Origin: Thiomonas sp. FB-6
GTDB taxonomy: Bacteria; Pseudomonadota; Gammaproteobacteria; Burkholderiales; Burkholderiaceae_C
NCBI RefSeq assembly: GCF_000377645.1
Contig: NZ_KB898471.1
Location: 629,084-693,083, forward strand
Direction: 5' to 3'
Length of the DNA: 64,000 nt
In this document: piece by piece, positions 1-64,000 of the stretch
Position numbering within the stretch: position 1 is the first letter of the stretch
Layout of the letters: every line of letters begins with the position of its first letter
Made by a program: the position numbers and the translations under genes
The notes under the pieces: generated by a model
What the model saw: only the letters and a program-made list of their open reading frames with translations
Databases searched by the model: none
Told to the model about the DNA's origin: nothing

Positions 1-214
1 CGTCGGCGTGGGCCTCGTGGTAGCGGCGGCACTCCTCCTCGGAAGGTTCCGGCACACGCAGATCGTGCTCGAGCAGGGCTTCGAGCAGTTGCTCTTCGCC
101 CGCGGGCTCGCCGCCGGCGTCCGCCTCGCACAGGCCGAGGGAGCGCGCGCGTTCGCGCAGGTGGCGCAGCAGGCGCTGCTGCATCACGGCATGGGGGTCC
201 TGGGAAGCATCCAT
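1..214 (-). CDS. PpiC/parvulin-type peptidyl-prolyl isomerase, 5' part
   Basis: Only the first 71 codons are in the window; the gene runs off the left edge. The visible protein is hydrophilic and acidic, with no signal peptide, and contains VPEPSEEECRRYHEAHAD, a pattern typical of the linker before the parvulin domain in NifM/PpiC-like proteins that follow narI in betaproteobacterial nar operons. The start is chosen from a GAGGAG ribosome site 8 bases upstream of the ATG. It lies 17 bp after narI on the same strand, so it is probably the last gene of the nar operon and would help fold or mature nitrate reductase. The catalytic domain itself is not visible, so the family call rests on the N-terminus and context. 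Confidence 0.7.
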   Translation of the reverse strand, partial: MDASQDPHAVMQQRLLRHLRERARSLGLCEADAGGEPAGEEQLLEALLEHDLRVPEPSEEECRRYHEAHAD

Positions 215-231
215 GGTCTTTTCTCCTCGAT

Positions 232-912
232 TCAGCGCCGCGTGCGCACCAGTTGCCAGGGGCGTGCCAGGTAGGCCACCGAGGCGATGCCGCTCCAGAT
301 GTGCACCAGGCGGGTGAAGGGAAACAGCAGGAACAGCGTCAGGCCGAACACGATGTGCACCTTGAACACCGGCGAGGCGCCGGCGATGAAGGCGGCGGCC
401 GAGGCGCCCTGGAAGGTCACCACACCCTTGGCCCAGGACATGAGCAGCAGCATCTCGGCGCCGTCCAGGTGGTGCGCCGAGACGGCAATCGTGCTCAGGC
501 CCAGCAGCAGCGTGGCCAGCAGCCACAGCAGCGTGACCCAGTCCATCGGGCGCGTGGTGGCCTTCAGGCGCGGCTCGCCCAGGCGCCGCGCGATCAGCAG
601 CAGCAGCCCGACGAGGATCAGGATCCCCAGCGTTCCGCCGGTGCCCATGGCCATGAGCTGCTTGTCCTGCGGCGTCAGGCCCAGTGCCTCGAACACCGCC
701 AGCGGGGTCAGCAGGCCCACCAGATGGCCGAAGAACAGGCCGATGATGCCGACGTGGAACAGGTTGGAGCCCCAGCGCAGGGTGCCGGTGCGCAGCATCT
801 GGCTGGATTCGCTGCGCCACAGGTATTGCTCGCGGTCGAAGCGCACCAGGCTGCCGAGCAGGAACACCGTGCCGGCGATGTACGGGTAGATGCCGAAGAA
901 GAACAGGTTCAT
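232..912 (-). CDS. narI: Respiratory nitrate reductase gamma subunit (cytochrome b)
   Basis: NarI is the membrane anchor that takes electrons from quinol through two b hemes and passes them to NarH. The 226-residue protein has about five hydrophobic helices. The four heme-ligand histidines are present as two pairs, His53/His63 (LFHVGIIGLFFGHLVG) and His186/His204 (KVHIVFG and RLVHIWSG), as in the E. coli subunit. The length is normal. The gene starts 4 bp after the narJ stop, inside the narGHJI operon. Confidence 0.97.
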   Translation of the reverse strand: MNLFFFGIYPYIAGTVFLLGSLVRFDREQYLWRSESSQMLRTGTLRWGSNLFHVGIIGLFFGHLVGLLTPLAVFEALGLTPQDKQLMAMGTGGTLGILILVGLLLLIARRLGEPRLKATTRPMDWVTLLWLLATLLLGLSTIAVSAHHLDGAEMLLLMSWAKGVVTFQGASAAAFIAGASPVFKVHIVFGLTLFLLFPFTRLVHIWSGIASVAYLARPWQLVRTRR

Positions 913-916
913 GGCC

Positions 917-1686
917 TCAAGCTCCGGATGCGCGCGCCTGGGCGGCGCGCGGATGGAATTGCACCGCCTGCACCGCGCCCGCCGTGCCCTGCGGGCTGCA
1001 GGCGCCGAGGAAACTCACCGGCTCCTCGGCCCAGGCGGCATCCAGCGCCGCCGCGCTCCAGTCGGCGCCCTGCCCTTCGCCCGCCGCGTCGCGCGGGCCC
1101 GGCGTGGGCGAGCGCGCCTGGGCCGCGCGCGCCGCCTCGGCGGCGCGGCGCGCGCTGGCGCGCCAGTCGCGCTCGCCGGCCAGCGCGCACAGCGCGGCCG
1201 CCGCGGCCAGCCAGGGCGATTCACGGCGCTCCAGCGCCGCGGCCAGGTTGACCAGCAGCGGCGCGATCTCGCCCAGTGCGTCCAGGCTCGCCTGCGGCTC
1301 GAGCAGGGAACAGTATTCGAGGTAGACGGGAAGGTAGTCCGGCAGCTCGCGGCTGTGGAGTTCCAGCCCGGCCTCGCGGTATTGCCCGAGCAGGTCCACC
1401 ATCGCCTGTCCGCGCTCGCGCGCGTCGCCGTGCACATGCTCGAACAGGTTCAGCGAGGTGCTGCGGCCGCGGTCGAACACGTCGACGTATTCGGCCTGCA
1501 GCTCCAGCAGATCGGCGTCGCACAGGTGCCGCAGCAGGTCCCCCATGCCGGAGGGGGCGGCCCGCGCGGCGCCGAGGCCCTCCAGTTCGGCCGCGATCTC
1601 GCCGGCATGGCGCTGCAGGGCCTCGCCGGGGTAGTCGAACAGCAGCGCGAAGGCGCGCAGCCGGCGTTGCAAGGTGGTGGCGTCCA

Positions 1687-1687
<1 letters not shown>
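917..1687 (-). CDS. narJ: Nitrate reductase assembly chaperone NarJ
   Basis: NarJ is a cytoplasmic chaperone that binds apo-NarG and helps insert the molybdenum cofactor and the FS0 cluster before the complex docks on NarI; it is not part of the final enzyme. The 256-residue protein is helical and carries the family core (FALLFDYPGE near residue 13, YVDVFDRGRSTSLNLFEH near residue 65, LPDYLPVYLEYCS near residue 105). The C-terminal 60 residues are alanine/arginine rich and look like a species-specific extension. Its ATG overlaps the narH stop by one base (TGATG), which indicates translational coupling. Confidence 0.95.
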
Positions 1688-3209
<1,522 letters not shown>

Positions 3210-3210
<1 letters not shown>

Positions 3211-6200
3211 CATCGATCTCCTTGGGCGGGCGCTTCGTGGCTGTAGGCGGGGCCGGCGGGCTCGTCCATCCAGTCGACGCGGTTCATCTTGCGCACGATG
3301 CAGAACTCGTCCCGGTTGGCGCCGACGGTGCCGTAGTAATTGAAGCCGTAGGCCAGGTGCGCGTAGCCGCCGATCATGTGGGTAGGCTTGACGACGATGC
3401 GAGTGACCGCGTTGTGGATGCCTCCGCGGGCGTGGGTGATCTCGGAGGCGGGCGTGTTCACCAGCCGGTCCTGCGCGTGGTACATCATGGCCATGCCCAC
3501 GCGCACCCGCTGGCTCACCACGGCGCGCGCGGCGATCGCTCCGTTGGCGTTGTAGACCTCGATCCAGTCGTTGTCGACGATGCCGGCGCTGCGCGCGTCG
3601 TCCTCGGAGATCCACACGCAGGGACCTCCGCGGCTGAGGGTGAGCAGGATCAGGTTGTCGGTGAAGGTGCTGTGGATGCCCCACTTCTGGTGCGGGGTGA
3701 TCCAGTTCAGCACCACTTCGGGGTTGCCGTTGCCGTACTTGCCCCGCACCGGATGCACGGCCTTGAGGTTGACCGGCGGGCGGTAGCTGGCGAAGCCCTC
3801 GCCGAAGGCCTGCATCCAGGCGTGATCCTGGTAGAACTGCTGGCGCCCGCTGAGCGTGCGCCAGGGGATCAGCTCGTGCACGTTGGTGTAGCCGGCGTTG
3901 TAGCAGACCTTCTCGTCCTCGATACCCGACCAGGTGGGCGAGGTGATGATCTTGCGCGGCTGGGCCTGGATGTCGCGGAAGCGGATCTTCTCGTGCTCCT
4001 TGGGCAGCGCCAGGTGGGCGTGCTCGCGCCCGGTGATCTCGGACAGCGCGCGCCAGGCCTTCACCGCCACGTGCCCGTTGGTCTCGGGCGCCAGCATCAG
4101 GATGGTCTCGGCCGCGTCGATGTCGCTCTGGATGCGTGGGCGGCCCTGCGCGGCGCCCGCCTCGCGCACCACACCGTTGAGCTCGGCCAGCGCCCGCACC
4201 TCGTCCTCGGTGTTCCAGGCGATGCCCTTGCCGCCATTGCCCTGGCTTTCCATCAGCGGGCCCAGCGCGGTGAAGCGGGCGTAGGTGTTCGGGTAGTCGC
4301 GTTCGACCACGGCGATGGCCGGCGCGGTCTTTCCCGGGCGCAGCTCGCATTCGCCGTGCTTCCAGTCGCGCACGTCCAGCGCCTGCCCGAGTTCGCCGGC
4401 GGTGTCGTGCATCAGCGGGGTGAGCACGACGTCGCGCTCCACGCCGAGGTGGCCCACGCAGACCTCGGAGAAGCTGCGCGCCAGGCCCTTGAAGATGTCC
4501 CAGTCGGCGCGCGCCTCCCACACCGGATCCACCGCGGCGGACAGCGGATGGATGAAGGGGTGCATGTCGGTGGTGTTGAGGTCGTTCTTCTCGTACCAGG
4601 TGGCCGCCGGCAGCACCACGTCGGAGAACAGGCAGGTGGTGCTCATGCGGAAGTCCAGCGTGACCAGCAGGTCCAGCTTGCCCTCCGGCGCCTGCTCGTG
4701 CCAGCGCACCTCGCGGGGGCGTTGCGCGGGGTCGGCGATCTCGGTGTCGAGCACGCCGTTATTGGCGCCCAGCAGGTGCTTGAGGAAATACTCCGAGCCC
4801 TTGCCCGAGGAGCCCAGCAGGTTGGAGCGCCAGACGATGAGGTTGCGCGGCCAGTTGTCCGGATGGTCGGGGTCCTCGCAGCTCATGCGCAGGCTGCCGT
4901 CGGCCAGGCCGCGCTCGACGTAGGCGCGCGGGTCCAGCCCGGCCTGCGCGGCCTGCTCGGCCAGGCGGATGGGGTTGGCCTGCAGCTGCGGCGCCGAGGG
5001 CAGCCAGCCCATGCGTTCGGCGCGCACGTTGTAGTCGATCATGCTGCCGCCGAAACGCGAGGCGTCGGCCAGCGGCGAGAGGATCTCGTCCACCCCCAGC
5101 TTCTCGTAGCGCCACTGGTCGGTGTGGGCATAGAAGAAACTGGTGGAGTTCATCTGGCGCGGCGGGCGGGTCCAGTCCAGCGCGAAGGCCAGCGCGGTCC
5201 AGCCGGTCTGCGGACGCAGCTTCTCCTGGCCCACGTAATGGGCCCAGCCGCCTCCGGGCACGCCGACGCAGCCGCACAGCATCAGCATGTTGATGATCGC
5301 GCGGTAATGCATGTCCATGTGGTACCAGTGGTTCAACCCGGCTCCCAGGATGACCATGGACTTGCCCTGCGTGCGGTGCGCGTTGTCGGCGAACTCGCGC
5401 GCGATGCGGATGACCACCTCGGCGCTCACCCCGGTGATCGGCTCCTGCCACGCCGGGGTGTAGGGCAGGTTGTCGGCGTAGCTGGTGGCGCAGGGGTTGC
5501 GCTCCTCGCCGAAGCCGCGCTCGATGCCGTAGTGGGCGGCGAGCAGGTCGTACACCGTGGCCACCTTCACGTCGCGGCTGCTGCCGTCGGCCTCCACCAG
5601 GCGCAGCACGCGGTAGGGCACCTTGCGCACCAGCACGCTGTCCTGCACGTTGCCGGGGTGGTGCTCGGCGGGCACGCCCCCGAAGTACGGGAAGCCCACG
5701 TCGGCCACGCCGTCGCGCATGGCTGCCAGCGACAGCGCGAGCACGCGTTCGGCGCCGTCGCGCGCGTCGCGCGGCTCCAGGTTCCACTTGCCGGCGCCCT
5801 CGCCCTTGGCGGCCCAGCGAAAGCCCACCGAACCATGGGGAAGCGCCACTTCGCCTTCGGCATCCAGCGCCACCGTCTTCCACTGCGCGTGCTCGGCCTG
5901 GCCGAGGCCGTCGGCGAAATCGCTGGCCCGCAGGTAGCGTCCGCTGGCCAGCACGCGCAGCCCGCCGTCGAGCTCGCGCTCGTCCAGGCGTACCAGCAGC
6001 GGCAGGTCGGTGTAGCGTCGGCAGTACTCCTCGAAATACGCCGACTTGCGCTCGCCGAAATGGAATTCGCGCAGGATCACGTGGCCCAGCGCCATGGCCA
6101 GGGCCGAGTCGGTCCCCTGCTTGGGGTGCAGCCATTCGTCGCTGAGCTTGGCGACCTCGGAGTAGTCCGGGGTGACGGCCACCGTCTTCGCGCCGCGGTA

Positions 6201-7013
6201 GCGCGCCTCGGTGTAGAAGTGAGCGTCGGGGGTGCGGGTCTGGGGCACGTTGGAGCCCCAGGCCATCAGGTAGGTGGAGTTGAACCACTCGGCCGATTCG
6301 GCCACGTCGGTCTGCTCGCCCCAGACCTGCGGCGACGACGGGGGCAGATCGCAGTACCAGTCGTAGAAGCTGCCCGGCACGGCGCCGATGAGCTCCAGGT
6401 AGCGCGAGCCGCCGGCGTAGGAGACCATGGACATGGCCGGGATGGGCGAGAAGCCGTAGATGCGGTCCGGGCCCCAGGTCTTGATGGTGTGGACGTTGGC
6501 GGCGGCGACCAGCTCGTTGACCTCCTCCCAGCTGGCGCGCACGAAGCCGCCCATGCCGCGCAGGCGGTGGTACTCGCGCCGCTTGGCCGGGTCCTGCACG
6601 ATGCTGGCCCAGGCCTCGACCGGGCCGAGGCTGCTGCGCGCCTCGCGCCACATTTTCATCAGGCGCCCGCGCACCATCGGGTATTTCACGCGGTTGGCCG
6701 AGTACAGGTACCAGCTTGCCGAGGCGCCGCGCGGGCAGCCGCGCGGCTCGTGGTTGGGCATGTCCGCGCGGGTGCGCGGGTAGTCGGTCTGCTGGGTCTC
6801 CCAGGTGACGATGCCGCCCTTGACGTAGATCTTCCAGGAGCACGATCCGGTGCAGTTGACGCCGTGGGTGGAGCGCACGATCTTGTCGTGCTGCCAGCGC
6901 CCGCGGTAGGCGTCCTCCCAGCTGCGGTCCTCGGTGCTCAACTCGCCGTGGCCGTCGGCGAAGGGCTCGCGCCGGCGCGCGAAGTGGGTCAGGCGGTCCA
7001 GGAAATGGCTCAT
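3210..7013 (-). CDS. narG: Respiratory nitrate reductase alpha subunit (Mo-bisMGD)
   Basis: Catalytic subunit reducing nitrate to nitrite on the cytoplasmic face of the membrane. The protein is 1267 residues, the usual size. The FS0 cluster ligands are His50, Cys54, Cys58 and Cys93 (THGVNCTGSC and RGCPRG), the same numbers as in E. coli NarG. The QTDVAESAEWFNST motif near residue 220 holds the Asp that ligates molybdenum. There is no twin-arginine signal, as expected for a cytoplasmic NarG rather than a periplasmic Nap-type enzyme. An AGGA ribosome site lies 7 bases before the ATG. It is the first structural gene of the reductase and sits 31 bp after narK. Confidence 0.98.
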
Positions 7014-7044
7014 CGTGATTCCTCGGGTTCGTGCGCGCGGCCGC

Positions 7045-8379
7045 TCAACGCGCCGTGCCGGTGATGGCGGGAGCGGCGTGGCGCACGCCGTGGCGCGTCG
7101 CGTACAGCAGCCCGGTGAACAACAGGCTGGCCAGCGCCAGCCCCACGTAGACGACGTAGCCGCGTGCGTAGCCCACGCTGCCCATTTCCTGGGCGATGCG
7201 CCCGAGCATGGGCGGCACGACGAAGCCGCCCAGCGCGCCCAGGCCGCCGACCCAGCCGGCGGTGCCGCCGACCGCGTCGGGTACGTACTGCGGCACCAGC
7301 TTGAACACCGCCGCGTTGGCCACGCCCATACCCAGCGCCACCAGCAGTTCGCCGGCCACCGACACCCCGAAATTGCCCGACAGGCTCATGGTCACGGCGC
7401 CGGCCAGCAGCACGCAGAAGGCCGCGAAGGCGACCTTCTCGCCCCCCAGGCGGTCGGACCAGCTGCCGCCCGGCACGCGGATCAGCGAGGACACCAGCGA
7501 GAAGCCGGCGGTCAGCCCGAGGGCCACCCAGTGCGGCGCGCCGAAGTAGCTGCCCCAGAAGGTGGGCAGCCAGGCCGTCAGCGCGAGGAATCCGCCGAAG
7601 GAGGTGAAGTACAGCGCCACCAGCGGCCAGGTCCTCCAGCTCGCGGCCGAATCCATCAGCGTGCGCGCGATGCTGGGCGCCGGGTACAGCTCCTGGCCCT
7701 GTTCGCGCGCCTGCGCCTGCGCCCGCGGCGCCGGGCTGCCGCGGCGGCGCAGCTGGAAGTAGGGAGCGTCGTAGCCCAGCGCGATGTACAGCCCGATGCC
7801 GGCGACGACGATGACCAGGGACACGAAGTAGCCGACCCACAGGCCCCCGGCGGCGATGATCAGCGGCAGGATGATGGCCACCAGCCCCGGCGAGGTGTTG
7901 CCGAAGCCGGCGTAGAAGGCCAGGGCCTTGCCCTGCTGGGCGCGCGGGAACCAGTAGGAGACCTGCCCGATGCCCACCGAGAAGGTGGCGATGCCGCAGC
8001 CTCCGAGCGCGCCGAACAGCAGCAGCCAGGGATAGTGGGCCTGGGTCAGGTGGGCCGGGTACAGGCTGAGCAGCATCCAGTACAGCCCGGCGATCCCGAC
8101 CACCGAGGCCAGCAGCAGGATCAGGAAGGGGCGCTTGCCGCCGTTGAGATCGACCCAGGCGCCGAAGGGGATGCGCAGCAGCGAGCCCGTGAGCATGGGC
8201 ACGGCCACCAGCAGCCCCACCTGTTGGGGGCTCAGGCGCATGACCTCGATGAAACTCTGGGCGGTCGGCCCGAACAGCGAGACCGCGCCGAAGCCGATGA
8301 AAAATCCGATGGTGGCGCCGATCAGCGAGCGTTGCGCGCTGCCGCGCACGCCCGAGGCGCCCTGGTTGCCCGCTTGCAT
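7045..8379 (-). CDS. narK: MFS nitrate/nitrite transporter NarK
   Basis: 444-residue major facilitator with about 12 hydrophobic segments, of the NarK family that imports nitrate or exchanges nitrate and nitrite across the inner membrane. Family signatures seen are GFFIGFGAVSLFGPTA in TM1, LLRIPFGAWVDLNGGKRPF after TM2 and FGNTSPGLVAIILPLI in TM5. A single-domain NarK, not the double NarK1-NarK2 fusion found in some denitrifiers. It directly precedes narG on the same strand with 31 bp between them, so it likely opens the narKGHJI operon. The start has a GGAGAAGG ribosome site just upstream. Confidence 0.94.
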   Translation of the reverse strand: MQAGNQGASGVRGSAQRSLIGATIGFFIGFGAVSLFGPTAQSFIEVMRLSPQQVGLLVAVPMLTGSLLRIPFGAWVDLNGGKRPFLILLLASVVGIAGLYWMLLSLYPAHLTQAHYPWLLLFGALGGCGIATFSVGIGQVSYWFPRAQQGKALAFYAGFGNTSPGLVAIILPLIIAAGGLWVGYFVSLVIVVAGIGLYIALGYDAPYFQLRRRGSPAPRAQAQAREQGQELYPAPSIARTLMDSAASWRTWPLVALYFTSFGGFLALTAWLPTFWGSYFGAPHWVALGLTAGFSLVSSLIRVPGGSWSDRLGGEKVAFAAFCVLLAGAVTMSLSGNFGVSVAGELLVALGMGVANAAVFKLVPQYVPDAVGGTAGWVGGLGALGGFVVPPMLGRIAQEMGSVGYARGYVVYVGLALASLLFTGLLYATRHGVRHAAPAITGTAR

Positions 8380-8442
8380 TGCCCTTCTCCACGCGATGTT
8401 GGCATGGAGCGAACCTTAGGCGCGGCCGGCGGCGGCGGGTAT

Positions 8443-8460
8443 CGCCCGGAAGTACGGGCG
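8443..8460. promoter_or_regulatory. Inverted repeat between narL and narK
   Basis: CGCCCG (8443-8448) and CGGGCG (8455-8460) form a 6-bp inverted repeat with a 6-base centre, in the 110-bp gap after the narL stop and before the narK start. There is no T-tract, so it may be a weak narL terminator or part of the narK control region. No clear FNR box (TTGAT-N4-ATCAA) could be found in this gap. Confidence 0.3.
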
Positions 8461-8489
8461 GCGCCTACGCCGGGCCTAGTTCCAAAGGA

Positions 8490-9152
8490 CTACTTCGTCA
8501 GGACATCGAGCTTGTGGCGCAACGCCCAGCCGGCGACCTGCACGCGCGAGGCGAGCTCGAGCTTGCGCAGGATGCTCTGCACGTGCACCTTCACCGTGGT
8601 CTCGGCGATGCCCAGCTCGCGCCCGATCAGCTTGTTGCTGGCGCCGCGCGCGATGGCCGCGGCGATCTCGCGCTCGCGCGGGGTCAGGTGGGCCAGTTCG
8701 CTGTCGCTGGGAGGGGGTGCCGGCGGCTCGGAGATGGCCCGCGCCAGCATCGCACCCATCTGGGAGCCGATGATCACCCGGCCCTGGCGCGCGCGGCGGA
8801 TCGCGGCGATCAGCTCGTCCGTGTCGCAGGTCTTGAGCAGGTAGCCGCCGGCGCCACAGCGCAGCGCGGCGGCAAGGTCGGCCGAATCGTCGCTGACCGT
8901 GAGCATCAGCACCTGCGCGCCGGGGGCGGCCTCGCGCAAGCCCACGATGGCGTCCACGCCGCGCACGCCCGGCAGGTGGTTGTCCAGCAACACCACGTCG
9001 GGCTGGGTGCGCGTGGCCAGGCGCAGCGCCTCCCCCGCGTCCGCCGCCTCGCCCACCACCTCGATGCCCGGCTCCAGGCCCAGCAGCGCGATGAGGCCGC
9101 GCCGGAACAGCGCGTGGTCGTCCACCAGCATCACGCGAATCGTCGCATCCAT
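8490..9152 (-). CDS. narL: Nitrate/nitrite response regulator NarL (LuxR-type)
   Basis: 220-residue response regulator: receiver domain at residues 5-120 with acidic pair Asp11/Asp12 and the phospho-acceptor Asp57 in VVLLDNHLPG, then a LuxR/NarL helix-turn-helix at about 150-215 (LTPREREIAAAIARGASNKLIGRELGI). When phosphorylated by NarX it would bind NarL heptamers and control narK/narG. It lies directly after narX with 4 bp between them. NarL and NarP cannot be separated from sequence alone; the single copy next to narX and narG favours NarL. Confidence 0.94.
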   Translation of the reverse strand: MDATIRVMLVDDHALFRRGLIALLGLEPGIEVVGEAADAGEALRLATRTQPDVVLLDNHLPGVRGVDAIVGLREAAPGAQVLMLTVSDDSADLAAALRCGAGGYLLKTCDTDELIAAIRRARQGRVIIGSQMGAMLARAISEPPAPPPSDSELAHLTPREREIAAAIARGASNKLIGRELGIAETTVKVHVQSILRKLELASRVQVAGWALRHKLDVLTK

Positions 9153-9156
9153 GGTG

Positions 9157-11079
9157 TCAGGTCTCCGCCATGCGTGCGCCGGCCCCCGCGGCCAGCATTT
9201 CCATTTCCGGCAGGCGCAGCGACACCGTGGTCCCCGCGCCCGGCATCGAACGCAACTCCAGCGTGGCGCCGATCGCGGCGGCGCGCTCGCGCATGATCTG
9301 CAGGCCCACGTGGGACTGCGCCTGCCGCTGCACCAGCTGCGGGTCGAGCCCGCGGCCGTCGTCGGCGATGGTAAACGCCCAGCTGGGCAGGCTCTCCACG
9401 CTCACGTCGACATGCCGGGCCTGGGCATGCTTGCGCACGTTCGAAAGCGCCTCCTGCACCACGTGCAGCACCTGCACCTGCACGTCGGCGTCCAGCGGCT
9501 GGCCGCGGCCGCTGAAGCGCAGGCGCACGCCGAGGCCGCTTTGCACCTCGAATTTCTGCAGGGTGCTGCGAAGCGCGGGTTCGATGTCCTGCTCCTGCGT
9601 GCGCGTGCGGAAATGCAGCAGCAGCTCGCGCACGTCGGCCAGGCTCTCGCGGATGCCCGCGTCCAGCTCCCCCACCGCGGCCTCGACCCGCTCGCCCTCG
9701 CCCGCGCGCAAGGCGCCGCGCAGCAGCTGGAGCTGGATTTTCATGAAGGCCAGCGCCTGTGCGATGGAGTCGTGCAGTTCGCGCGCCAGCAGGGCGCGCT
9801 CGCGCGCCACCGCGGCTTCGCGTTCCAGCGCCGCGCCGCGCAGGCTCTCCATGGCCGCCGCCAGGTGATCGGCCAGCGCGTCGAGCAGCGCGTGCTGCCC
9901 GGCGTCCGGCTCGGCGGAGCCGCGGTAGAACAGGTCGACCTCGCCGAGCGCGCGCTTTTGCACGGCCACCGGCACGCTGAGCAGGGTGGTGAAACCGGCG
10001 CGCACGCAGGCGTCGTCGGTATGCGGATCGAACAGCGGCGGGTCCGCCTCGCGCCGGAAGCGCACCACCTGCACGCCGTCGTCCGGGCGGCTGCCGCCGC
10101 AGTGGCAGGCGCCGGCGTTCAGGCAACGCTCGTCCTCGACGATGCTGCCAGGCATGCCCTCCGCGGCCAGCAGCAGGTAGCGCTGCGCGGTCTCGTCGGT
10201 CCAGCGCAGCACGGCGGCGTCGGCGCCGGCGATGCGCCGCACCGCCCGCGTGAAGCCGTGCGCAAGTTCCTCCAGGTTGGGCGCGCGCGACACCAGCGCG
10301 CTGACCTCGTACAGCGCCGCCAGGCGCTGGCGCTCGGTTTCCAGTGCCGCCGTCTTCTGGCGCACGCGCTCCTCCAGCTCGCCGCGCACGGCCTGCAACT
10401 GCACGGCCATGCGGTTGAACCCCAGCGCCAGGTCTCCCAGCTCGTCGCTGCTGCCCACGCGCACGCGCGCGTCCAGATTGCCGGCGGCGATCGCCTCCAC
10501 GCCGCGCGCCAGCTGCCCCACCGGCTCCAGCACGTGCAGATAGGCGAGGAAGAACATGGCCATGAAGGCCACCAGCACGAAGCCGCCCATGGCCATCTGC
10601 GCGGTGTGCATCTGGGCGGTCCAGAAGTCGAGGCGCCGCTCGATGGCCCGCACGAAATCGTCGATGTCGCCGACAAAGCGGTCGACCTGCGCGCGCGTGA
10701 CCCCCGCACGCGTCGCCTCGCCGCTCCAGCGCGGGCGCAGCCGCTCCCAGTCGTCGCGCACGACGGCGAAGCGCGCGCGGATGTTCGGATCCCAGGGCAC
10801 CGCCAGCGGGCGCCGCAGGTCGCCGCGGCCGAGCAGTTCGAGGGCCTGCTGCATGCGGGCGATCTCGACGTCCACGCCCGCATCCCGCGGACTGGCCGCG
10901 CTCAGCTCCAGGCGGTAGCTCATCATGCGCAGCTGGCCCGCGACGTTGACGGCGCCGGCTCCGCCCTGCAGCTTCCAGGAGATCCACAGCGTGGCGCCGA
11001 CCGAAAGCAGGGAAAGCAGCAGGAACACGCCGGCGAACAGCGAGATCTTGGAGCTCAGGGTCCAGCGATGACGGGTCAT
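9157..11079 (-). CDS. narX: Nitrate/nitrite sensor histidine kinase NarX
   Basis: 640-residue membrane sensor kinase. TM1 is at about residues 13-34, followed by the P-box GAVNVAGQLRMMSYRL (residues 42-57), the nitrate-binding helix of NarX/NarQ. A periplasmic domain follows, TM2 at about 160-185, HAMP, a GAF-like central region with the cysteine cluster CLNAGACHC typical of NarX, then HisKA_3 with the phospho-His in LLARELHDSIAQAL and an HATPase domain (ADDGRGLDPQ). The start was taken at MTRHRW because it overlaps the upstream rrf2 stop (ATGA) and precedes TM1 directly. It is cotranscribed with the nitric oxide sensor-like rrf2 gene and narL. Confidence 0.94.
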   Translation of the reverse strand: MTRHRWTLSSKISLFAGVFLLLSLLSVGATLWISWKLQGGAGAVNVAGQLRMMSYRLELSAASPRDAGVDVEIARMQQALELLGRGDLRRPLAVPWDPNIRARFAVVRDDWERLRPRWSGEATRAGVTRAQVDRFVGDIDDFVRAIERRLDFWTAQMHTAQMAMGGFVLVAFMAMFFLAYLHVLEPVGQLARGVEAIAAGNLDARVRVGSSDELGDLALGFNRMAVQLQAVRGELEERVRQKTAALETERQRLAALYEVSALVSRAPNLEELAHGFTRAVRRIAGADAAVLRWTDETAQRYLLLAAEGMPGSIVEDERCLNAGACHCGGSRPDDGVQVVRFRREADPPLFDPHTDDACVRAGFTTLLSVPVAVQKRALGEVDLFYRGSAEPDAGQHALLDALADHLAAAMESLRGAALEREAAVARERALLARELHDSIAQALAFMKIQLQLLRGALRAGEGERVEAAVGELDAGIRESLADVRELLLHFRTRTQEQDIEPALRSTLQKFEVQSGLGVRLRFSGRGQPLDADVQVQVLHVVQEALSNVRKHAQARHVDVSVESLPSWAFTIADDGRGLDPQLVQRQAQSHVGLQIMRERAAAIGATLELRSMPGAGTTVSLRLPEMEMLAAGAGARMAET

Positions 11080-11528
11080 GTGCGGCTGACGGAGTGCGCA
11101 GGCTCCACGCGCACGAAGCGCTGCAATCCGGAACTGGTGCAGTCGGCCAGCGTACTCTCGTCCAGCGCGGCGTAGAAGGCCCGGCGCGCCCGGTCGAGCC
11201 TGGGGCGCAGCCCGCAAAACTCCGTCAGCGCGCAGTCGCCGCCGTCGGCGCGGAAGCATTCGACCAGCGCGGGCTCCTGCTCCAGCCAGGCCAGCGCCTC
11301 GCCCAGGCGGATGCTCGCCGCCGGCCGCGCCAGGCGCACGCCCCCGCCGGGCCCGCGCGACGTTCGCACGTAGCCGCCGGCCGCCAGGCGCTGCAACACC
11401 TTCACCAGGTGCTCGCGCGAGACGTCCAGGCGCGCGGCCAGCGCCGCGCTGGACCAGTTGGCCTCGCCGCCGGCGGCCAGCACCAGCAGGGAGCGCAATC
11501 CATAGTCGGCGAATGCGGTCAGCCGCAT
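11076..11528 (-). CDS. nsrR: Rrf2-family Fe-S regulator, NsrR-like
   Basis: 150-residue Rrf2 protein beginning MRLTAFADYGLRSLLVLA, with winged-helix residues 25-60 (LAARLDVSREHLVKVLQRLAAGGYVRTSRGPGGG). Three cysteines, CFRADGGDCALTEFC near residues 90-106, have the C-x7-C-x5-C spacing of NsrR from Bacillus. NsrR represses nitric oxide detoxification genes until NO damages its cluster. The divergent neighbour encodes a di-iron Ric/YtfE protein, a classic NsrR target, which supports this over other Rrf2 members such as IscR. It overlaps narX by 4 bp, an uncommon coupling of an NO sensor with a nitrate sensor. AGGAGAGG precedes the ATG. Confidence 0.82.
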   Translation of the reverse strand: MRLTAFADYGLRSLLVLAAGGEANWSSAALAARLDVSREHLVKVLQRLAAGGYVRTSRGPGGGVRLARPAASIRLGEALAWLEQEPALVECFRADGGDCALTEFCGLRPRLDRARRAFYAALDESTLADCTSSGLQRFVRVEPAHSVSRT

Positions 11529-11588
11529 GCATCCCTCTCCTGGAGTCCTTCGTCGGAAGTATGGGCCGCGCCGCGGGCGCTGCCTATA

Positions 11589-11604
11589 GTGGAATCCATT
11601 CTAC
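11589..11604. promoter_or_regulatory. Imperfect palindrome, candidate NsrR operator
   Basis: GTGGAATCCATTCTAC matches its reverse complement at 12 of 16 positions, with GAAT and ATTC half sites. It lies in the 95-bp gap between the divergent nsrR-like gene and ric, 20 bp before the ric start and directly after a TATAGT (11585-11590) that could be a -10 box. Position and symmetry fit an Rrf2 operator; the assignment is inference. Confidence 0.5.
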
Positions 11605-11623
11605 CTGTTTGGACCTGTCTGAA

Positions 11624-12307
11624 ATGTCTACCGTAACGACTTTGGAAGCCGCGCTGGACGACGGCGCGGCCGACCGTACGCTGGGCGAACTGGCGCGCGA
11701 CATTCCCGGCGCCACCGCCGTGTTCCTGCGCCACCGCCTGGACTTCTGCTGTGGCGGCAGCGCCACGCTGCGCGACGCCGCGCAGGCGCGCGGCCTCGAC
11801 GCCGGCGCGGTGTGCGCCGAGCTGGCCGCGCTGCGCCCGCCGCCCGAGGCGCCGCTGCCGGAGCAGCCCGCGGACCTGGTGCAACTCATCGTCACCCGCT
11901 TCCACGACGTGCACCGGCGCGAACTGCCCGAACTGGTGCGTCTGGCCGACAAGGTCGAGCGCGTGCACCGCGGCCACCCCGAGGTTCCGGCCGGGCTGGC
12001 CGAGCACCTGCGCGGCATGCAGCAGGAATTGCTGGAGCACATGGAGAAGGAGGAATCCATCCTGTTCCCGATGATGGCGCGCTCGCCGCAGATGCAGCTG
12101 CGCCCGCCGATCCAGCGCATGCGCGAGGAGCACGTGGACCACGGCGAGGCCTTGCAGCGCCTGGAGGCCCTCACCCACGAGCTGCACGAGCCCGCGGACG
12201 CCTGCAACACCTGGGCCTCGCTGTACGTCGGGTTGCGCAAGCTGCACGACGACCTGATGCAACACATCCACATCGAGAACAACGTGCTGTTCCCGCGCTT
12301 CGAGTAG
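11624..12307 (+). CDS. ytfE: Iron-sulfur cluster repair di-iron protein (Ric/YtfE/ScdA)
   Basis: 227-residue protein with the ScdA N-terminal domain (LARDIPGATAVFLRHRLDFCCGGSATL, residues 17-45, with the CC pair) and a hemerythrin-like four-helix domain carrying His/Glu iron ligands (FHDVHRRELPEL, HMEKEESILFP, EEHVDHGEAL, HIHIENNVLFPRF). Ric proteins repair or supply iron to Fe-S clusters damaged by nitric oxide and may themselves handle NO. The start MSTVTT was chosen over longer in-frame starts because it matches the usual short N-terminus and leaves room for the promoter. Divergent from the nsrR-like gene, which probably represses it. Confidence 0.92.
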   Translation: MSTVTTLEAALDDGAADRTLGELARDIPGATAVFLRHRLDFCCGGSATLRDAAQARGLDAGAVCAELAALRPPPEAPLPEQPADLVQLIVTRFHDVHRRELPELVRLADKVERVHRGHPEVPAGLAEHLRGMQQELLEHMEKEESILFPMMARSPQMQLRPPIQRMREEHVDHGEALQRLEALTHELHEPADACNTWASLYVGLRKLHDDLMQHIHIENNVLFPRFE

Positions 12308-12333
12308 GCGCGCGACAGCAGGAGGCGGCGGCC

Positions 12334-12534
12334 ATGCCGAAGAAGTTTCCGCTGCATCCGGCGCACCCGGAGCGGGTGTGCTGGGGCTGCGAGCGCTACT
12401 GCCCGGCGGACTCGATGCGCTGCGGCAACGGCTCGGAGCGCACGCAGCACCCGGCCGAGCTCCTGGGCGACGACTGGATGGACTTCGGGCTCGACGCGCA
12501 GCGCGAGCCCGACACCCAGGCGCCGCCGTCCTGA
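12334..12534 (+). CDS. DUF3079 family small Cys-rich protein
   Basis: 66-residue protein starting MPKKFPLHPAHPERVCWGC with four cysteines in two pairs (CWGCERYC and a later RCGNGSERTQHP). This matches DUF3079, a small betaproteobacterial/proteobacterial family of unknown function; the cysteines could bind a metal. It follows ric by 26 bp on the same strand with an AGGAGG-like ribosome site, so it may be part of the NO-responsive transcript. No function can be assigned. Confidence 0.85.
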   Translation: MPKKFPLHPAHPERVCWGCERYCPADSMRCGNGSERTQHPAELLGDDWMDFGLDAQREPDTQAPPS

Positions 12535-12541
12535 GCCTGCA

Positions 12542-13588
12542 TCAGGAGGCGCCGCCGGCGCGCGCCAGCGCGGCCACCAGGTTGGACTCGGTCATCATGC
12601 CCACCAGCCGGCGTCCGGGCGCCACCACGGGCAGGTGATGGTGTCCGGTGCCGGCGAACAGCGGGATCAGCGCCGCCAGCGAGGTGCTTTCGCCAGCCAC
12701 GCGCGGGTCGGGGGTCATCAGTTCGCCGACCGTGGCGCCGCCGCGGGCGAGATCGGCCGGCGTGACGATGCCCACCAGGCGCCGCTCCCCATCCACCACC
12801 GGCAGGGCCTTCACGCGATGGCGCTGCAACAAGGCCGCGGCCTCCCCCGGCGGCATGCCGGGCCGGGCGGCGATGGGGTCGGGCGACATGACGTCGGCGC
12901 AGCGCACGTGGTCCAGCCGGCGCCGGTAGCTTTGCAGGTGCGTGTCTTCCAGCAGCGCCAGCAGGTCCTCGCGCGCGATGTCGAACACCTGGTTGTAGCG
13001 GGCCAGCAGCCGGTCCAGCTCGGTGCCCAGTTGGTCGAGCGAGGCCGGATCGTAGGCCGCGCGGCTGACCTCGATCGGCCGGTGCGGATAGCTGCGCCCG
13101 GTGGCGTTGTTGAACAACAGGCCCACCGCCACCAGCAACAAGGTGTCGACCAGCACCGGGAACACGACGAAATGGGGATCGCCGACCCCCGCCAGCGCGC
13201 TCAGCAGGGCCGAGGCGCCTCCCGGCGGGTGCAGGCAGCGCAGGGCCACCATCACCGCGATGGCCGCGCCCACCGCTACCGCGGCGACCAGCCCGGAATG
13301 CCCCAGCCAGCGCACGCACAAGACGGCCACCAGCGCCGACAGCGTGTCGCCGCCGATCACCGGCCAGGGCTGGGCCATCGGGCTGGAGGGCGCGCAGAAC
13401 ACCAGCACGGCGCTGGCGCCCAGCGGCGCCACCAGCCAGGGCGACATGGGCCCGAACCAGGGGCGCAGCGCATGGGCGACGAAGCCCGTCACCGCAATGC
13501 CCAGGGCGCCGCCCACCGCCATGCGCAGGCGCTCGCGCCCATCCACCGCGGTGGCCGCGGGAACGAAACTCCGCAACCAGGCTCTCAT
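12542..13588 (-). CDS. HPP family membrane protein with C-terminal CBS pair
   Basis: 348 residues. The N-terminal half has four or more membrane helices with the HPP signature (LVAPLGASAVLVFCAPSSPMAQPW near residue 55 and CLHPPGGASALL near 110). The C-terminal 130 residues form two CBS domains (VRCADVMSPDPIAARPGMP..., VGELMTPDPRVAG...). HPP proteins have been linked to nitrite transport in chloroplasts and cyanobacteria, and CBS pairs usually sense adenosine nucleotides. The ATG at 13588 was preferred; an in-frame TTG at 13597 is possible, and neither has a strong ribosome site. It follows the ClC gene by 16 bp and converges on the DUF3079 gene. The substrate is not determined by sequence. 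Confidence 0.88.
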   Translation of the reverse strand: MRAWLRSFVPAATAVDGRERLRMAVGGALGIAVTGFVAHALRPWFGPMSPWLVAPLGASAVLVFCAPSSPMAQPWPVIGGDTLSALVAVLCVRWLGHSGLVAAVAVGAAIAVMVALRCLHPPGGASALLSALAGVGDPHFVVFPVLVDTLLLVAVGLLFNNATGRSYPHRPIEVSRAAYDPASLDQLGTELDRLLARYNQVFDIAREDLLALLEDTHLQSYRRRLDHVRCADVMSPDPIAARPGMPPGEAAALLQRHRVKALPVVDGERRLVGIVTPADLARGGATVGELMTPDPRVAGESTSLAALIPLFAGTGHHHLPVVAPGRRLVGMMTESNLVAALARAGGAS

Positions 13589-13604
13589 GCCCGCCAACCC
13601 CGGT

Positions 13605-15428
13605 TCAGTGGCCCAGGCGCGTGGCGTGCAGGGCGCGCTGGCGCCATGCGCCGAGCACGTCGCTGCGCGTGAGCATGCCGCGCAGCGTGACGCCGTCGGC
13701 GTCGTCGACCACCGGCAGGCGGCCCACGCCGTGCAGGGTCATGAGATTGAGGGCATCGTGCAGGGATTCGCCGGCACGCACCACCACCGCGACACGCGTG
13801 ACCAGGCTGGCCAGCGGGGTCTGCGGGTCCAGGCCGGGGCGCGCCAGGTCGCGGCGCGTGAGCACGCCCACCACCTGTCCCGCCTCGTCCACCAGCGCGT
13901 AGCCCTGGTGCGCCGCGCTGCCCTGCTGCTGCAGCCAGCGGCGCAGTTCATCGACGGTCTGCGACGCGGGCAGGCTGACCGGCTGCATGCTGGCATGGTC
14001 GGCCACGCGCGCCTGCGCGAAGGGATCGGCCTGGTAGGCGCTGGGCACGCGCACGCCGCGGCGCGCGATCTTCTCGGTCATGATGGTCTCGCGCATGAGC
14101 AGCCCGGAGACCATGTAGGCGCTGGCGCAGCCGATCATCAGCGCCAGCAGTCCCGAGGTCTGCCAGGTGGCTTCCAGCGCGAACACCACCGAGGTGAACA
14201 GCGCGCGCGAGGCGCCGGCGAACATGGCGGCCATGCCGATCAGCGCGGCCATGCGCGGATCCAGCCCGAGTCCCGGGAAGGCGGCGGCCACCCCGTAGCC
14301 CAGCACCGCGCCGAGGCAGGCGCCGACGGTCATCAACGGAGCCAGCGTGCCGCCCGAAGTTCCGCTGCCCAGCGCGATGGACCACGACACCAGCTTGGCC
14401 CCTCCCAGCAACAGCAGCGCGCCCACGCCCAGCGTCCCGCTGAGCGCGTCGGTGATGTTCTCGTAGCCCACGCCCAGCGTGCGCGGCTGCCACCAGCCGA
14501 TCAGGCCCACCGCCAGCGCGCCCAGCGCCGGCCACCACATCCAGTGCACCGGCAGGCGGTCGAAGCCATCCTCCACCGCGTACAGCGCGCGCGTGACCGC
14601 CACCGCGGCCAGGCCCACCAGCACGCCCAGCAGCACGCTGGCCAGCAACGCACCCGGCTGGGGCCACGCCAGCTGCGGCATGGCGAAGAACGGGTGGTTT
14701 CCCAGCATCACCACGCGCAGCGCGGCGGCGGTCGAGCAGGCGCCGATCACCGGCAGCAGCGAGGCGGGGCGGAATTCGAACAACAGCAGCTCCACCGCCA
14801 GCAGCACCGCCGAGACCGGAGTGCCGAACACCGCCGTCATGCCCGCCGCGGCCCCGGCGGCCAGCAGGGTCTTGCGCTCGTCCGGCGTGATGTGCAGCCA
14901 TTGGCCAAACAGCGAACCCAGCGCGCCGCCGGTGGCGATGATCGGCCCCTCGGCGCCGAAGGGCCCTCCGGTGCCGATGGAAATCGCCGCCGACAAGGGC
15001 TTGAGCCACAGCACCCGCGCGGAGATGCGGCTGCGGTTGAGCAGGATCTGCTCCATCGCCTCGGGGATGCCGTGGCCCCGGATGGCCGGCGAGCCGTAGC
15101 GCGCCATCAGGCCGACGATCACGGAACCGATCACCGGCACCGCGATCACCCACGCGCCCAGGTGGTTGTGCCCGGGCGTGCCCAGGGTCCAGTCCCAGCG
15201 GCCCTGGAAGCTCAGGTGGGTGATCAGCCCGATGAGCAGCAGCAGCGCCTTGGCCACCGGCACCGCGGCCGCGCCGACCAGTGCGGCCAGCGCCAGCAGG
15301 TACAGGGTGCGCGAGCCCACGCCGCCGGGATCGCCGCCGATGTGCGCGCCGCGCGCCAGCGGCTCCAGCGACGGGGCAACGGGCACGGCGGCGTGCGGGG
15401 AATGCGGGGAATTCGAACTGGACGTCAT
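13605..15428 (-). CDS. ClC-type anion channel/antiporter with CBS domains
   Basis: 607-residue ClC protein with about 10-12 helices. Anion-path motifs: GHGIPEA (equivalent of GSGIP) near residue 145, GTGGPFGAEGPI near 185 containing the gating glutamate, and SGTSGGTLAPLMT near 350. The C-terminal 130 residues hold a CBS pair, unusual for bacterial ClCs such as E. coli EcClcA but common in others. The start MTSSSN follows the 194-bp divergent gap to the TPP enzyme gene; longer starts would run through that gap. Transcribed with the HPP-CBS gene. Whether it carries chloride, nitrate or another anion cannot be told: the selectivity Ser is replaced by His. Confidence 0.9.
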   Translation of the reverse strand: MTSSSNSPHSPHAAVPVAPSLEPLARGAHIGGDPGGVGSRTLYLLALAALVGAAAVPVAKALLLLIGLITHLSFQGRWDWTLGTPGHNHLGAWVIAVPVIGSVIVGLMARYGSPAIRGHGIPEAMEQILLNRSRISARVLWLKPLSAAISIGTGGPFGAEGPIIATGGALGSLFGQWLHITPDERKTLLAAGAAAGMTAVFGTPVSAVLLAVELLLFEFRPASLLPVIGACSTAAALRVVMLGNHPFFAMPQLAWPQPGALLASVLLGVLVGLAAVAVTRALYAVEDGFDRLPVHWMWWPALGALAVGLIGWWQPRTLGVGYENITDALSGTLGVGALLLLGGAKLVSWSIALGSGTSGGTLAPLMTVGACLGAVLGYGVAAAFPGLGLDPRMAALIGMAAMFAGASRALFTSVVFALEATWQTSGLLALMIGCASAYMVSGLLMRETIMTEKIARRGVRVPSAYQADPFAQARVADHASMQPVSLPASQTVDELRRWLQQQGSAAHQGYALVDEAGQVVGVLTRRDLARPGLDPQTPLASLVTRVAVVVRAGESLHDALNLMTLHGVGRLPVVDDADGVTLRGMLTRSDVLGAWRQRALHATRLGH

Positions 15429-15621
15429 GACCAAGCGCGGCCACGGACGGCCGCCTACGATGGGAATATGGAATAGAAAGCGACCGGAATCATAGTTGAT
15501 TTGGAATGTTTCCCGGAGATGGTGCGTCCCGCCTCGGGCGCGGGGCCTTGCCCGGCCGTCCACGAAACAGGACACAACTAGACTGGCCTCCCTGCTCGCA
15601 TTGCAGACCTCGGGACGATCC

Positions 15622-17340
15622 ATGCCCAACCAGACCACCGCCGCGCTGCTGCTTCAAAGCCTGCAGCAGCTGGGCGTCGAATTCCTTTTCGCCAACCTCG
15701 GCAGCGACCATCCGCCGCTGCTCGAAGCCCTCGAACAGGCGCGCGAGCAAGGGCGCGCGCTGCCGCGCCTGATCACCTGCCCGAACGAGATGGTGGCGCT
15801 GTCGGCCGCGCACGGCTGCGCGCTCGCGGGCGGCCGCCCGCAGGCGGTGATCGTGCACGTGGAGTGCGGCACCCAGGCGCTGGCCGGCGCCGTGCACAAC
15901 GCCGCGCGCGGGCGCGTGCCGGTGCTGATCTTCGCCGGGGCCTCGCCGCTGACCCAGGAAGGCGAATTGCGCGGAAGCCGCAACGAGTTCATCCACTGGA
16001 TCCAGGACGTGCACGACCAGCATGGCATCGTGCGCGGCTACATGAAATACGACTACGAGATCCGCGTCGGCCACAACCTGCCGCAGGTGCTCGCCCGCGC
16101 GCTGCGCATCGCCTGCAGCGCTCCGCAGGGTCCGGTCTACCTCAGCGCCGCGCGCGAGGTGCTGGAGCAGGAGGTTCCCGGCCTGGACGCGCAGCCCCTG
16201 CTGGCGCGCCCGCTGGAGCCGCTGGCGCTGGCGCCCGCCATGCTGGGCGAGCTGGCCGACGCGCTGTGCGAGGCGCGTTCGCCGCTGATCGTCAGCTCCC
16301 ACCTGGGGCGGCGCCCCGAGGCGGTACGCGCGCTGCAGCGCCTGAGCACGCGCATGGCGATTCCCGTGTGCGAGTCCGCGCCTTCCTGCCTGAACCTGCC
16401 CACCGACGACCCCATGTACCTGGGCAACCAGTGGAACCAGCCGGTGCAGAACCCGCTGCTGGCCGAGGCCGACGTGGTGCTGGTGCTCGACAGCGACGTG
16501 CCCTGGATCCCCACGGTGAACCGCCCGCGGCGCGACGCGCGCATTTTCCACATCGACGTCGATGCGCTCAAGCAGGCCATGCCGCTGTGGTACCTCGGCG
16601 CCGAACGCTCGGCGCAGGCCGACGCGCTGTGCGCGCTGGAACAGCTCGACGCCGAACTGCAGCGCCGCCCGCTGCCGCTGCAGGCCATCGAGCAGCGGCG
16701 CGCGCGCATCGCCGCGTTGCACGCACGGCGCGACCAGGAGCTGGCGGCGCTGGAAGCGCGCCCCGGCGACGGCGGCATCACCCCCGAGTACTTGTGCGCC
16801 TGCCTGCGCGCGCATGTCGACGCCGACACCATCGTGTGCAACGAGGGCATCTCCAACTACCACACGGTGATCAACCACCTGCGCCTCACCGAGCCCGGCA
16901 GCCTGCTGGCCAGCGGCGGCGGATCCCTGGGCTGGAGCGGGGGCGCGGCTTTCGGCGTAGGCCTGATGCGGCCCGGCTCCAAGGTGATCGCCTTGTGCGG
17001 CGACGGCTCCTACCTGTTCTCGGTGCCTTCGTCGGTGCACTGGATGGCGCGGCGCTACGCCGCGCCCTTCCTCACGGTGATTTTCAACAACGGCGGCTGG
17101 AAGTCCCCGAAGCTGTCGGCGCTGGCGCTGCATGCCGAGGACGCGGTGGGCCGGGCCGAGGACCTGGGCATGTCCTTCGAGCCGGCGCCCGACCATGCCG
17201 CAATCGCCGCCGCGGCGGGCGGCGCCTGGGGCCGCAGGATCGGCCGCGCCGACGAGGTCGAGCCGGCGCTGCGCGATGCCTTCGCGGCGCTGGCCGAGGG
17301 GCGCGCCGCCGTGCTCGACGTGCAGGTCGGCGCGCTCTGA
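15622..17340 (+). CDS. Acetolactate synthase-like TPP-dependent enzyme
   Basis: 572-residue thiamine pyrophosphate enzyme with the three-domain layout of the acetohydroxyacid synthase/benzoylformate decarboxylase group. The catalytic Glu is in CPNEMVALSAAHG near residue 58; the TPP-binding motif begins GDGSYLFSVPSSVHW near residue 460 and ends NNGGW. It lacks features needed to call it IlvB, and its neighbour is an alpha/beta hydrolase rather than ilvH, so it is more likely a catabolic 2-oxoacid decarboxylase/lyase or an IlvB-like paralogue. The start MPNQTT was chosen since it matches the usual short N-terminus; it lies 193 bp from the divergent ClC gene. Confidence 0.85.
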   Translation: MPNQTTAALLLQSLQQLGVEFLFANLGSDHPPLLEALEQAREQGRALPRLITCPNEMVALSAAHGCALAGGRPQAVIVHVECGTQALAGAVHNAARGRVPVLIFAGASPLTQEGELRGSRNEFIHWIQDVHDQHGIVRGYMKYDYEIRVGHNLPQVLARALRIACSAPQGPVYLSAAREVLEQEVPGLDAQPLLARPLEPLALAPAMLGELADALCEARSPLIVSSHLGRRPEAVRALQRLSTRMAIPVCESAPSCLNLPTDDPMYLGNQWNQPVQNPLLAEADVVLVLDSDVPWIPTVNRPRRDARIFHIDVDALKQAMPLWYLGAERSAQADALCALEQLDAELQRRPLPLQAIEQRRARIAALHARRDQELAALEARPGDGGITPEYLCACLRAHVDADTIVCNEGISNYHTVINHLRLTEPGSLLASGGGSLGWSGGAAFGVGLMRPGSKVIALCGDGSYLFSVPSSVHWMARRYAAPFLTVIFNNGGWKSPKLSALALHAEDAVGRAEDLGMSFEPAPDHAAIAAAAGGAWGRRIGRADEVEPALRDAFAALAEGRAAVLDVQVGAL

Positions 17341-17404
17341 TCCCCCTCCCCTCGCGCGAACAGGAACCAAAATCCGAAGTTGCGTATCCCGAGGACACCC
17401 CATC

Positions 17405-18130
17405 ATGCCTTCCCCCTGCATCCTCCTGCCGGGCCTGCTGTGCGACGACGCCGTGTGGAACGCGCAGGCTCGGGCCCTGGGCGCGCGCGGCATCGCCTGC
17501 AGCATCCCGGACTACGCCGAACTGGATTCCTTGCAGGCCATGGCGCGCAGCGTGCTCGACAGCGCGCCGGCCGGCCGCTTCGCGCTGGCCGGGCATTCCA
17601 TGGGGGCGCGTGTGGCGCTGGAAGTCGTTCGCCTGGCCCCCGAGCGGGTGCAGCGCCTGGCGCTGCTGGACACCGGCATCGACCCGCTGCCGGCCGGCGA
17701 GGCCGGCGAGCGCGAGCGCGCGCGCCGCATGGAACTGCTGGACATCGCGCGCCGCGACGGCATGCGCGCGATGGGGCGCGAGTGGGCGCGGGGCATGGTG
17801 CACCCCTCGCGCTGGGACTCGCCGGTGTTCGACGCCATCCTCGACATGCTGGAGCGCAAGACCCCGGCGGTGTACGAGGCGCAGATCCGCGCGCTGCTCG
17901 GCCGTCCCGACGCCCGCCCGCTGCTCGCCGGCCTCGCCTGCCCGGTGCTGCTGGGCTGCGGGCGCGACGACGCCTGGAGCCCGCTGGCGCGCCACGAGGA
18001 GATGCACGCGCTGCTGCCCGGCTCGCGCCTGGCGGTGTTCGAGCACAGCGGCCACATGGTCACCATGGAGCAGCCGGAGGCGGTCTGCGACGCCCTGCTG
18101 GACTGGATGGCCTGGGATCCCGCGGCCTGA
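17405..18130 (+). CDS. Alpha/beta hydrolase
   Basis: 241-residue single-domain alpha/beta hydrolase. The oxyanion/N-terminal motif is LLPGLLCDDAVW, the nucleophile elbow is GHSMGAR (Ser near residue 64), a catalytic Asp is plausible in GRDDAWSP near residue 195, and the His is in EHSGHMVTMEQPE near residue 219. The triad looks complete. No signal peptide is present, so it acts in the cytoplasm. It is 64 bp after the TPP enzyme on the same strand and probably cotranscribed; the substrate is unknown, an ester or C-C bond hydrolase being possible. Confidence 0.88.
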   Translation: MPSPCILLPGLLCDDAVWNAQARALGARGIACSIPDYAELDSLQAMARSVLDSAPAGRFALAGHSMGARVALEVVRLAPERVQRLALLDTGIDPLPAGEAGERERARRMELLDIARRDGMRAMGREWARGMVHPSRWDSPVFDAILDMLERKTPAVYEAQIRALLGRPDARPLLAGLACPVLLGCGRDDAWSPLARHEEMHALLPGSRLAVFEHSGHMVTMEQPEAVCDALLDWMAWDPAA

Positions 18131-18184
18131 AGCGTGGGCGCGGGCAAGCCCGCGCAGGCTCCGCCCCTTTCCGCAGCGAAGGCC

Positions 18185-18394
18185 TCAAGCCCGCCGCAAG
18201 GCCTCGTCCACGTTGCAGATCTGCGCGAATCGATCGCGCAGCACGGCCGCCGTGCGGCGCATGATCTCATCGGCCGCCAGCACGCGTCCGTCGGGCTCGG
18301 GCATGTCGAAGGTGAGCGTGGCGTCGAGCACGAAGTCGACTTCCCAGCCCAGGTCGGCGGCATGGCGCGTGGTGGTCTGACAGGTGCTCAAGAA
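18185..18394 (-). pseudogene. C-terminal remnant of an isochorismatase-like cysteine hydrolase
   Basis: A minus-strand reading frame ending at 18185 encodes CQTTTRHAADLGWEVDF..., DATLTFDMPEPDG and RDRFAQICNVDEAL. This is the C-terminal third of the isochorismatase/cysteine hydrolase fold, including the segment with the catalytic Cys. The N-terminal half with the catalytic Asp and Lys is missing: upstream sequence up to the nearest ATG (18460) does not resemble the family and runs into the argD leader. I read it as a truncated relic; a 92-residue peptide from 18460 could still be made but would lack the active site. Confidence 0.6.
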
Positions 18395-18458
18395 GGTCTC
18401 CTCGGGTGAAGGAACATTCTCCCACTGCTCGCGGGGTTTCGTTGTAGGATCGGATCCC

Positions 18459-18557
18459 ATGCAACGCCACCCGCGTCCCACCGCCGCCGCCCGAGCCGCA
18501 CGAGCCCGTCGCTCGTCGCCGTGTGCTGCGCGTGAGACCGAAACGATGAAGACCTGA
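18459..18557 (+). CDS. Putative Arg-containing leader peptide upstream of argD
   Basis: A 32-codon ORF with ATG at 18459 and TGA at 18555-18557, preceded by AGGA nine bases upstream. It has seven arginine codons, including a tandem CGT CGC at 18507-18512, and ends 27 bases before a strong hairpin terminator that precedes argD. The arrangement is that of a ribosome-mediated attenuator responding to charged tRNA-Arg. Arg-rich peptides are also common by chance in GC-rich DNA, so this is a hypothesis. A GCCGTG at 18518-18523 could pair with CACGGC in the terminator stem (18590-18595). Confidence 0.4.
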   Translation: MQRHPRPTAAARAARARRSSPCAARETETMKT

Positions 18558-18584
18558 AGTCCCCTTCGAATCGCGTTGTTCCGC

Positions 18585-18614
18585 AAGGCCACGGCTAACC
18601 CCCGTGGCCTTTTT
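18585..18614 (+). terminator. Rho-independent terminator/attenuator before argD
   Basis: AAGGCCACGG (18585-18594), a 7-base loop, and CCGTGGCCTT (18602-18611) make a perfect 10-bp stem followed by a run of five T (18610-18614). It sits 33 bp upstream of the argD start on the same strand, a position expected of an attenuator in a leader transcript; it could also stop read-through from upstream genes. Confidence 0.85.
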
Positions 18615-18647
18615 GTTTGCGCCTTCCGCCCCGACAGGATCCCCGCC

Positions 18648-19841
18648 ATGCCGACGACCACCGCTCCCGACGCGCAGTTCCAGCACCTCATGCCGGTCAC
18701 CGCCCGCCCCGCCAGCATTTTCGTGCGCGGCCAGGGCGCCTGGCTGTGGGACGAGGCCGGGCGCCGCTACCTGGACTGGTTGCAGGGCTGGGCCGTGAAC
18801 TCCCTGGGCCACAGCCCGGAGCTGATCAGCCGTGCGCTGCAGGAGCAGTCGACCCGGCTGCTCACGCCCAGTCCGGCGCTGTACAACCTGCCGGCGCTGC
18901 GCCTGGCCTCCCGCCTGTGCGAGCTCAGCGGCTTCGACCAGGTGTTCTTCGGCAGCACCGGCGCGGAGGCCAACGAGGGCGCCATCAAGCTGGCGCGCAA
19001 ATGGGGCCGCGTGGCTCGCGGCGGCGCCTTCGAGATCGTGACCTTCGCCGACGCCTTCCACGGACGCAACCTGGCGACCATGGCGGCCAGCGGCAAGGCC
19101 GGCTGGGACGCGCTGTTCCCGCCGAACGTGCCGGGCTTCGCGAAGGCCAGGCTCAACGACCTGGATTCGGTGCTCGCCGCGCTGAGCCCGCGCAGCGTGG
19201 CCATCCTGCTCGAGCCCGTGCAGGGCGAGGCCGGCGTGCGCCCGGCCACCCCGGAATTCCTGCGCGCGCTGCGCCGGCTGTGCGACGAGCGCGGCCTGCT
19301 GCTGATGTTCGACGAAGTGCAGACCGGCTGCGCGCGCCTGGGCGAGTTGTTCGGCTTCCAGCACTTCGGCGTCGAGCCGGACGTCATGACCCTGGGCAAG
19401 GGACTGGGCGGCGGCGTGCCGATCTCCGCGCTGCTGGCCAAGGCCCATTGCAGCGTGTTCGAGCACGGCGACCAGGGGGGAACCTATGCCGGCAATCCGC
19501 TGATGTGCGCGGTCGCGCTGGCCGTGCTGGAGCAGATCGGCACGCCCGAGTTCCTCGCCGGGGTGCGCGAACGCGGCGCGCAGCTCAGCCAGGGCCTGCG
19601 CGAACTGTCGCGGCGCCACGGCCTGGGCGAGGTGCGCGGCGCGGGGCTGCTGTGGGCGCTGGAGCTCGGGCGCGACGAAGCCGCCGCGGTGGTCGAACGC
19701 TGCCGCGAACTGGGCCTGCTGCTCAACGCCGCGCGCCCCCATTGCCTGCGCTTCATGCCGCGCCTGGACAGCAGCGAACCGGAGATCGCCGAAGGCATGC
19801 GCCTGCTGGACCAGGCGCTGGCGCAGGGCGCGGCGCACTGA
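18648..19841 (+). CDS. argD: Acetylornithine aminotransferase (class III, PLP)
   Basis: 397-residue class III aminotransferase of the ArgD group, which makes N-acetylornithine in arginine synthesis and can also act on succinyl-diaminopimelate. Seen: GSTGAEANEGAIKLARKW near residue 105, FHGRNLATMAASG near 145, LLEPVQGEAGV near 190, LMFDEVQTGCARLG near 225, and the PLP lysine in TLGKGLGGGVPISA near 252. Length is normal. The ATG at 18648 was chosen; a longer in-frame start at 18576 would translate through the terminator stem. It stands alone behind the leader/terminator. Confidence 0.9.
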   Translation: MPTTTAPDAQFQHLMPVTARPASIFVRGQGAWLWDEAGRRYLDWLQGWAVNSLGHSPELISRALQEQSTRLLTPSPALYNLPALRLASRLCELSGFDQVFFGSTGAEANEGAIKLARKWGRVARGGAFEIVTFADAFHGRNLATMAASGKAGWDALFPPNVPGFAKARLNDLDSVLAALSPRSVAILLEPVQGEAGVRPATPEFLRALRRLCDERGLLLMFDEVQTGCARLGELFGFQHFGVEPDVMTLGKGLGGGVPISALLAKAHCSVFEHGDQGGTYAGNPLMCAVALAVLEQIGTPEFLAGVRERGAQLSQGLRELSRRHGLGEVRGAGLLWALELGRDEAAAVVERCRELGLLLNAARPHCLRFMPRLDSSEPEIAEGMRLLDQALAQGAAH

Positions 19842-19926
19842 GACCCCACTTGCGGCAGGGGCAGCAGCGAAGCGCGGCGCGCTGTCCGGGCATACTTCGC
19901 AGCACGCCACTCCGGGATCCCGATCC

Positions 19927-21168
19927 ATGCCCCCAGTCCGCCCGCCGGGCCGCGGCAACGCGGCCGCGGCCCGCGCCTGCGCCTGCGCCGCGCCGGCCTT
20001 GCTCGCCATGCTCGCCGTGGTGTGGGCGCTCGCCGCGCCCGCATCCGCCGCGCCCGCCACCGCCAAGCCGCCTGCCAGTACCGAGATGACCGCGGCCGTC
20101 GACCGGGTGATCCTGCCGCTGATGCGCGAGCAGCGCATCCCCGGCATGGCGGTCGGCGTGGTCGACCACGGCCGCTCCTACGTGCTGAACTACGGCGTGG
20201 CCTCGGCGGCCACCGGCGCGCCGGTCACCGACGCCACGCTGTTCGAGGTGGGCTCGGTCACCAAGTGCTTCACCGCCACGCTGGCCGCGTGGGCGGTGAC
20301 CCGGCATCGCCTGAGCCTGGACGCTCCGGTGCAGCGCTACGTGCCCGAGCTGCGCGGCAGCGCCTTCGGCCAGGTCAGCGTGCTGGAGCTGGGCACGCAC
20401 ACCCCCGGCGGCGTGCCGCTGCAGGTGCCCGACAGCGTGCGCGACCGCGCGCAACTGCTGGCCTACCTGCGCGCGTGGAAACCCGCCTGCCCGCCGGGCA
20501 GTTGCCGCAGCTACAGCAACATCGCCACCGGCATGCTCGGCATCGCCGCCGCCCGCGCGCTGGGCCTGCCCTTCGGCCAGGCCATGCAGCGGCAATTGCT
20601 TGCCGCGCTGGGCCTGCACCACAGCTGGCTGCGCGTGCCGCCCGGCGAGCGCGCCGACTACGCGCTGGGGACCACGCGGGACGGCAAGCCCATTCGCATG
20701 CGCCGCGGCGAGCTGGCCGACGAGTCCTACGGGCTGCGCAGCACCGCGGGGGACCTGCTGCGCTACCTGCGGCTGAACCTGGATCCGCGGGGCCTGTCGC
20801 CCGGCCTGCGCGAGGCCGTGGACATCACGCGCACGAGCTATGTCCGGGCCGGCGCACTCACCCAGGACCTGGTGTGGGAACAAGTGCCCTACCCCGCGCC
20901 GCTCAGCACCCTGCTGGCGGTGAATTCCATGCCCATGATTCTCGACACGCTGCCGGCGACGCGCATCGAGCCGCCGGGGCCGCCCGCGGCCGACGCATGG
21001 ATCAACAAGACCGGCGCGACCAACGGCTTCTCGGCCTACCTGGCGTTGGTGCCGCGCCAGGGCGTGGGCCTCGTGCTGCTGGCCAACCGCAACATCCCCA
21101 TCGACGCGCAGGTGCGCGCCGCCCACGACATCGTGCAGGCGCTGGCCGCCGCCAGGGAGCCGCGATGA
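19927..21168 (+). CDS. ampC: Class C (AmpC-type) serine beta-lactamase
   Basis: 413-residue exported protein: signal peptide about residues 1-42, then the class C fold. All three active-site motifs are intact: Ser110-Val-Thr-Lys113, Tyr196-Ser-Asn198 and Lys361-Thr-Gly363. The segments LFEVGSVTKCFTATL and THTPGGVPLQVPDSV follow chromosomal AmpC closely (GGLPLQ in the family). It is periplasmic and would hydrolyse cephalosporins. No divergent ampR is next to it. The stop overlaps the next gene by 4 bp. A class C-like peptidase is the alternative, but the motif set favours a true beta-lactamase. Confidence 0.88.
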   Translation: MPPVRPPGRGNAAAARACACAAPALLAMLAVVWALAAPASAAPATAKPPASTEMTAAVDRVILPLMREQRIPGMAVGVVDHGRSYVLNYGVASAATGAPVTDATLFEVGSVTKCFTATLAAWAVTRHRLSLDAPVQRYVPELRGSAFGQVSVLELGTHTPGGVPLQVPDSVRDRAQLLAYLRAWKPACPPGSCRSYSNIATGMLGIAAARALGLPFGQAMQRQLLAALGLHHSWLRVPPGERADYALGTTRDGKPIRMRRGELADESYGLRSTAGDLLRYLRLNLDPRGLSPGLREAVDITRTSYVRAGALTQDLVWEQVPYPAPLSTLLAVNSMPMILDTLPATRIEPPGPPAADAWINKTGATNGFSAYLALVPRQGVGLVLLANRNIPIDAQVRAAHDIVQALAAAREPR

Positions 21169-21779
21169 AGCAGCCTTCCCGCGCGTTGCTGCTCGAACTC
21201 GGCGTCAACCTGCTCGGGCCCTGGCTGGTGTACCGCCTGTGCCTGCCGACCCTGGGCGAGTTCGGCGCCCTGGTGGCCTCAGGCATTCCGCCGGCGCTGT
21301 GGGCGCTGGCCGGGCTGGTACGCACGCGACGGCTGGACGCGCTGAGCCTGCTGGTCCTGCTGGGCATCGTGCTGTCGGCCGCCGTTTCCCTGCTGGGCGG
21401 CGAGCCGCGCCTGCTGCTGCTGCGCGAGTCCCTGGTGACCGGCTCCATCGGGCTGGCCTTCCTGATATCGCTGGCGCTGGGGCGCCCGCTGGTGTTCTAC
21501 CTGGCCCGCGCGACCGTGGCCCGTGAATCCGCCGAGGGCTCCGCGGGTTTCGAGGCGGCCTGGCGCGCCCGGCCCACGCTGGCGGCTTCAATCCGGCTCA
21601 TGACCCTGGTGTGGGGCCTGGGCCTGTGCGCCGAGTTCGCGTTACGCGCCTGGCTGGTGATGCACCTGCCCATCGAACGCGTGCTGCTCGTCTCGCCGCT
21701 GGTCGGCTACGGCGCCTATGGAGCTCTGGCCGCGTGGACGCTGTGGTACCGGCTGCGCTTGAAGCGCGGCGCCACATAG
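21165..21779 (+). CDS. VC0807-like integral membrane protein
   Basis: 204 residues, about six hydrophobic segments (LGVNLLGPWLVYRLC, ALVASGIPPALWALAGLV, LSLLVLLGIVLSAAVSLLGG, and others), with the conserved region RLLLLRESLVTGSIGLAFLIS. This resembles the VC0807/DUF3159-like family of small membrane proteins with unknown function. ATGA overlap with the beta-lactamase gene shows translational coupling, so it could affect the enzyme's export or cell-wall sensing, but no activity is known. Confidence 0.8.
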   Translation: MKQPSRALLLELGVNLLGPWLVYRLCLPTLGEFGALVASGIPPALWALAGLVRTRRLDALSLLVLLGIVLSAAVSLLGGEPRLLLLRESLVTGSIGLAFLISLALGRPLVFYLARATVARESAEGSAGFEAAWRARPTLAASIRLMTLVWGLGLCAEFALRAWLVMHLPIERVLLVSPLVGYGAYGALAAWTLWYRLRLKRGAT

Positions 21780-21813
21780 CCGGACCTCCGGCCGGCGCGG
21801 GTCGAAGGCTGCG

Positions 21814-23274
21814 CTACGGGTCACCGGCCATGACGCGATCGCGCCCGCCGGCCTTGGCCGCGTACAACCGGGAGTCGGCGATGCCGATGAAAGCCTCGGC
21901 GCCGACGGCCACGCCGCCGGGCGAAACGGCCACGCCAATGCTCGCCGTGACCGTGACCCGGCCCGCGTCGGTCTCCACGGGCGTGGATGCGATCGCGAAG
22001 CGCACGCGCTCGGCGATGGAGTTGGCGTCAGCCAGCGAGGCTCCGGGAAGGATGGCCATGAACTCCTCCCCGCCGTAGCGCATGAGCAGGTCTCCCTCGC
22101 GCAACACGTCCCGGCACACCTGGGACACGATGACCAGCACGCGGTCCCCCGCCACGTGGCCGAAAGTGTCGTTGACGTTCTTGAAATGGTCGATGTCGAT
22201 GATGAGCAGGGCCACCGGTCCGTGCGCTCGCTCCGCGCGTGCCAGTTCCTCCTCCAGGCGGCGCATGCCGAAGCCGCGGTTGTAGACACCGGTGAGGGGA
22301 TCGAGCGCGGCCACGCGTTGCAGGTCGTCGTACAACAAGGCATTGTTGAGCGCCAGCCCCAGCCCTTGCAGCAGCGTCGGGATCAGGCGCGTGACCTCGT
22401 CGCCCATGGGCCTGGTGGCGGCCAGCACCAGCCAGCCCAGCACGATGCCGTTGTGGCGGATGGGGTCGATCAGGGTGTCCTCGGGCCGGAATCCCCAGAG
22501 CACCGCATCCACTGCCGTGTCTTGCGGCAGGGTGACGCGCCTGCGCTCCCCCTCGCGGCAGGCGTCGAGAAAGACGGGGCTGCGGCTGAGCTGCTCCGCG
22601 CCGCGCATGCCGCGCGATGCCAGGATGCTCCACGTACCCTGCCGCTCGAGCAGGAGGGCGCCCCCATCGGCCGCTGCGAGTTCGATCAGCAGATCGAGCC
22701 CCCGCACCCCCAATTCGCCGAGGTCGAGCTCGCTCGACAGGGCCTGGGAAAAGCGCTGAATGCGCGCTTCGATCTGACGCGCCTCGTGGAGGCCACGCAA
22801 CAGGGCGTTGTAGTTGCGCGCGACCACTCCGAGTTCATCGCTTCCGTGCTCGGGAACGCTGCATTGCTCGGGATCGTAGGGCGTGCGATCCCCCGTGAAA
22901 CTCGCGTCGCGCAGCGTCGCGCGCACGGCTTGCATGCGCGTGGCCAGCAAGCGCAGCCGCGGGCGCACGATCGATGCGGCGAGTAGGAAGTTGAGGCCGC
23001 CGGCCGCCAGCCCGGCCGCGAGCGCCGCGAACACGAAGGACGGGTGAACCTCGTTGCGCGTGAGGAATCCCAACTGGATCATGAACATCGGGAACAAAGC
23101 GCCGATCGCAAAGCCGAGTGACAGCATGCCCAGCAACAGCGCGTGGAACAGATTTCGAGACCGTCGCATCGAGAGAGCCCATGGAACCATGCTTCGCAAC
23201 CGCGCGAGACTGACACGCAATGGCATGGAATGGCACAGGCTACGACAATCCACCGCCTTGGGGCCAGGGGTCAT
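21814..23274 (-). CDS. Membrane HAMP-GAF-GGDEF diguanylate cyclase
   Basis: Makes c-di-GMP from two GTP. Two hydrophobic segments near residues 44-65 and 78-105 anchor it, followed by a HAMP-like linker, a GAF domain (about 165-310) and a GGDEF domain (about 330-480). The active site reads RYGGEEF and the inhibitory RxxD site (REGD) is present five residues before it, so the enzyme should be active and product-inhibited. The start is uncertain: I give the longest ATG, but ATGs at 23226 and 23169 would place the first membrane helix nearer the N-terminus, and none has a clear ribosome site. Confidence 0.88.
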   Translation of the reverse strand: MTPGPKAVDCRSLCHSMPLRVSLARLRSMVPWALSMRRSRNLFHALLLGMLSLGFAIGALFPMFMIQLGFLTRNEVHPSFVFAALAAGLAAGGLNFLLAASIVRPRLRLLATRMQAVRATLRDASFTGDRTPYDPEQCSVPEHGSDELGVVARNYNALLRGLHEARQIEARIQRFSQALSSELDLGELGVRGLDLLIELAAADGGALLLERQGTWSILASRGMRGAEQLSRSPVFLDACREGERRRVTLPQDTAVDAVLWGFRPEDTLIDPIRHNGIVLGWLVLAATRPMGDEVTRLIPTLLQGLGLALNNALLYDDLQRVAALDPLTGVYNRGFGMRRLEEELARAERAHGPVALLIIDIDHFKNVNDTFGHVAGDRVLVIVSQVCRDVLREGDLLMRYGGEEFMAILPGASLADANSIAERVRFAIASTPVETDAGRVTVTASIGVAVSPGGVAVGAEAFIGIADSRLYAAKAGGRDRVMAGDP

Positions 23275-23333
23275 TCCCGCAATCGCGTGGGCCGAGCCCC
23301 GGTGCCCCCAACGCCCCCAGGCGCCTCAGCGCC

Positions 23334-24263
23334 TCAGGGCCGTAGGGCGCGCACGTAGGCCATGCGCTCGACCGAGACCATCGAGCCGCGCTCCCAGTTC
23401 TCGCGCAGCACGCCCTCGAGCAACGCGCGCTCTTCGGGCGTGAAATCGCGATCGAGCACCTCGCGCAAGGTCTTCGCGTAGGGATGCGGGCTGTGGCGGG
23501 TGAAACTGTCCCAGTCCGGCGCCAGGCTGGGGCCGGCGTCCATGTGCAGTTCCACGTGCACCCGCGCGAAGCCCGCCTGCAGGGTCCAGGCGAACAGTTC
23601 GCGCTCGGAGAAATTGCAGTAGGGGCTGCGCGCCAGTTCCTGTTCGGTGTCGGGGAACTGCCGGGATTGCCAGCGCTGCAGCAGGCTCAGCAACTGCGGC
23701 TGCCCGCCCGCGGCGCCCTCGGGCCGCGGCACCTGCTCCAGCGCGCGGCGCTGCGCGCAGGCCGCGAGGGCGTCGTCGCGGAACACCGGCTCGCCCAGCG
23801 AAAGCAGGCCTCCAGGGCGCAGCACGCGGCGGAACTCGGCGAGCATGGCCGGCTTGTCGGCCACGTAGGCCAGCGCCGAGCGCGTGGCGACGGCATCGAG
23901 GCTGGCGTCGGCCAGCTCGTGGAGGGCTCCGGCCTGCGGCTCCCGCGCAGCCAGCGCCAGCAGCCGGCAGCGCGCCTGGGTGCCCTGGGCCCGCGCGCGC
24001 TCGCCCGCGATGCGCAACAACTCTTCCGACGCGTCGGCGAACACCACGCACACCCCCGGCCAGCGCCGCAGCGCGCGCAGCCCCAGCGCGCCGCTTCCGC
24101 AGCCGAAGTCGAGCAGCTGCCCGGGTGGCGCCGGCTCCAGCGCGTCGAGCACGCGCTCCACGTACTGCCCCACCCGCGCCTCGATGCGCGATTCGTACTC
24201 GGCGCTGCCGCCTCCGCGGCCGCGCAGCAGCCAGTCGGCCCACGGGTCCGCCGCGCCGGCCAT
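23334..24263 (-). CDS. SAM-dependent class I methyltransferase
   Basis: 309 residues. The SAM-binding motif I is LLDFGCGSGALGLRALRRW near residues 49-68; motif II/III are seen as VVFADAS and ASLDAVATRSALAYV; a methyltransferase-11 type FRRVLRPGGLLSLGEP follows near residue 145. The C-terminal half (about 175-309) is an unassigned extension. The target molecule is unknown. It is transcribed after the DUF5666 lipoprotein gene with 2 bp between them, which suggests one operon. Confidence 0.85.
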   Translation of the reverse strand: MAGAADPWADWLLRGRGGGSAEYESRIEARVGQYVERVLDALEPAPPGQLLDFGCGSGALGLRALRRWPGVCVVFADASEELLRIAGERARAQGTQARCRLLALAAREPQAGALHELADASLDAVATRSALAYVADKPAMLAEFRRVLRPGGLLSLGEPVFRDDALAACAQRRALEQVPRPEGAAGGQPQLLSLLQRWQSRQFPDTEQELARSPYCNFSERELFAWTLQAGFARVHVELHMDAGPSLAPDWDSFTRHSPHPYAKTLREVLDRDFTPEERALLEGVLRENWERGSMVSVERMAYVRALRP

Positions 24264-24265
24264 GC

Positions 24266-25933
24266 TCAGTTGTCCACCGACAGCTTCTGCACGGTGTTGA
24301 CCCCGCCCGAGGTGAGGAAGCTTAGTTCCACGTCCGCGCCGTCACCGAAGCCGGCGGGAATGGTCGTGCCGACGGGAATGGTCAGCGTATTGCCCCCCAG
24401 CATGAAGGTGGAAGCCGCCGCCGCCACGGTCTGCGTGCTCGTGACCGCAGTGCCCTGGCTCCAGGAATACACGCGCCCGGAGGCCTGCAGGTCCCCCGAG
24501 CTTCCGTCGGCGCCGAAGTTGATGGTGTAGGCGTCGACGGTGTTCGTGCCGGTCCACGTACCTTCCACCTGCACCGTCCTGCCGGGCTCCAGGCTGGACG
24601 AGTCGCCGTGGTTGAAGGCGCGATTGGGCGCGATCGTGACGGTGACCGGCACCGTCGAGGCCTGCAACTGCCAGCTCAGCACGAATTGCCCGTTGGTGAG
24701 GTCGACGCTGGTGATCGTTCCCTGCAGATCCACGGTGTCGCCCGGGCTGGGCGCCGCCTGCACGGCGACGGTGCGCGCCACGATCACGTTGCCTGCCCCG
24801 GGGGAGACCTGCCCCGTGATGTCCACGTACACGCCGTTGCCCAGTTGCGAGGCCGACCCGCTGGTGAAACTGGGGCTCTGCGAGGCGTCGACCGGCGTGC
24901 CGCGCACCAGGAAGCTGGAGGGGCCGACGAATCCGGTGATGGTGCCGTGCAGTTCGAACTGCGCCGGGTTCGCCACCGAATAGTTGTCGACCTTCTGGGC
25001 CAGCAGATGGCCCTGCCCGTCGGCCTGGCCGCTGACCACCACGTACTGGCCGGCGGTCACGCCGGCGCTGCTCTGGACCGGGATGCCCGAGACCATGAAG
25101 CTCCCCGCGCCGGGGTTGTAGACCACGCCCGAGATCTGCACGGGACCGCTGAAGCTTCCGGTGCCGGCCACGCGCAGCACCCAGTTGCCCTTGTAGTTCC
25201 AGGCGTAGACGAGTTCGCCCGCCGTCAGCGACGAGCCCGACGGGAGCAGCACCTGGGTGGAGGCGTTCAGCGGGATGGGCGTGGCGCTGGTATCCAGCGT
25301 GACCGAGTTCGCGCCCACGGCGGTCACGGTGCCCACCAGGCGCGTGACGGAACTGTCGCCCGGAACCTGCTCGATCAGCGTGGCCCACAGGCAGGGGCCT
25401 TGCGCGTCGACCCCGTAGGCCCCGTGCACCTCCACGTTGGTGGAACCCGAGGCGATGCCGGACAGCCCGGTGAGCCCTGAGTACAGGGTCTGCGGGCCGA
25501 GGGCCGGATCGGTGTTGACCCGCACGCGCATGCCGTTGACCGTGAGCGTGCCCGCCGTCGGGTCGACCTGCCCCGCCACGCCCTGCAGTTCGGGCTGCAC
25601 GAGGGCCGTGGCGGGCTGGTTGCCGGCGCCCAGCGTGAGGTCCATGCGCGCGCCGAGCTCCACCGACTCGGAGGTGGTCTGCGCCGATTCGCGGGTGGAG
25701 GTGGGCGCGTAGTAGGTCGGCGTGGCGCTACTGTAGGACTTGCCGTCCACGATCACGCTGCCCAGGCCGATGACGGTGCCGAAGGCGATGCCGGTACCCC
25801 CGGTGCCCACGCCGCCGCCCACCAGCGCCACCACGGCGGCGCCTCCCCCGCAGGCGGCCAGCACCGCCGCGCAGCACGCCGCGGCCGCGGCAAGCAGCAC
25901 CCGGCGTAGTTTGTCCGACTGGCTATGGCTCAC
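24266..25933 (-). CDS. DUF5666-repeat lipoprotein
   Basis: 555-residue predicted lipoprotein: signal segment RRVLLAAAAACCAAVLAAC with a LAAC lipobox, then Gly-rich GGGVGTGGTGIAFGTVIGLGSVIVDGKSYSS and several repeats of a beta-rich module of about 70-90 residues (VVGTVTAVGANSVTLD, ELHGTITGFVGPSSFLVRG, DLQGTITSVDLTNGQFVL) that match DUF5666. The start is a GTG at 25933 with GAGGA seven bases upstream, overlapping the DUF6502 stop (GTGA). Function is unknown; it faces the periplasm or cell surface. Confidence 0.85.
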   Translation of the reverse strand: MSHSQSDKLRRVLLAAAAACCAAVLAACGGGAAVVALVGGGVGTGGTGIAFGTVIGLGSVIVDGKSYSSATPTYYAPTSTRESAQTTSESVELGARMDLTLGAGNQPATALVQPELQGVAGQVDPTAGTLTVNGMRVRVNTDPALGPQTLYSGLTGLSGIASGSTNVEVHGAYGVDAQGPCLWATLIEQVPGDSSVTRLVGTVTAVGANSVTLDTSATPIPLNASTQVLLPSGSSLTAGELVYAWNYKGNWVLRVAGTGSFSGPVQISGVVYNPGAGSFMVSGIPVQSSAGVTAGQYVVVSGQADGQGHLLAQKVDNYSVANPAQFELHGTITGFVGPSSFLVRGTPVDASQSPSFTSGSASQLGNGVYVDITGQVSPGAGNVIVARTVAVQAAPSPGDTVDLQGTITSVDLTNGQFVLSWQLQASTVPVTVTIAPNRAFNHGDSSSLEPGRTVQVEGTWTGTNTVDAYTINFGADGSSGDLQASGRVYSWSQGTAVTSTQTVAAAASTFMLGGNTLTIPVGTTIPAGFGDGADVELSFLTSGGVNTVQKLSVDN

Positions 25934-26922
25934 GACGGGTCCTCGGAAGATGGGGGTCGGGGCAGGGAGGCGCGCCGGCCCGCGCGCGCGCCGCGCCCTG
26001 CCCTCGGGGTTTCGGGCGCTGCCGGGGCGGAAGGGGCGGGCTGCTGCTCCTCGCTCCAGTAATAGGCGCCGAAGCGCATGCGCCCGTTGGCGTCGGGCCG
26101 CGCGGCATCGGACTCCAGGCAGCGGATGGCCTCGGCGACCATGGCCTCTCGCGCGCGCGCCCAGAGATCGCGCGACAACTCGCCCAGGCGCTGCATCGAA
26201 GCCTGGCTGAGCCCGTCGGCGAACACGCTCTGCTCCAGGCGCGGCGCCTCGCCGCCCAGGTTGCGCACGGCGGTCGAGGCATGGTCCGCCAGGTTCAGGC
26301 CGAAGAGTTCGAGCCACTGCGCGGGCTCGCCCGCGGGCACGAACACGTCGTTGCGCGGCACCACGTATTCCACGCCCTTGCGCAGGGCCATTTCCACCAG
26401 ACCGATGCGGACCATTTCCTGCAGCACGCTGTAGGGGTGCACGTCGCTGGTGCAGGCGCGCACCAGCGCCTCGAAGGACGGCGCCGGGCCCAGGCGCGGG
26501 ACCGCCTTGGGACGGCGCCTGCGGTCGTGGTAGCCGGCCGACACCGCCCAGCGCGCGAACACCTGGGAGCTGGTGGACATGGGAGCCCGCGAGCGCGCGT
26601 GGGCGGCCGGATCGTTGCGCCAGGCGTGCACGTCCTTGCGGTGCACGCCGGAGACCACGCTCAGGCCGGAATCGGTGTCGGGCGCGCCCCGGCCGGCCAT
26701 CAGCTCCTGCGCCTGGCGCAGGAACACCTGCTTGAGCGCCAGCACCGCCTGCTTGTAGTCGATGCCGGAGTCCAGCAACAGGCGGCACAACGGCGCCTGC
26801 ACGCGCATCCAGGCCTCCAGCGTCTCCTGCGCGGGTTGCGGCCTGGCTGGCGAACTCGAAGGCAAAGGGGTGGTGGAACGTCCCATGGCGCTGCTGCTGG
26901 TGCGGCCCGAAGCCGACGTCAT
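25930..26922 (-). CDS. DUF6502 family protein, probable DNA-binding regulator
   Basis: 330 residues. The central part (about residues 40-300) matches DUF6502, proteins found next to DUF5666 genes: LLLDSGIDYKQAVLALKQVFLRQA, SGVHRKDVHAWR and FARWAVSAGYHDRRRRPKAVPRLG, with helix-turn-helix-like segments early on. N- and C-terminal tails are Ser/Ala/Pro/Arg rich. It is translationally coupled to the DUF5666 lipoprotein and lies divergent from another lipoprotein gene, with a palindrome in the shared gap. A regulatory role is inferred from these features. Confidence 0.75.
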   Translation of the reverse strand: MTSASGRTSSSAMGRSTTPLPSSSPARPQPAQETLEAWMRVQAPLCRLLLDSGIDYKQAVLALKQVFLRQAQELMAGRGAPDTDSGLSVVSGVHRKDVHAWRNDPAAHARSRAPMSTSSQVFARWAVSAGYHDRRRRPKAVPRLGPAPSFEALVRACTSDVHPYSVLQEMVRIGLVEMALRKGVEYVVPRNDVFVPAGEPAQWLELFGLNLADHASTAVRNLGGEAPRLEQSVFADGLSQASMQRLGELSRDLWARAREAMVAEAIRCLESDAARPDANGRMRFGAYYWSEEQQPAPSAPAAPETPRAGRGARAGRRASLPRPPSSEDPS

Positions 26923-26946
26923 GGGAACATTCTAACGCAAAAGGCA

Positions 26947-26974
26947 TTGACTGGGAAATTTTCCCATCTATGAT
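26947..26974 (+). promoter_or_regulatory. Sigma70-like promoter with operator palindrome in the spacer
   Basis: TTGACT (26947-26952) and TATGAT (26969-26974) are separated by 16 bp and match -35 and -10 consensus well for a high-GC genome. The spacer is almost filled by the perfect palindrome TGGGAAATTTTCCCA (26952-26966), 7-bp arms around one T. It is in the 132-bp gap between DUF6502 (minus) and the large lipoprotein (plus). A repressor bound here would block the promoter; DUF6502 is the obvious candidate. Confidence 0.65.
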
Positions 26975-27054
26975 TGCGTCCACGAAACGGCCGGATGCGC
27001 CGGCGGTTCCGCAGACAGCCACGTCCCGCGCAAGAGATCACCAGGAGCAACACC

Positions 27055-28788
27055 ATGCACAAGCGACTTTCCTCCCGTCCCCTGCGATTTGCGATGCTGC
27101 CCGCGGCGGCGGCGGTCGCGCTGGCCCTGGCCGCCTGCGGCGGCGGTGGCGGCGGCGGCACCGGCCCCGGCGGCATCCAGCTCAGCGGAGCCGCCATCGA
27201 CTCCCCGATGCCCGGCGCGAGCATCACCATCACCTCGGGCGCCCCGCTGGCCGACGGAGGCACCGTGATCGGCACGGCCACCGCCAATTCCCAGGGTTCC
27301 TTCACCCTGAGCGTGAGCCTGCCCAGCGGCAGCGTGCCCATCTTCGCCAACGCCGCGGCCGTGGGCCGCAGCGCCGGCGCCACCCCGCTGGAACTCACCA
27401 GTTATCTCGGCCAGTCCGACGTGCTGGCGAGCATCGGCACCCTCAGCACCATCAACCTGCCGGACCTGGACATCAGTCCGGTGAGCACGGCCGCGCTGGC
27501 GGTGTACGCGCAGACCCACGGCGGGAGCTACGCCACGCTGGGCCCCGCCACCTACGCCAGCACCATCGCCATCTACCGCAACGACATCCTGGCGATCTCG
27601 GCCGCCGTGAAGGCGGTGGGCGACAACTACTGCACCCCCGTGATCAGCGTGAGCTCGACCACCGACCTGGCGCGCCAGATCGCCGCCGGCGCCACGCTGA
27701 GTTCCACCGCCAGCCCCTCCACCGCGCTGGCCACGGCCGCCGCGGTGCTGGGCGGCAGTTGCGCCCAGGTCCTGCCCTCCCTGCAGGTGGCCATCCTGGC
27801 CGACCCGGATTTCGCGCCGGAACTCGACCTGGGCGACGTGATCGACGCCAATGTGCAAAGCGTGGTGCCGGGCACCTACCAGCTGCAGGCGCTGGTGGCC
27901 GAAACCCCCGTGAACTGGGACGTCAACACCGGCAGCGGCTCGGTGAGCAGCGCGGGCAGCCCCAACCCGGCCGAGGTGGTGGTGGATCCCGCCGTCACCA
28001 TCGACGCCACGGGCAAGGTCACGTCGGCCGACGGCAAGGTCTCCGGCACGCTGGTGGGCAACCTGCTCACGCTCAACGTCACCGACGCCGGCGGCCGCTC
28101 CTACCTGGTGCGCGCGAAAATCGCCTCGCTGCCCACCAACCTGTCCAGCCAGCAGGCCTACGTGGTCCAGGGCGGCGGCGTGAACACCGGCAGCCAGCTC
28201 CTGGCCAGCTTCGCCGCCGCGCTCGCGCCGGCCACCGCCGTGCCGGCCTGGAACGGCTTCGCCCAGGCCTCCTCCGACGAGGGCGGCGCGCGCTGCAGCA
28301 CCGGCCAGTACGCGCTGCGTTTCGACCTCGACGGGCTGTCGGCCCACGGGAACTCGGATTCGGTGGGCGGCCTGGGCGCCTGCGTCGCCCCCACCGCAAG
28401 CGCGTGGTCGATGACCCTGGCCACCTTCCAAGCCACCTCCGGCGACGACGGCCACGGGCACAGCTTCTCCATGCCCACGGTCACCACCCTGACCCAGGGC
28501 ACCGGCACGCCGAGCACCACCATCGCGTGGAGCGAGGCCGCGAGCCCGGCGGCACCCTTCATTCTGGAGGCCCCGTCGCTCAACCTCACGGTGACCGACA
28601 ACATGACGTCCACGTCGACCAACTTCAGCGGCAACGCCTACTACGTGATGGGCACCCACGCCGTGGTGGTGTCCTCGAGCAGCGGCGGCAACGTGGTGCT
28701 GAACATGCAGGACAACTCGCTGACCCAGGTGTCCGAGTCCAGCCACTTCCAGGGCGGCACGGACGGCTCGCAGCAAGGCGACCATTGA
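27055..28788 (+). CDS. Large Gly/Ser/Thr-rich lipoprotein of unknown function
   Basis: 577 residues with a lipoprotein signal (AVALALAACGGGGGGGTGPGG; lipobox LAAC near residue 28). The first 110 residues look like a carboxypeptidase-regulatory/Ig-like beta module (SGAAIDSPMPGASITITSG, ANSQGSFTLSVSLPSGS). The middle is helical, and the C-terminal 250 residues form beta-rich segments with low charge. Cysteines in pairs suggest disulfides outside the cytoplasm. AGGAG seven bases before the ATG fixes the start. It overlaps the EAL gene (TGATG). I do not recognise a specific family. Confidence 0.8.
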   Translation: MHKRLSSRPLRFAMLPAAAAVALALAACGGGGGGGTGPGGIQLSGAAIDSPMPGASITITSGAPLADGGTVIGTATANSQGSFTLSVSLPSGSVPIFANAAAVGRSAGATPLELTSYLGQSDVLASIGTLSTINLPDLDISPVSTAALAVYAQTHGGSYATLGPATYASTIAIYRNDILAISAAVKAVGDNYCTPVISVSSTTDLARQIAAGATLSSTASPSTALATAAAVLGGSCAQVLPSLQVAILADPDFAPELDLGDVIDANVQSVVPGTYQLQALVAETPVNWDVNTGSGSVSSAGSPNPAEVVVDPAVTIDATGKVTSADGKVSGTLVGNLLTLNVTDAGGRSYLVRAKIASLPTNLSSQQAYVVQGGGVNTGSQLLASFAAALAPATAVPAWNGFAQASSDEGGARCSTGQYALRFDLDGLSAHGNSDSVGGLGACVAPTASAWSMTLATFQATSGDDGHGHSFSMPTVTTLTQGTGTPSTTIAWSEAASPAAPFILEAPSLNLTVTDNMTSTSTNFSGNAYYVMGTHAVVVSSSSGGNVVLNMQDNSLTQVSESSHFQGGTDGSQQGDH

Positions 28789-29618
28789 TGCCGGCCTCCC
28801 CCGCGTCCCGCGCGCGGCAGCGCGCGTGGGCCGCGCGCCGGGGGCACGCCGCGCAAGGTCGGCTGCTGGACGAGCTTCGGCACGCGGCGCACCGCGGCCA
28901 GCTGCAGCTCGCCTACCAGCCCATCCACGCCATGCGCGGCGCCGCCCCGAGCAACTTCGAGGCGCTGTTGCGCTGGAGTCACCCGCTGCTGGGAGACGTC
29001 GCGCCGGAGCGCTTCATCGCCCTCGCCGAGCACAGCGGGCTGATCCTCGAGCTCGGGGACTGGGTGTTCCACGCGGCCGCCGCCGAATGCGCGCGCCTGC
29101 GCGCGGCCAGCGGCCGCGCCGTGCGCGTAGGAGTCAACGTGTCGCCGCTGCAGCTGGCCTCGCGCTCGACCGTGCAGCTGTGGCTGCTCCACCTGCAGGA
29201 CATCGGCCTGCCGCCGGATGCGCTGACCGTGGAGATCACCGAGCGTGTCATGCTGCACCACCCCGAGGCGGTCGCCCGGCAGCTCCAGCTGCTGGCCGAA
29301 GCCGGCGTGCGCATCGCGCTGGACGACTTCGGAACCGGCTATTCCAACCTGGCGATGCTCGGCCAGCTGCCGGTGCACGCGCTCAAGCTCGACCGCTCGA
29401 TCACCCAGGGCCTGGTGGGCAGCGAGCGTCACCGCACCATCGCCCGCTCCATCATCGGAATGGCCCATGGCCTGCGCATGCAGGTGGTCGCCGAGGGGGT
29501 GGAGCAGACGGCGCAGGCCGCCATCACCCACGAAATGGGCTGCGACTTCGCCCAGGGCTACTGGTACGGCAGGCCGCTGAGCGCGGCACAGGCCGAGCAA
29601 TGGCTGCGCGCGGCATGA
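28788..29618 (+). CDS. Stand-alone EAL domain c-di-GMP phosphodiesterase
   Basis: 276 residues: a short Arg-rich N-terminus, then one EAL domain over residues 25-270. The catalytic and metal residues appear intact: FEALLRWSHP (EAL motif), GVNVSPLQL, VEITERVM, LDDFGTGYSNL, LKLDRSI, VAEGVEQ and DFAQGYWYGRP. It should cleave c-di-GMP to pGpG in the cytoplasm. No transmembrane or sensor domain is present. It is coupled by overlaps to the lipoprotein gene before it and the glycosyltransferase after it. Confidence 0.92.
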   Translation: MPASPASRARQRAWAARRGHAAQGRLLDELRHAAHRGQLQLAYQPIHAMRGAAPSNFEALLRWSHPLLGDVAPERFIALAEHSGLILELGDWVFHAAAAECARLRAASGRAVRVGVNVSPLQLASRSTVQLWLLHLQDIGLPPDALTVEITERVMLHHPEAVARQLQLLAEAGVRIALDDFGTGYSNLAMLGQLPVHALKLDRSITQGLVGSERHRTIARSIIGMAHGLRMQVVAEGVEQTAQAAITHEMGCDFAQGYWYGRPLSAAQAEQWLRAA

Positions 29619-31486
29619 ACCCGCCGAGCCTGGCCCTACGCCCCACCCGGTCCGCCCCGCCCGCCTGGGTGTCGGCCGCCGCCGAGCCCCGCCTGGCCAT
29701 CGATGCCGCGCTGCTCGCGCTGACCGCGTTGTGCATGTTCCACGGCCTGGGCGCCGGGCCCATCCGCGACACCGACGAGGCGCTGTACGCGGCCATCGCC
29801 GCCGCCATGGCCCACGGCGGCTCGTGGATCATTCCCCATCTCGACGGCGTGCCCTACATCGAGAAGCCGCCGCTGCTGTACTGGATCATGGCCCTGGTGT
29901 TCAAGGCCTTCGGCGTCGGGGCCTGGCAGGCCCGCCTGCCCGATGCCCTGGCGGGCTGGCTGTGCAGCGTGGGCTGCGTCGCCCTGGGGCGTGCCACCGG
30001 AGCACCGCTGGCCGGGCGCTTCGCCGCGCTGGTCACGGCGACCAGCCTGGGCTTCCTGCTGGTGTGCCGCACCGTGCTGTTCGACCCGGTGATGGCCCTG
30101 TTCTGGCTCGCCGCCTTCGCCTGCGTGCAGCTGGCCATGCACCGGCAGCAGCGCGCGTGGCTGCGGGCGGCCGCCGTGGCCCTGGGCCTGGCCACGCTGG
30201 CCAAGGGGCCCATGGCCCTGGCCCTGCTGGGACTGGTGGGGCTGCTGCAGATCGTGTTCGCCCCCGAGGGACGCGCACGCTCCCAGTGGCTGCGCTTCCT
30301 GCTCGACCCCTGGTCCGTGGCCTTGTTCCTGCTGATCGTCGCGCCCTGGCACATCGCGGCGAGCCTGCGCCTGCCCGGATTCGCGCACTTCTATTTCGTC
30401 AACGAGACCCTCATGCGCTTCCTGGGCACCCGGGTTCCGCGCGACTTCCACACGGGGCCCTGGTGGTACTACGGACCCCGGCTGCTGATCGGCTTCTTCC
30501 AGTGGAGCGGCGTGATGGCCGCCGTCGCGCTGCTCGCCCCGCGCCTGCGCGGGAGCGGCACGGCCGAGTTCACGGCGCGCATGGCGCGCAACGCGGCGCT
30601 CGTGTGGATCGTGTTCTTCTCGGCCGCCGGCGACAAGGGCGCGTACTACCTGCTGCCCACGGTGCCGCTGCTGGCGTGGTGGCTGGGGGTGCGCCTGCAG
30701 GCGGCCCAGGAAGCCGACGCGTCCGCGCGCCTGCGCACCTGGATCGCCATGGGCATGCTGGGCTTCGCACTCTGCACCCTCGGCGCGCTGGCGCTGAGCT
30801 GGACCCCGGCGCTGCAGGCGGCGATGCTGCGCTCCGGACTGCCCGCCGACGAACTGGAAGCGCTGCGCACACTGCTCGCGGAACTGTCGGCCGCCTCGCT
30901 GCTGGCCGGCGTGATGCAAATGCGCGGGCACGGCAGCGCGGCCCTGCTGCTGTTCGGCCTGCTGGGCCTGACCATGACGGGCTTCGCCGACCGCCTCAGC
31001 CAGGCCAAGACCGCCGACCTGTCGCAGCGCCACGTGGCCGCGAAGCTGTATGCGCGCATGCCCGCGGACACCATCGTGTACTCCTGGCGCCGCTTCGAGG
31101 ATCACGACGCCTCCCTGCTGCTGTACGGCACGCGGCAGCTGCGCGTGATCGACAGCCTGAGCAGCGACCTGCGCTTCGGCTGCGCCGCCGACCCTGGCGC
31201 CCGCGCCTGCGTCGGCCCGGGCGCTGTGCTGCGCAGCCGCGCCGAGGGGCGCCCGCTGGCGGTGTGGGTGCCGCGCGGCCGCCTGGCCGGCTTCCTGGCC
31301 ACGGGCCTGGCCGCCGGCATGTTCTCCTTCCCGGCCAGGGACAGCGTGGTGTTCTACCTGCCGGAGCGGTCCATCGGAGATCCGACCAGGCCGTGGCTTT
31401 GCAGCCAGTCCCGCAAGGCATCGTTCATGCGTGATTGCCACCCGTCTCCACTGGCGCGAAAGGCCTCGATCACGTCCGCGTCGTAG
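29615..31486 (+). CDS. ArnT-like membrane glycosyltransferase (GT39/83 type)
   Basis: Polytopic membrane protein of about 11-12 helices related to ArnT/PMT enzymes that move a sugar from a polyprenyl-phosphate to a lipid or protein in the periplasm. The early loop IRDTDEALYAAIA (catalytic Asp region) and HLDGVPYIEKPPLLYW match the family. The ATG at 29615 overlaps the EAL stop; MAARG at 29600 is an alternative. The C-terminus is odd: after SFPARDSVVFYLP the frame runs about 40 residues antisense through brnA, and a second copy of the native end lies at 31977-32082, so the present end was created by the insertion of the toxin-antitoxin module. Confidence 0.85.
   Translation: MNPPSLALRPTRSAPPAWVSAAAEPRLAIDAALLALTALCMFHGLGAGPIRDTDEALYAAIAAAMAHGGSWIIPHLDGVPYIEKPPLLYWIMALVFKAFGVGAWQARLPDALAGWLCSVGCVALGRATGAPLAGRFAALVTATSLGFLLVCRTVLFDPVMALFWLAAFACVQLAMHRQQRAWLRAAAVALGLATLAKGPMALALLGLVGLLQIVFAPEGRARSQWLRFLLDPWSVALFLLIVAPWHIAASLRLPGFAHFYFVNETLMRFLGTRVPRDFHTGPWWYYGPRLLIGFFQWSGVMAAVALLAPRLRGSGTAEFTARMARNAALVWIVFFSAAGDKGAYYLLPTVPLLAWWLGVRLQAAQEADASARLRTWIAMGMLGFALCTLGALALSWTPALQAAMLRSGLPADELEALRTLLAELSAASLLAGVMQMRGHGSAALLLFGLLGLTMTGFADRLSQAKTADLSQRHVAAKLYARMPADTIVYSWRRFEDHDASLLLYGTRQLRVIDSLSSDLRFGCAADPGARACVGPGAVLRSRAEGRPLAVWVPRGRLAGFLATGLAAGMFSFPARDSVVFYLPERSIGDPTRPWLCSQSRKASFMRDCHPSPLARKASITSAS
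31303..31362 (+). repeat. Direct repeat copy 1 (glycosyltransferase 3' end)
   Basis: 60 bp identical at 58 positions to 31977-32036. It encodes GLAAGMFSFPARDSVVFYLP of the glycosyltransferase and supplies, on the other strand, the TAG stop of brnA (31354-31356). Similarity stops sharply on the downstream side and fades with gaps upstream. Confidence 0.9.
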
Positions 31487-31653
31487 CGAACACTCAGAAG
31501 AACCTTTGGCCGCACCCCCTTGGGCAGACGACCACGGCGCACCAGCTTGGCGCCTCGATACAGATCGGCGCGCTCGAAGAAGGCGTCGTCCAGCTCGGGG
31601 GCGTCATCCGCTTCGATGCAAGTTCGCCTGGAATCTGGCTTGTTCGCGTTCAT
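31354..31653 (-). CDS. brnA: BrnA antitoxin (ribbon-helix-helix)
   Basis: 99 residues. The C-terminal half is the BrnA signature KVLLSVRYDADVIEAFRASGDGWQSRMNDALRDWL, a ribbon-helix-helix DNA-binding domain; the N-terminal half binds and neutralises BrnT. AGGAGGG precedes the ATG at 31653. The gene starts 50 bp inside brnT, the standard toxin-first order. Its last codons and stop come from the duplicated glycosyltransferase 3' end, giving an unusual tail (GLVGSPMDRSGR). It probably represses its own operon at the palindrome upstream of brnT. Confidence 0.92.
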   Translation of the reverse strand: MNANKPDSRRTCIEADDAPELDDAFFERADLYRGAKLVRRGRLPKGVRPKVLLSVRYDADVIEAFRASGDGWQSRMNDALRDWLQSHGLVGSPMDRSGR

Positions 31654-31885
31654 TCGCCCTCCTCAAGCTGATCACTCGCCTTGCGCTGCCACGCGGCGTC
31701 CACACAAGTACCACCAACCGGTCGTCGAGCATGCCGGCGGTGATGAAGCGCGGTTCGCCGTAATCCTCGCGCCGATCCTCGGCCGTGAAGTGAGGCCCCT
31801 CGAAAATCCGTCCGGCATGCGCGAAATCCAGCCCCCGGCCGGCCAAGGTCATGGCTCGCTTGCATTCGTCGAACTCGATCCGCAT
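31604..31885 (-). CDS. brnT: BrnT toxin (RelE-fold ribonuclease)
   Basis: 93 residues matching BrnT: MRIEFDECKRAM start, GLDFAHAGRIFEGP, a central EDYGEPRFITAGMLDDRLVVLVWTPRG and the C-terminal RRVISLRRANEREQARF. BrnT is a small RNase that inhibits translation until bound by BrnA. The usual N-K-H motif after the first helix (K..NlrKHG) is altered here to TLAGRGLDF, so a catalytic residue may have been lost. It overlaps brnA by 50 bp; the protein start is fixed by the upstream palindrome. Confidence 0.88.
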   Translation of the reverse strand: MRIEFDECKRAMTLAGRGLDFAHAGRIFEGPHFTAEDRREDYGEPRFITAGMLDDRLVVLVWTPRGSARRVISLRRANEREQARFQANLHRSG

Positions 31886-31891
31886 CGAGCC

Positions 31892-31907
31892 AAATGTAGC
31901 TACATTT
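31892..31907. promoter_or_regulatory. Perfect palindrome upstream of brnT, likely BrnA operator
   Basis: AAATGTAGCTACATTT is a perfect 16-bp palindrome 7 bp before the brnT start, AT-rich in a GC-rich region. Position and symmetry fit autoregulation by the ribbon-helix-helix antitoxin BrnA. Confidence 0.75.
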
Positions 31908-31976
31908 TAGCGCTCCAGCCGCCCGATTGCGGAAATGCCCCCATCAGCGGCAGGACCTGCTGCTGCCCGGCCTGCC

Positions 31977-32036
31977 GGGCCTGGCCGCCGGCATGCGCTC
32001 CTTCCCGGCCAGGGACAGCGTGGTGTTCTACCTGCC
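31977..32036 (+). repeat. Direct repeat copy 2 (displaced glycosyltransferase 3' end)
   Basis: 58/60 identical to 31303-31362. In the glycosyltransferase frame it reads GLAAGMRSFPARDSVVFYLP and continues to a TAG at 32080-32082. On the minus strand it carries the TAG stop (32028-32030) of the binding protein gene. The 70 bp upstream (about 31908-31976) hold no gene and only weak similarity to the glycosyltransferase. Confidence 0.9.
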
Positions 32037-33035
32037 CGCGGGCGGCGCAAGCCCTCGGCGCGGCAGGAACTTCTCCGTATAGGTGCGGGACAGGTCGATG
32101 TCCCCGCCGCGGACGTCGGGGTTGATGGCCTGCAGCACGGCCAGCACGGTGGTCGGCCCGTCGGCGGGCATGCGGCCGTCGGGCGAATACTCGGGGCGGA
32201 ACGCCTGCAGGGCCTTGACATAGGCCGCACGGTGCCCCTCCACGAAGGCCGGCGGCAGGCTGGCGACCACGGTCGCGGCGTCATGGCTGCGCAGGTAGCG
32301 CAGCGCCATGAGAAAGGCCTGCACGATGCCGCGCACCTGGCTCGGATGGGCGTCGACCCAGGCACGCTGCATGTACACGCTGGACGCGGGGTAGTCACCC
32401 CCCAGGGCCGAACGCATGCCGCGCACGCTGCGCAGGTCGACCAGGATGCGCGCACCCTGCGCATCCAGCAGGCGCGTGACCGTGGGGTCGGTGGTCATGC
32501 CCGCGTCGATGTGCCCCGCACGCAGCGCCTCCATGAAGCGGTCGCCGGCGTCCACCGGAACCAGGCGGTACTGCGAGGGCTGAAGGCCGGCGCGCAGCGC
32601 CAGGTAGCGGCTGAGGAAGTCGGTCGACGAGCCGATGTCGGTGACGCCAAGCCGGCGCGCGCCGATGGCACGCAGGTCCGCCCCGGCCCTGCCGGCCTGG
32701 GTCAGTTCCACTTCACCGGGCACCCGCGTGAGCTGGATCACCGATTCGATGGCATAGCCCTTGCTCTGCAGGTCGATGCAATGATCGTAGAAGCCCACCA
32801 CGCCCTGCACCGCGCCGGCGATGAGTTCGTCCTCGGCATTCGAGCCGGCGGGCTCGGACACCACCTCGACGTGCAGCCCCAGCTTCCGGAAATAGCCCTG
32901 ACGCTGCGCCACGATGGCGGGCAGATAGATGATCTTGTTCATGCCCCCGACCATGAGCACGATGGGGGAGTCGGCCCGGCACCACGCGGCCCCCAGCGCC
33001 AGCCAGAGCACCGCGGCGATTCGCAAGCTTCGCAT
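32028..33035 (-). CDS. NMT1/TauA-like periplasmic binding protein (paralogue 1)
   Basis: 335 residues with a signal peptide (RSLRIAAVLWLALGAAWCRA) and the type 2 binding-protein fold of nitrate/sulfonate/thiamine-precursor ABC systems: VLMVGGMNKIIYLPAIVAQRQGYF, VGVTDIGSSTDF-like region (LGVTDIGSSTDFLSRYLA), and GHIDAGMTTDPTVTRLL. It is a clear paralogue of the protein at 35240-36280 (VGGxxKxIYLP...GYF...DAMTTxPTV). The ATG at 33035 has GAGGA five bases upstream; ATG 33047 is the alternative. It follows the sensor kinase by 41 bp with no permease of its own, so it may present a ligand to that kinase or share the nearby ABC transporter. Confidence 0.88.
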   Translation of the reverse strand: MRSLRIAAVLWLALGAAWCRADSPIVLMVGGMNKIIYLPAIVAQRQGYFRKLGLHVEVVSEPAGSNAEDELIAGAVQGVVGFYDHCIDLQSKGYAIESVIQLTRVPGEVELTQAGRAGADLRAIGARRLGVTDIGSSTDFLSRYLALRAGLQPSQYRLVPVDAGDRFMEALRAGHIDAGMTTDPTVTRLLDAQGARILVDLRSVRGMRSALGGDYPASSVYMQRAWVDAHPSQVRGIVQAFLMALRYLRSHDAATVVASLPPAFVEGHRAAYVKALQAFRPEYSPDGRMPADGPTTVLAVLQAINPDVRGGDIDLSRTYTEKFLPRRGLAPPAGR

Positions 33036-33076
33036 GAATGTCCTCATCCCTTCCCGTGGCCCTGCCGCACACCTGC

Positions 33077-34498
33077 TCATGTCGCTGTCCCCGGCTGCGT
33101 CGCCTTGCGGCCGGGCCCGCCCCCGCCCAGGGCCGCCCGCAGGCGCACGACCACTCGCAGGCCCCCCAGGCGCTCGCCGTCGCCGAGCTCGAGCTGGCCG
33201 TCGCAGGCCCGCACGGCCTCGCGCACGATGGCCAATCCCAGCCCGAAGCCGGCATCGTCTTCGCTCCCGCCCCGGTTGAAGCGCTCCAGCACCGCCTCGC
33301 GGTGGCGCGGCTCGATGCCCGGGCCGCTGTCCTCCACCACCAACTCCACGAAGTCGTCGCGCTGCAGCACGCGTACCTGCACCGCCCCTCCCTCCGGGGT
33401 GTAGCGCAGCGCATTGTCCAGCAGGTTGAACACGACCGACTGCAGCAAGGGCGCGTGGCCCATCACCATCGCCGATCCCTCGGGCGCATCCACCTCCAGT
33501 TCCAGGCTTCTGGCGTCGGCGAACAGCGCGAGCTCGGCGCAGCTGTCGCGCACGGCTTCCATCAGGTCCACCGGCGCCGCCGGGCTGCTGCGCATGTCGT
33601 GCGCCTCGGCCCGGAACAGCGCGAGCAGCTGATTGATCAGCAAACGCTGCCTTCGCGCGCAGCCCCGCATGGCCTCCAGGGTTTCGGCGACGTCCGGACC
33701 GATCCGGAAGTGGGCCAGCACGTCGAGTTGGGCGTTGAGCAGCGCCACCGGTGTGCGCAGCTGATGCGCGGCGTCCATGACGAAGCGCTTTTGCGCCGTG
33801 ACCTGCTGGGTCAGGCGCTGCGCATAACCGTTGAGGGTGTCGACGATCGGCCGCAGCTCGCGGTGCAGTTCCTCCGAGGCGATGGCCGACAGATCATCCG
33901 GCGCGCGCCGCTGCACGCTGCGGCGCAGGCGAAGCACCGGACGCAGCTCCAGGGTGAGCCCCAGCAGCATGAGGCCCAGCGCGAAGGCCAGCAGCAGCGT
34001 TTCGCGCAGCAGGGTGGGGAACCACAACGCGTGCAGCAGGCGCTCGAAGCCGATGCGACCTTCGGCCACGCGCACGCTCACGCGCAACACACGCCCGCGG
34101 CGCCTGAGCTCGCGGGTCAGGGTGACCGCGCGCAACGGCTCGCCCGCGAAACGCAGGCTGCTGTATTCGACGCCGCGGCCCGGCTGTTCGGCGGCGGGAA
34201 TGAGCCCGGGCCAGCCTGCCAGCACGTCGCCCGCGTCGTCGCGCACCTCGAAGTACACCCGGTCATGCGCGCTGCTGGCGAACATCTCCAGCGCGGCCAG
34301 CGGCGTGCTCGCCACCACGCCGCCGTTCTGCCAGCGCAGCTGCTCGGCCATGGTCTCCGCCGAGGCGAGCAGGCGCCGGTCCTGCTGCAGCGAAGCCGTG
34401 TCGTGCGCGGCACGCCACGACAGCCAGGCGCTGAGCGCCAGCGCGCCCAGCATGGGCACGAGCACCCAGACCAGCAGGCGAAGGCGCAGGCTTTTCAT
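33077..34498 (-). CDS. Sensor histidine kinase, TctE-like
   Basis: 473 residues. TM1 at about 8-27, a periplasmic TctE-type sensor domain (about 28-160, SAHDRVYFEVRDDAGDVLAG), TM2 at about 170-190, then HisKA with the phospho-His in VMDAAHQLRTPVALL, and HATPase with VVFNLLDNALRYTPEGG, VVEDSGPGI and GFGLGLAIVREA. TctE-type kinases sense organic acids and control uptake systems. ATGA overlap with the response regulator gene. Placed between two paralogous binding proteins, which suggests that it controls this uptake cluster. Confidence 0.9.
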   Translation of the reverse strand: MKSLRLRLLVWVLVPMLGALALSAWLSWRAAHDTASLQQDRRLLASAETMAEQLRWQNGGVVASTPLAALEMFASSAHDRVYFEVRDDAGDVLAGWPGLIPAAEQPGRGVEYSSLRFAGEPLRAVTLTRELRRRGRVLRVSVRVAEGRIGFERLLHALWFPTLLRETLLLAFALGLMLLGLTLELRPVLRLRRSVQRRAPDDLSAIASEELHRELRPIVDTLNGYAQRLTQQVTAQKRFVMDAAHQLRTPVALLNAQLDVLAHFRIGPDVAETLEAMRGCARRQRLLINQLLALFRAEAHDMRSSPAAPVDLMEAVRDSCAELALFADARSLELEVDAPEGSAMVMGHAPLLQSVVFNLLDNALRYTPEGGAVQVRVLQRDDFVELVVEDSGPGIEPRHREAVLERFNRGGSEDDAGFGLGLAIVREAVRACDGQLELGDGERLGGLRVVVRLRAALGGGGPGRKATQPGTAT

Positions 34499-35172
34499 GA
34501 GGCGTCGGCCGCATCCTTGAGGATGTAGCCGAATCCCCGCAGGGTGACGATGCGGATGCTCGCCGCGGCGAGCTTCCTGCGCAGGCGGTGCACGTAGGTC
34601 TCGATGGCGTTCTCGCCCGCTTCGGCGCCCATCGGGAACACCCCCGAGATCAACCGGGCCTTGGGCACCACCTGTCCGTGCTGCATCAACAGCATCTCCA
34701 GCACCCGATGCTCGCGCGGAGTGAGCTCCAGCAGCTGGCCGTCCACGCTGAAGCGGCACTCCTGGATGTCGTAGCTCAGGTTCGCGCACTGCAGGCGCGA
34801 CTGCGAGTTGTTGGCCGAGCGCCGGATCAGCGCCCGCACCCGCGCCACGAGTTCGCGCACTTCGAAGGGCTTGACCACGTAGTCGTCGGCGCCGAGATCC
34901 AGGCACTCGACCTTCATGTCCAGCGCGTCGCTGGCCGTGAGCACCAGCACCGGGATGCCCTCGCGCTCGCGCCGCAGGCGCCGCAGCACGGTCCGGCCGT
35001 CGGGGCCGGGCAGCTTCAGGTCCAGCAGCACCAGGTCGTAGCGGGCGGCCTGCAGATGCCACAGGGCCTGCTCGGCGTCGCCCGCGCAGTCGACCTCGAA
35101 CAGGTCTTCCTGCAGCGCCCGGCTCAGCCAGCGCGCCAGTTCGGCGTTGTCCTCGACCAGTAGCAGTTTCAT
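34495..35172 (-). CDS. OmpR/PhoB-type response regulator, TctD-like
   Basis: 225 residues: receiver with acidic residues in LLVEDNAEL and phospho-Asp51 in YDLVLLDLKLPGPDG, Lys in DDYVVKPFEV, and a C-terminal winged helix (LELTPREHRVLEMLLMQHG..., YVHRLRRKL, TLRGFGYIL). Transcribed first in a pair with the kinase. Start MKLLLV is the family start. It lies 67 bp after the binding protein gene at 35240, so the whole ABC and sensing set may be one transcript. Confidence 0.93.
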   Translation of the reverse strand: MKLLLVEDNAELARWLSRALQEDLFEVDCAGDAEQALWHLQAARYDLVLLDLKLPGPDGRTVLRRLRREREGIPVLVLTASDALDMKVECLDLGADDYVVKPFEVRELVARVRALIRRSANNSQSRLQCANLSYDIQECRFSVDGQLLELTPREHRVLEMLLMQHGQVVPKARLISGVFPMGAEAGENAIETYVHRLRRKLAAASIRIVTLRGFGYILKDAADAS

Positions 35173-35239
35173 GGGGCGTCGATCGTGCCGCGGGCGTAAC
35201 ACTTGCGCAACGGGAGTATCCCGCCCGCGGCGCGATGGC

Positions 35240-36280
35240 TCAGCCGCCAGAGGCCTTGAGCATGGCGTTGGCCTTCAGCGCATAGGAGTTGTCGTAGGTC
35301 ACCGCGAGGTCGACCGGCTTGTGGATCTTGCCGGCGAACTTCTCCACGGCCAGCACGGTCTGCGCGCCGCCCTTGGGCATGAGCCCGTCGGGCAGGAACT
35401 GCCCCTTGTCCTGGTCGAGCGCACGCACGTACTCGGCCTTGGTGGACAGCGGGTTGCTGACGAAGTCCTTGGGCAGGTGATCGGCGATCTGCTCGGCGCT
35501 GTGGGTGTGGATCCAGTGCATGGTCGCCACCATGGCGTCGACCACGTCCTGGGTCAGCTGCGGGTGGGCCTTGACCCAGTCGGCGCGGGCCAGCACCGCG
35601 GCGGTCGGCCAGTAGCCCCCCAGCCACTTGTTCACGCCGGCGCCGGTGGCCAGGTCGATGGCCGAGTAGCCCACGCCCATCTTCTCCACCGCGTTGACCG
35701 TCGGCTGGGTGGTCATGGCGCAGGCCACGCGCCCATGCTCCATGGCTCCGATCAGGGTCTGCCCGGCCCCCACGCCGACTCGCGTGAAGTCCTTGCTGCT
35801 CAGGTGGTAGCGCGCGGCCAGGTACAGGGTCAGGTCGTCGGTTCCGGAGCCCAGATCGGTCACGCCCACGGCCTTGCCCTTCCAGTCGGCGGGCGTGCGC
35901 ACCCCCGAGGCCTTGGTGCACATCTCGCGCTCGCCAGGGGCGCCGCTGAGCTGGGCCACGTCCACCACCGCCTTGCCGTGCTGCTGGAAGTCGATGGTGT
36001 GCACGTACCAGGCACCGGCGAAGTCGACCTGGCCGGAGACCATCGCGTCCTCGGCCCCCACGCCGCCCGCCTGCTCGGTGCTCAACTCCATGTCCACGCC
36101 GTACTTCTTGAAGTAGCCCAGGTCCTGCGCGAGCTGGTAGGGCAGATAGATCTGCTTGTCGATGCCACCGACCATCATGGTGACCTTCGGCAGGGGCTGC
36201 GCCGATGCGTGCACTCCCGCCAGCGAGGCCACGCAGGCCGCGGCCGCCGCGAGTCGGAACGACAGGGTTTTCAGTTTCAC
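35240..36280 (-). CDS. NMT1/TauA-like periplasmic binding protein (paralogue 2)
   Basis: 346 residues. Signal peptide LSFRLAAAAACVASLAGVHASAQ, then the same fold as the protein at 32028: TMMVGGIDKQIYLPYQLAQDLGYF, VGVTDLGSGTDDLTLYLA, RVACAMTTQPTVNAVE. The start is a GTG at 36280 with AAGGAGGAG upstream; longer ATG starts would move the signal peptide inside the protein. It directly follows the permease (55 bp), so it is the main binding protein of this ABC importer. Ligand unknown; related systems take aliphatic sulfonates, nitrate, aromatic acids or pyrimidines. Confidence 0.9.
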   Translation of the reverse strand: MKLKTLSFRLAAAAACVASLAGVHASAQPLPKVTMMVGGIDKQIYLPYQLAQDLGYFKKYGVDMELSTEQAGGVGAEDAMVSGQVDFAGAWYVHTIDFQQHGKAVVDVAQLSGAPGEREMCTKASGVRTPADWKGKAVGVTDLGSGTDDLTLYLAARYHLSSKDFTRVGVGAGQTLIGAMEHGRVACAMTTQPTVNAVEKMGVGYSAIDLATGAGVNKWLGGYWPTAAVLARADWVKAHPQLTQDVVDAMVATMHWIHTHSAEQIADHLPKDFVSNPLSTKAEYVRALDQDKGQFLPDGLMPKGGAQTVLAVEKFAGKIHKPVDLAVTYDNSYALKANAMLKASGG

Positions 36281-36335
36281 GTTGCTCTCCTCCTTGGTGG
36301 CGGCGCCCGATTCCCGGGCGCCTTGAAAAATTGCT

Positions 36336-37220
36336 TCAGTCTCCGTGCACGCCATCACCGTGGGCCGCGGGCGGCTGCCAGCGCAACAGACGCCTTTCCA
36401 GCACTTCCATCAGTGCTTCGGCGCTCAATGCCAGCACCCCGATGAGGAACATCGCGCCGAACACGCCATTGGCGTCGAAGGTGTTCTGGGCGGTGGAAAT
36501 GACCAGCCCCAGGCCGCGTTGCGCGCCCAGGAACTCGCCCACGATGGCGCCGATGATGGCGAAGCCCAGGGCCACGTGCAGGCTGGCGATGATCCAGGTC
36601 ATCGCCGACGGGAACACCACGTGCCGGATCACCTGCAGGCGGCTGGCGCCCAGGATGCGCACGTTGGCCACGTAGTTGCGGTCCACGCTGCGCACGCCCT
36701 GGAAGGCGTTGAAGAACACCACGAAGAAGACCAGCACGGCGGCCAGCATCACCTTCGAGGGCATTCCCAGGCCCAGCCACATGACGAACACCGAGCCCAG
36801 CACGATGCGCGGCAAGGCGTTGACCACCTTGATGAAGGGGCCGAACACGTCGGCGAGATAGGGAATCTCCCCCAGCACCACGCCCACCAGGATGCCGCCG
36901 GTCACGCCGGCCGCGAAGCCCAGCAACGACTCCTCCAGGGTGACGCCGACCTGCAGCCATAGGGAACCGTAAGCGGTGCCATGCCGGAACCAGTCGGCCA
37001 GGCGCAGCACGATGCCCACGGGCGAACCGAAGAAGAAGGGATCGATGATCTTCAGCGCGGCCAGCCACTGCCAGCCGCCGAACACGACCACCACCGCGGC
37101 CAGGCGGCCCAGGTGCACGGCCAGGCGGCGACGCCGCGCCCCGGCCCGCGGATTCACGCCGGCGGCCTGCTCGGGCGCGGACTGCTCTACCGCCGGGGCG
37201 TCGAGGATGCCCGGGTTCAT
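36336..37220 (-). CDS. ABC transporter permease (TauC/SsuC family)
   Basis: 294 residues with about six membrane helices and the cytoplasmic coupling motif NYVANVRILGASRLQVIRHVVFPSAM (EAA loop, about residues 185-210). Belongs to the binding-protein-dependent permeases of nitrate/sulfonate/taurine type. Its start overlaps the ATPase stop by 4 bp. The gene likely acts as a homodimer with the ATPase at 37217-38053. Confidence 0.92.
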   Translation of the reverse strand: MNPGILDAPAVEQSAPEQAAGVNPRAGARRRRLAVHLGRLAAVVVVFGGWQWLAALKIIDPFFFGSPVGIVLRLADWFRHGTAYGSLWLQVGVTLEESLLGFAAGVTGGILVGVVLGEIPYLADVFGPFIKVVNALPRIVLGSVFVMWLGLGMPSKVMLAAVLVFFVVFFNAFQGVRSVDRNYVANVRILGASRLQVIRHVVFPSAMTWIIASLHVALGFAIIGAIVGEFLGAQRGLGLVISTAQNTFDANGVFGAMFLIGVLALSAEALMEVLERRLLRWQPPAAHGDGVHGD

Positions 37221-38053
37221 GCTGCGACTCCCGCCTTGGCAGTGCGCGCATAGGTCTGCTCGACCTCCTCGCGCAGGGACTCCCAGATCTGCTGGTACAA
37301 CTCCAGGAAGCGGGGCTGGAAGCGGATCTCCTGCACGGCTCCGCGCGGGCGCGGCAGGTCCACCTCGAACACCGCCTTCACGGTGGCGGGACTGGCCGTC
37401 ATCACCACCACGCGGTCAGCCAGGGCGATGGCCTCCTCGATGTCGTGGGTGACGAACAGGACCGTGGGACGCGTGCGCTCCCACAGTTCGAGTAGCTCGT
37501 GGGACATGATGGCCCGCGTCTGCACGTCGAGCGCGGAAAAGGGCTCGTCCATCAGCAGCAGCGAGGGCTCGTTGATCAATGCCGCGGCCATGCTCACGCG
37601 CTTGCGCATGCCCCCGGAGAGCTGGTAGGGATAGAAGTTCTCGAAACCGGCGAGCCCCACCAGGCGCAGCCAGTCGCGCGCGCTGTTCTCGGCCTGCCTG
37701 CGCGGCGTGCCGGCCAGCATGGGCCCCAGCGCGACATTCGCCAGCACGCTTTTCCAGGGCAGCAGCACGTCGTTCTGGAACACGAAGCTGGCGCCCTGCG
37801 CGATGCCCCGCACCGGCGCTCCTCCGACACGCACCTCTCCCGCGCTCGCGCGGTACAGCCCGGCGGCCAGGGTCAGCGTGGTCGACTTGCCGCAACCCGT
37901 GGGGCCGACCACGGCGCAGAACACGCCGGGTTCGACCTTCAACGTGACGTCGCGCATCGCCACCTTCTCCTCGCCGTCGCGGGTCACGAAACGCTTGGTG
38001 ACGCCGCTGAACTCGACGCCGCCGCGCCTTTGGGTCCTCGCTGCCTGATTCAT
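37217..38053 (-). CDS. ABC transporter ATPase (TauB/SsuB family)
   Basis: 278 residues with Walker A GPTGCGKSTT near residue 51, Q-loop FVFQNDVLLPW, signature LSGGMRKRVSMA, Walker B LLLMDEPFSALD and switch His in FVTHDIEEA. C-terminal 50 residues are the short tail common in TauB/SsuB ATPases. The ATG at 38053 was chosen; an upstream GTG (38062) would add three residues. It is the first ABC gene after the porin. Confidence 0.93.
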   Translation of the reverse strand: MNQAARTQRRGGVEFSGVTKRFVTRDGEEKVAMRDVTLKVEPGVFCAVVGPTGCGKSTTLTLAAGLYRASAGEVRVGGAPVRGIAQGASFVFQNDVLLPWKSVLANVALGPMLAGTPRRQAENSARDWLRLVGLAGFENFYPYQLSGGMRKRVSMAAALINEPSLLLMDEPFSALDVQTRAIMSHELLELWERTRPTVLFVTHDIEEAIALADRVVVMTASPATVKAVFEVDLPRPRGAVQEIRFQPRFLELYQQIWESLREEVEQTYARTAKAGVAA

Positions 38054-38186
38054 GGATTCCACACTCGATGTTGCGCGCCGCGCCCAGCGGACGCGGCGCA
38101 GGCTCTCTCAAGAAAATGCCGGGCCGCCCGAAGTTTTCTTGACCCCCACGGGAGGCGGGCTGGGCGCAGCCCGGCCCTGGGGGCGC

Positions 38187-39713
38187 TCAGAAATGCCAGA
38201 TGCCGCCGAACTCCAGCCGGGAGGCGTTGGCGGGTGCCAGCCCCGTCGAGCTCTGGAAGGTCTTGCGACCCCACATGTACTCGACGCCCAGATCGACCGA
38301 AGGCACCGGCTGCTCGATCAGGTTCACGTGCACGGTCTCGGTCTTCACCGCGTTCTGCGAATCGGCCGGCAGGAAGGCTGCCAGCGATTGGTGATTCACG
38401 CCCAGTCCGATGTTGGAGCGCAGCTTCGAGCTCCACCAGTGCTGCGCGTACAGGGTCAGCCCGGTGTCGTTCTGCACGTCCACGGCCGCGGCGCCGGTGG
38501 GGTTCGCCGCGGTACCGTCGTTGACCGCCAGCACCGAGGCCACGTTGGCGCCGAAGTCGTCGGGCAGGTAGCGGCCGACGGCGCCGAACCAGGCCTGGAA
38601 GCCCCCGTTGTCACGCCCGTAGCCGCCGTGGCCGTCCGGCAGGTTGAGGGTCGCCCCGACGATGCCCCCGCCCGCCCACTTGGTCGTGCGCACGCCGTTC
38701 ATGTCGGTAAAGCCCAGCTCGCGCACCAGTCCGGACAACTGGAAATGACCCCAGTCCCCGCTTTTCTGGAAATTCGCCGTCAGGTCGGGAAAGGGATTGG
38801 TCTTGGTCGCGACCTCGATGTTGTCCTGCGTGTCCTGGTAGCCCGTCTGCGGGTTCTCCAGCGCCAGGCCCAGCTGCGCGCCTCGCCGGAAGTGGAAGGT
38901 GTAGCGAACCTGCGGCGTGTGTCCGCCCGGAACGCCCGCGGGGCCCGCGTTGTCGAAGGTCTCGGCCTGGTCGGCGTCGTCGATGAAGTTGGAGTTGGCT
39001 TGCCCGAACAACCAGTTGCCCAGGGTGCCGTAGGCGTACACGATGCGCGCGCCCCAGTTGTTGTTCTGCAGCGCCTGGCCGTTGTCACCGCCCGGCGTGT
39101 AGCCGTAGAAATCCAGCGAGATGTTGGTGCCGATGTCGCCGTAGCTGCTCGGCGTGCTGGTGGTGACGATCAGGCGCGAAACCTTGTCCTGCGCATGGAA
39201 GGTGCGCTGGGACTGCGCGCGCGACACCGATCCCGGCGGCGTCAGGTTGCCGATGGCGAACTTGGGCCCCAGGTTCTCGGTCGGGTCGTAGATGCCCTGG
39301 AAGTTGACGAAGCCGCCGACATGCACCGAGGTCTGGCTGCCCGGCACGATGAACGAGCCGGGCATCGCGCCCTTGCGCAGGTACTGGGCCTGTCCGCTCA
39401 TCGCCTCGGCGCGTGTCGGAGTCAGCGCCGGGCCCGTTGCCGCTGCGGCCGCGACGCTGGCCTGCACGCGCTGCTGGGCCTGCTCCAGCGCCTGCTGGTG
39501 CTGCTGCTCCTGGGCCTGTTGCGCCACCAGTTGCTGCAACCGGGCGTTCAACGCGTCGATTTCGCCTTGCAGCTGGTGCAATTGCTGGAGCTGCCCCGCG
39601 TGGGCCGCGGGGAGGGCCAGGGGCCCGATCAGCGTGGCCAGCACTACGCTGGCGAGGGTGCGCATGCGCAGCGGGGGAACCTGCGGCCGGCCTGCGGCAA
39701 AGCCTTGCTTCAT
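38187..39713 (-). CDS. DcaP-like trimeric outer membrane porin
   Basis: 508 residues: signal peptide (residues 11-37), an N-terminal coiled coil rich in Gln/Leu (about 40-85), then a beta-barrel ending in phenylalanine (FGGIWHF), as outer membrane proteins do. The barrel has DcaP motifs GGFVNFQGIYDPTE, NISLDFYGY and NWLFGQANSNFIDDADQAETFDNAGP. DcaP porins let dicarboxylic or aromatic acids cross the outer membrane. An AAGGAG site lies nine bases before the ATG. It is on the same strand, 133 bp before the ABC ATPase, and probably supplies that system. Confidence 0.9.
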   Translation of the reverse strand: MKQGFAAGRPQVPPLRMRTLASVVLATLIGPLALPAAHAGQLQQLHQLQGEIDALNARLQQLVAQQAQEQQHQQALEQAQQRVQASVAAAAATGPALTPTRAEAMSGQAQYLRKGAMPGSFIVPGSQTSVHVGGFVNFQGIYDPTENLGPKFAIGNLTPPGSVSRAQSQRTFHAQDKVSRLIVTTSTPSSYGDIGTNISLDFYGYTPGGDNGQALQNNNWGARIVYAYGTLGNWLFGQANSNFIDDADQAETFDNAGPAGVPGGHTPQVRYTFHFRRGAQLGLALENPQTGYQDTQDNIEVATKTNPFPDLTANFQKSGDWGHFQLSGLVRELGFTDMNGVRTTKWAGGGIVGATLNLPDGHGGYGRDNGGFQAWFGAVGRYLPDDFGANVASVLAVNDGTAANPTGAAAVDVQNDTGLTLYAQHWWSSKLRSNIGLGVNHQSLAAFLPADSQNAVKTETVHVNLIEQPVPSVDLGVEYMWGRKTFQSSTGLAPANASRLEFGGIWHF

Positions 39714-39908
39714 CGATGTCTCCTTTTGGTATGGGCGCCGTGGCGGGCGCATTCCTCTTGCGAGGCGGAGCCATCGTAGAAATCGCTAGCTGGCAACTCG
39801 CTGGCAGCGCATGCCGCGATTTGCCCGAGTTTTCCCTAGGAGCCTGGGCGGCAGAGGGAGCCGTCGCGAAATTCGTCAGGGGCGAGGACAGTTCGGGGGC
39901 GGCGAGGA

Positions 39909-39930
39909 GCCCATAGTGGGCACTATGGGC
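39909..39930. promoter_or_regulatory. Perfect 9-bp inverted repeat between porin and DUF1697 genes
   Basis: GCCCATAGT and ACTATGGGC flank GGGC in the 327-bp region upstream of the porin and downstream of the DUF1697 gene. It has no T-tract, so it may be a regulator site or a processing hairpin. The rest of 39714-40040 shows no gene or motif I can name. Confidence 0.45.
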
Positions 39931-40040
39931 GACGAGTCGACGCCGGAATGGACCGGCCCTGGCGAATTGCAGCAGGCTCGGCCTCTGCCGCCCGGGCTCC
40001 TCGTGCGCCTGGGCCGGCCGGCACCGGCGCCTGCGCGGCC

Positions 40041-40556
40041 TCAGGCGCGCGCGCAGCGCGCCACCGTGTCCAGGGTGCGCGTGGTGATCGCGGTGCCGAA
40101 GGCACGCTCGATGAGCTGCATGAACACCGGCCCCTTGGGCGTGGGCACATAGGCCGAGTACACCTCGCGGCCCTGCACCAGGAACACCGAGGCGAAGTCC
40201 CGGGTCAGGGGCAGGGCGACGCGAGGCTCGGCCGCCTCGCGCAGGAAGGACACCACGCGCCTGGCCTCGGGCGGGATGCCGTGGCGTGCGTACGGGTCCG
40301 CGGCGAGCAGCCCTCGCAGGTGCTCGACGGGACGCACGATGGCGGGAAAGACCTTGCCCAGTTGCGCGGCCATCGCCGCCTCGGCGAGTTGCTCCAGCCG
40401 GTGTTCGTCGTCCGCCGGCGCGTCGAAGGCGACGTTGCCGCTGCCAAGCACCGTGCGTACCTGCCCGAAGCCTGCCGCCTCGAAGGCGGCACGCAGCGCT
40501 GGCATGCTGGCGTTGACGGGGCTGACGCCCCGGAGAAAGGCAAGGTAGCGAGTCAT
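40041..40556 (-). CDS. DUF1697 family protein
   Basis: 171 residues starting MTRYLAFLRGVSPVNASMPALRAAFEAAGF with LGSGNVAFDAP, matching DUF1697 (YLAFLRGINVGG...M..L...e.lGf..v.TyiqSGNvvF). Function unknown; the family has a two-domain ferredoxin-like fold and is cytoplasmic. The gene is monocistronic by spacing: 45 bp after the Crp/Fnr gene on the same strand. Confidence 0.88.
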   Translation of the reverse strand: MTRYLAFLRGVSPVNASMPALRAAFEAAGFGQVRTVLGSGNVAFDAPADDEHRLEQLAEAAMAAQLGKVFPAIVRPVEHLRGLLAADPYARHGIPPEARRVVSFLREAAEPRVALPLTRDFASVFLVQGREVYSAYVPTPKGPVFMQLIERAFGTAITTRTLDTVARCARA

Positions 40557-40601
40557 GGTGCCCCGACAAGCCTGGCAGGCTGTTGAAATACCGAGGATGG
40601 T

Positions 40602-41351
40602 TCAAGCAGACCCGGTGGACGAACGGGTCCTTCGCCGGCGGGCGCCCGCATCAAGCCCGGGCGGAGTGGCGGGCGGTGACGAACTCGCTGGCTCCGATGC
40701 GCATTGCCGCGGGCGCCGACGCGCTGGCGCTTGCGGCTGCGTAGCCGCGCAGCGCAGTTCCGCGCCCTGCACGCTCAGCACGGCGTCACGCTGCAGCCGT
40801 GCCAGTGCGCGGTACAGGGCCTCCGGGGTGAGGCCCAGTTCGGCCGCCCAGGCGCGGCGCGTGGAGGGCAGCACCAGCACGCCGTCCCGGCCCTCGGTCT
40901 CGACGGCGTGCACAATGCGCTGCTCGGCGCTCCTGAGGCTCAGGCGTTCGCAGCGCAGGCGCGCCGCGCGCAATTGCCCGGCCAGGCGCGCGGCCCACCA
41001 CAGCGCAAGCCCCGGGGTCTCCTGCAGGAGCTGCAGCAGCCGCGGGCGCGCGAAGCCCCAGACCACGGAGGCGCGGGCCGCCAGCGCGTCGCAGTGGTAG
41101 TGCCGCGCCTGCAGGCTGGCCTCGGCCACGAAGCCTTCGCGCACGCGTTGCAGGATCAGCGTCTGGCCCTGGAGAGAATCGCGTTGCAGCACGATCTCGC
41201 CGGATTCCACCCAATAGACGTGGGTGGGTGCGCTGCCGCCCAGAAACAGGCGATCCCCGGCCCGCAGATCGCTGCGCACGCCTAGGCGGCGCAGATGCTC
41301 GGGCCAGGCCTCGGCTTGGTCATGGGGGATCGGCGAGGGCGCGTCGGACAT
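40602..41351 (-). CDS. Crp/Fnr family transcription regulator
   Basis: 249 residues. A cyclic-nucleotide-like sensor domain (LRAGDRLFLGGSAPTHVYWVESGEIVLQ, about residues 28-60) is followed by a dimer helix and a winged HTH (STRRAWAAELGLTPEALYRALARLQRD, about 165-200). No N-terminal Cys cluster as in FNR, so it is more like DNR/NnrR heme sensors or a Crp branch. The last 45 residues are a basic low-complexity tail. Start MSDAPS was taken because ATGs at 41417 and 41429 lie in a palindrome that looks like its own or FNR's binding site; ribosome sites are weak for all. Confidence 0.8.
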   Translation of the reverse strand: MSDAPSPIPHDQAEAWPEHLRRLGVRSDLRAGDRLFLGGSAPTHVYWVESGEIVLQRDSLQGQTLILQRVREGFVAEASLQARHYHCDALAARASVVWGFARPRLLQLLQETPGLALWWAARLAGQLRAARLRCERLSLRSAEQRIVHAVETEGRDGVLVLPSTRRAWAAELGLTPEALYRALARLQRDAVLSVQGAELRCAATQPQAPARRRPRQCASEPASSSPPATPPGLDAGARRRRTRSSTGSA

Positions 41352-41415
41352 CGGGACATCGGGGAACAAGGGCGAGGGCTTCGGGCAGCGCGCCTCGCGC
41401 AACCGCGCCGCAAAC

Positions 41416-41429
41416 ATGATCGCGATCAT
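41416..41429. promoter_or_regulatory. FNR/DNR-like box
   Basis: ATGATCGCGATCAT is a perfect palindrome with TGAT-N4-ATCA core, one mismatch per half from the FNR consensus TTGAT-N4-ATCAA. It sits in the 134-bp gap between the Crp/Fnr gene and the cytochrome gene, 57 bp before the latter's start, a position that could activate it under low oxygen or NO. Confidence 0.6.
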
Positions 41430-41485
41430 AGGCTGAAGGCTCCCCCCGTCTGTAAGCTGCTTGCACCGAATTCCTGGAGCCCTCC

Positions 41486-41998
41486 GTGAAACCTCGCCTT
41501 TCGACCGTCCTGCCGGGCGGCCTGCTGTTGGCCCTCGCCCTCACCGGCGCGGCGGCCCACGACATGCCCATGCACCCGGGCTCGATGCCGCCGGCGGCCT
41601 CCACTGCGCTGCCCGCCGCGCCGCAGGCCGACGGCCGCGCCGAGGTGCGCTTTCCGCCGGAGCTGCGGCGGGAGGTGCTGGCGACCATGCGCATGCATCT
41701 GCAGGGGCTGGCCGAGATCCAGCAGGCGATGTCGCAGGGCCGGTTCGACGATGCGGCGCGCGTGGCCTCGATGACCCTGGGCATGTCCTCCATGCACGGC
41801 GACCAGGCGGAGCAGGAGGCGCGCTACATGCCGCCGGGCATGCGCGAGCTCGGTGCCCGCCTGCACATGCAGACGGGCGAGTTCATCCTGGCGGCCCAGG
41901 ACGCGACCGCCACGGGCGACCTGCACAAGCCGCAGATGGTGTTCGGCCGCATGATGCAGACCTGCGTGGCCTGCCACGCGGCCTACAGGCTGCAGTAG
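41486..41998 (+). CDS. Exported c-type cytochrome with C-terminal heme motif
   Basis: 170 residues: signal peptide (about 1-24, ALALTGAAAHD), a Met/His/Pro-rich segment (DMPMHPGSMPP) that may bind copper, then helices and a C-terminal heme site TCVACHAAYRLQ (CxxCH). A heme at the C-terminus of a helical bundle is the class II (cytochrome c') layout. Such proteins carry electrons or bind NO. Start is a GTG with GGAG seven bases upstream. An FNR-like box lies upstream and the MBL-fold gene follows by 25 bp. Confidence 0.85.
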   Translation: MKPRLSTVLPGGLLLALALTGAAAHDMPMHPGSMPPAASTALPAAPQADGRAEVRFPPELRREVLATMRMHLQGLAEIQQAMSQGRFDDAARVASMTLGMSSMHGDQAEQEARYMPPGMRELGARLHMQTGEFILAAQDATATGDLHKPQMVFGRMMQTCVACHAAYRLQ

Positions 41999-42023
41999 CC
42001 CCCGGAACAAGGAGCGGACGGCC

Positions 42024-42968
42024 ATGGCCCGGACCCTGCTGAAGTTGTTGCTGCCACTGGCCCTGTTCGCCGCGGCCCTGAGCGCACGCGGCGCGGTGCT
42101 GGACGTCGTGCCCGTGCGCGCTCAGGTCTACGCGCTGGTCGGCCCGCTGGGCCAGCGCGACGCGGCCAACGCCGGCGACAACGCCACCTTCGGCGCGGTG
42201 CTCACGCCCGAGGGGGTGATCCTGATCGACAGCGGCGCCGGCGACGCCGGGGCCCAACTCATCGCCCAGGCGCTGCGCGGCGTGACCAGCCTGCCGGTGC
42301 GCTGGGTGATCAACACCGGCAGCCAGGATCACCGATGGCTGGGCAATGCCTGGTTCGCCGCCCGCGGCGCCAGGATCATCGCGCTGCAAGCCACCGTCAG
42401 GGAGCAGCGCGCCCAGGCCGCGCAGGAAACCCAGGCGCTGGCGCAAGGGCCCGGGGCGGCAGAGCCTTCCCTGGCCCCGATGAGCAGCCCCGATCCGCTC
42501 GCGGGCGACGAGGCCCGGCTGGTGCTGGGCGGCGTACCGCTGGAGCTGCGGCGCTTCGGCCCAGGGCATTTTCCGGGGGATGCGGTGGTGTGGCTGCCCG
42601 GGCCGCGCGTGGCCTTCGCCGGGGACCTGGTGTTCGCGGACCGCATGCTCGGCCTGCTGGACAACGGCAGCCGGGTCGATCAGTGGGCACGCAGTTTTCA
42701 CGCCTTCGAGTCGGCCCTGCATGCGCAAGTGATCGTGCCGGGCCATGGTCGTCCCTGCACGCCGGCGCAGGCCCGCGCACAGACCGGCGACTACCTGGAC
42801 TGGCTGGTCCGCGAGACCCGTCCCGCCGCCGAGAATATGGAGGACCTGGAGCAGGCGGTCACGCGCATCGACGCAGCCACGCCGCCAGGCTTGCGCAAGC
42901 TGGCCAACGCGCAGGAACTCAACCGCAAGAACATCCAGCGCGCCTACCTGCAGTTCCAGATGCCCTGA
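42024..42968 (+). CDS. Exported MBL-fold protein with altered metal site
   Basis: 314 residues with a signal peptide (about 1-23). It has the metallo-beta-lactamase fold but the first metal motif HxHxDH reads TGSQDH (residues 98-103), so both leading His are Thr and Ser. Other ligands remain: GPGHFPGDAVVW (His), AFAGDLVFADR (Asp) and VIVPGHGRP (His). It is therefore probably a one-metal or non-canonical enzyme; similar NTxxQDHRWLGN motifs are, to my recollection, a family trait rather than a mutation here. Likely cotranscribed with the cytochrome and acting in the periplasm. Confidence 0.85.
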   Translation: MARTLLKLLLPLALFAAALSARGAVLDVVPVRAQVYALVGPLGQRDAANAGDNATFGAVLTPEGVILIDSGAGDAGAQLIAQALRGVTSLPVRWVINTGSQDHRWLGNAWFAARGARIIALQATVREQRAQAAQETQALAQGPGAAEPSLAPMSSPDPLAGDEARLVLGGVPLELRRFGPGHFPGDAVVWLPGPRVAFAGDLVFADRMLGLLDNGSRVDQWARSFHAFESALHAQVIVPGHGRPCTPAQARAQTGDYLDWLVRETRPAAENMEDLEQAVTRIDAATPPGLRKLANAQELNRKNIQRAYLQFQMP

Positions 42969-42993
42969 GCCGGCAGCGGCACGCGGCGTGGCG

Positions 42994-43239
42994 TCAGCAG
43001 CAGCCCGCGCCCGGGGCGCGGCGTGCGTCCGCGGCGGCCGCGCGTTGCGCCTGCACCGGCGGGCACGGTACCGAACCGTAGGAACAGAACACGCAGCAAT
43101 CGCCGGCCAGCGGACGCAACAGCCTGCGGCATGCCGGGCACTCGTGAAAGTACCGACATGCGTCGACCGGCATGGTCTCGCGGCTGGAGAAGCCGCAATG
43201 CGGGCAGCTCAGCACGGACTCGAGAACGATGGCGGACAT
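42994..43239 (-). CDS. GDCCVxC domain-containing small Cys-rich protein
   Basis: 81 residues starting MSAIVLESVLSCPHCGFSSRETMP, with CPHC, ECPACRR and the name-giving GDCCVFCSYGSVPCPP. Ten or so cysteines indicate metal binding, probably zinc or iron; homologues may be selenoproteins or neighbours of mercury transport genes. The end carries an Ala/Arg tail and CC. It converges on the MBL-fold gene. A longer start is possible but the family start is MS(x)IVLES. Confidence 0.85.
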   Translation of the reverse strand: MSAIVLESVLSCPHCGFSSRETMPVDACRYFHECPACRRLLRPLAGDCCVFCSYGSVPCPPVQAQRAAAADARRAPGAGCC

Positions 43240-43406
43240 GGCGTGTGCCGGGGGGCGAGTACCGGGCAGCATACGCCGCCCCGCCCCGCGCAAGCTCGCG
43301 CACACGCACCGGCACACGCGCCAGCGCGCAATCCCCCATGCGTTTGCGGGTACGCTCGTGGCAACATGGCAGCGCGCGCAGCCGCCCAGGCCCGCATTCC
43401 GACACC

Positions 43407-45041
43407 ATGCCCTTGCGACGCCTCACCCTGACCGAGCGTGCCGCGCCGATTCGCTATGCGACGGCAAGCGCGATATTCATCGCAGCCCTCGCGCTGCGCT
43501 TTGCCGTGCTGCCCGTGGATCAGCGCGCCGGATTTATCACGTTCTATCCGGCCATAGTCCTTGTCTTCTATCTATGCGGCACCGGGGCCGGCGTGTGGGT
43601 GCTGGCGCTCAGCGCGGCCTGCGGCCTGTACATCTTCTACCCGCCGCACTGGGGGTGGACGCTGACGCCCACCTCGGCGCTGGTTGCGCTGTCCTTCGTC
43701 GGCTCCTCGCTGATCATCGCGCTGGTCATGCGCAGCCTGCAGAACACGAACGCGCGCCTGGGCGTGGCGCTGGCCCGCGTGGAACTCAGCGATGCGCGCT
43801 GGCGGGCCATGGTCAACGACCAGAGCGACGTCGTGCTGCGCTTCGACGAGCGCGGGGCCGTGCTGTTCGCCAACGAGACCGCGCAGCGCCTGTTCGGCGA
43901 GGCCGCCCAGCCGGGACGACCGGGCAGCTGGCAGCAGGCCGTGCACCCCGACGACCTGCCCGGGGTGCTGGAGCGCCTGGCCCGCATGAGCCCGGCCAGG
44001 CCCAGCGTGCGCTTCGACTGCCGCGTGCTCGACCTCGACGGCGAGGTGCACTGGATCGATTTCGTCGACCACGCCTTCCACGACGCGGCGCAGCGCCTGC
44101 TGGAGGTGCAGAGCGTGGGGCGCGAGGTCACGGAACTGACCGAGGCGCGCCAGGTGCTCGAGGGCGTGGTGCGCGAACAGCATGCCATGCTGCACAGCGA
44201 CCTGCTCGGCATCATCAAGATCCGCAAGCGCGAGACCGTCTGGGCCAACTCGGCTTTTGAACGCATGTTCGGCTACGAACCCGGGGAACTCCTAGGCAAA
44301 TCCACCAGGATCCTCTACCCCGATGCCGCCGCCTACCTGGCGCTCGGACGCGAGGCCTACCAGGTGCTGCAGGCGGGCGGAACCTACCGCGCCCAGGCAC
44401 GCATGGTGAACAAGACCGGCGGCACCCTGTGGGTGGACATCAGCGGCACCATGCTGGTGCCGGAGCGCGACGAATCCCTGTGGATGATGCTGGACATCAC
44501 CGCGCTGAAGGCCCACGAACAACGCATCGAGGCCCTGGCCTACCGCGACGTGCTGACCGGCCTGCCCAACCGTGCGCTGCTGCTGCAGCTGCTGGAGCGC
44601 GAGCTGGCCGCGCGTCGGCGCCTGGACAATGAACTGGCCGTGTGTTTCGTCGACCTCGACAGCTTCAAGCCCATCAACGACGAGCATGGCCATGACGCGG
44701 GCGACCACGTGCTGCAGGTGGTGGCCGAGCGCCTGCAGGAAAGCGTGCGGGGCAACGACATCGTGGCGCGCCTGGGGGGCGACGAGTTCGTCGTGGTGCT
44801 CACCCACCTGCCCGACTCGGTGGTGGTGCGAGATACCCTGCAACGCCTGCTCGAGCGGCTGCGCGCGCCGATCGCCCTGCCCGACGGCGCCCTGGCCTGC
44901 GTGTCGGCCAGCATCGGCGTGGCCGTGTGTCCCGGCGACGCCCAGAGCACCCAGGGACTGCTGCGCTGCGCCGACCAGGCGATGTACGAGGCCAAGGGGG
45001 CCGGGCGCGACCAGATGCGCTTGTACGCGCAGGTGGCCTGA
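43407..45041 (+). CDS. Membrane PAS-PAS-GGDEF diguanylate cyclase
   Basis: 544 residues: four membrane helices of DUF4118/KdpD type (about 20-115), two PAS domains (about 130-255 with VHPDDLPGVLERL, and 265-380 with VWANSAFERMFGYEPGELLG), then GGDEF (about 385-540). The active site GGDEF is intact and an RxxD inhibitory site (RGND) is five residues upstream. It should synthesise c-di-GMP in response to a signal at the PAS domains. Start MPLRRL selected because the longer frame overlaps the GDCCVxC gene. Confidence 0.92.
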   Translation: MPLRRLTLTERAAPIRYATASAIFIAALALRFAVLPVDQRAGFITFYPAIVLVFYLCGTGAGVWVLALSAACGLYIFYPPHWGWTLTPTSALVALSFVGSSLIIALVMRSLQNTNARLGVALARVELSDARWRAMVNDQSDVVLRFDERGAVLFANETAQRLFGEAAQPGRPGSWQQAVHPDDLPGVLERLARMSPARPSVRFDCRVLDLDGEVHWIDFVDHAFHDAAQRLLEVQSVGREVTELTEARQVLEGVVREQHAMLHSDLLGIIKIRKRETVWANSAFERMFGYEPGELLGKSTRILYPDAAAYLALGREAYQVLQAGGTYRAQARMVNKTGGTLWVDISGTMLVPERDESLWMMLDITALKAHEQRIEALAYRDVLTGLPNRALLLQLLERELAARRRLDNELAVCFVDLDSFKPINDEHGHDAGDHVLQVVAERLQESVRGNDIVARLGGDEFVVVLTHLPDSVVVRDTLQRLLERLRAPIALPDGALACVSASIGVAVCPGDAQSTQGLLRCADQAMYEAKGAGRDQMRLYAQVA

Positions 45042-45067
45042 AGCCGCGCGCGCGGCGGGCCGGGTCC

Positions 45068-45436
45068 TCAGACCCCCGAGGACGCGGCGCGCGGCGCCGA
45101 GGCCCGGTCCCGCGGCGGCGGCGCCGACAGCGAGCGGCCCAGCGGGAAGAAATGCCAGGCCACGCCCAGGACCGCGACCGAGCGCGGATCGCCCGGATCG
45201 ATGCGGTACACCGAGAACAGCCCGAAGTTGCTGCGCCGCGTGTTCGACAGCAGGTACGAGCGTGTCAGGCCCGGCAGCAGGCCGGCAAAAAAGCCCACCG
45301 CGCCCGGAGCGTCCTCGAGCTGGGTGCGCGCGTAGGCCGCGAAATCGTCCAGCCCCGGGTTGCCCATCGCGAGCACGGCCACGATCACGGCGAGCACGGC
45401 GAGGATGCGAGGGGTCTTGGAAGCTGCGACTTTCAT
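45068..45436 (-). CDS. Small membrane-anchored protein, DUF4359-like
   Basis: 122 residues. One membrane helix near the N-terminus (RILAVLAVIVAVLAMGNP), then NPGLDDFAAYARTQL and a C-terminal SNFGLFSVYRID...VLGVAWHFFPLG. The Asn-Pro plus YARxQ pattern resembles DUF4359, found in small exported proteins. No function known. It lies between the GGDEF gene (convergent) and the gamma-glutamyltransferase gene. Confidence 0.65.
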   Translation of the reverse strand: MKVAASKTPRILAVLAVIVAVLAMGNPGLDDFAAYARTQLEDAPGAVGFFAGLLPGLTRSYLLSNTRRSNFGLFSVYRIDPGDPRSVAVLGVAWHFFPLGRSLSAPPPRDRASAPRAASSGV

Positions 45437-45539
45437 GGCTGGGACGGTCGGGGGTTGCGGCACGGCCGCGGGCGCGGCCTCGGCTCGACATTAGACCCCA
45501 AGGCGCGCCCAAGCCGGGCGCCAGCGCCTCGCGCCCCCT

Positions 45540-47177
45540 TCAGAAGCCGGCCGCGAGTCCGTCGCGCCGGGAGTCGCTGGCCGCGACGTAGCCGCGGTCC
45601 GCGTTGCCTTGCTCGAGGCGCCAGATGAACTGGCCCGAGCCGAAGTCCATGTACGGGTCCTCGATGGACTGGATCACGTGGCCGCGCGCCACCAGTTCGC
45701 GCGCGCAGGCGGCGTCCAGCGTGGACTCCACGTCGATGCTGAAGTCGCGGTTGACCTTCCAGCGCGGCGCGTCGCAGGCGGCCTGCGGCTGCTGCCCGTA
45801 GTCCAGCATGCGCACCAGGGTCTGCAGATGGCCCTGCGGCTGCATGTCGCCGCCCATGACGCCGAAACTCATCACCGCCTGGCGGCGGCCCTGAACCTCG
45901 CGGGTGAGGAAGGCCGGGATGATGGTGTGGAAGGGGCGCTTGCCCGGCGCCACCACGTTGGGGGAAGCCGGATCCATGGAAAAGCCGCAGCCGCGGTTCT
46001 GCAGCGAAATGCCCATGTCCGGCACGACCACGCCAGAGCCGAAGCCCATGTAGTTGGACTGGATGAAACTGATCATGCGCCCCTGCTCGTCGGCGGCGCT
46101 GAGGTAGATGGTGCCGCCCGCGCGCGGCATGCCGAAGCGGAAGGAGCTGGCGCGCAGCGGGTCGATCAGCTTCGCGCGCGATTGCAGGTAGGCGGGGTCG
46201 AGCATCTCGGCCGGGCTCAGTTCCATCGCCCGCGGATCGGCCACGTAGCGGTACACGTCGGCGAAGGCCAGCTTCATGGCCTCGATCTGCAGGTGCTGCG
46301 ACTGCACGCCGTCCAGCGGCAGCGAGGCCAGGTCGAACTGTTCCAGGATGCCCAGCGCGATCAGCGCCGCGATGCCCTGCCCGTTGGGCGGGATCTCGTG
46401 CACGGTGTAGCCGCGGTAGTCCTTGGCGATGGGCTCCACCCACTGCGCCTGGTAGCCCCGCAGGTCCTCCAGGCTCATCGAGCCGCCGCAGGCGCGCGAG
46501 TAGGCCACGATGCGCTCGGCGATCTCGCCCTCGTAGTAGGCGCGCGGGCCCTGCTCGGCCAGCAGGCGCAGGCTGCGCGCATGCCCGGGCAGGCGCACGT
46601 GCTCGCCCACCTCCGGCGCGCGCCCGTGGGGCATGAAGGCCTGCGCGAATCCGGGCTGCTCGCGCAGCTCGGGGATAGCGGCCTGCCATTTGCGCGCCAC
46701 GATGGGCGCCACCGCGTAGCCCCTCTCGGCGATGTCGATGGCCGGCGCCATGAGGTCGGCGAAGGGCAGCGAGCCGAACCTGGCGTGCAGGGCCTCCCAA
46801 CCGGCGATGACGCCTGGCACGGTCACGCTGTCCCAGCCGCGCACGGGGCGCCTGGCCAGTGCGCCGTCCTCGCCGTAGCGCTTGCGGAAATAGTCCAGGT
46901 TCCAGGCCGCCGGCGCCGTGCCGGAGGCATTCAGGCCGTGCAGGCCCTCCCCGTCCCACACCAACGCGAAGGCATCGCTGCCCAGGCCGCAGGACACCGG
47001 CTCGACGACGGTGATCACGGCCGCCGCGGCGAGGGCCGCGTCGATGGCATTGCCCCCCTGCCACAACATGCGCAGCCCGGCCTGCGCGGCCAGGGGGTGC
47101 GAGGTGGACACCACGTTGCGGGCGAACACCGGCATGCGGGTGCTCGGGTAGGGGTTGTGCCAGTCGAAGTGGGTCAT
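45540..47177 (-). CDS. Gamma-glutamyltransferase family protein (YwrD-like)
   Basis: 545-residue N-terminal nucleophile hydrolase family member. The catalytic Thr is in GGTIYLSAADEQGRMISFIQS (Thr near residue 357), where autocleavage would split the proenzyme; other motifs are GGNAIDAALAAAAVI, GSDAFALVWDGE, PPNGQGIAALIAL and SGVVVPDMGISLQNRG. It has no clear signal peptide, so it likely acts in the cytoplasm, on glutathione or gamma-glutamyl compounds, or as a cephalosporin-acylase-type hydrolase. Start MTHFDW taken as family-like. Divergent from a LysR gene. Confidence 0.9.
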   Translation of the reverse strand: MTHFDWHNPYPSTRMPVFARNVVSTSHPLAAQAGLRMLWQGGNAIDAALAAAAVITVVEPVSCGLGSDAFALVWDGEGLHGLNASGTAPAAWNLDYFRKRYGEDGALARRPVRGWDSVTVPGVIAGWEALHARFGSLPFADLMAPAIDIAERGYAVAPIVARKWQAAIPELREQPGFAQAFMPHGRAPEVGEHVRLPGHARSLRLLAEQGPRAYYEGEIAERIVAYSRACGGSMSLEDLRGYQAQWVEPIAKDYRGYTVHEIPPNGQGIAALIALGILEQFDLASLPLDGVQSQHLQIEAMKLAFADVYRYVADPRAMELSPAEMLDPAYLQSRAKLIDPLRASSFRFGMPRAGGTIYLSAADEQGRMISFIQSNYMGFGSGVVVPDMGISLQNRGCGFSMDPASPNVVAPGKRPFHTIIPAFLTREVQGRRQAVMSFGVMGGDMQPQGHLQTLVRMLDYGQQPQAACDAPRWKVNRDFSIDVESTLDAACARELVARGHVIQSIEDPYMDFGSGQFIWRLEQGNADRGYVAASDSRRDGLAAGF

Positions 47178-47264
47178 GACGCGCGGGGGATGGGGCCGGA
47201 TGGAGGCGGCGGCGCGTCCCGCGCCGCCGCCCGACACCGGGATTATGGACAAGGGCTTTGCCAA

Positions 47265-47280
47265 AAAATATTAATATTTT
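47265..47280. promoter_or_regulatory. AT-rich perfect palindrome, candidate LysR operator
   Basis: AAAATATTAATATTTT is a perfect 16-bp palindrome, entirely A/T in a GC-rich genome, in the 129-bp gap between the gamma-glutamyltransferase gene and the divergent LysR gene, 26 bp before the LysR start. LysR proteins bind such interrupted A/T dyads between divergent promoters. Confidence 0.6.
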
Positions 47281-47306
47281 GATGCGCACACTTCAGGAAA
47301 ATTTGC

Positions 47307-48179
47307 ATGATCTCGCTCCGCATGCTGCGTACCTTCCAGGCCGTGGCGCGCAGCGGCTCCTTCGCCGCCGCGGCCGAGCGCGTGGCCCTGACCCAGGCCG
47401 CGGTGAGCCAGCAGATGCGCGCCTTCGAGCAGGCCACCGGGCGCGAGCTGTTCGACCGGCGGGCGCGGCGCATCGCGCTCACCCGCGAGGGACGCGATAC
47501 GCAGGAAAAGGTGGAGCAGATCCTCGCGCTGGTGCACGCGCTGCCCGCGCGCCCGGCCGACCCCATGAGCGGCAGCGTGAGCATCGGCGCCGTGGTGTCG
47601 GTGATCGGCGCCCTGTCCCTGGCGGTGGCCGAGCTCAAGCAGCGCCATGCCGCGCTGGAGGTGCGCCTGAGTTCGGCCCGCTCGGCCGAACTCGTGCAGA
47701 TGGTGCGCGACGAGGAGCTGGATTTCGCGGTGGTGGTCGGCGATGCGGCCATCGGCCTGCCCGAGGCGCTGGCGTGGACCCCCATCTACGACGAGCCCCT
47801 GGTGCTGCTGGCCAGCTCGGCCACCTCGGGCCAGGATCCGCGCGACATCCTGCGCGCGCGCCCCTTCCTGCGCTTCGACCTGCCCGTACCCACCGGCGCC
47901 GTGGTGGACCGCGCGATGCGCGCCCTCGGCCTGCTGCCGGCCGAATACCTGGTGCTCAATTCCATCGAGACCATCGTCTCCCTGGTCGCCGGCGACGTCG
48001 GGGTCAGCGTGCTGCCCGAACTGCAGCGCGGGCACTGGCGCGAGAACCCCCGGCTGCGCGTGCTCCCGCTGTCGGACCCGCCCTACGTGCGCACGGTGGG
48101 CATGATCCACCGCAGGACCCATCCCCGCTCGGCGCTGGCCGGCGCGCTGGCGGCCCGGCTGCGCGCCGGTGGGGAGTAG
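47307..48179 (+). CDS. LysR family regulator
   Basis: 290 residues. Winged helix-turn-helix at residues 2-60 (MLRTFQAVARSGSFAAAAERVALTQAAVSQQMRAFEQATGRELFDRR) and a C-terminal inducer domain with GSVSIGAVVSVIGALSLAV. Probable regulator of the divergent gamma-glutamyltransferase gene, with the AT-rich palindrome as binding site. AGGA lies ten bases before the ATG. Inducer unknown. Confidence 0.92.
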   Translation: MISLRMLRTFQAVARSGSFAAAAERVALTQAAVSQQMRAFEQATGRELFDRRARRIALTREGRDTQEKVEQILALVHALPARPADPMSGSVSIGAVVSVIGALSLAVAELKQRHAALEVRLSSARSAELVQMVRDEELDFAVVVGDAAIGLPEALAWTPIYDEPLVLLASSATSGQDPRDILRARPFLRFDLPVPTGAVVDRAMRALGLLPAEYLVLNSIETIVSLVAGDVGVSVLPELQRGHWRENPRLRVLPLSDPPYVRTVGMIHRRTHPRSALAGALAARLRAGGE

Positions 48180-48186
48180 CTGCCCG

Positions 48187-49335
48187 TCAGGCCCCCAGTT
48201 CCTTGCCGTTCATCGTCACCCGGCCCGGCTCGAGCACCACCCGGCTGACCAGATCCTCCTGCTGCTCGGCGAAGTAGCCCTGGCGCAACAGGGCTTGCCG
48301 CGCGGACGGCTCGAGCAGATTCAGGAGCGAGCTGGAAATGCGCAGATCCAGAGCGCCCTGGGCAGAGCGCAGCCAACGGCCTTCCGCCGCGCCCATCGCC
48401 GCGGGGGCGGCCTGCGCGCGCGGGGCCTCGGGTACCGGCAGCTCCACGTTGCCCGTGAGCGCGATGCGCCCCTCGTAAGGCTTGCTCATGGCCAGCGCGA
48501 AGTCCAGATTCTTGAAGGCCGCGCGCCCCGAGGGCATGCCCGAGGGATTGTCGGCGTAGCCGCTCTCCTCGAAATGCGCGGCGATCGTGACGCGCATGCG
48601 CAGGCTTTCGATACGCGCCTGCCCCAGCGGGCCGTCCACCACGGTGGGTTCGGAGTTCAGCTCCAGGGTCGAACTCGAATTGCGCATGCGGCCCTGCTCG
48701 GTGAAGGTCTCGCGGATGGCACCGACCTGGCCTTTCAGGGGCAGAGGTTCATCCATGCTGAACTTCAGCGCCGACCACTGCAGCGTTCCGCTGCTGCTGC
48801 CACCGGTGGTGTAGGAGCCCTTGTGGCTCATGCGCAATTGCGCGCCGTCCCAGTCCAGGAGCAGCGGCCGGGCCTGCGCCGGCATGTCCTTCGGCGACCT
48901 GTGGACGGGCAGCACATCGACGGCGAGGCGATCCAGATGGCCTTCGAGCCCGAATCGCAAACGGCATTGGAAGGGGCTGCGATGTACGTTCTGCGCGGCC
49001 ATCCAGTCGCGCAGCGCCGACTCCGTCTCGAGATCCATGACCATGCGCACGCGCAGGACCGAGCCATCGAGTGCGGGACCTTGCGAGGCCTGGACCTGCA
49101 CCGGAACGTTCAGCCACTCGGGCATGCCGGGAAACTCCAGCCTGGCCGTCGCCGTGGAGGAGAACAAGCCTCGGCGCACGACCACCTGACCCAGGCGCAC
49201 GGTGGAGACCTGGGGATCCAAGGTCTGCGCCTGACGCATGAAGCTGTCGAACTGGCCGCCCGCGCGGTAGGCCACGGCGGAGCCCGCGCCGAGCAGGACC
49301 AGCACCGTGGCCGCGGCGATTGCAGGAATTTTCAC
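48187..49335 (-). CDS. DUF945 (YdgA-like) exported/anchored protein A
   Basis: 382 residues. N-terminal membrane segment (IPAIAAATVLVLLGAGSAVAY) then a DUF945 domain (SQGPALDGSVLRVRM, ESGYADNPSGMPSG, TFTEQGRMRNSSSTLELN). Start is a GTG at 49335 with AGGA eight bases upstream; the longer ATG start would not fit a signal peptide. It is 35-40% similar by eye to the next upstream gene product, so the pair is a tandem duplication. Function unknown; YdgA proteins are anchored in the inner membrane facing the periplasm. Confidence 0.85.
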   Translation of the reverse strand: MKIPAIAAATVLVLLGAGSAVAYRAGGQFDSFMRQAQTLDPQVSTVRLGQVVVRRGLFSSTATARLEFPGMPEWLNVPVQVQASQGPALDGSVLRVRMVMDLETESALRDWMAAQNVHRSPFQCRLRFGLEGHLDRLAVDVLPVHRSPKDMPAQARPLLLDWDGAQLRMSHKGSYTTGGSSSGTLQWSALKFSMDEPLPLKGQVGAIRETFTEQGRMRNSSSTLELNSEPTVVDGPLGQARIESLRMRVTIAAHFEESGYADNPSGMPSGRAAFKNLDFALAMSKPYEGRIALTGNVELPVPEAPRAQAAPAAMGAAEGRWLRSAQGALDLRISSSLLNLLEPSARQALLRQGYFAEQQEDLVSRVVLEPGRVTMNGKELGA

Positions 49336-49495
49336 GCAGCATCCTCGATACGCATGGCGCGCATCCGGGGAAGCCGGGGAGCACGCGGGGAACGGAAACG
49401 ATGAGAGGGTTCTCTTCGTAACCCAGCTTAACGGGCGCTGATTAGCCCCGTCGCCGACTGGCTCTCTCCGCCTTCTCGCGGCGTCCCCCGCAAGC

Positions 49496-50641
49496 TCAAC
49501 TGCCCAGCAGGTGCCCGTTGACCGTGACATGCCCGCCGCCGAACACGACGTGGCTTACCGCGTCGGCGCCCTGGCGCACGATGTAGCCGGCCGCCAGCAG
49601 TTTGTCCATCGTGGGCGCGGGCAGGCCCTGCAGCAGCGCGGCCGAAGCCCGCAGGTCCAGGGTCGCGCTGAGCTGCGCCAGCAGCGCCTGGTCCGCCTGC
49701 CGGATCTGCGCCAGGCTCATGCCGGGATGGAGCGCGGGCTGGCCGGGCAGCGGCATGTCCAGCTCGCCCTTGGCGTCGAGCTCGCCGGCGGCGGGTTCGC
49801 TCATCACCACCCGGAGGTCGAAGTCTTTCAGGCGCGTGCGGCCCACGCGCAGTCCGGAGGGGTTGTCGGCGAAGCCGGTCTCCGCGCGGTGCAGCGCCAC
49901 GTCGCCCGCGGCGCTGACGCTGTCGATGCGCAGCCTGCGGCCCGGCAGATCGGCGGTGGTGGGGCCCATGTTCATCGAGAAGGTGGAATGCGCGTTGGTC
50001 TGGCGCCCGGTCTGTGTGAAGGTCTCGTCGATGGCGCCGATGCGCACATGCGCGCTGGCCGGCGCGGCGGCGTCGATGTCGACGGGAGCCCAGTGCAGTT
50101 CGCCGTCGGCGCTGCCTCCCCTGGCGTAGAAGCCGTGCACGCGCATGCGCAGGCGCATGCCTTCCCATGCCAGGCGCAGCCGCCCCTGGGCCAGCTGGGC
50201 GTCGATGGGGGTCAGGCGCATGGCCACGCGGTCGAGCTGGCCCGTGAGCCCGAAGCGCATGCGCACCCGGAAGGGATCCTGCGTGTCGTTCAGCGCGGCC
50301 AGCACCGCGCGCAGCGGCGTGTCGGCGAGGTCGCCCATGCGCACCTGCACGCGCAGCACCGAGCCGTCCAGCGCCAGGCCTTGCGAAGTCGTGAAGCTCA
50401 GCGGGATGCCCACGGGGTAGAGCCCCGCCGGCACGTTCAGCACGGCGCTGGCGCTGGACGAGAACAGCCCGCGGTGCACCACCACGCCCACCATGCGCAA
50501 GCCGGGCTCGCCCAGGTCCTGCTCGCTGGCGGCCCGCATCTGGTGTTCGAAACGCCCGCCGGCCCACCAGGACAGGCCGAGCGCCGCGCCGAGCAGCACC
50601 ACCGCGGCAGCGGCGACGGCTGTCACGAATTTCACGGCCAT
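49496..50641 (-). CDS. DUF945 (YdgA-like) exported/anchored protein B
   Basis: 381 residues with a membrane segment (FVTAVAAAAVVLLGAALGLSWWAGGRF) and a DUF945 domain (TSQGLALDGSVLRVQVRM, GAIDETFTQTGRQTNAHSTFSMN, TGFADNPSGLRVG). Same order and motifs as gene A (48187-49335), with a 160-bp gap containing no ORF. AAGGGGG precedes the ATG at 50641; GTG at 50635 would give the same family-like VKF start. Both copies are intact, so neither is decaying. Confidence 0.85.
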   Translation of the reverse strand: MAVKFVTAVAAAAVVLLGAALGLSWWAGGRFEHQMRAASEQDLGEPGLRMVGVVVHRGLFSSSASAVLNVPAGLYPVGIPLSFTTSQGLALDGSVLRVQVRMGDLADTPLRAVLAALNDTQDPFRVRMRFGLTGQLDRVAMRLTPIDAQLAQGRLRLAWEGMRLRMRVHGFYARGGSADGELHWAPVDIDAAAPASAHVRIGAIDETFTQTGRQTNAHSTFSMNMGPTTADLPGRRLRIDSVSAAGDVALHRAETGFADNPSGLRVGRTRLKDFDLRVVMSEPAAGELDAKGELDMPLPGQPALHPGMSLAQIRQADQALLAQLSATLDLRASAALLQGLPAPTMDKLLAAGYIVRQGADAVSHVVFGGGHVTVNGHLLGS

Positions 50642-50957
50642 GGCCGCCCCCTTGAGCTTCGTCGTTGTTGTGATCAAGCCTAACCCGCAACCGCTGTGTG
50701 CGATAGCCCCCCGGACCGAGTGGGCCGTGCGGTCTCGCGGGCCGCTCGGGACGCGGGGTCGCATTCGCGCCACGCCGCTCGCGAGGTGTCGGCACGCTGC
50801 CGCCACGCTTCCGATATGCTGGCCATGCTGAGTTTCCCACAACCATCCTGCACCAAGGTCTTCCAGGAACTCGGCTACCAGCCCGAGGAGGCGGGGGCCG
50901 CGCACCTGCTCGGGCGGACGCCCCGGTACCAATGCGAGTTCCGCCCCGCCGGGCCTT
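50642..50957. other. Intergenic region between DUF945 B and the dehydrogenase operon
   Basis: 316 bp without a clear gene. A plus-strand stretch near 50825-50910 encodes TKVFQELGYQPEEAGAAHLLGR, resembling the start of small HTH (COG5606, HigA-like) antitoxins, but the frame then departs from that family, so it could be a relic. No operator or terminator was recognised. Confidence 0.3.
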
Positions 50958-51959
50958 TCAGGGGCGCAGCACCACCTTGGCCGAGCTGCAGCGGCCCTCG
51001 GCCAGGTCGACAAAGGCCTGCTGGCCTTGCGCGAGCGCGCGCTCCTGCACCCAGGCCAGGTTCCCGAAGGCGCCGGCATGCAGCGCGGCGACGGTGGCGC
51101 GCAGGTCGGCCGTGGTGTAGGTGTAGGTGCCCAGCAGCGTGATCTCCGCCAGGGTCAGCTTGCGCATGTCGATCTCGCTGGCCCAGTCCTGCAGTCCCAC
51201 GTGCATGACCACGCCCCCCGGCTTCACGGCGGCGAGAGCCTGGGTGCGCGTGACCTTGGCGCCGACGGCGTCGATCACCGCATCGAAGGAGGCCTCGGCG
51301 ACGCTCCCGGCACGCGGGTCCAGGGTCTCGCATGCGGCGTGGCGCTCCAGCGCCTCGCGGCGCAGGGGGTTGAGCTCGGCCACCACCAGGCCGCGCACGC
51401 CGGCATGGCGCAGCAGCAGCGCGGCCAGCATGCCGATGGCACCGCCGCCGAGGATCAGCACGCGGCACTCGGAGAAGGGGCGAGTGAGCGCGCGCTGGGT
51501 CAGATGCAGCGCATGCCAGGCCGTGGCGGCGGGCTCGGTCAGCGCGGCCGAGGCGGCCGGCATGTCCTGCGGGATCTCGATGAGCGAGGACACGGGAAGG
51601 CTCATGGACTCGGCGAAGGCGCCCGGGCGGGTCATGCCGACCATGGTGCGGTTGCTGCACAGGTTGTTGCGCCCCTGCACGCAGTATTCGCATACGCCGC
51701 AGGTGATCAGCGGATTGCCGGTGTAGCGCCGCCCGGGAGGGCAGGCCGGATCGGAGGAGCGCTGCACGACTCCGACGAACTCGTGGCCCAGCACCAGCCC
51801 CGGCTTGCGCCGCGGGTCGTGCCCGCGCCAGGCATGCAGGTCCGAGCCGCAGATGCCCACGGCCTCGATGCGCAGCACGACTTCGCGCTCGGCGAGTTCC
51901 GGTTCGGGAACCTCCTGGAGCCGGAGCAGCTCGGGCTCGGTATAGACGAGGGCTTTCAT
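50958..51959 (-). CDS. Zinc-type alcohol dehydrogenase (MDR family)
   Basis: 333 residues. Catalytic zinc ligands in VGICGSDLHAW and GHEFVG; structural zinc Cys set in NPLITCGVCEYCVQGRNNLC; Rossmann motif LILGGGAIGMLAAL near residue 170. Likely NAD-dependent oxidation of a secondary alcohol. It is the last gene of the operon after the SDR gene (44 bp gap). In hps-type dihydroxypropanesulfonate pathways, a second 2-dehydrogenase of this sort occurs beside an SDR; the exact substrate here is inferred from operon content. Confidence 0.88.
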   Translation of the reverse strand: MKALVYTEPELLRLQEVPEPELAEREVVLRIEAVGICGSDLHAWRGHDPRRKPGLVLGHEFVGVVQRSSDPACPPGRRYTGNPLITCGVCEYCVQGRNNLCSNRTMVGMTRPGAFAESMSLPVSSLIEIPQDMPAASAALTEPAATAWHALHLTQRALTRPFSECRVLILGGGAIGMLAALLLRHAGVRGLVVAELNPLRREALERHAACETLDPRAGSVAEASFDAVIDAVGAKVTRTQALAAVKPGGVVMHVGLQDWASEIDMRKLTLAEITLLGTYTYTTADLRATVAALHAGAFGNLAWVQERALAQGQQAFVDLAEGRCSSAKVVLRP

Positions 51960-52003
51960 GGCTTGCTTCCTTGGGCGGTGGGTATCGGGTCCAGCACTCA
52001 CAT

Positions 52004-54093
<2,090 letters not shown>

Positions 54094-54133
54094 TCAGGGG
54101 TTGATGCACGCAACCGCGGCCGCCGCGGCCGGG

Positions 54134-55534
54134 TCACTCCAGGGCCGCGGCGGCCGCGACCTCGTCGCCCTGCTCCTCCATGCCCGCGCCGCTGGGTTCC
54201 CAGGCGATGAGCAGGCTCGCGGCCAGGCCCAGCGCCGGCACCAGCAGCAGCAGCCCGACCATGTTGTAGAAGCCGAAGGAGGCCTTCAGCAGGGGAAAGA
54301 AATAGAAGCCGAGGATGCTGCCGATGCGCACCATGCCCTGGCCCCAGCCGGTGCCCACGCCGCGGATGCGGGTGGGGTAGGACATCGCCGCCATGGTCAT
54401 GCCCTGCGCGCCCGGACCGAAGGCGTGGCCGAGGATCATCAGGCCCACCAGCAGCGCCTTGACTTCCACCGGCACCACGCCGTGAAAGCGGAACAGCCCG
54501 AACAGCGCGATCAGCACCAGCGAGTAACCGGCGATGGCCATGCGGCGCGAACCCATGCGGTGGGTGACGGCCACTCCGGCGGTGGCGCCGACGATGCCGA
54601 ACAGGTTGAAGGCGATGGCGCCCAGGATGGCATTCAGGAAGGCCGTGCCGAACAGGGTCTGGGAGATCGTCGGCAGGTTGAAGCCGATGGCGAAGTACTC
54701 CATGCTCTGGGTGGCGCAGATCACCGACACCAGCAGCGTGCGCCGCATGTACGGGGCGCTGAAGATCTCCGCGAAGGAGGACTGCGGCCGGTGCGCCGCC
54801 TCGGGCCGGGCCGCGGCCTGCACGACCCGGGTGCGCACACCGTAGGTGGCCTGCAGGATCTTCGCCGCCTGCTCCAGGCCCAGGTTCTGCGCCGCCCACG
54901 GGGCGCTTTCCTTCATGTACTTGAAGCGCAGGATCAGGATGGCCAGCGCCGGAACGGCCCCGAAGCCCACGGCGACCCGCCACAGTTCGTCGCCGAATCC
55001 CATGAAATAGAAGGGCAGGATCACCAGCCCCGTGCACGAGGCCGCGACGTACCACATGAGTTGCCACAGGTTGATGCCCGCGCCGCGGCGGCGCCGGTTC
55101 ACGAACTCGGCGATGAAGCTCAGCGCGACCGGGAAGTCCAGGCCCACGCCAAGGCCCATGAGAAAGCGGAACAGCAACAGCATGGGCAGACTCACCGAGG
55201 CCGCGGCCCCGATGGCCGACAGCACCAGCAGCACCAGGTCGACCAGGAACATGCGGTAGCGCCCCACCTTGTCGGTGGCCTTGCCGCCCCAGATGGCCCC
55301 GATCAGCGCGCCGAAGGCCATCATGGCCGTCACGCTGCCGAGCTGGAAGGGCGTGAGCCCGAAGGTCTGGCGCAGCGCGGGCACGCCGATGCCCAGGCTG
55401 GTGAAGTCGTAGGCATCCACGAACACGCCGCCGAGGGCGATCAGGATGATCAGGGTCGTGGACTTCGCGCCGGGGTGCTGGTCGACGAAGTCCGAAACGT
55501 CCCTGGCGCTTCGAATGGTCAATTCCTGGGTCAT
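54134..55534 (-). CDS. MFS transporter (metabolite:H+ symporter type)
   Basis: 466 residues, about 12 hydrophobic helices. MFS motifs: GGVFVDAYDFTSLGIGVPAL in TM1, GGKATDKVGRYRMF after TM2 and FRFLMGLGVGLDFPVALSFIAEF in TM4. It belongs to the sugar/organic acid:proton symporter group. First gene of the operon, 50 bp before the HisD-like gene, and it reads away from a LacI-type operator at 55599. It would bring in the operon's substrate (HpsU role by analogy). AGGAG precedes the ATG. Confidence 0.88.
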   Translation of the reverse strand: MTQELTIRSARDVSDFVDQHPGAKSTTLIILIALGGVFVDAYDFTSLGIGVPALRQTFGLTPFQLGSVTAMMAFGALIGAIWGGKATDKVGRYRMFLVDLVLLVLSAIGAAASVSLPMLLLFRFLMGLGVGLDFPVALSFIAEFVNRRRRGAGINLWQLMWYVAASCTGLVILPFYFMGFGDELWRVAVGFGAVPALAILILRFKYMKESAPWAAQNLGLEQAAKILQATYGVRTRVVQAAARPEAAHRPQSSFAEIFSAPYMRRTLLVSVICATQSMEYFAIGFNLPTISQTLFGTAFLNAILGAIAFNLFGIVGATAGVAVTHRMGSRRMAIAGYSLVLIALFGLFRFHGVVPVEVKALLVGLMILGHAFGPGAQGMTMAAMSYPTRIRGVGTGWGQGMVRIGSILGFYFFPLLKASFGFYNMVGLLLLVPALGLAASLLIAWEPSGAGMEEQGDEVAAAAALE

Positions 55535-55598
55535 GGTGTCTCCTTCCGGGGTGGTCGGGGGGGTCGGCGCCTTCGGCGCTCTGCTGCGCGGTCCACAA

Positions 55599-55612
55599 TG
55601 GAAGCGCTTTCA
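55599..55612. promoter_or_regulatory. LacI/GalR-type operator upstream of the MFS operon
   Basis: TGGAAGCGCTTTCA matches the family consensus TGAAAGCGCTTTCA with one change and has the diagnostic central CG dyad (AAGCGCTT). It lies 65 bp upstream of the MFS start codon. Confidence 0.8.
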
Positions 55613-55806
55613 TTTGATCCTAGACGTCGCTCCGGCGCGATGTCAACAGGGGATTCCACAACGCGCCGCAGCGGCCGGCACGGCGTGTTGCACGCTGCGC
55701 GCACGGCATCTAACTACAAGCCATGCGGGGACTTTTATACTGGTGAGTCCCCGCGCGAACGCATGCACCGCAGCGCCCCCGCAGGGACCCGAAAAGTCCC
55801 GAAAAA

Positions 55807-55820
55807 TGCAATCGCTTGCA
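55807..55820. promoter_or_regulatory. LacI/GalR-type operator upstream of the lacI-like gene
   Basis: TGCAATCGCTTGCA is symmetric at 12 of 14 positions around a central CG, as LacI-family sites are. It lies 20 bp before the regulator start, where it would repress its own gene. Confidence 0.7.
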
Positions 55821-55839
55821 ATTCACCTGCCGACGGACC

Positions 55840-56856
55840 ATGGACCGGACCACGCCCAAGCTCAGTGACGTGGCGCGCATGGCCGGGGTGTCCGAGGCCA
55901 CCGCTTCGCGCGCCCTGTCCGATTCGCAACTGGTGCGCGAAAAGACCCGCCTGCGCGTGGCCCACGCGGCCGAACTGCTGGGCTATGTCGCCCACGGGGC
56001 GGCGCGTGCGCTGGCCTCGCGGCGCAGCGGCACCATCGGGGCGGTGATCCCCACGCTGAACAACGCGATCTTCGCCACCTCGGTCAACGCCCTGCAGCAG
56101 TTCCTGGCGCAGGCCTCCTACAGCCTGTTCCTGGCCTCGCACGAGTACGACCCGAAAACCGAGCTGGAGCTGACGCGAAGGCTGATCGAGCGCGGCGTCG
56201 ACGCGCTGGTGTTCGTGGGCACGGACCACGACCCCGCGCTGTTCGCGATGCTGGACAAGTTCCGCGTGCCCTACGTGCTCACCTGGGCCATCGACCGCGA
56301 GCAGCGCCACCCCTGCATCGGTTTCGACAACCGCGCCGCGGCCATCGAGGTGGCACGCCACCTGCTGGACCTCGGGCACCGGCGCTTCGCCATGATCTGC
56401 GGCATCGGCGAACACAACGACCGCGTGCGCGAGCGCGTGGCCGGCGTGCGCGACGCACTGCGCTCGCACGGCCTGCAACTGCAGGAGCACGATCTGATCG
56501 AGAAGCCTTACTCCTTCGCCGCAGGCGACGAAGCCATGCGCGAGTTCATGCGGCGCCCGCAGCGCCCGACCGCGGTGATCTGCGCCAACGACGTGCATGC
56601 CATCGGCGCGCATTTCGCCTGCGCGGCGCTGGGGGTGGAGATCCCGCGCGAGGTGTCCATCACCGGTTTCGACGACATGGAGATCTCCTCGCTGCTGCGC
56701 CCGCCCCTGACCACCATGCGCGTGCCCAAGGCCGAACTCGGCTGCGCCGCGGCGGCCTACCTGCTGGAGCGGCTCAAGGGCGGCGAGGCGCCGCTGCCCG
56801 CGGCGCTGCAACTGCAGTGGATCCAGCGCGGCACCACCGCGCCGCCGCCGCGCTGA
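55840..56856 (+). CDS. LacI family transcription regulator
   Basis: 338 residues. HTH at residues 6-30 (KLSDVARMAGVSEATASRALSDS) with hinge LGYVAHGAARALASRRSGTIG, then a periplasmic-binding-like effector domain (residues 60-335, TGFDDMEISSLLRPPLTTMRVP near the end). Divergent from the MFS/dehydrogenase operon, whose substrate or an intermediate is the probable inducer. ATG at 55840 fits the family N-terminus. Confidence 0.93.
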   Translation: MDRTTPKLSDVARMAGVSEATASRALSDSQLVREKTRLRVAHAAELLGYVAHGAARALASRRSGTIGAVIPTLNNAIFATSVNALQQFLAQASYSLFLASHEYDPKTELELTRRLIERGVDALVFVGTDHDPALFAMLDKFRVPYVLTWAIDREQRHPCIGFDNRAAAIEVARHLLDLGHRRFAMICGIGEHNDRVRERVAGVRDALRSHGLQLQEHDLIEKPYSFAAGDEAMREFMRRPQRPTAVICANDVHAIGAHFACAALGVEIPREVSITGFDDMEISSLLRPPLTTMRVPKAELGCAAAAYLLERLKGGEAPLPAALQLQWIQRGTTAPPPR

Positions 56857-56862
56857 GCCGGC

Positions 56863-56884
56863 GCCCGGCCGCCTCCGGCCGGGC
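56863..56884. terminator. GC hairpin between convergent lacI-like and dsb-like genes
   Basis: GCCCGGCCG and CGGCCGGGC, perfect 9-bp arms around CCTC, lie in the 34-bp gap between convergent stops. It lacks T-tracts but its place suggests a bidirectional terminator. Confidence 0.6.
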
Positions 56885-56890
56885 CCTGCG

Positions 56891-57484
56891 TCAGGGCGCC
56901 GCGCAGCCGCCGGCGGCGGTCACCGAAGCCGCGCCGGCCACCACCGTCGCCAACTGGCCCTTGTCGATGCCCCGCAGCAGCGACGGCGTGGACTGGCCCT
57001 TCTTGCACACCAGCAGCGTGGGCGTGGCGACCTGGCCGCCGGCCTTGAGGTTGTCCAGGTTGGTGCGCAGCGTGCGGTCGGTCTCGAAACTGGGCTGGGC
57101 CACGGGGTAGCCGCCCTCCTCGGCCAGTTCGTTGAAACCCGCCTCGTTCTTCTCCCAGGCGGCGGCCGGGTCGGCCGACTGCAGGATGCCGGCGGCGCGG
57201 CCTTCGCTGTCGGGCTTGAGGAAGGCCACCAGCACCACGTGCACGCGCAGCTTGCCGGCGGCGATCAAGGGCGCGCTTTCCTTGCTCAGCTGGTTGCAGA
57301 AGCGGCAGTTCGGGTCTTCGAAGGCGACGATCAGCGGGCCCGCCGTGCCGACCGTGAAGCCCTTGGTCTGCAGGGCCTGGCGCGCAAGCTTGGCACCCGC
57401 GGCGGCATCGGCGGCGTTTCCGGGCTGTGCCAAGGCCACTTCGGCGATGAGCAGGCTGGCGAGCAGGAGAAGGAGTCGTTTCAT
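56891..57484 (-). CDS. DsbC/DsbG-like periplasmic thiol-disulfide protein
   Basis: 197 residues: signal peptide (KRLLLLLASLLIAEVALAQ) and a thioredoxin fold with active site FEDPNCRFCNQL (CxxC near residue 60) and the cis-Pro loop TPTLLVCKKG. The DsbC-type dimerisation domain is short, so it is closer to DsbG/DsbA-like single-domain proteins in this group. Expected role: disulfide isomerisation or reduction in the periplasm. Monocistronic between the convergent lacI-like gene and pabBC. Confidence 0.88.
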   Translation of the reverse strand: MKRLLLLLASLLIAEVALAQPGNAADAAAGAKLARQALQTKGFTVGTAGPLIVAFEDPNCRFCNQLSKESAPLIAAGKLRVHVVLVAFLKPDSEGRAAGILQSADPAAAWEKNEAGFNELAEEGGYPVAQPSFETDRTLRTNLDNLKAGGQVATPTLLVCKKGQSTPSLLRGIDKGQLATVVAGAASVTAAGGCAAP

Positions 57485-57570
57485 GGGAGGGATCGGGATT
57501 CCTTGATGGACCGCAAATGATAGGCGGCGCCCCGGCCAGGTGTCCCGACTGGCGCAAGAACTTCAGGGCT

Positions 57571-59451
57571 TCAGGGCTTCGCGTCCTGCCAGCGCAGCTC
57601 GAGCGCACCGCGCAGGCTGTTGAGAAACCACACGCTCTTCGCGGCCCGCAGGTGTTCCACGGTCAGCACGGCCTCGTGCAGGCGCCCCTGCTCCAGCCAT
57701 TCGCGGCGCAGGCAGCCGTCGAGCAAGCCGCAGTCCAGCGCCGGCGTGAGCAGGCGGCCGTCGAGTTCCAGCGCGAGGTTGCCGCGGGTGAACTCGGTCA
57801 GTTCGCCCTGCTCGTTGCGCAACAGCACGTCGAACAGCCCGGGGTGCTCGGCGGCCGCGCGTTCGTACACCTGCCGGCGCGTGGTCTTGTGGAACAGCCA
57901 GACCTCGTCCCGGGACACGGCGAAGCCGGCCAGCGCGAACAGCGCGGGCTTGCCGTCCAGGCCCTCGGGCAGCGGCGCCAGGCTGGCGCGCAGGCGGCCG
58001 CGTGCGTCCAGCAGCAGGCGCAGCCTCGCGCGAGCGCCGGGGGCGCCGGCGGCGGCACTGCGCAGGCACTCGCGCCAGGCGTCAAGGCGCACGGGAAAGC
58101 CGAAGTAACGCGCGGAGGCTTCCAGGCGTGCCAGGTGCAGCGCCTCGCGCAGCGCGACGCCCTGTTCCACGCGCAGGGTCTCGAGGAGTTCGAAAGGCCG
58201 GCTGTCGCGCTGCAGGAAGCGGCTCTTGACCAGCAGTTCCGCGTATTCGTCCGCGGGCGTGGAGTCCCACACGATTCCGCAGCCCAGGCCGCAGCTGGCG
58301 CGCCCGGCGCGGCTGTCCACGGTGACGGTGCGGATGGCCACGTTGAACACCGCGTCGCCGCCCGGGCGCAGCAGGCCCAGCGCACCGCAGTAGGCACCGC
58401 GCGGATCGGCCTCGTGCGCGGCGATCCAGGCCATGGCGCGCACCTTCGGCGCGCCCGTCACCGAGCCGCAGGGAAACAGGGCGCCGAAGATCTCGGCCAG
58501 CCCCAGCCCCGGGCGCATGCGCGCGGTGACGGTGGAGCGCATCTGCCACACGGTGGGGTGGCGCTCCACGGCGAAGCGCTCCGGCACCTCGACGCCATGG
58601 GGCTGCGCGATGCGCGAAAGGTCGTTGCGCAGCAGGTCCACGATCATCAGATTCTCGGCGCGGTCCTTCGCGGATTCGAGCAGTTCGCGCCGCAGGCCCT
58701 CGTCCTCCCGCGGATGGCGCCCGCGCGGGCGGGTTCCCTTCATCGGGCGCGTGGTGAGCAAGGCGCGGTCGCGCCGGAAGAACAGTTCGGGCGAGGCCGA
58801 GACGATGCGATGACGCCCCAGGTCCAGGTAGGCGCAGTAGCCCGCCGGTTGCGCGGCGCGCAGCCGACGGTACAGCGCCAGCGCGCAGCCCTCGAAGGGC
58901 GCCTGCAGGCGCAGCGTGTGGTTCACCTGATAGCACTCGCCACGGCCGATGGCGCGGCGGATGCGCGCCACCTGTTCCTCGAAGCGCGCGCGCTCGGGCT
59001 CGGCGCGGAACTCCGGCGCGGTGTCGGCGGCTGCGCCGGCACCCTCGCCGGGCGCGGCCTCGGGTAGCGCCTGCGAATCCACGCCGGGATCCGCCGAGGG
59101 GATGGCCTCGAAGGCCTCGGAGGCCTCCTCGGACGCGCCGCCGAGCAGACGGGGCCGGTCGTGCACCGCGAACCAGGCCAGCGGCAGCGCTCCGCGCGGC
59201 TGCACCCGCAAGGCCGGGTCGAAGGCCGGCGCCGCCTCGTAGGCGACCATGCCCACCACCCAGGCGCCGGCGTCCGCCTGCTGCTGCGCGGCGCGCAGCA
59301 CTTCGGGAACCTGGGACAGCGTGTCCGCGCGCAACACGGCCCGGGGCTGGCCGAATTCCAGGCGGGTGCGCGCGCCGCCGGCTTCGGCGAAATCGACGAT
59401 GGCGCTCGGGCGCATGCTGGGGCCTGTCCGGGCGCGCGCGGCGCCGCTCAT
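57571..59451 (-). CDS. pabBC: Fused aminodeoxychorismate synthase I (PabB) and lyase (PabC)
   Basis: 626-residue fusion for 4-aminobenzoate (folate) synthesis. The PabB part (residues 1-400) has the chorismate-binding core: VARIRRAIGRGECYQVNHTLRL, RPMKGTRPRGRHP (the Lys marks ADC synthase, where anthranilate synthase has Ala) and ENLMIVDLLRNDLSRIA. The PabC part (residues 420-626) is a class IV PLP fold with the Lys in FHKTTRRQVYE and ELTEFTRGNLALE. A glutaminase (PabA) must come from elsewhere. The acidic stretch near residues 110-140 is a spacer. Start 59451 chosen; 59415 is possible. Confidence 0.92.
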   Translation of the reverse strand: MSGAARARTGPSMRPSAIVDFAEAGGARTRLEFGQPRAVLRADTLSQVPEVLRAAQQQADAGAWVVGMVAYEAAPAFDPALRVQPRGALPLAWFAVHDRPRLLGGASEEASEAFEAIPSADPGVDSQALPEAAPGEGAGAAADTAPEFRAEPERARFEEQVARIRRAIGRGECYQVNHTLRLQAPFEGCALALYRRLRAAQPAGYCAYLDLGRHRIVSASPELFFRRDRALLTTRPMKGTRPRGRHPREDEGLRRELLESAKDRAENLMIVDLLRNDLSRIAQPHGVEVPERFAVERHPTVWQMRSTVTARMRPGLGLAEIFGALFPCGSVTGAPKVRAMAWIAAHEADPRGAYCGALGLLRPGGDAVFNVAIRTVTVDSRAGRASCGLGCGIVWDSTPADEYAELLVKSRFLQRDSRPFELLETLRVEQGVALREALHLARLEASARYFGFPVRLDAWRECLRSAAAGAPGARARLRLLLDARGRLRASLAPLPEGLDGKPALFALAGFAVSRDEVWLFHKTTRRQVYERAAAEHPGLFDVLLRNEQGELTEFTRGNLALELDGRLLTPALDCGLLDGCLRREWLEQGRLHEAVLTVEHLRAAKSVWFLNSLRGALELRWQDAKP

Positions 59452-59453
59452 TC

Positions 59454-60806
59454 TCAGCGCATGGTCACGAATTCTTCCGCGGCGGTCGGGTGGATCGCCA
59501 CGGTGTCGTCGAAGTCGCGCTTGGTGGCGCCCATCTTCAGAGCCACGGCGAAACCCTGGAGCATTTCGTCCATGCCGTAGCCGATGCCGTGGATGCCCAC
59601 GATGCGCTGGCGCGGGCCTTCGCACACCAGTTTCATGCGCGCCGGCTGGCGCGCGTGGGTCACCGCGGTGTACATGGCGGTGAAGGAGGACTGGTACACG
59701 GTGACCGCGGCATCGCCGAACTCGGCGCGTGCCTCGGCTTCGCTCAGTCCCACCGTGCCGATGGGCGGATGGCTGAACACCACCGTGGGAACGTTGCGGT
59801 AGTCCAGGCGTTCGTCGGACTTGCCGTTGAACAGGCGCTCGGAAAGGCGCCGCCCCGCCGCCACCGCCACCGGGGTCAGCGCCAGCCGGCCGGTCACGTC
59901 GCCCACCGCATGGATGCCGGGCACGTTGGTGTCCTGGTAGTCGTCCACCGGCACGTGGCCCGCGGAGTCGGTGGCCACGCCGGCGGCCTGCAGGTCCAGC
60001 GAGGCGGTGTTGGGATGGCGCCCGATGGCCCAGACGAGGCAGTCGGTGGTGTGGCTGCGCCCGTCCTCCAGCTCCAGTTCCAGGCTGCCGTCGGGGTTGC
60101 GGCGCAGCGCCTTGGGCACCGCGTGGGTGTGCAGCTTCGGGCCTTCGGCCCGCATCACCTCGACCAGGGTGCTGCCCAGCATTTCGTCGAAATGGCGCAG
60201 CGGCGCATCGTGGCGCACGAACAGGTGAGCCTGCGATCCCAGCGCGTTGAGCACGCCCGCCAGTTCCACGGCGATGTACCCCGCGCCGACGATGGCGGTT
60301 CGCCGCGGCAGCTCGCGCAGCGCGAAAAAACCGTCGGAGTCGATGCCGAGCTCGGCACCGGGAATGTCGGGCCGGGCCGGATAGCCGCCGGTGGCGACCA
60401 GGATGTGCCCGGCGACGAGACGTTCGCCGTTGACCTCCACGGTACGCGCGTCGACGAAATGCGCGCGCCCGCGGATCAGGTCCACCTTGTTGCGTTCCAG
60501 CCCGCCCAGGTAGGAAGCGTGGATGCGCTCGATGTACGCGCCGCGGCTGGCCACCAGCGTGGCCCAGTCCAGCTGCATGGCGCCGGTGTGGAAGCCGTAG
60601 CCCGGGCCGTAGCGCTGGATGGCGTCGGCGATCTGCCCGGCATGCCACATGATCTTCTTGGGCACGCAGCCCACGTTGACGCAGGTGCCGCCGATGGGGC
60701 CGGCCTCGATCAGCGCGCAGCGCCGCCCGTGCATGGCGGCCCGGTTGGCCGAGGCGATGCCCCCGCTGCCGCCGCCGATCACCACGTAGTCGTAGTCGCG
60801 GCTCAT
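59454..60806 (-). CDS. gor: Glutathione-disulfide reductase
   Basis: 450-residue FAD flavoprotein disulfide reductase. FAD motif [20 protein letters not shown], redox disulfide [13 protein letters not shown] near residue 43, NADPH motif [19 protein letters not shown] near residue 175, and the C-terminal catalytic His in [12 protein letters not shown]. The N-terminus and C-terminus are close to E. coli Gor. Reduces GSSG with NADPH in the cytoplasm. Its ATG overlaps the RidA stop. Confidence 0.95.
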
Positions 60807-61168
60807 CGCAGCTGCTCCTCGACCTGCAGCGCGGTGACCACGACCTCGATGCGCCAGCGCGGGTCGGCCAGCGCCGCCTGCACGGTGGCGCGCGGCGGCG
60901 TGGCGCCCGGCACCACCCAGGCATCCCACACCGCGTTCATCGCCGCGATGTCGCCGATGTCGGCGAGGAAGATCTGCACGCTGAGCAGGCGGCTCTTGTC
61001 GGAGCCGCATTCGGCCAGCAGGCGCTCGACGTGACCCAGCACCTCGCGGGTCTGCGTGGCGATGTCGGCGTCGGGGTGGTTCTCGGGGACCTGGCCGGCC
61101 AGGTGGATCACGCCGTGGGCGATCGCGGCCTCGCTGAGCCGCGGGCCCACGTGGAGTCGTCGGATCAT
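60803..61168 (-). CDS. ridA: RidA family enamine/imine deaminase
   Basis: 121 residues: [27 protein letters not shown], the family core, with [18 protein letters not shown] and [23 protein letters not shown]. The active-site Arg (ATVQ context PPRAT) is present. It removes reactive 2-aminoacrylate-type enamines made by PLP enzymes. It leads the ridA-gor-pabBC cluster, all translationally coupled. Confidence 0.92.
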
Positions 61169-61271
61169 GGTGCTTCGGGGGAGGGGGTCGTGAAGGCAGC
61201 GGCCATTGTCTCACCCGGCGCGCATCGCCGCAGGCACGGCGGCGGGCCGCGCCGTGCCCGCCCGGCCGCGT

Positions 61272-61643
61272 TCACGGGCGCCTGCGCAGCTGCGCATCGA
61301 CGTATCGGAACAAGCCACGCTGGTCGAAGGGTTTGACCAGGAATCCATCGAACTCGTCCGCGAGCATGCGCGCATACCCCGGGGCCAGCCCGCGCGCAAC
61401 CAGCGCGTGCACGCGCACGCCGGACATCACGGGCTCGGCCCGCAGGCACCGGAGCGCGCGCAAGACCTCCTCTGCCTGCGCATCGACCCCCATCAACACC
61501 AGCCCGGGCCGGTGGCGGCGGGCCAGTCCGGCCGCCTCGCATCCACAGGATCCCTGCGCCACGCGGCGCCCGGCCTGCTCCAGCACGCGCGCCGCGAGCC
61601 TTCGGCTCACGCCGTCGCGATCGATCACCAGAATCATCGTCAT
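61272..61643 (-). CDS. Receiver-domain protein without phospho-acceptor Asp
   Basis: 123 residues, one CheY-like receiver: acidic pair in VIDRDG (residues 8 and 10) and Lys in FLVKPFD, but the phospho-acceptor site reads GLVLMGVD, with Gly52 where Asp is expected. It has no output domain. A phosphorylation-independent regulator or adaptor is likely. GGGAGG precedes the ATG. It lies alone on the minus strand, divergent from the ANTAR/kinase pair. Confidence 0.75.
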   Translation of the reverse strand: MTMILVIDRDGVSRRLAARVLEQAGRRVAQGSCGCEAAGLARRHRPGLVLMGVDAQAEEVLRALRCLRAEPVMSGVRVHALVARGLAPGYARMLADEFDGFLVKPFDQRGLFRYVDAQLRRRP

Positions 61644-61916
61644 GCCCTGCCTCCCACCCGGCTGCGCCGCGGGAACGGACGCAGGAGTGCCATGTCGGAG
61701 ACGGGGGCAGGGTCTCTACGGGGGAATCGCCGGCGCGCGGGCCGGCTTCGACCGTGATGCGGCCAAGGTCTGGGGCCGCGTGGGGCGCGCGAGGCGCAGC
61801 CCTACGATATGCGAGAAATGCTATGTGCTTGTATACCAACCGTCAATGCGATGTAATTCGGAGTTCTTTTTCGAAAACCTCACGAAACCCGGCCGGATGG
61901 ACCGCGCACGGGCTGC

Positions 61917-62507
61917 ATGGCCATGACCCCTCCCCGACTGCTGCTGGTCGACGATGACCGCCTCGTTCTCGCCACCACCGCCGCCGGGCTGAGTCTGCTG
62001 GGCTATGAAGCGGCCACGGCCGACGGCGCCGAGCAGGCGCTGCTGCTCAGCGCGGCCGAGCGTTTCGACCTGGCCGTGCTGGACATCCGCCTGCCGGGGC
62101 TCTCGGGCGTGGAACTGGCCCACCTGCTGGAGCGCCGCCATGGGCTGCGCAGCCTGTTCCTCAGCGCCTATGGTGAGCGCGAGGAGGTGAACCAGGCCAT
62201 CCAGCAAGGGGCGCTGGGATACCTGCGCAAGCCGGTGGACGTGCCCCACATGGTGCCGACCATCGAGGCCGCACTGGCACGGGCGCGCGACCTCGACGCG
62301 CTGGCCGAAGCCAAGCAGCAACTGCAGCGCGCCCTGTCCGAGCGTCGGCAGACCAGCGTGGCGGTGGGCATTCTCATGGCGCAAAGACGCCTGTCCGAGG
62401 CCGCGGCCTTCGAGGCCCTGCGCGGGGAAGCGCGCAAACGGCGGCGCAAGCTCAGCGAATTCTGCGACGAACTGGTGGCTGGCCTGCAACGCCAGGAACA
62501 TGGCTGA
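61917..62507 (+). CDS. Response regulator with ANTAR RNA-binding domain
   Basis: 196 residues: receiver (LLLVDDDRLVL, phospho-Asp in FDLAVLDIRLPGLSG near residue 53) followed by an ANTAR domain (AVGILMAQRRLSEAAAFEALRGEARKRRRKLSEFCDELV, about residues 145-190). Such AmiR/NasT-type proteins bind paired RNA hairpins and stop termination. Its target leader was not found in this window. ATG 61917 or 61923; ribosome site weak. Coupled to the sensor kinase gene by an 8-bp overlap. Confidence 0.9.
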   Translation: MAMTPPRLLLVDDDRLVLATTAAGLSLLGYEAATADGAEQALLLSAAERFDLAVLDIRLPGLSGVELAHLLERRHGLRSLFLSAYGEREEVNQAIQQGALGYLRKPVDVPHMVPTIEAALARARDLDALAEAKQQLQRALSERRQTSVAVGILMAQRRLSEAAAFEALRGEARKRRRKLSEFCDELVAGLQRQEHG

Positions 62508-63957
62508 GCTGCCTGGCTCCGGGCGCCCCGCACCGAGCTTCGCGGATGCGCGGCGCGCGAGCGACGCCGAGGAGCGCCGCTTGCGCGCGCTGGTGGCGGC
62601 CAGCTCGGATGCCGTGTACGAAATGAACGCCGACTGGTCGGAGATCCGCTTTCTGGACGGACGCGGCTTCGTCGCCGACGCCGTGCTGCCCACGCGGGAC
62701 TGGATGGAGCGTTACGTGCCCCCCGGCGAGCAGGCCATGGTGCTGCGCCATATCCAGGCCGCCATTCGCGAGCGCGGCCGCTTCGACCTGGAACACCGCC
62801 TGATCCGCGAGGATGGCAGCATCGGCTGGGCCCACTCGCGCGCGGTGCCAATCCTGGACGACACGGGCGCTCCCTGCGCCTGGATGGGAGTCGCCATGGA
62901 CGTGACCGTGCGCAAGGAAGCCGAACTCGAGCTGCGCGCCAGCGAGCAGCGACTGCGCGCGGTCACCGAGCACATGACCGACGGTATTTTCTACCTCGAC
63001 CGCTCGCACGCCATCCGCTACCTGAACTCCGCCGGCATCGAGTGGCTGCGCGGCGTGCTGGGCCTGCCCGCGCTGCAGGCCGCGCAGGTGCTCGGGCACC
63101 GCCTGCGGGACATCGCCGGCGACACCGAGCCGAGCCGCGGCTTGCTCCTGCACGACGAGCAGGCCATGGCCGGCGGCCGCGCCACCAGCGTGGAGGCCAT
63201 GACCCTCTCGAGTGGCGGTCTGCGCAACCGCGTCACGCTGCGCGTACCCATCCGCGGCGCCGACGGCGAGGTGGTGGGCCTGCTGGGCATCGTGCGCGAT
63301 CTCACCCAGCGCATGCGCGAGGAGAGCGCGCGCGTGGCGCAGGTGCAGAACCAGCGCGACGTCCTGGTGCGGGAGGTGCACCATCGCATCAAGAACCATC
63401 TGCAGGGCATGCTCGGGCTGCTGCGCCTGCACGTGGCGCGAAGGCCCTCCGTGGCCGGCCCGCTGAGCGAGGTCATGGCGCAGGTGCATGCCATCGCGGG
63501 CGTCTACGGAATCAGCGGCCCCCCGGACGCCAGGGGGGTGGACCTGGGGCACACCACGGAGCTGGTGGTGCAAGGCGCGGTGGGCGCGGTGCCTCTGCAG
63601 TTCGAGAACGCCTGCGGGACCCCTGTGCTCCTGCGCGAGGCCGACGCGGTGCCCATCGCGCTGGTGATCAACGAACTCGTGACCAATGCGGTCAAGCACC
63701 TCGCGCCGGCCACCCCCGGCCGCCCGGTGCGGGTGGTGCTGCGGCGCGAGGCCGAGGCCGTGCTGGTGCAGGTGCGCGGCGGCCCGGCTTGCCTTCCGCA
63801 AGGCTTCGAGCTCGGCGGGCGCCGAGGTCCGGGCATCGGATTGCAGTTGCTCGGAACGCTGCTGCCCAGCAAGGGGACGAAGCTGCGCATCGAGCAGCAC
63901 GCCGACGAGGTGCTCGCCGAACTGGAGTTGCGCGAACCCGTGGTGGAACTGCGCTGA
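62500..63957 (+). CDS. Cytoplasmic PAS-PAS-HisKA_2 sensor kinase
   Basis: 485 residues: two PAS domains (about 25-150 and 155-280), then HisKA_2 with the phospho-His in LVREVHHRIKNHLQGMLGLL and a HATPase domain with VINELVTNAVKH and GRRGPGIGLQLL. No membrane helix, so it senses a cytoplasmic signal. It overlaps the ANTAR regulator gene by 8 bp and is its probable partner, giving a two-component system that acts on RNA. The stop is 43 bp before the window end. Confidence 0.92.
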   Translation: MAELPGSGRPAPSFADARRASDAEERRLRALVAASSDAVYEMNADWSEIRFLDGRGFVADAVLPTRDWMERYVPPGEQAMVLRHIQAAIRERGRFDLEHRLIREDGSIGWAHSRAVPILDDTGAPCAWMGVAMDVTVRKEAELELRASEQRLRAVTEHMTDGIFYLDRSHAIRYLNSAGIEWLRGVLGLPALQAAQVLGHRLRDIAGDTEPSRGLLLHDEQAMAGGRATSVEAMTLSSGGLRNRVTLRVPIRGADGEVVGLLGIVRDLTQRMREESARVAQVQNQRDVLVREVHHRIKNHLQGMLGLLRLHVARRPSVAGPLSEVMAQVHAIAGVYGISGPPDARGVDLGHTTELVVQGAVGAVPLQFENACGTPVLLREADAVPIALVINELVTNAVKHLAPATPGRPVRVVLRREAEAVLVQVRGGPACLPQGFELGGRRGPGIGLQLLGTLLPSKGTKLRIEQHADEVLAELELREPVVELR

Positions 63958-63965
63958 GCGGCGGC

Positions 63966-64000
63966 TCAGAGTTGCACCGCAGCGCCGCTGGCCCAGCTCG
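63966..64000 (-). CDS. Possible 3' end of a convergent gene, partial
   Basis: A minus-strand frame coming from beyond the right edge ends at 63966 with ...SWASGAAVQL and TGA. Only about 11 codons are visible, too few to identify or to prove coding. Included as a low-confidence partial. Confidence 0.25.
   Translation of the reverse strand, partial: SWASGAAVQL

Follow-up and report, generated by a model that had tools for sequence, protein, structure and literature searches.

A probable arginine-sensing transcription attenuator in the argD leader of Thiomonas sp. FB-6 and other Burkholderiales

The window, meaning the whole 64,000-nt stretch of DNA that was analysed, was taken from a 4.2-Mb draft genome of Thiomonas sp. 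FB-6 (79 contigs, 99.7% complete). The elements found upstream of its argD gene are listed in Table 1. The argD product was assigned with the NCBIfam equivalog model NF002985 ('acetylornithine transaminase'), scoring 573.5 bits against a cut-off of 568. An earlier, sequence-only reading of the region had proposed a possible arginine attenuator, built from an Arg-rich short open reading frame (uORF), a GC hairpin and a run of T residues in front of argD. All of these parts were recovered as described: the uORF has Arg in 7 of its 32 codons, its stop codon is separated by 27 nt from a hairpin of 10 pairs (18585–18611) with a T tract after it, and argD starts 33 nt past the five T of the terminator. 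A class C beta-lactamase gene (19927–21168; NF033085, 460 bits, cut-off 415) lies on the same strand, starting 85 nt past the argD stop codon, and might be co-transcribed with argD.

Table 1. Elements of the argD leader region, in coordinates of the window
Feature	Position	Strand	Remarks and basis
-10-like hexamer TAGGAT	18445–18450	+	8 nt before uORF start; putative promoter of a leaderless transcript, probable start near 18459
Leader uORF, 32 codons, 7 Arg (CGC CGT CGA CGA CGT CGC CGT)	18459–18557	+	Relatives show coding signature
Regulatory Arg block, codons 12, 15, 17, 18 (R AA R A RR)	18492–18512	+	Predicted switch at block
Hairpin ACGAGC-CCGTC-GCTCGT (1:2, putative protector), overlapping Arg codons	18500–18516	+	Sequence; helix of model R1; in predicted fold
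Antiterminator strand GCCGTG(T)GCT	18518–18527	+	Complement of terminator 5' arm
Intrinsic terminator AAGGCCACGG-CTAACCC-CCGTGGCCTT + T tract	18585–18614	+	Terminator scan; core alignment
AGGA, likely Shine-Dalgarno site of argD	18636–18639	+	Sequence
argD-type acetylornithine transaminase, 397 aa, stand-alone copy	18648–19841	+	NF002985, PF00202

An intrinsic terminator thus lies between the uORF and the gene, as in an attenuator. A scan of positions 18100–18750 returned two overlapping terminator-like sites, compared with 0.4 ± 0.6 in shuffled sequences. On both strands of 464 kb (the first 400 kb of the same contig plus the 64-kb window), nine strict terminators were detected; of these, only the one before argD follows a short ORF that has a -10 box 6–8 nt upstream.

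The occurrence of the leader was followed across argD orthologues. ArgD was searched among named loci (80 retained, the best of 350), in genomes of the family (28 of 250 at E ≤ 1e-120) and in genomes of the order and the class (63 of 399 and 6 of 229, respectively, at E ≤ 1e-125), with the own genome included in each of the last three counts. The nearest relatives, among the best 80 of 350, are metagenome-assembled genomes (MAGs; loci L019–L023 and L028, one titled Thiomonas sp., Burkholderiales) whose argD is 90–92% identical to that of the window. The DNA upstream of argD was examined at 68 further loci, 63 from the order and 5 from the class. A terminator with an Arg-rich uORF was found at 31 of the 68, all within the order, and was absent at 37, including all 5 class loci outside the order; in the family sample it was present at 11 of 28 argD loci and, by eye, absent at 17. 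Together with 26 leaders from the window and from the named-locus and family searches, the 31 order and class loci (including L172 and L219) give a total of 57 leaders, of which 55, including the window but excluding L172 and L219, were aligned. The leader is also present at L054 (titled Cellvibrionales) and L032 (titled Alphaproteobacteria), both of which are MAG labels. Another MAG locus, L036, is titled Klebsiella pneumoniae and carries an argD 59% identical to that of the window; this title is probably a mislabel. The sequence-only reading had suggested aligning the leader across relatives, where conserved Arg codons and terminator/antiterminator pairing would favour attenuation and a hairpin kept without its ORF would speak against it. 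Both favourable features are present in the alignments described below. A hairpin and T tract without an Arg ORF occurred at only 4 of the 68 loci (L181, L190, L195 and L229), against the 31 that carry both; three of these four hairpins are weak and one lies more than 200 nt from argD.

For statistical comparisons, 30 representative leaders with less than 50% mutual peptide identity were used, the window included. A -10 hexamer of the form xANNNT is located 6–8 nt before the uORF start in 28 of the 30, compared with 12 of 289 other ATG/GTG codons in the same windows, a count with some circularity, as the -10 box had contributed to the choice of start codons. Start codons were never chosen by the -35 box, and TTGACA (at least 5 of 6 positions) stands at -35 spacing in 22 of the 30 representatives versus 9 of the 289 other ATG/GTG codons. 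A Shine-Dalgarno-like tetramer precedes the uORF in only 2 of the 30. The AGGA at 18446–18449, which had been taken for the ribosome site of the ORF, is doubtful in that role: 5 of 6 close relatives have AGCA in its place while keeping the -10 form, and the AGGA itself overlaps the -10-like hexamer. Judged from the -10 spacing, the uORF of the window is probably translated from a leaderless transcript rather than from a Shine-Dalgarno site. The leaderless case is weakest at the window's own promoter, since the close-relative alignment contains no conserved -35 box in the small clade of the window and a promoter scan at its leader found no site.

The uORF peptides diverge strongly, as illustrated by MHSLFLRRRRIPQHGRRLCVRRRS, METQFTNALRRRIMTSGMCSCGRRQP, MNRFLSALRRRRSPLRPDAAGSSRTRA and the peptide of the window, MQRHPRPTAAARAARARRSSPCAARETETMKT. 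Runs of at least two Arg codons are nevertheless found in 28 of the 30 representatives and runs of at least three in 16. Ala, the residue next to Arg in this respect, forms such runs in 11 and 6 leaders, respectively. The other forward frames contain Arg runs of at least two and at least three in 11 and 6 leaders (+1) and in 9 and 3 leaders (+2), while one reverse frame has 27 and 17, which is the mirror image of the CGN runs. Tandem codons for the amino acid of the downstream pathway in a short ORF, a hallmark of attenuators, are thus present, also in the window. In 13 groups of related leaders, aligned Arg residues are retained in 246 of 274 cases versus 716 of 904 for other residues. Among codons with a single change, 129 of 240 changes are synonymous, with 27% expected, and changes at codon positions 1, 2 and 3 number 132, 129 and 229, the pairs within a group not being independent in any of these counts; with one pair per group, the changes number 54, 51 and 80. 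By sequence comparison, the related leaders therefore bear a coding signature, which argues for translation of the uORF.

The choice of Arg codons is likewise distinctive. CGA makes up 68 of the 186 Arg codons in the 30 uORFs versus 11 of 376 in the argD ORFs of L019–L032, the two counts coming from different genome sets and the latter leaving out L033, where a frameshift interrupts the match. CGA, CGC and CGT are read by one common tRNA and together account for 159 of the 186 uORF Arg codons. In theory, regulatory codons should be those read by the isoacceptor that starvation affects most (PMC1183508), a view with which the codon bias of the uORFs is compatible.

These features also bear on a different reading of the leader, in which the peptide stalls the ribosome from within the exit tunnel upon binding of free arginine or ornithine, and not at empty Arg codons. 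SpeFL and the fungal arginine attenuator peptide are examples of such nascent-peptide arrest. In the clade of the window, the peptide core RAARARRS-PC-ARE is indeed well conserved, including residues other than Arg. Across the 30 representatives, however, the peptides have little in common except the Arg runs, and the conserved P-C codons of the core clade double as the antiterminator GCCGTG. The strong enrichment of CGA, a codon rare in argD ORFs, moreover fits slow decoding. We consider peptide arrest improbable, and a ribosome that senses charged tRNA-Arg at the Arg codons is the reading pursued here.

The sequence-only reading had noted a 6-base match between the ORF and the terminator stem. 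GCCGTG (18518–18523) is indeed complementary to CACGGC (18590–18595), and the predicted pairing extends further: GCCGTG-T-GCT (18518–18527) can pair with the terminator 5' arm GGCCACGGC over 9 pairs with one unpaired base. In a core alignment of 15 sequences, this antiterminator helix is paired in 98.9% of cells, with no covarying pair within that alignment. The more dissimilar leaders were compared by permutation. In the 30 representatives, with row and column effects removed, each leader's own antiterminator/terminator pair was 1.55 kcal better than permuted pairs (0.00 ± 0.33; p about 0.0002, 5000 permutations). Plain complementarity measured against shuffles of single leaders was weak (mean z -1.0; p ≤ 0.05 in 13 of 55 leaders; p = 0.29 for the window).

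The switch was modelled by moving a ribosome footprint along the uORF while the terminator 3' arm was not yet made. Averaged over 55 leaders, sequestration of the 5' arm was 0.59 for a ribosome positioned at the longest Arg run, 0.16 for one at the stop codon and 0.46 for ribosome-free RNA. In the 30 representatives, the 5' arm was sequestered to 0.65 with the ribosome at Arg and to 0.19 at the stop; the difference of 0.457 compares with 0.268 ± 0.049 (maximum 0.345) in 15 shuffled sets. For four of these 30 representatives (the window, L101, L026 and L103), the stall position used was not the longest run but the second Arg of the R-AA-R block. For the window itself, sequestration was 0.80 at codons 15–16, 0.51 at Arg17, 0.11 at Arg18 and 0.04 at the stop; unlike the textbook case, its leader is also predicted to be sequestered (0.76) without a ribosome. 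By computation, the antiterminator is thus mutually exclusive with the terminator and depends on ribosome position: a ribosome at the Arg codons is predicted to leave its strand available, which one at the stop usually would not.

The strength of the predicted switch varies among leaders. Of the 55 leaders, 38 show a difference between Arg and stop of 0.3 or more and 17 a smaller one. L164, L180, L200, L213 and L030 remain sequestered at the stop (0.51–0.74), and for L101, L122, L026, L027 and L033 the value at the longest Arg run stays under 0.2, although L027 reaches 0.80 at an earlier Arg codon. The 17 weak cases would agree with a terminator that lowers argD expression at all times by partial termination, with no response to arginine. 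It is, however, tandem Arg and not another residue that is kept in otherwise dissimilar leaders, and the argD family is named for a step of arginine synthesis; we find basal termination of this kind hardly credible compared with regulated attenuation.

Part of this leader family has already been catalogued under another description. The Rfam family RF02884 (BcKCsr7, 'Burkholderia sRNA 7'; gathering cut-off 59 bits) matches L207 with 163.7 bits, L212 with 143.0 bits and L219 with 92.6 bits, and the matches (L207:381–547, L212:197–348 on the minus strand and L219:361–514) cover the argD uORF and terminator. Both the start of the uORF and its Arg codons (CGA CGC CGC CGC) are contained in the RF02884 consensus. 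The cut-off was passed in 3 of 20 loci of one set and in none of 11 loci of another; the three positive loci share one family (f32) and are presumably Burkholderia-like. The leader of the window was tried as a member of RF02884 and rejected, with 20.0 bits. In Burkholderia cenocepacia, Bc_KC_sr7 (also nc5U30 and RIT34) is located on chromosome 1 at 2,967,641–2,967,787 and measures 147 nt; a review table records its expression in biofilm dRNA-seq, a decrease during nematode infection and an increase with an organic peroxide (PMC10987360). This length fits, as a match short of proof, a transcript running from the AUG to the terminator. A further study assigns 82 short 5'UTR transcripts to processing or attenuation, argD not being named in its main text (Sass et al. 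2017, PMC5688073).

The filing of RF02884 as an sRNA, together with the short RNA expressed there in B. cenocepacia (PMC10987360, Table 2), would agree with a constitutive terminator of a separate small RNA in which the ORF is a by-product of GC-rich sequence. Against this stand the codon-position bias of the uORF, the preference of the Arg runs for the sense frame (28 of 30 versus 11 and 9 in the other forward frames), a leaderless promoter position retained in dissimilar sequences, the position of the leader just before argD and an antiterminator that co-varies with the terminator. A separate small RNA is, accordingly, very improbable in our assessment. With attenuation as the preferred reading, RF02884 could be re-described as a cis-acting leader of argD.

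ArgR had been named in the sequence-only reading as the usual control of argD. Control by ArgR is unlikely to be the default here, because PF02863 matches neither the own genome (0 of 1) nor any of the 399 genomes searched in the order (346 with a completeness of 90% or more); among control genomes, 8 of 14 gave a match. The genome thus encodes no PF02863 match, which an ArgR-controlled arg gene would call for. With no ArgR match in these 399 genomes, attenuation may take the place of ArgR. A second ArgD paralogue, 43% identical, lies directly upstream of argF in the own genome (G000:C9, locus L251), and the 300 nt before it, inspected by eye, contain no Arg leader. No leader of the same kind was found in the 450 nt before the argF, argG, argC and carA matches of this genome, and no hairpin with a T tract in the 450 nt before those of argG, argC and carA. 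Within the set covered by this check (argF, argG, argC, carA and the ArgD paralogue), the attenuator in the own genome belongs to the stand-alone ArgD. The 1.5–3 kb flanks of the argD loci searched gave no match to E. coli argA/B/C/E/F/G/H/R or carAB (tblastn, E ≤ 1e-12, a search that could miss distant homologues).

Leaders of similar make-up were also seen before other genes. A uORF followed by a GC terminator precedes EamA-type transporter genes at L135, L136, L138, L139, L142, L145, L147, L149 and L158, with promoter-like boxes by eye just before the start codon; the EamA identity comes from PF00892 for L138 only, and was assigned at L139 and L147 from the opening bases of the gene. Several of these leader peptides share an Arg-x-Trp-like motif instead of a codon run, and the leaders are possibly another family of attenuators or arrest peptides. 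The same type of leader stands before chorismate-mutase-like genes at L141, L151 and L159 (PF01817 for L151 only). At L137, an Arg-rich leader (MNSLNRNIRRIERAIIAVPRRFVRSRVTT) and a terminator precede a gene for a transglutaminase-core protein (PF01841), which is no arginine gene.

Taken together, the argD leader is very probably a ribosome-mediated transcription attenuator that senses charged tRNA-Arg. The computed support comprises the conserved architecture, the Arg codons, the coding signature, the co-varying antiterminator, the predicted switch at the Arg block and the lack of an ArgR match. The attenuator originally proposed for this locus is thus supported, and the pattern across relatives strongly suggests that a shortage of arginine at the ribosome turns argD on. 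In the model that follows, the transcription start, translation of the uORF, the direction of the response and action in the living cell are as we infer them from these data. Transcription would begin at, or 1–2 bases from, the start codon of the uORF, which would therefore be translated as a leaderless message. With plentiful arginine, the ribosome would pass the Arg codons and reach the stop codon, where the antiterminator strand would be masked or held in the upstream hairpin, allowing the terminator to form and to release a short RNA of about 155 nt. Under arginine shortage, the ribosome would instead stall at the Arg block (codons 12–18), leaving GCCGTG-GCT downstream free to capture the emerging 5' arm of the terminator; RNA polymerase would therefore read into argD.

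The trp, his, thr and leu leaders consist of a uORF with runs of the cognate codon, protector, antiterminator and terminator strands, and an intrinsic terminator followed by a biosynthetic gene. The argD leader resembles them in its cognate codon runs, the three types of strand, the terminator and the biosynthetic gene, and differs in the amino acid that it would sense, arginine, and in its presumably leaderless uORF. Rfam models of the Trp_leader/Leu_leader type gave only sub-threshold matches among the loci searched (26.4 bits versus 50 at L176 and 25.9 versus 41 at L197). The closest known anatomy is that of trpL (rnTrpL) of Sinorhizobium meliloti, where the terminated RNA starts at the ATG of the leader ORF, attenuation is of the starvation type and a short RNA is released (PMC7298713); the argD leader would share these three traits. 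It differs in that trpL responds to tryptophan and precedes trpE(G) in an alphaproteobacterium, and that roles in trans are reported there for both RNA and peptide (PMC7298713). The closest signal is that of the orf34-speF leader of Salmonella, in which ribosomes pause at two consecutive Arg codons of the uORF when arginine is absent and so steer the folding of the mRNA (PMC6386406). That leader precedes an ornithine decarboxylase gene and acts through Rho-dependent termination, structure at the ribosome-binding site and RNase G, with no intrinsic terminator before a biosynthetic gene (PMC6386406). The main text of a survey of premature terminators does not mention arginine (PMC2965389), and no arginine attenuator of argD was among the papers listed by searches of the open-access literature.

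A wider view, which we hold to be doubtful and put forward as speculation, is that the argD attenuator is an old control of the stand-alone ArgD in Burkholderiales, an order that appears to lack ArgR, and has been rebuilt repeatedly with new peptides and stems, and whose released RNA (BcKCsr7) or Arg-rich leaderless peptide also acts in trans, like rnTrpL and peTrpL of S. meliloti. If attenuation of argD itself holds true, arginine would become a further amino acid to which classical ribosome-mediated attenuation responds upstream of a biosynthetic gene, and the catalogued 'sRNA' family RF02884 would be explained as the terminated argD leader. The leaders would then provide a large and highly divergent set of leaderless switches that sense codons, suited to testing the choice of CGA, and an answer to how arginine synthesis may be adjusted in Burkholderiales without ArgR.
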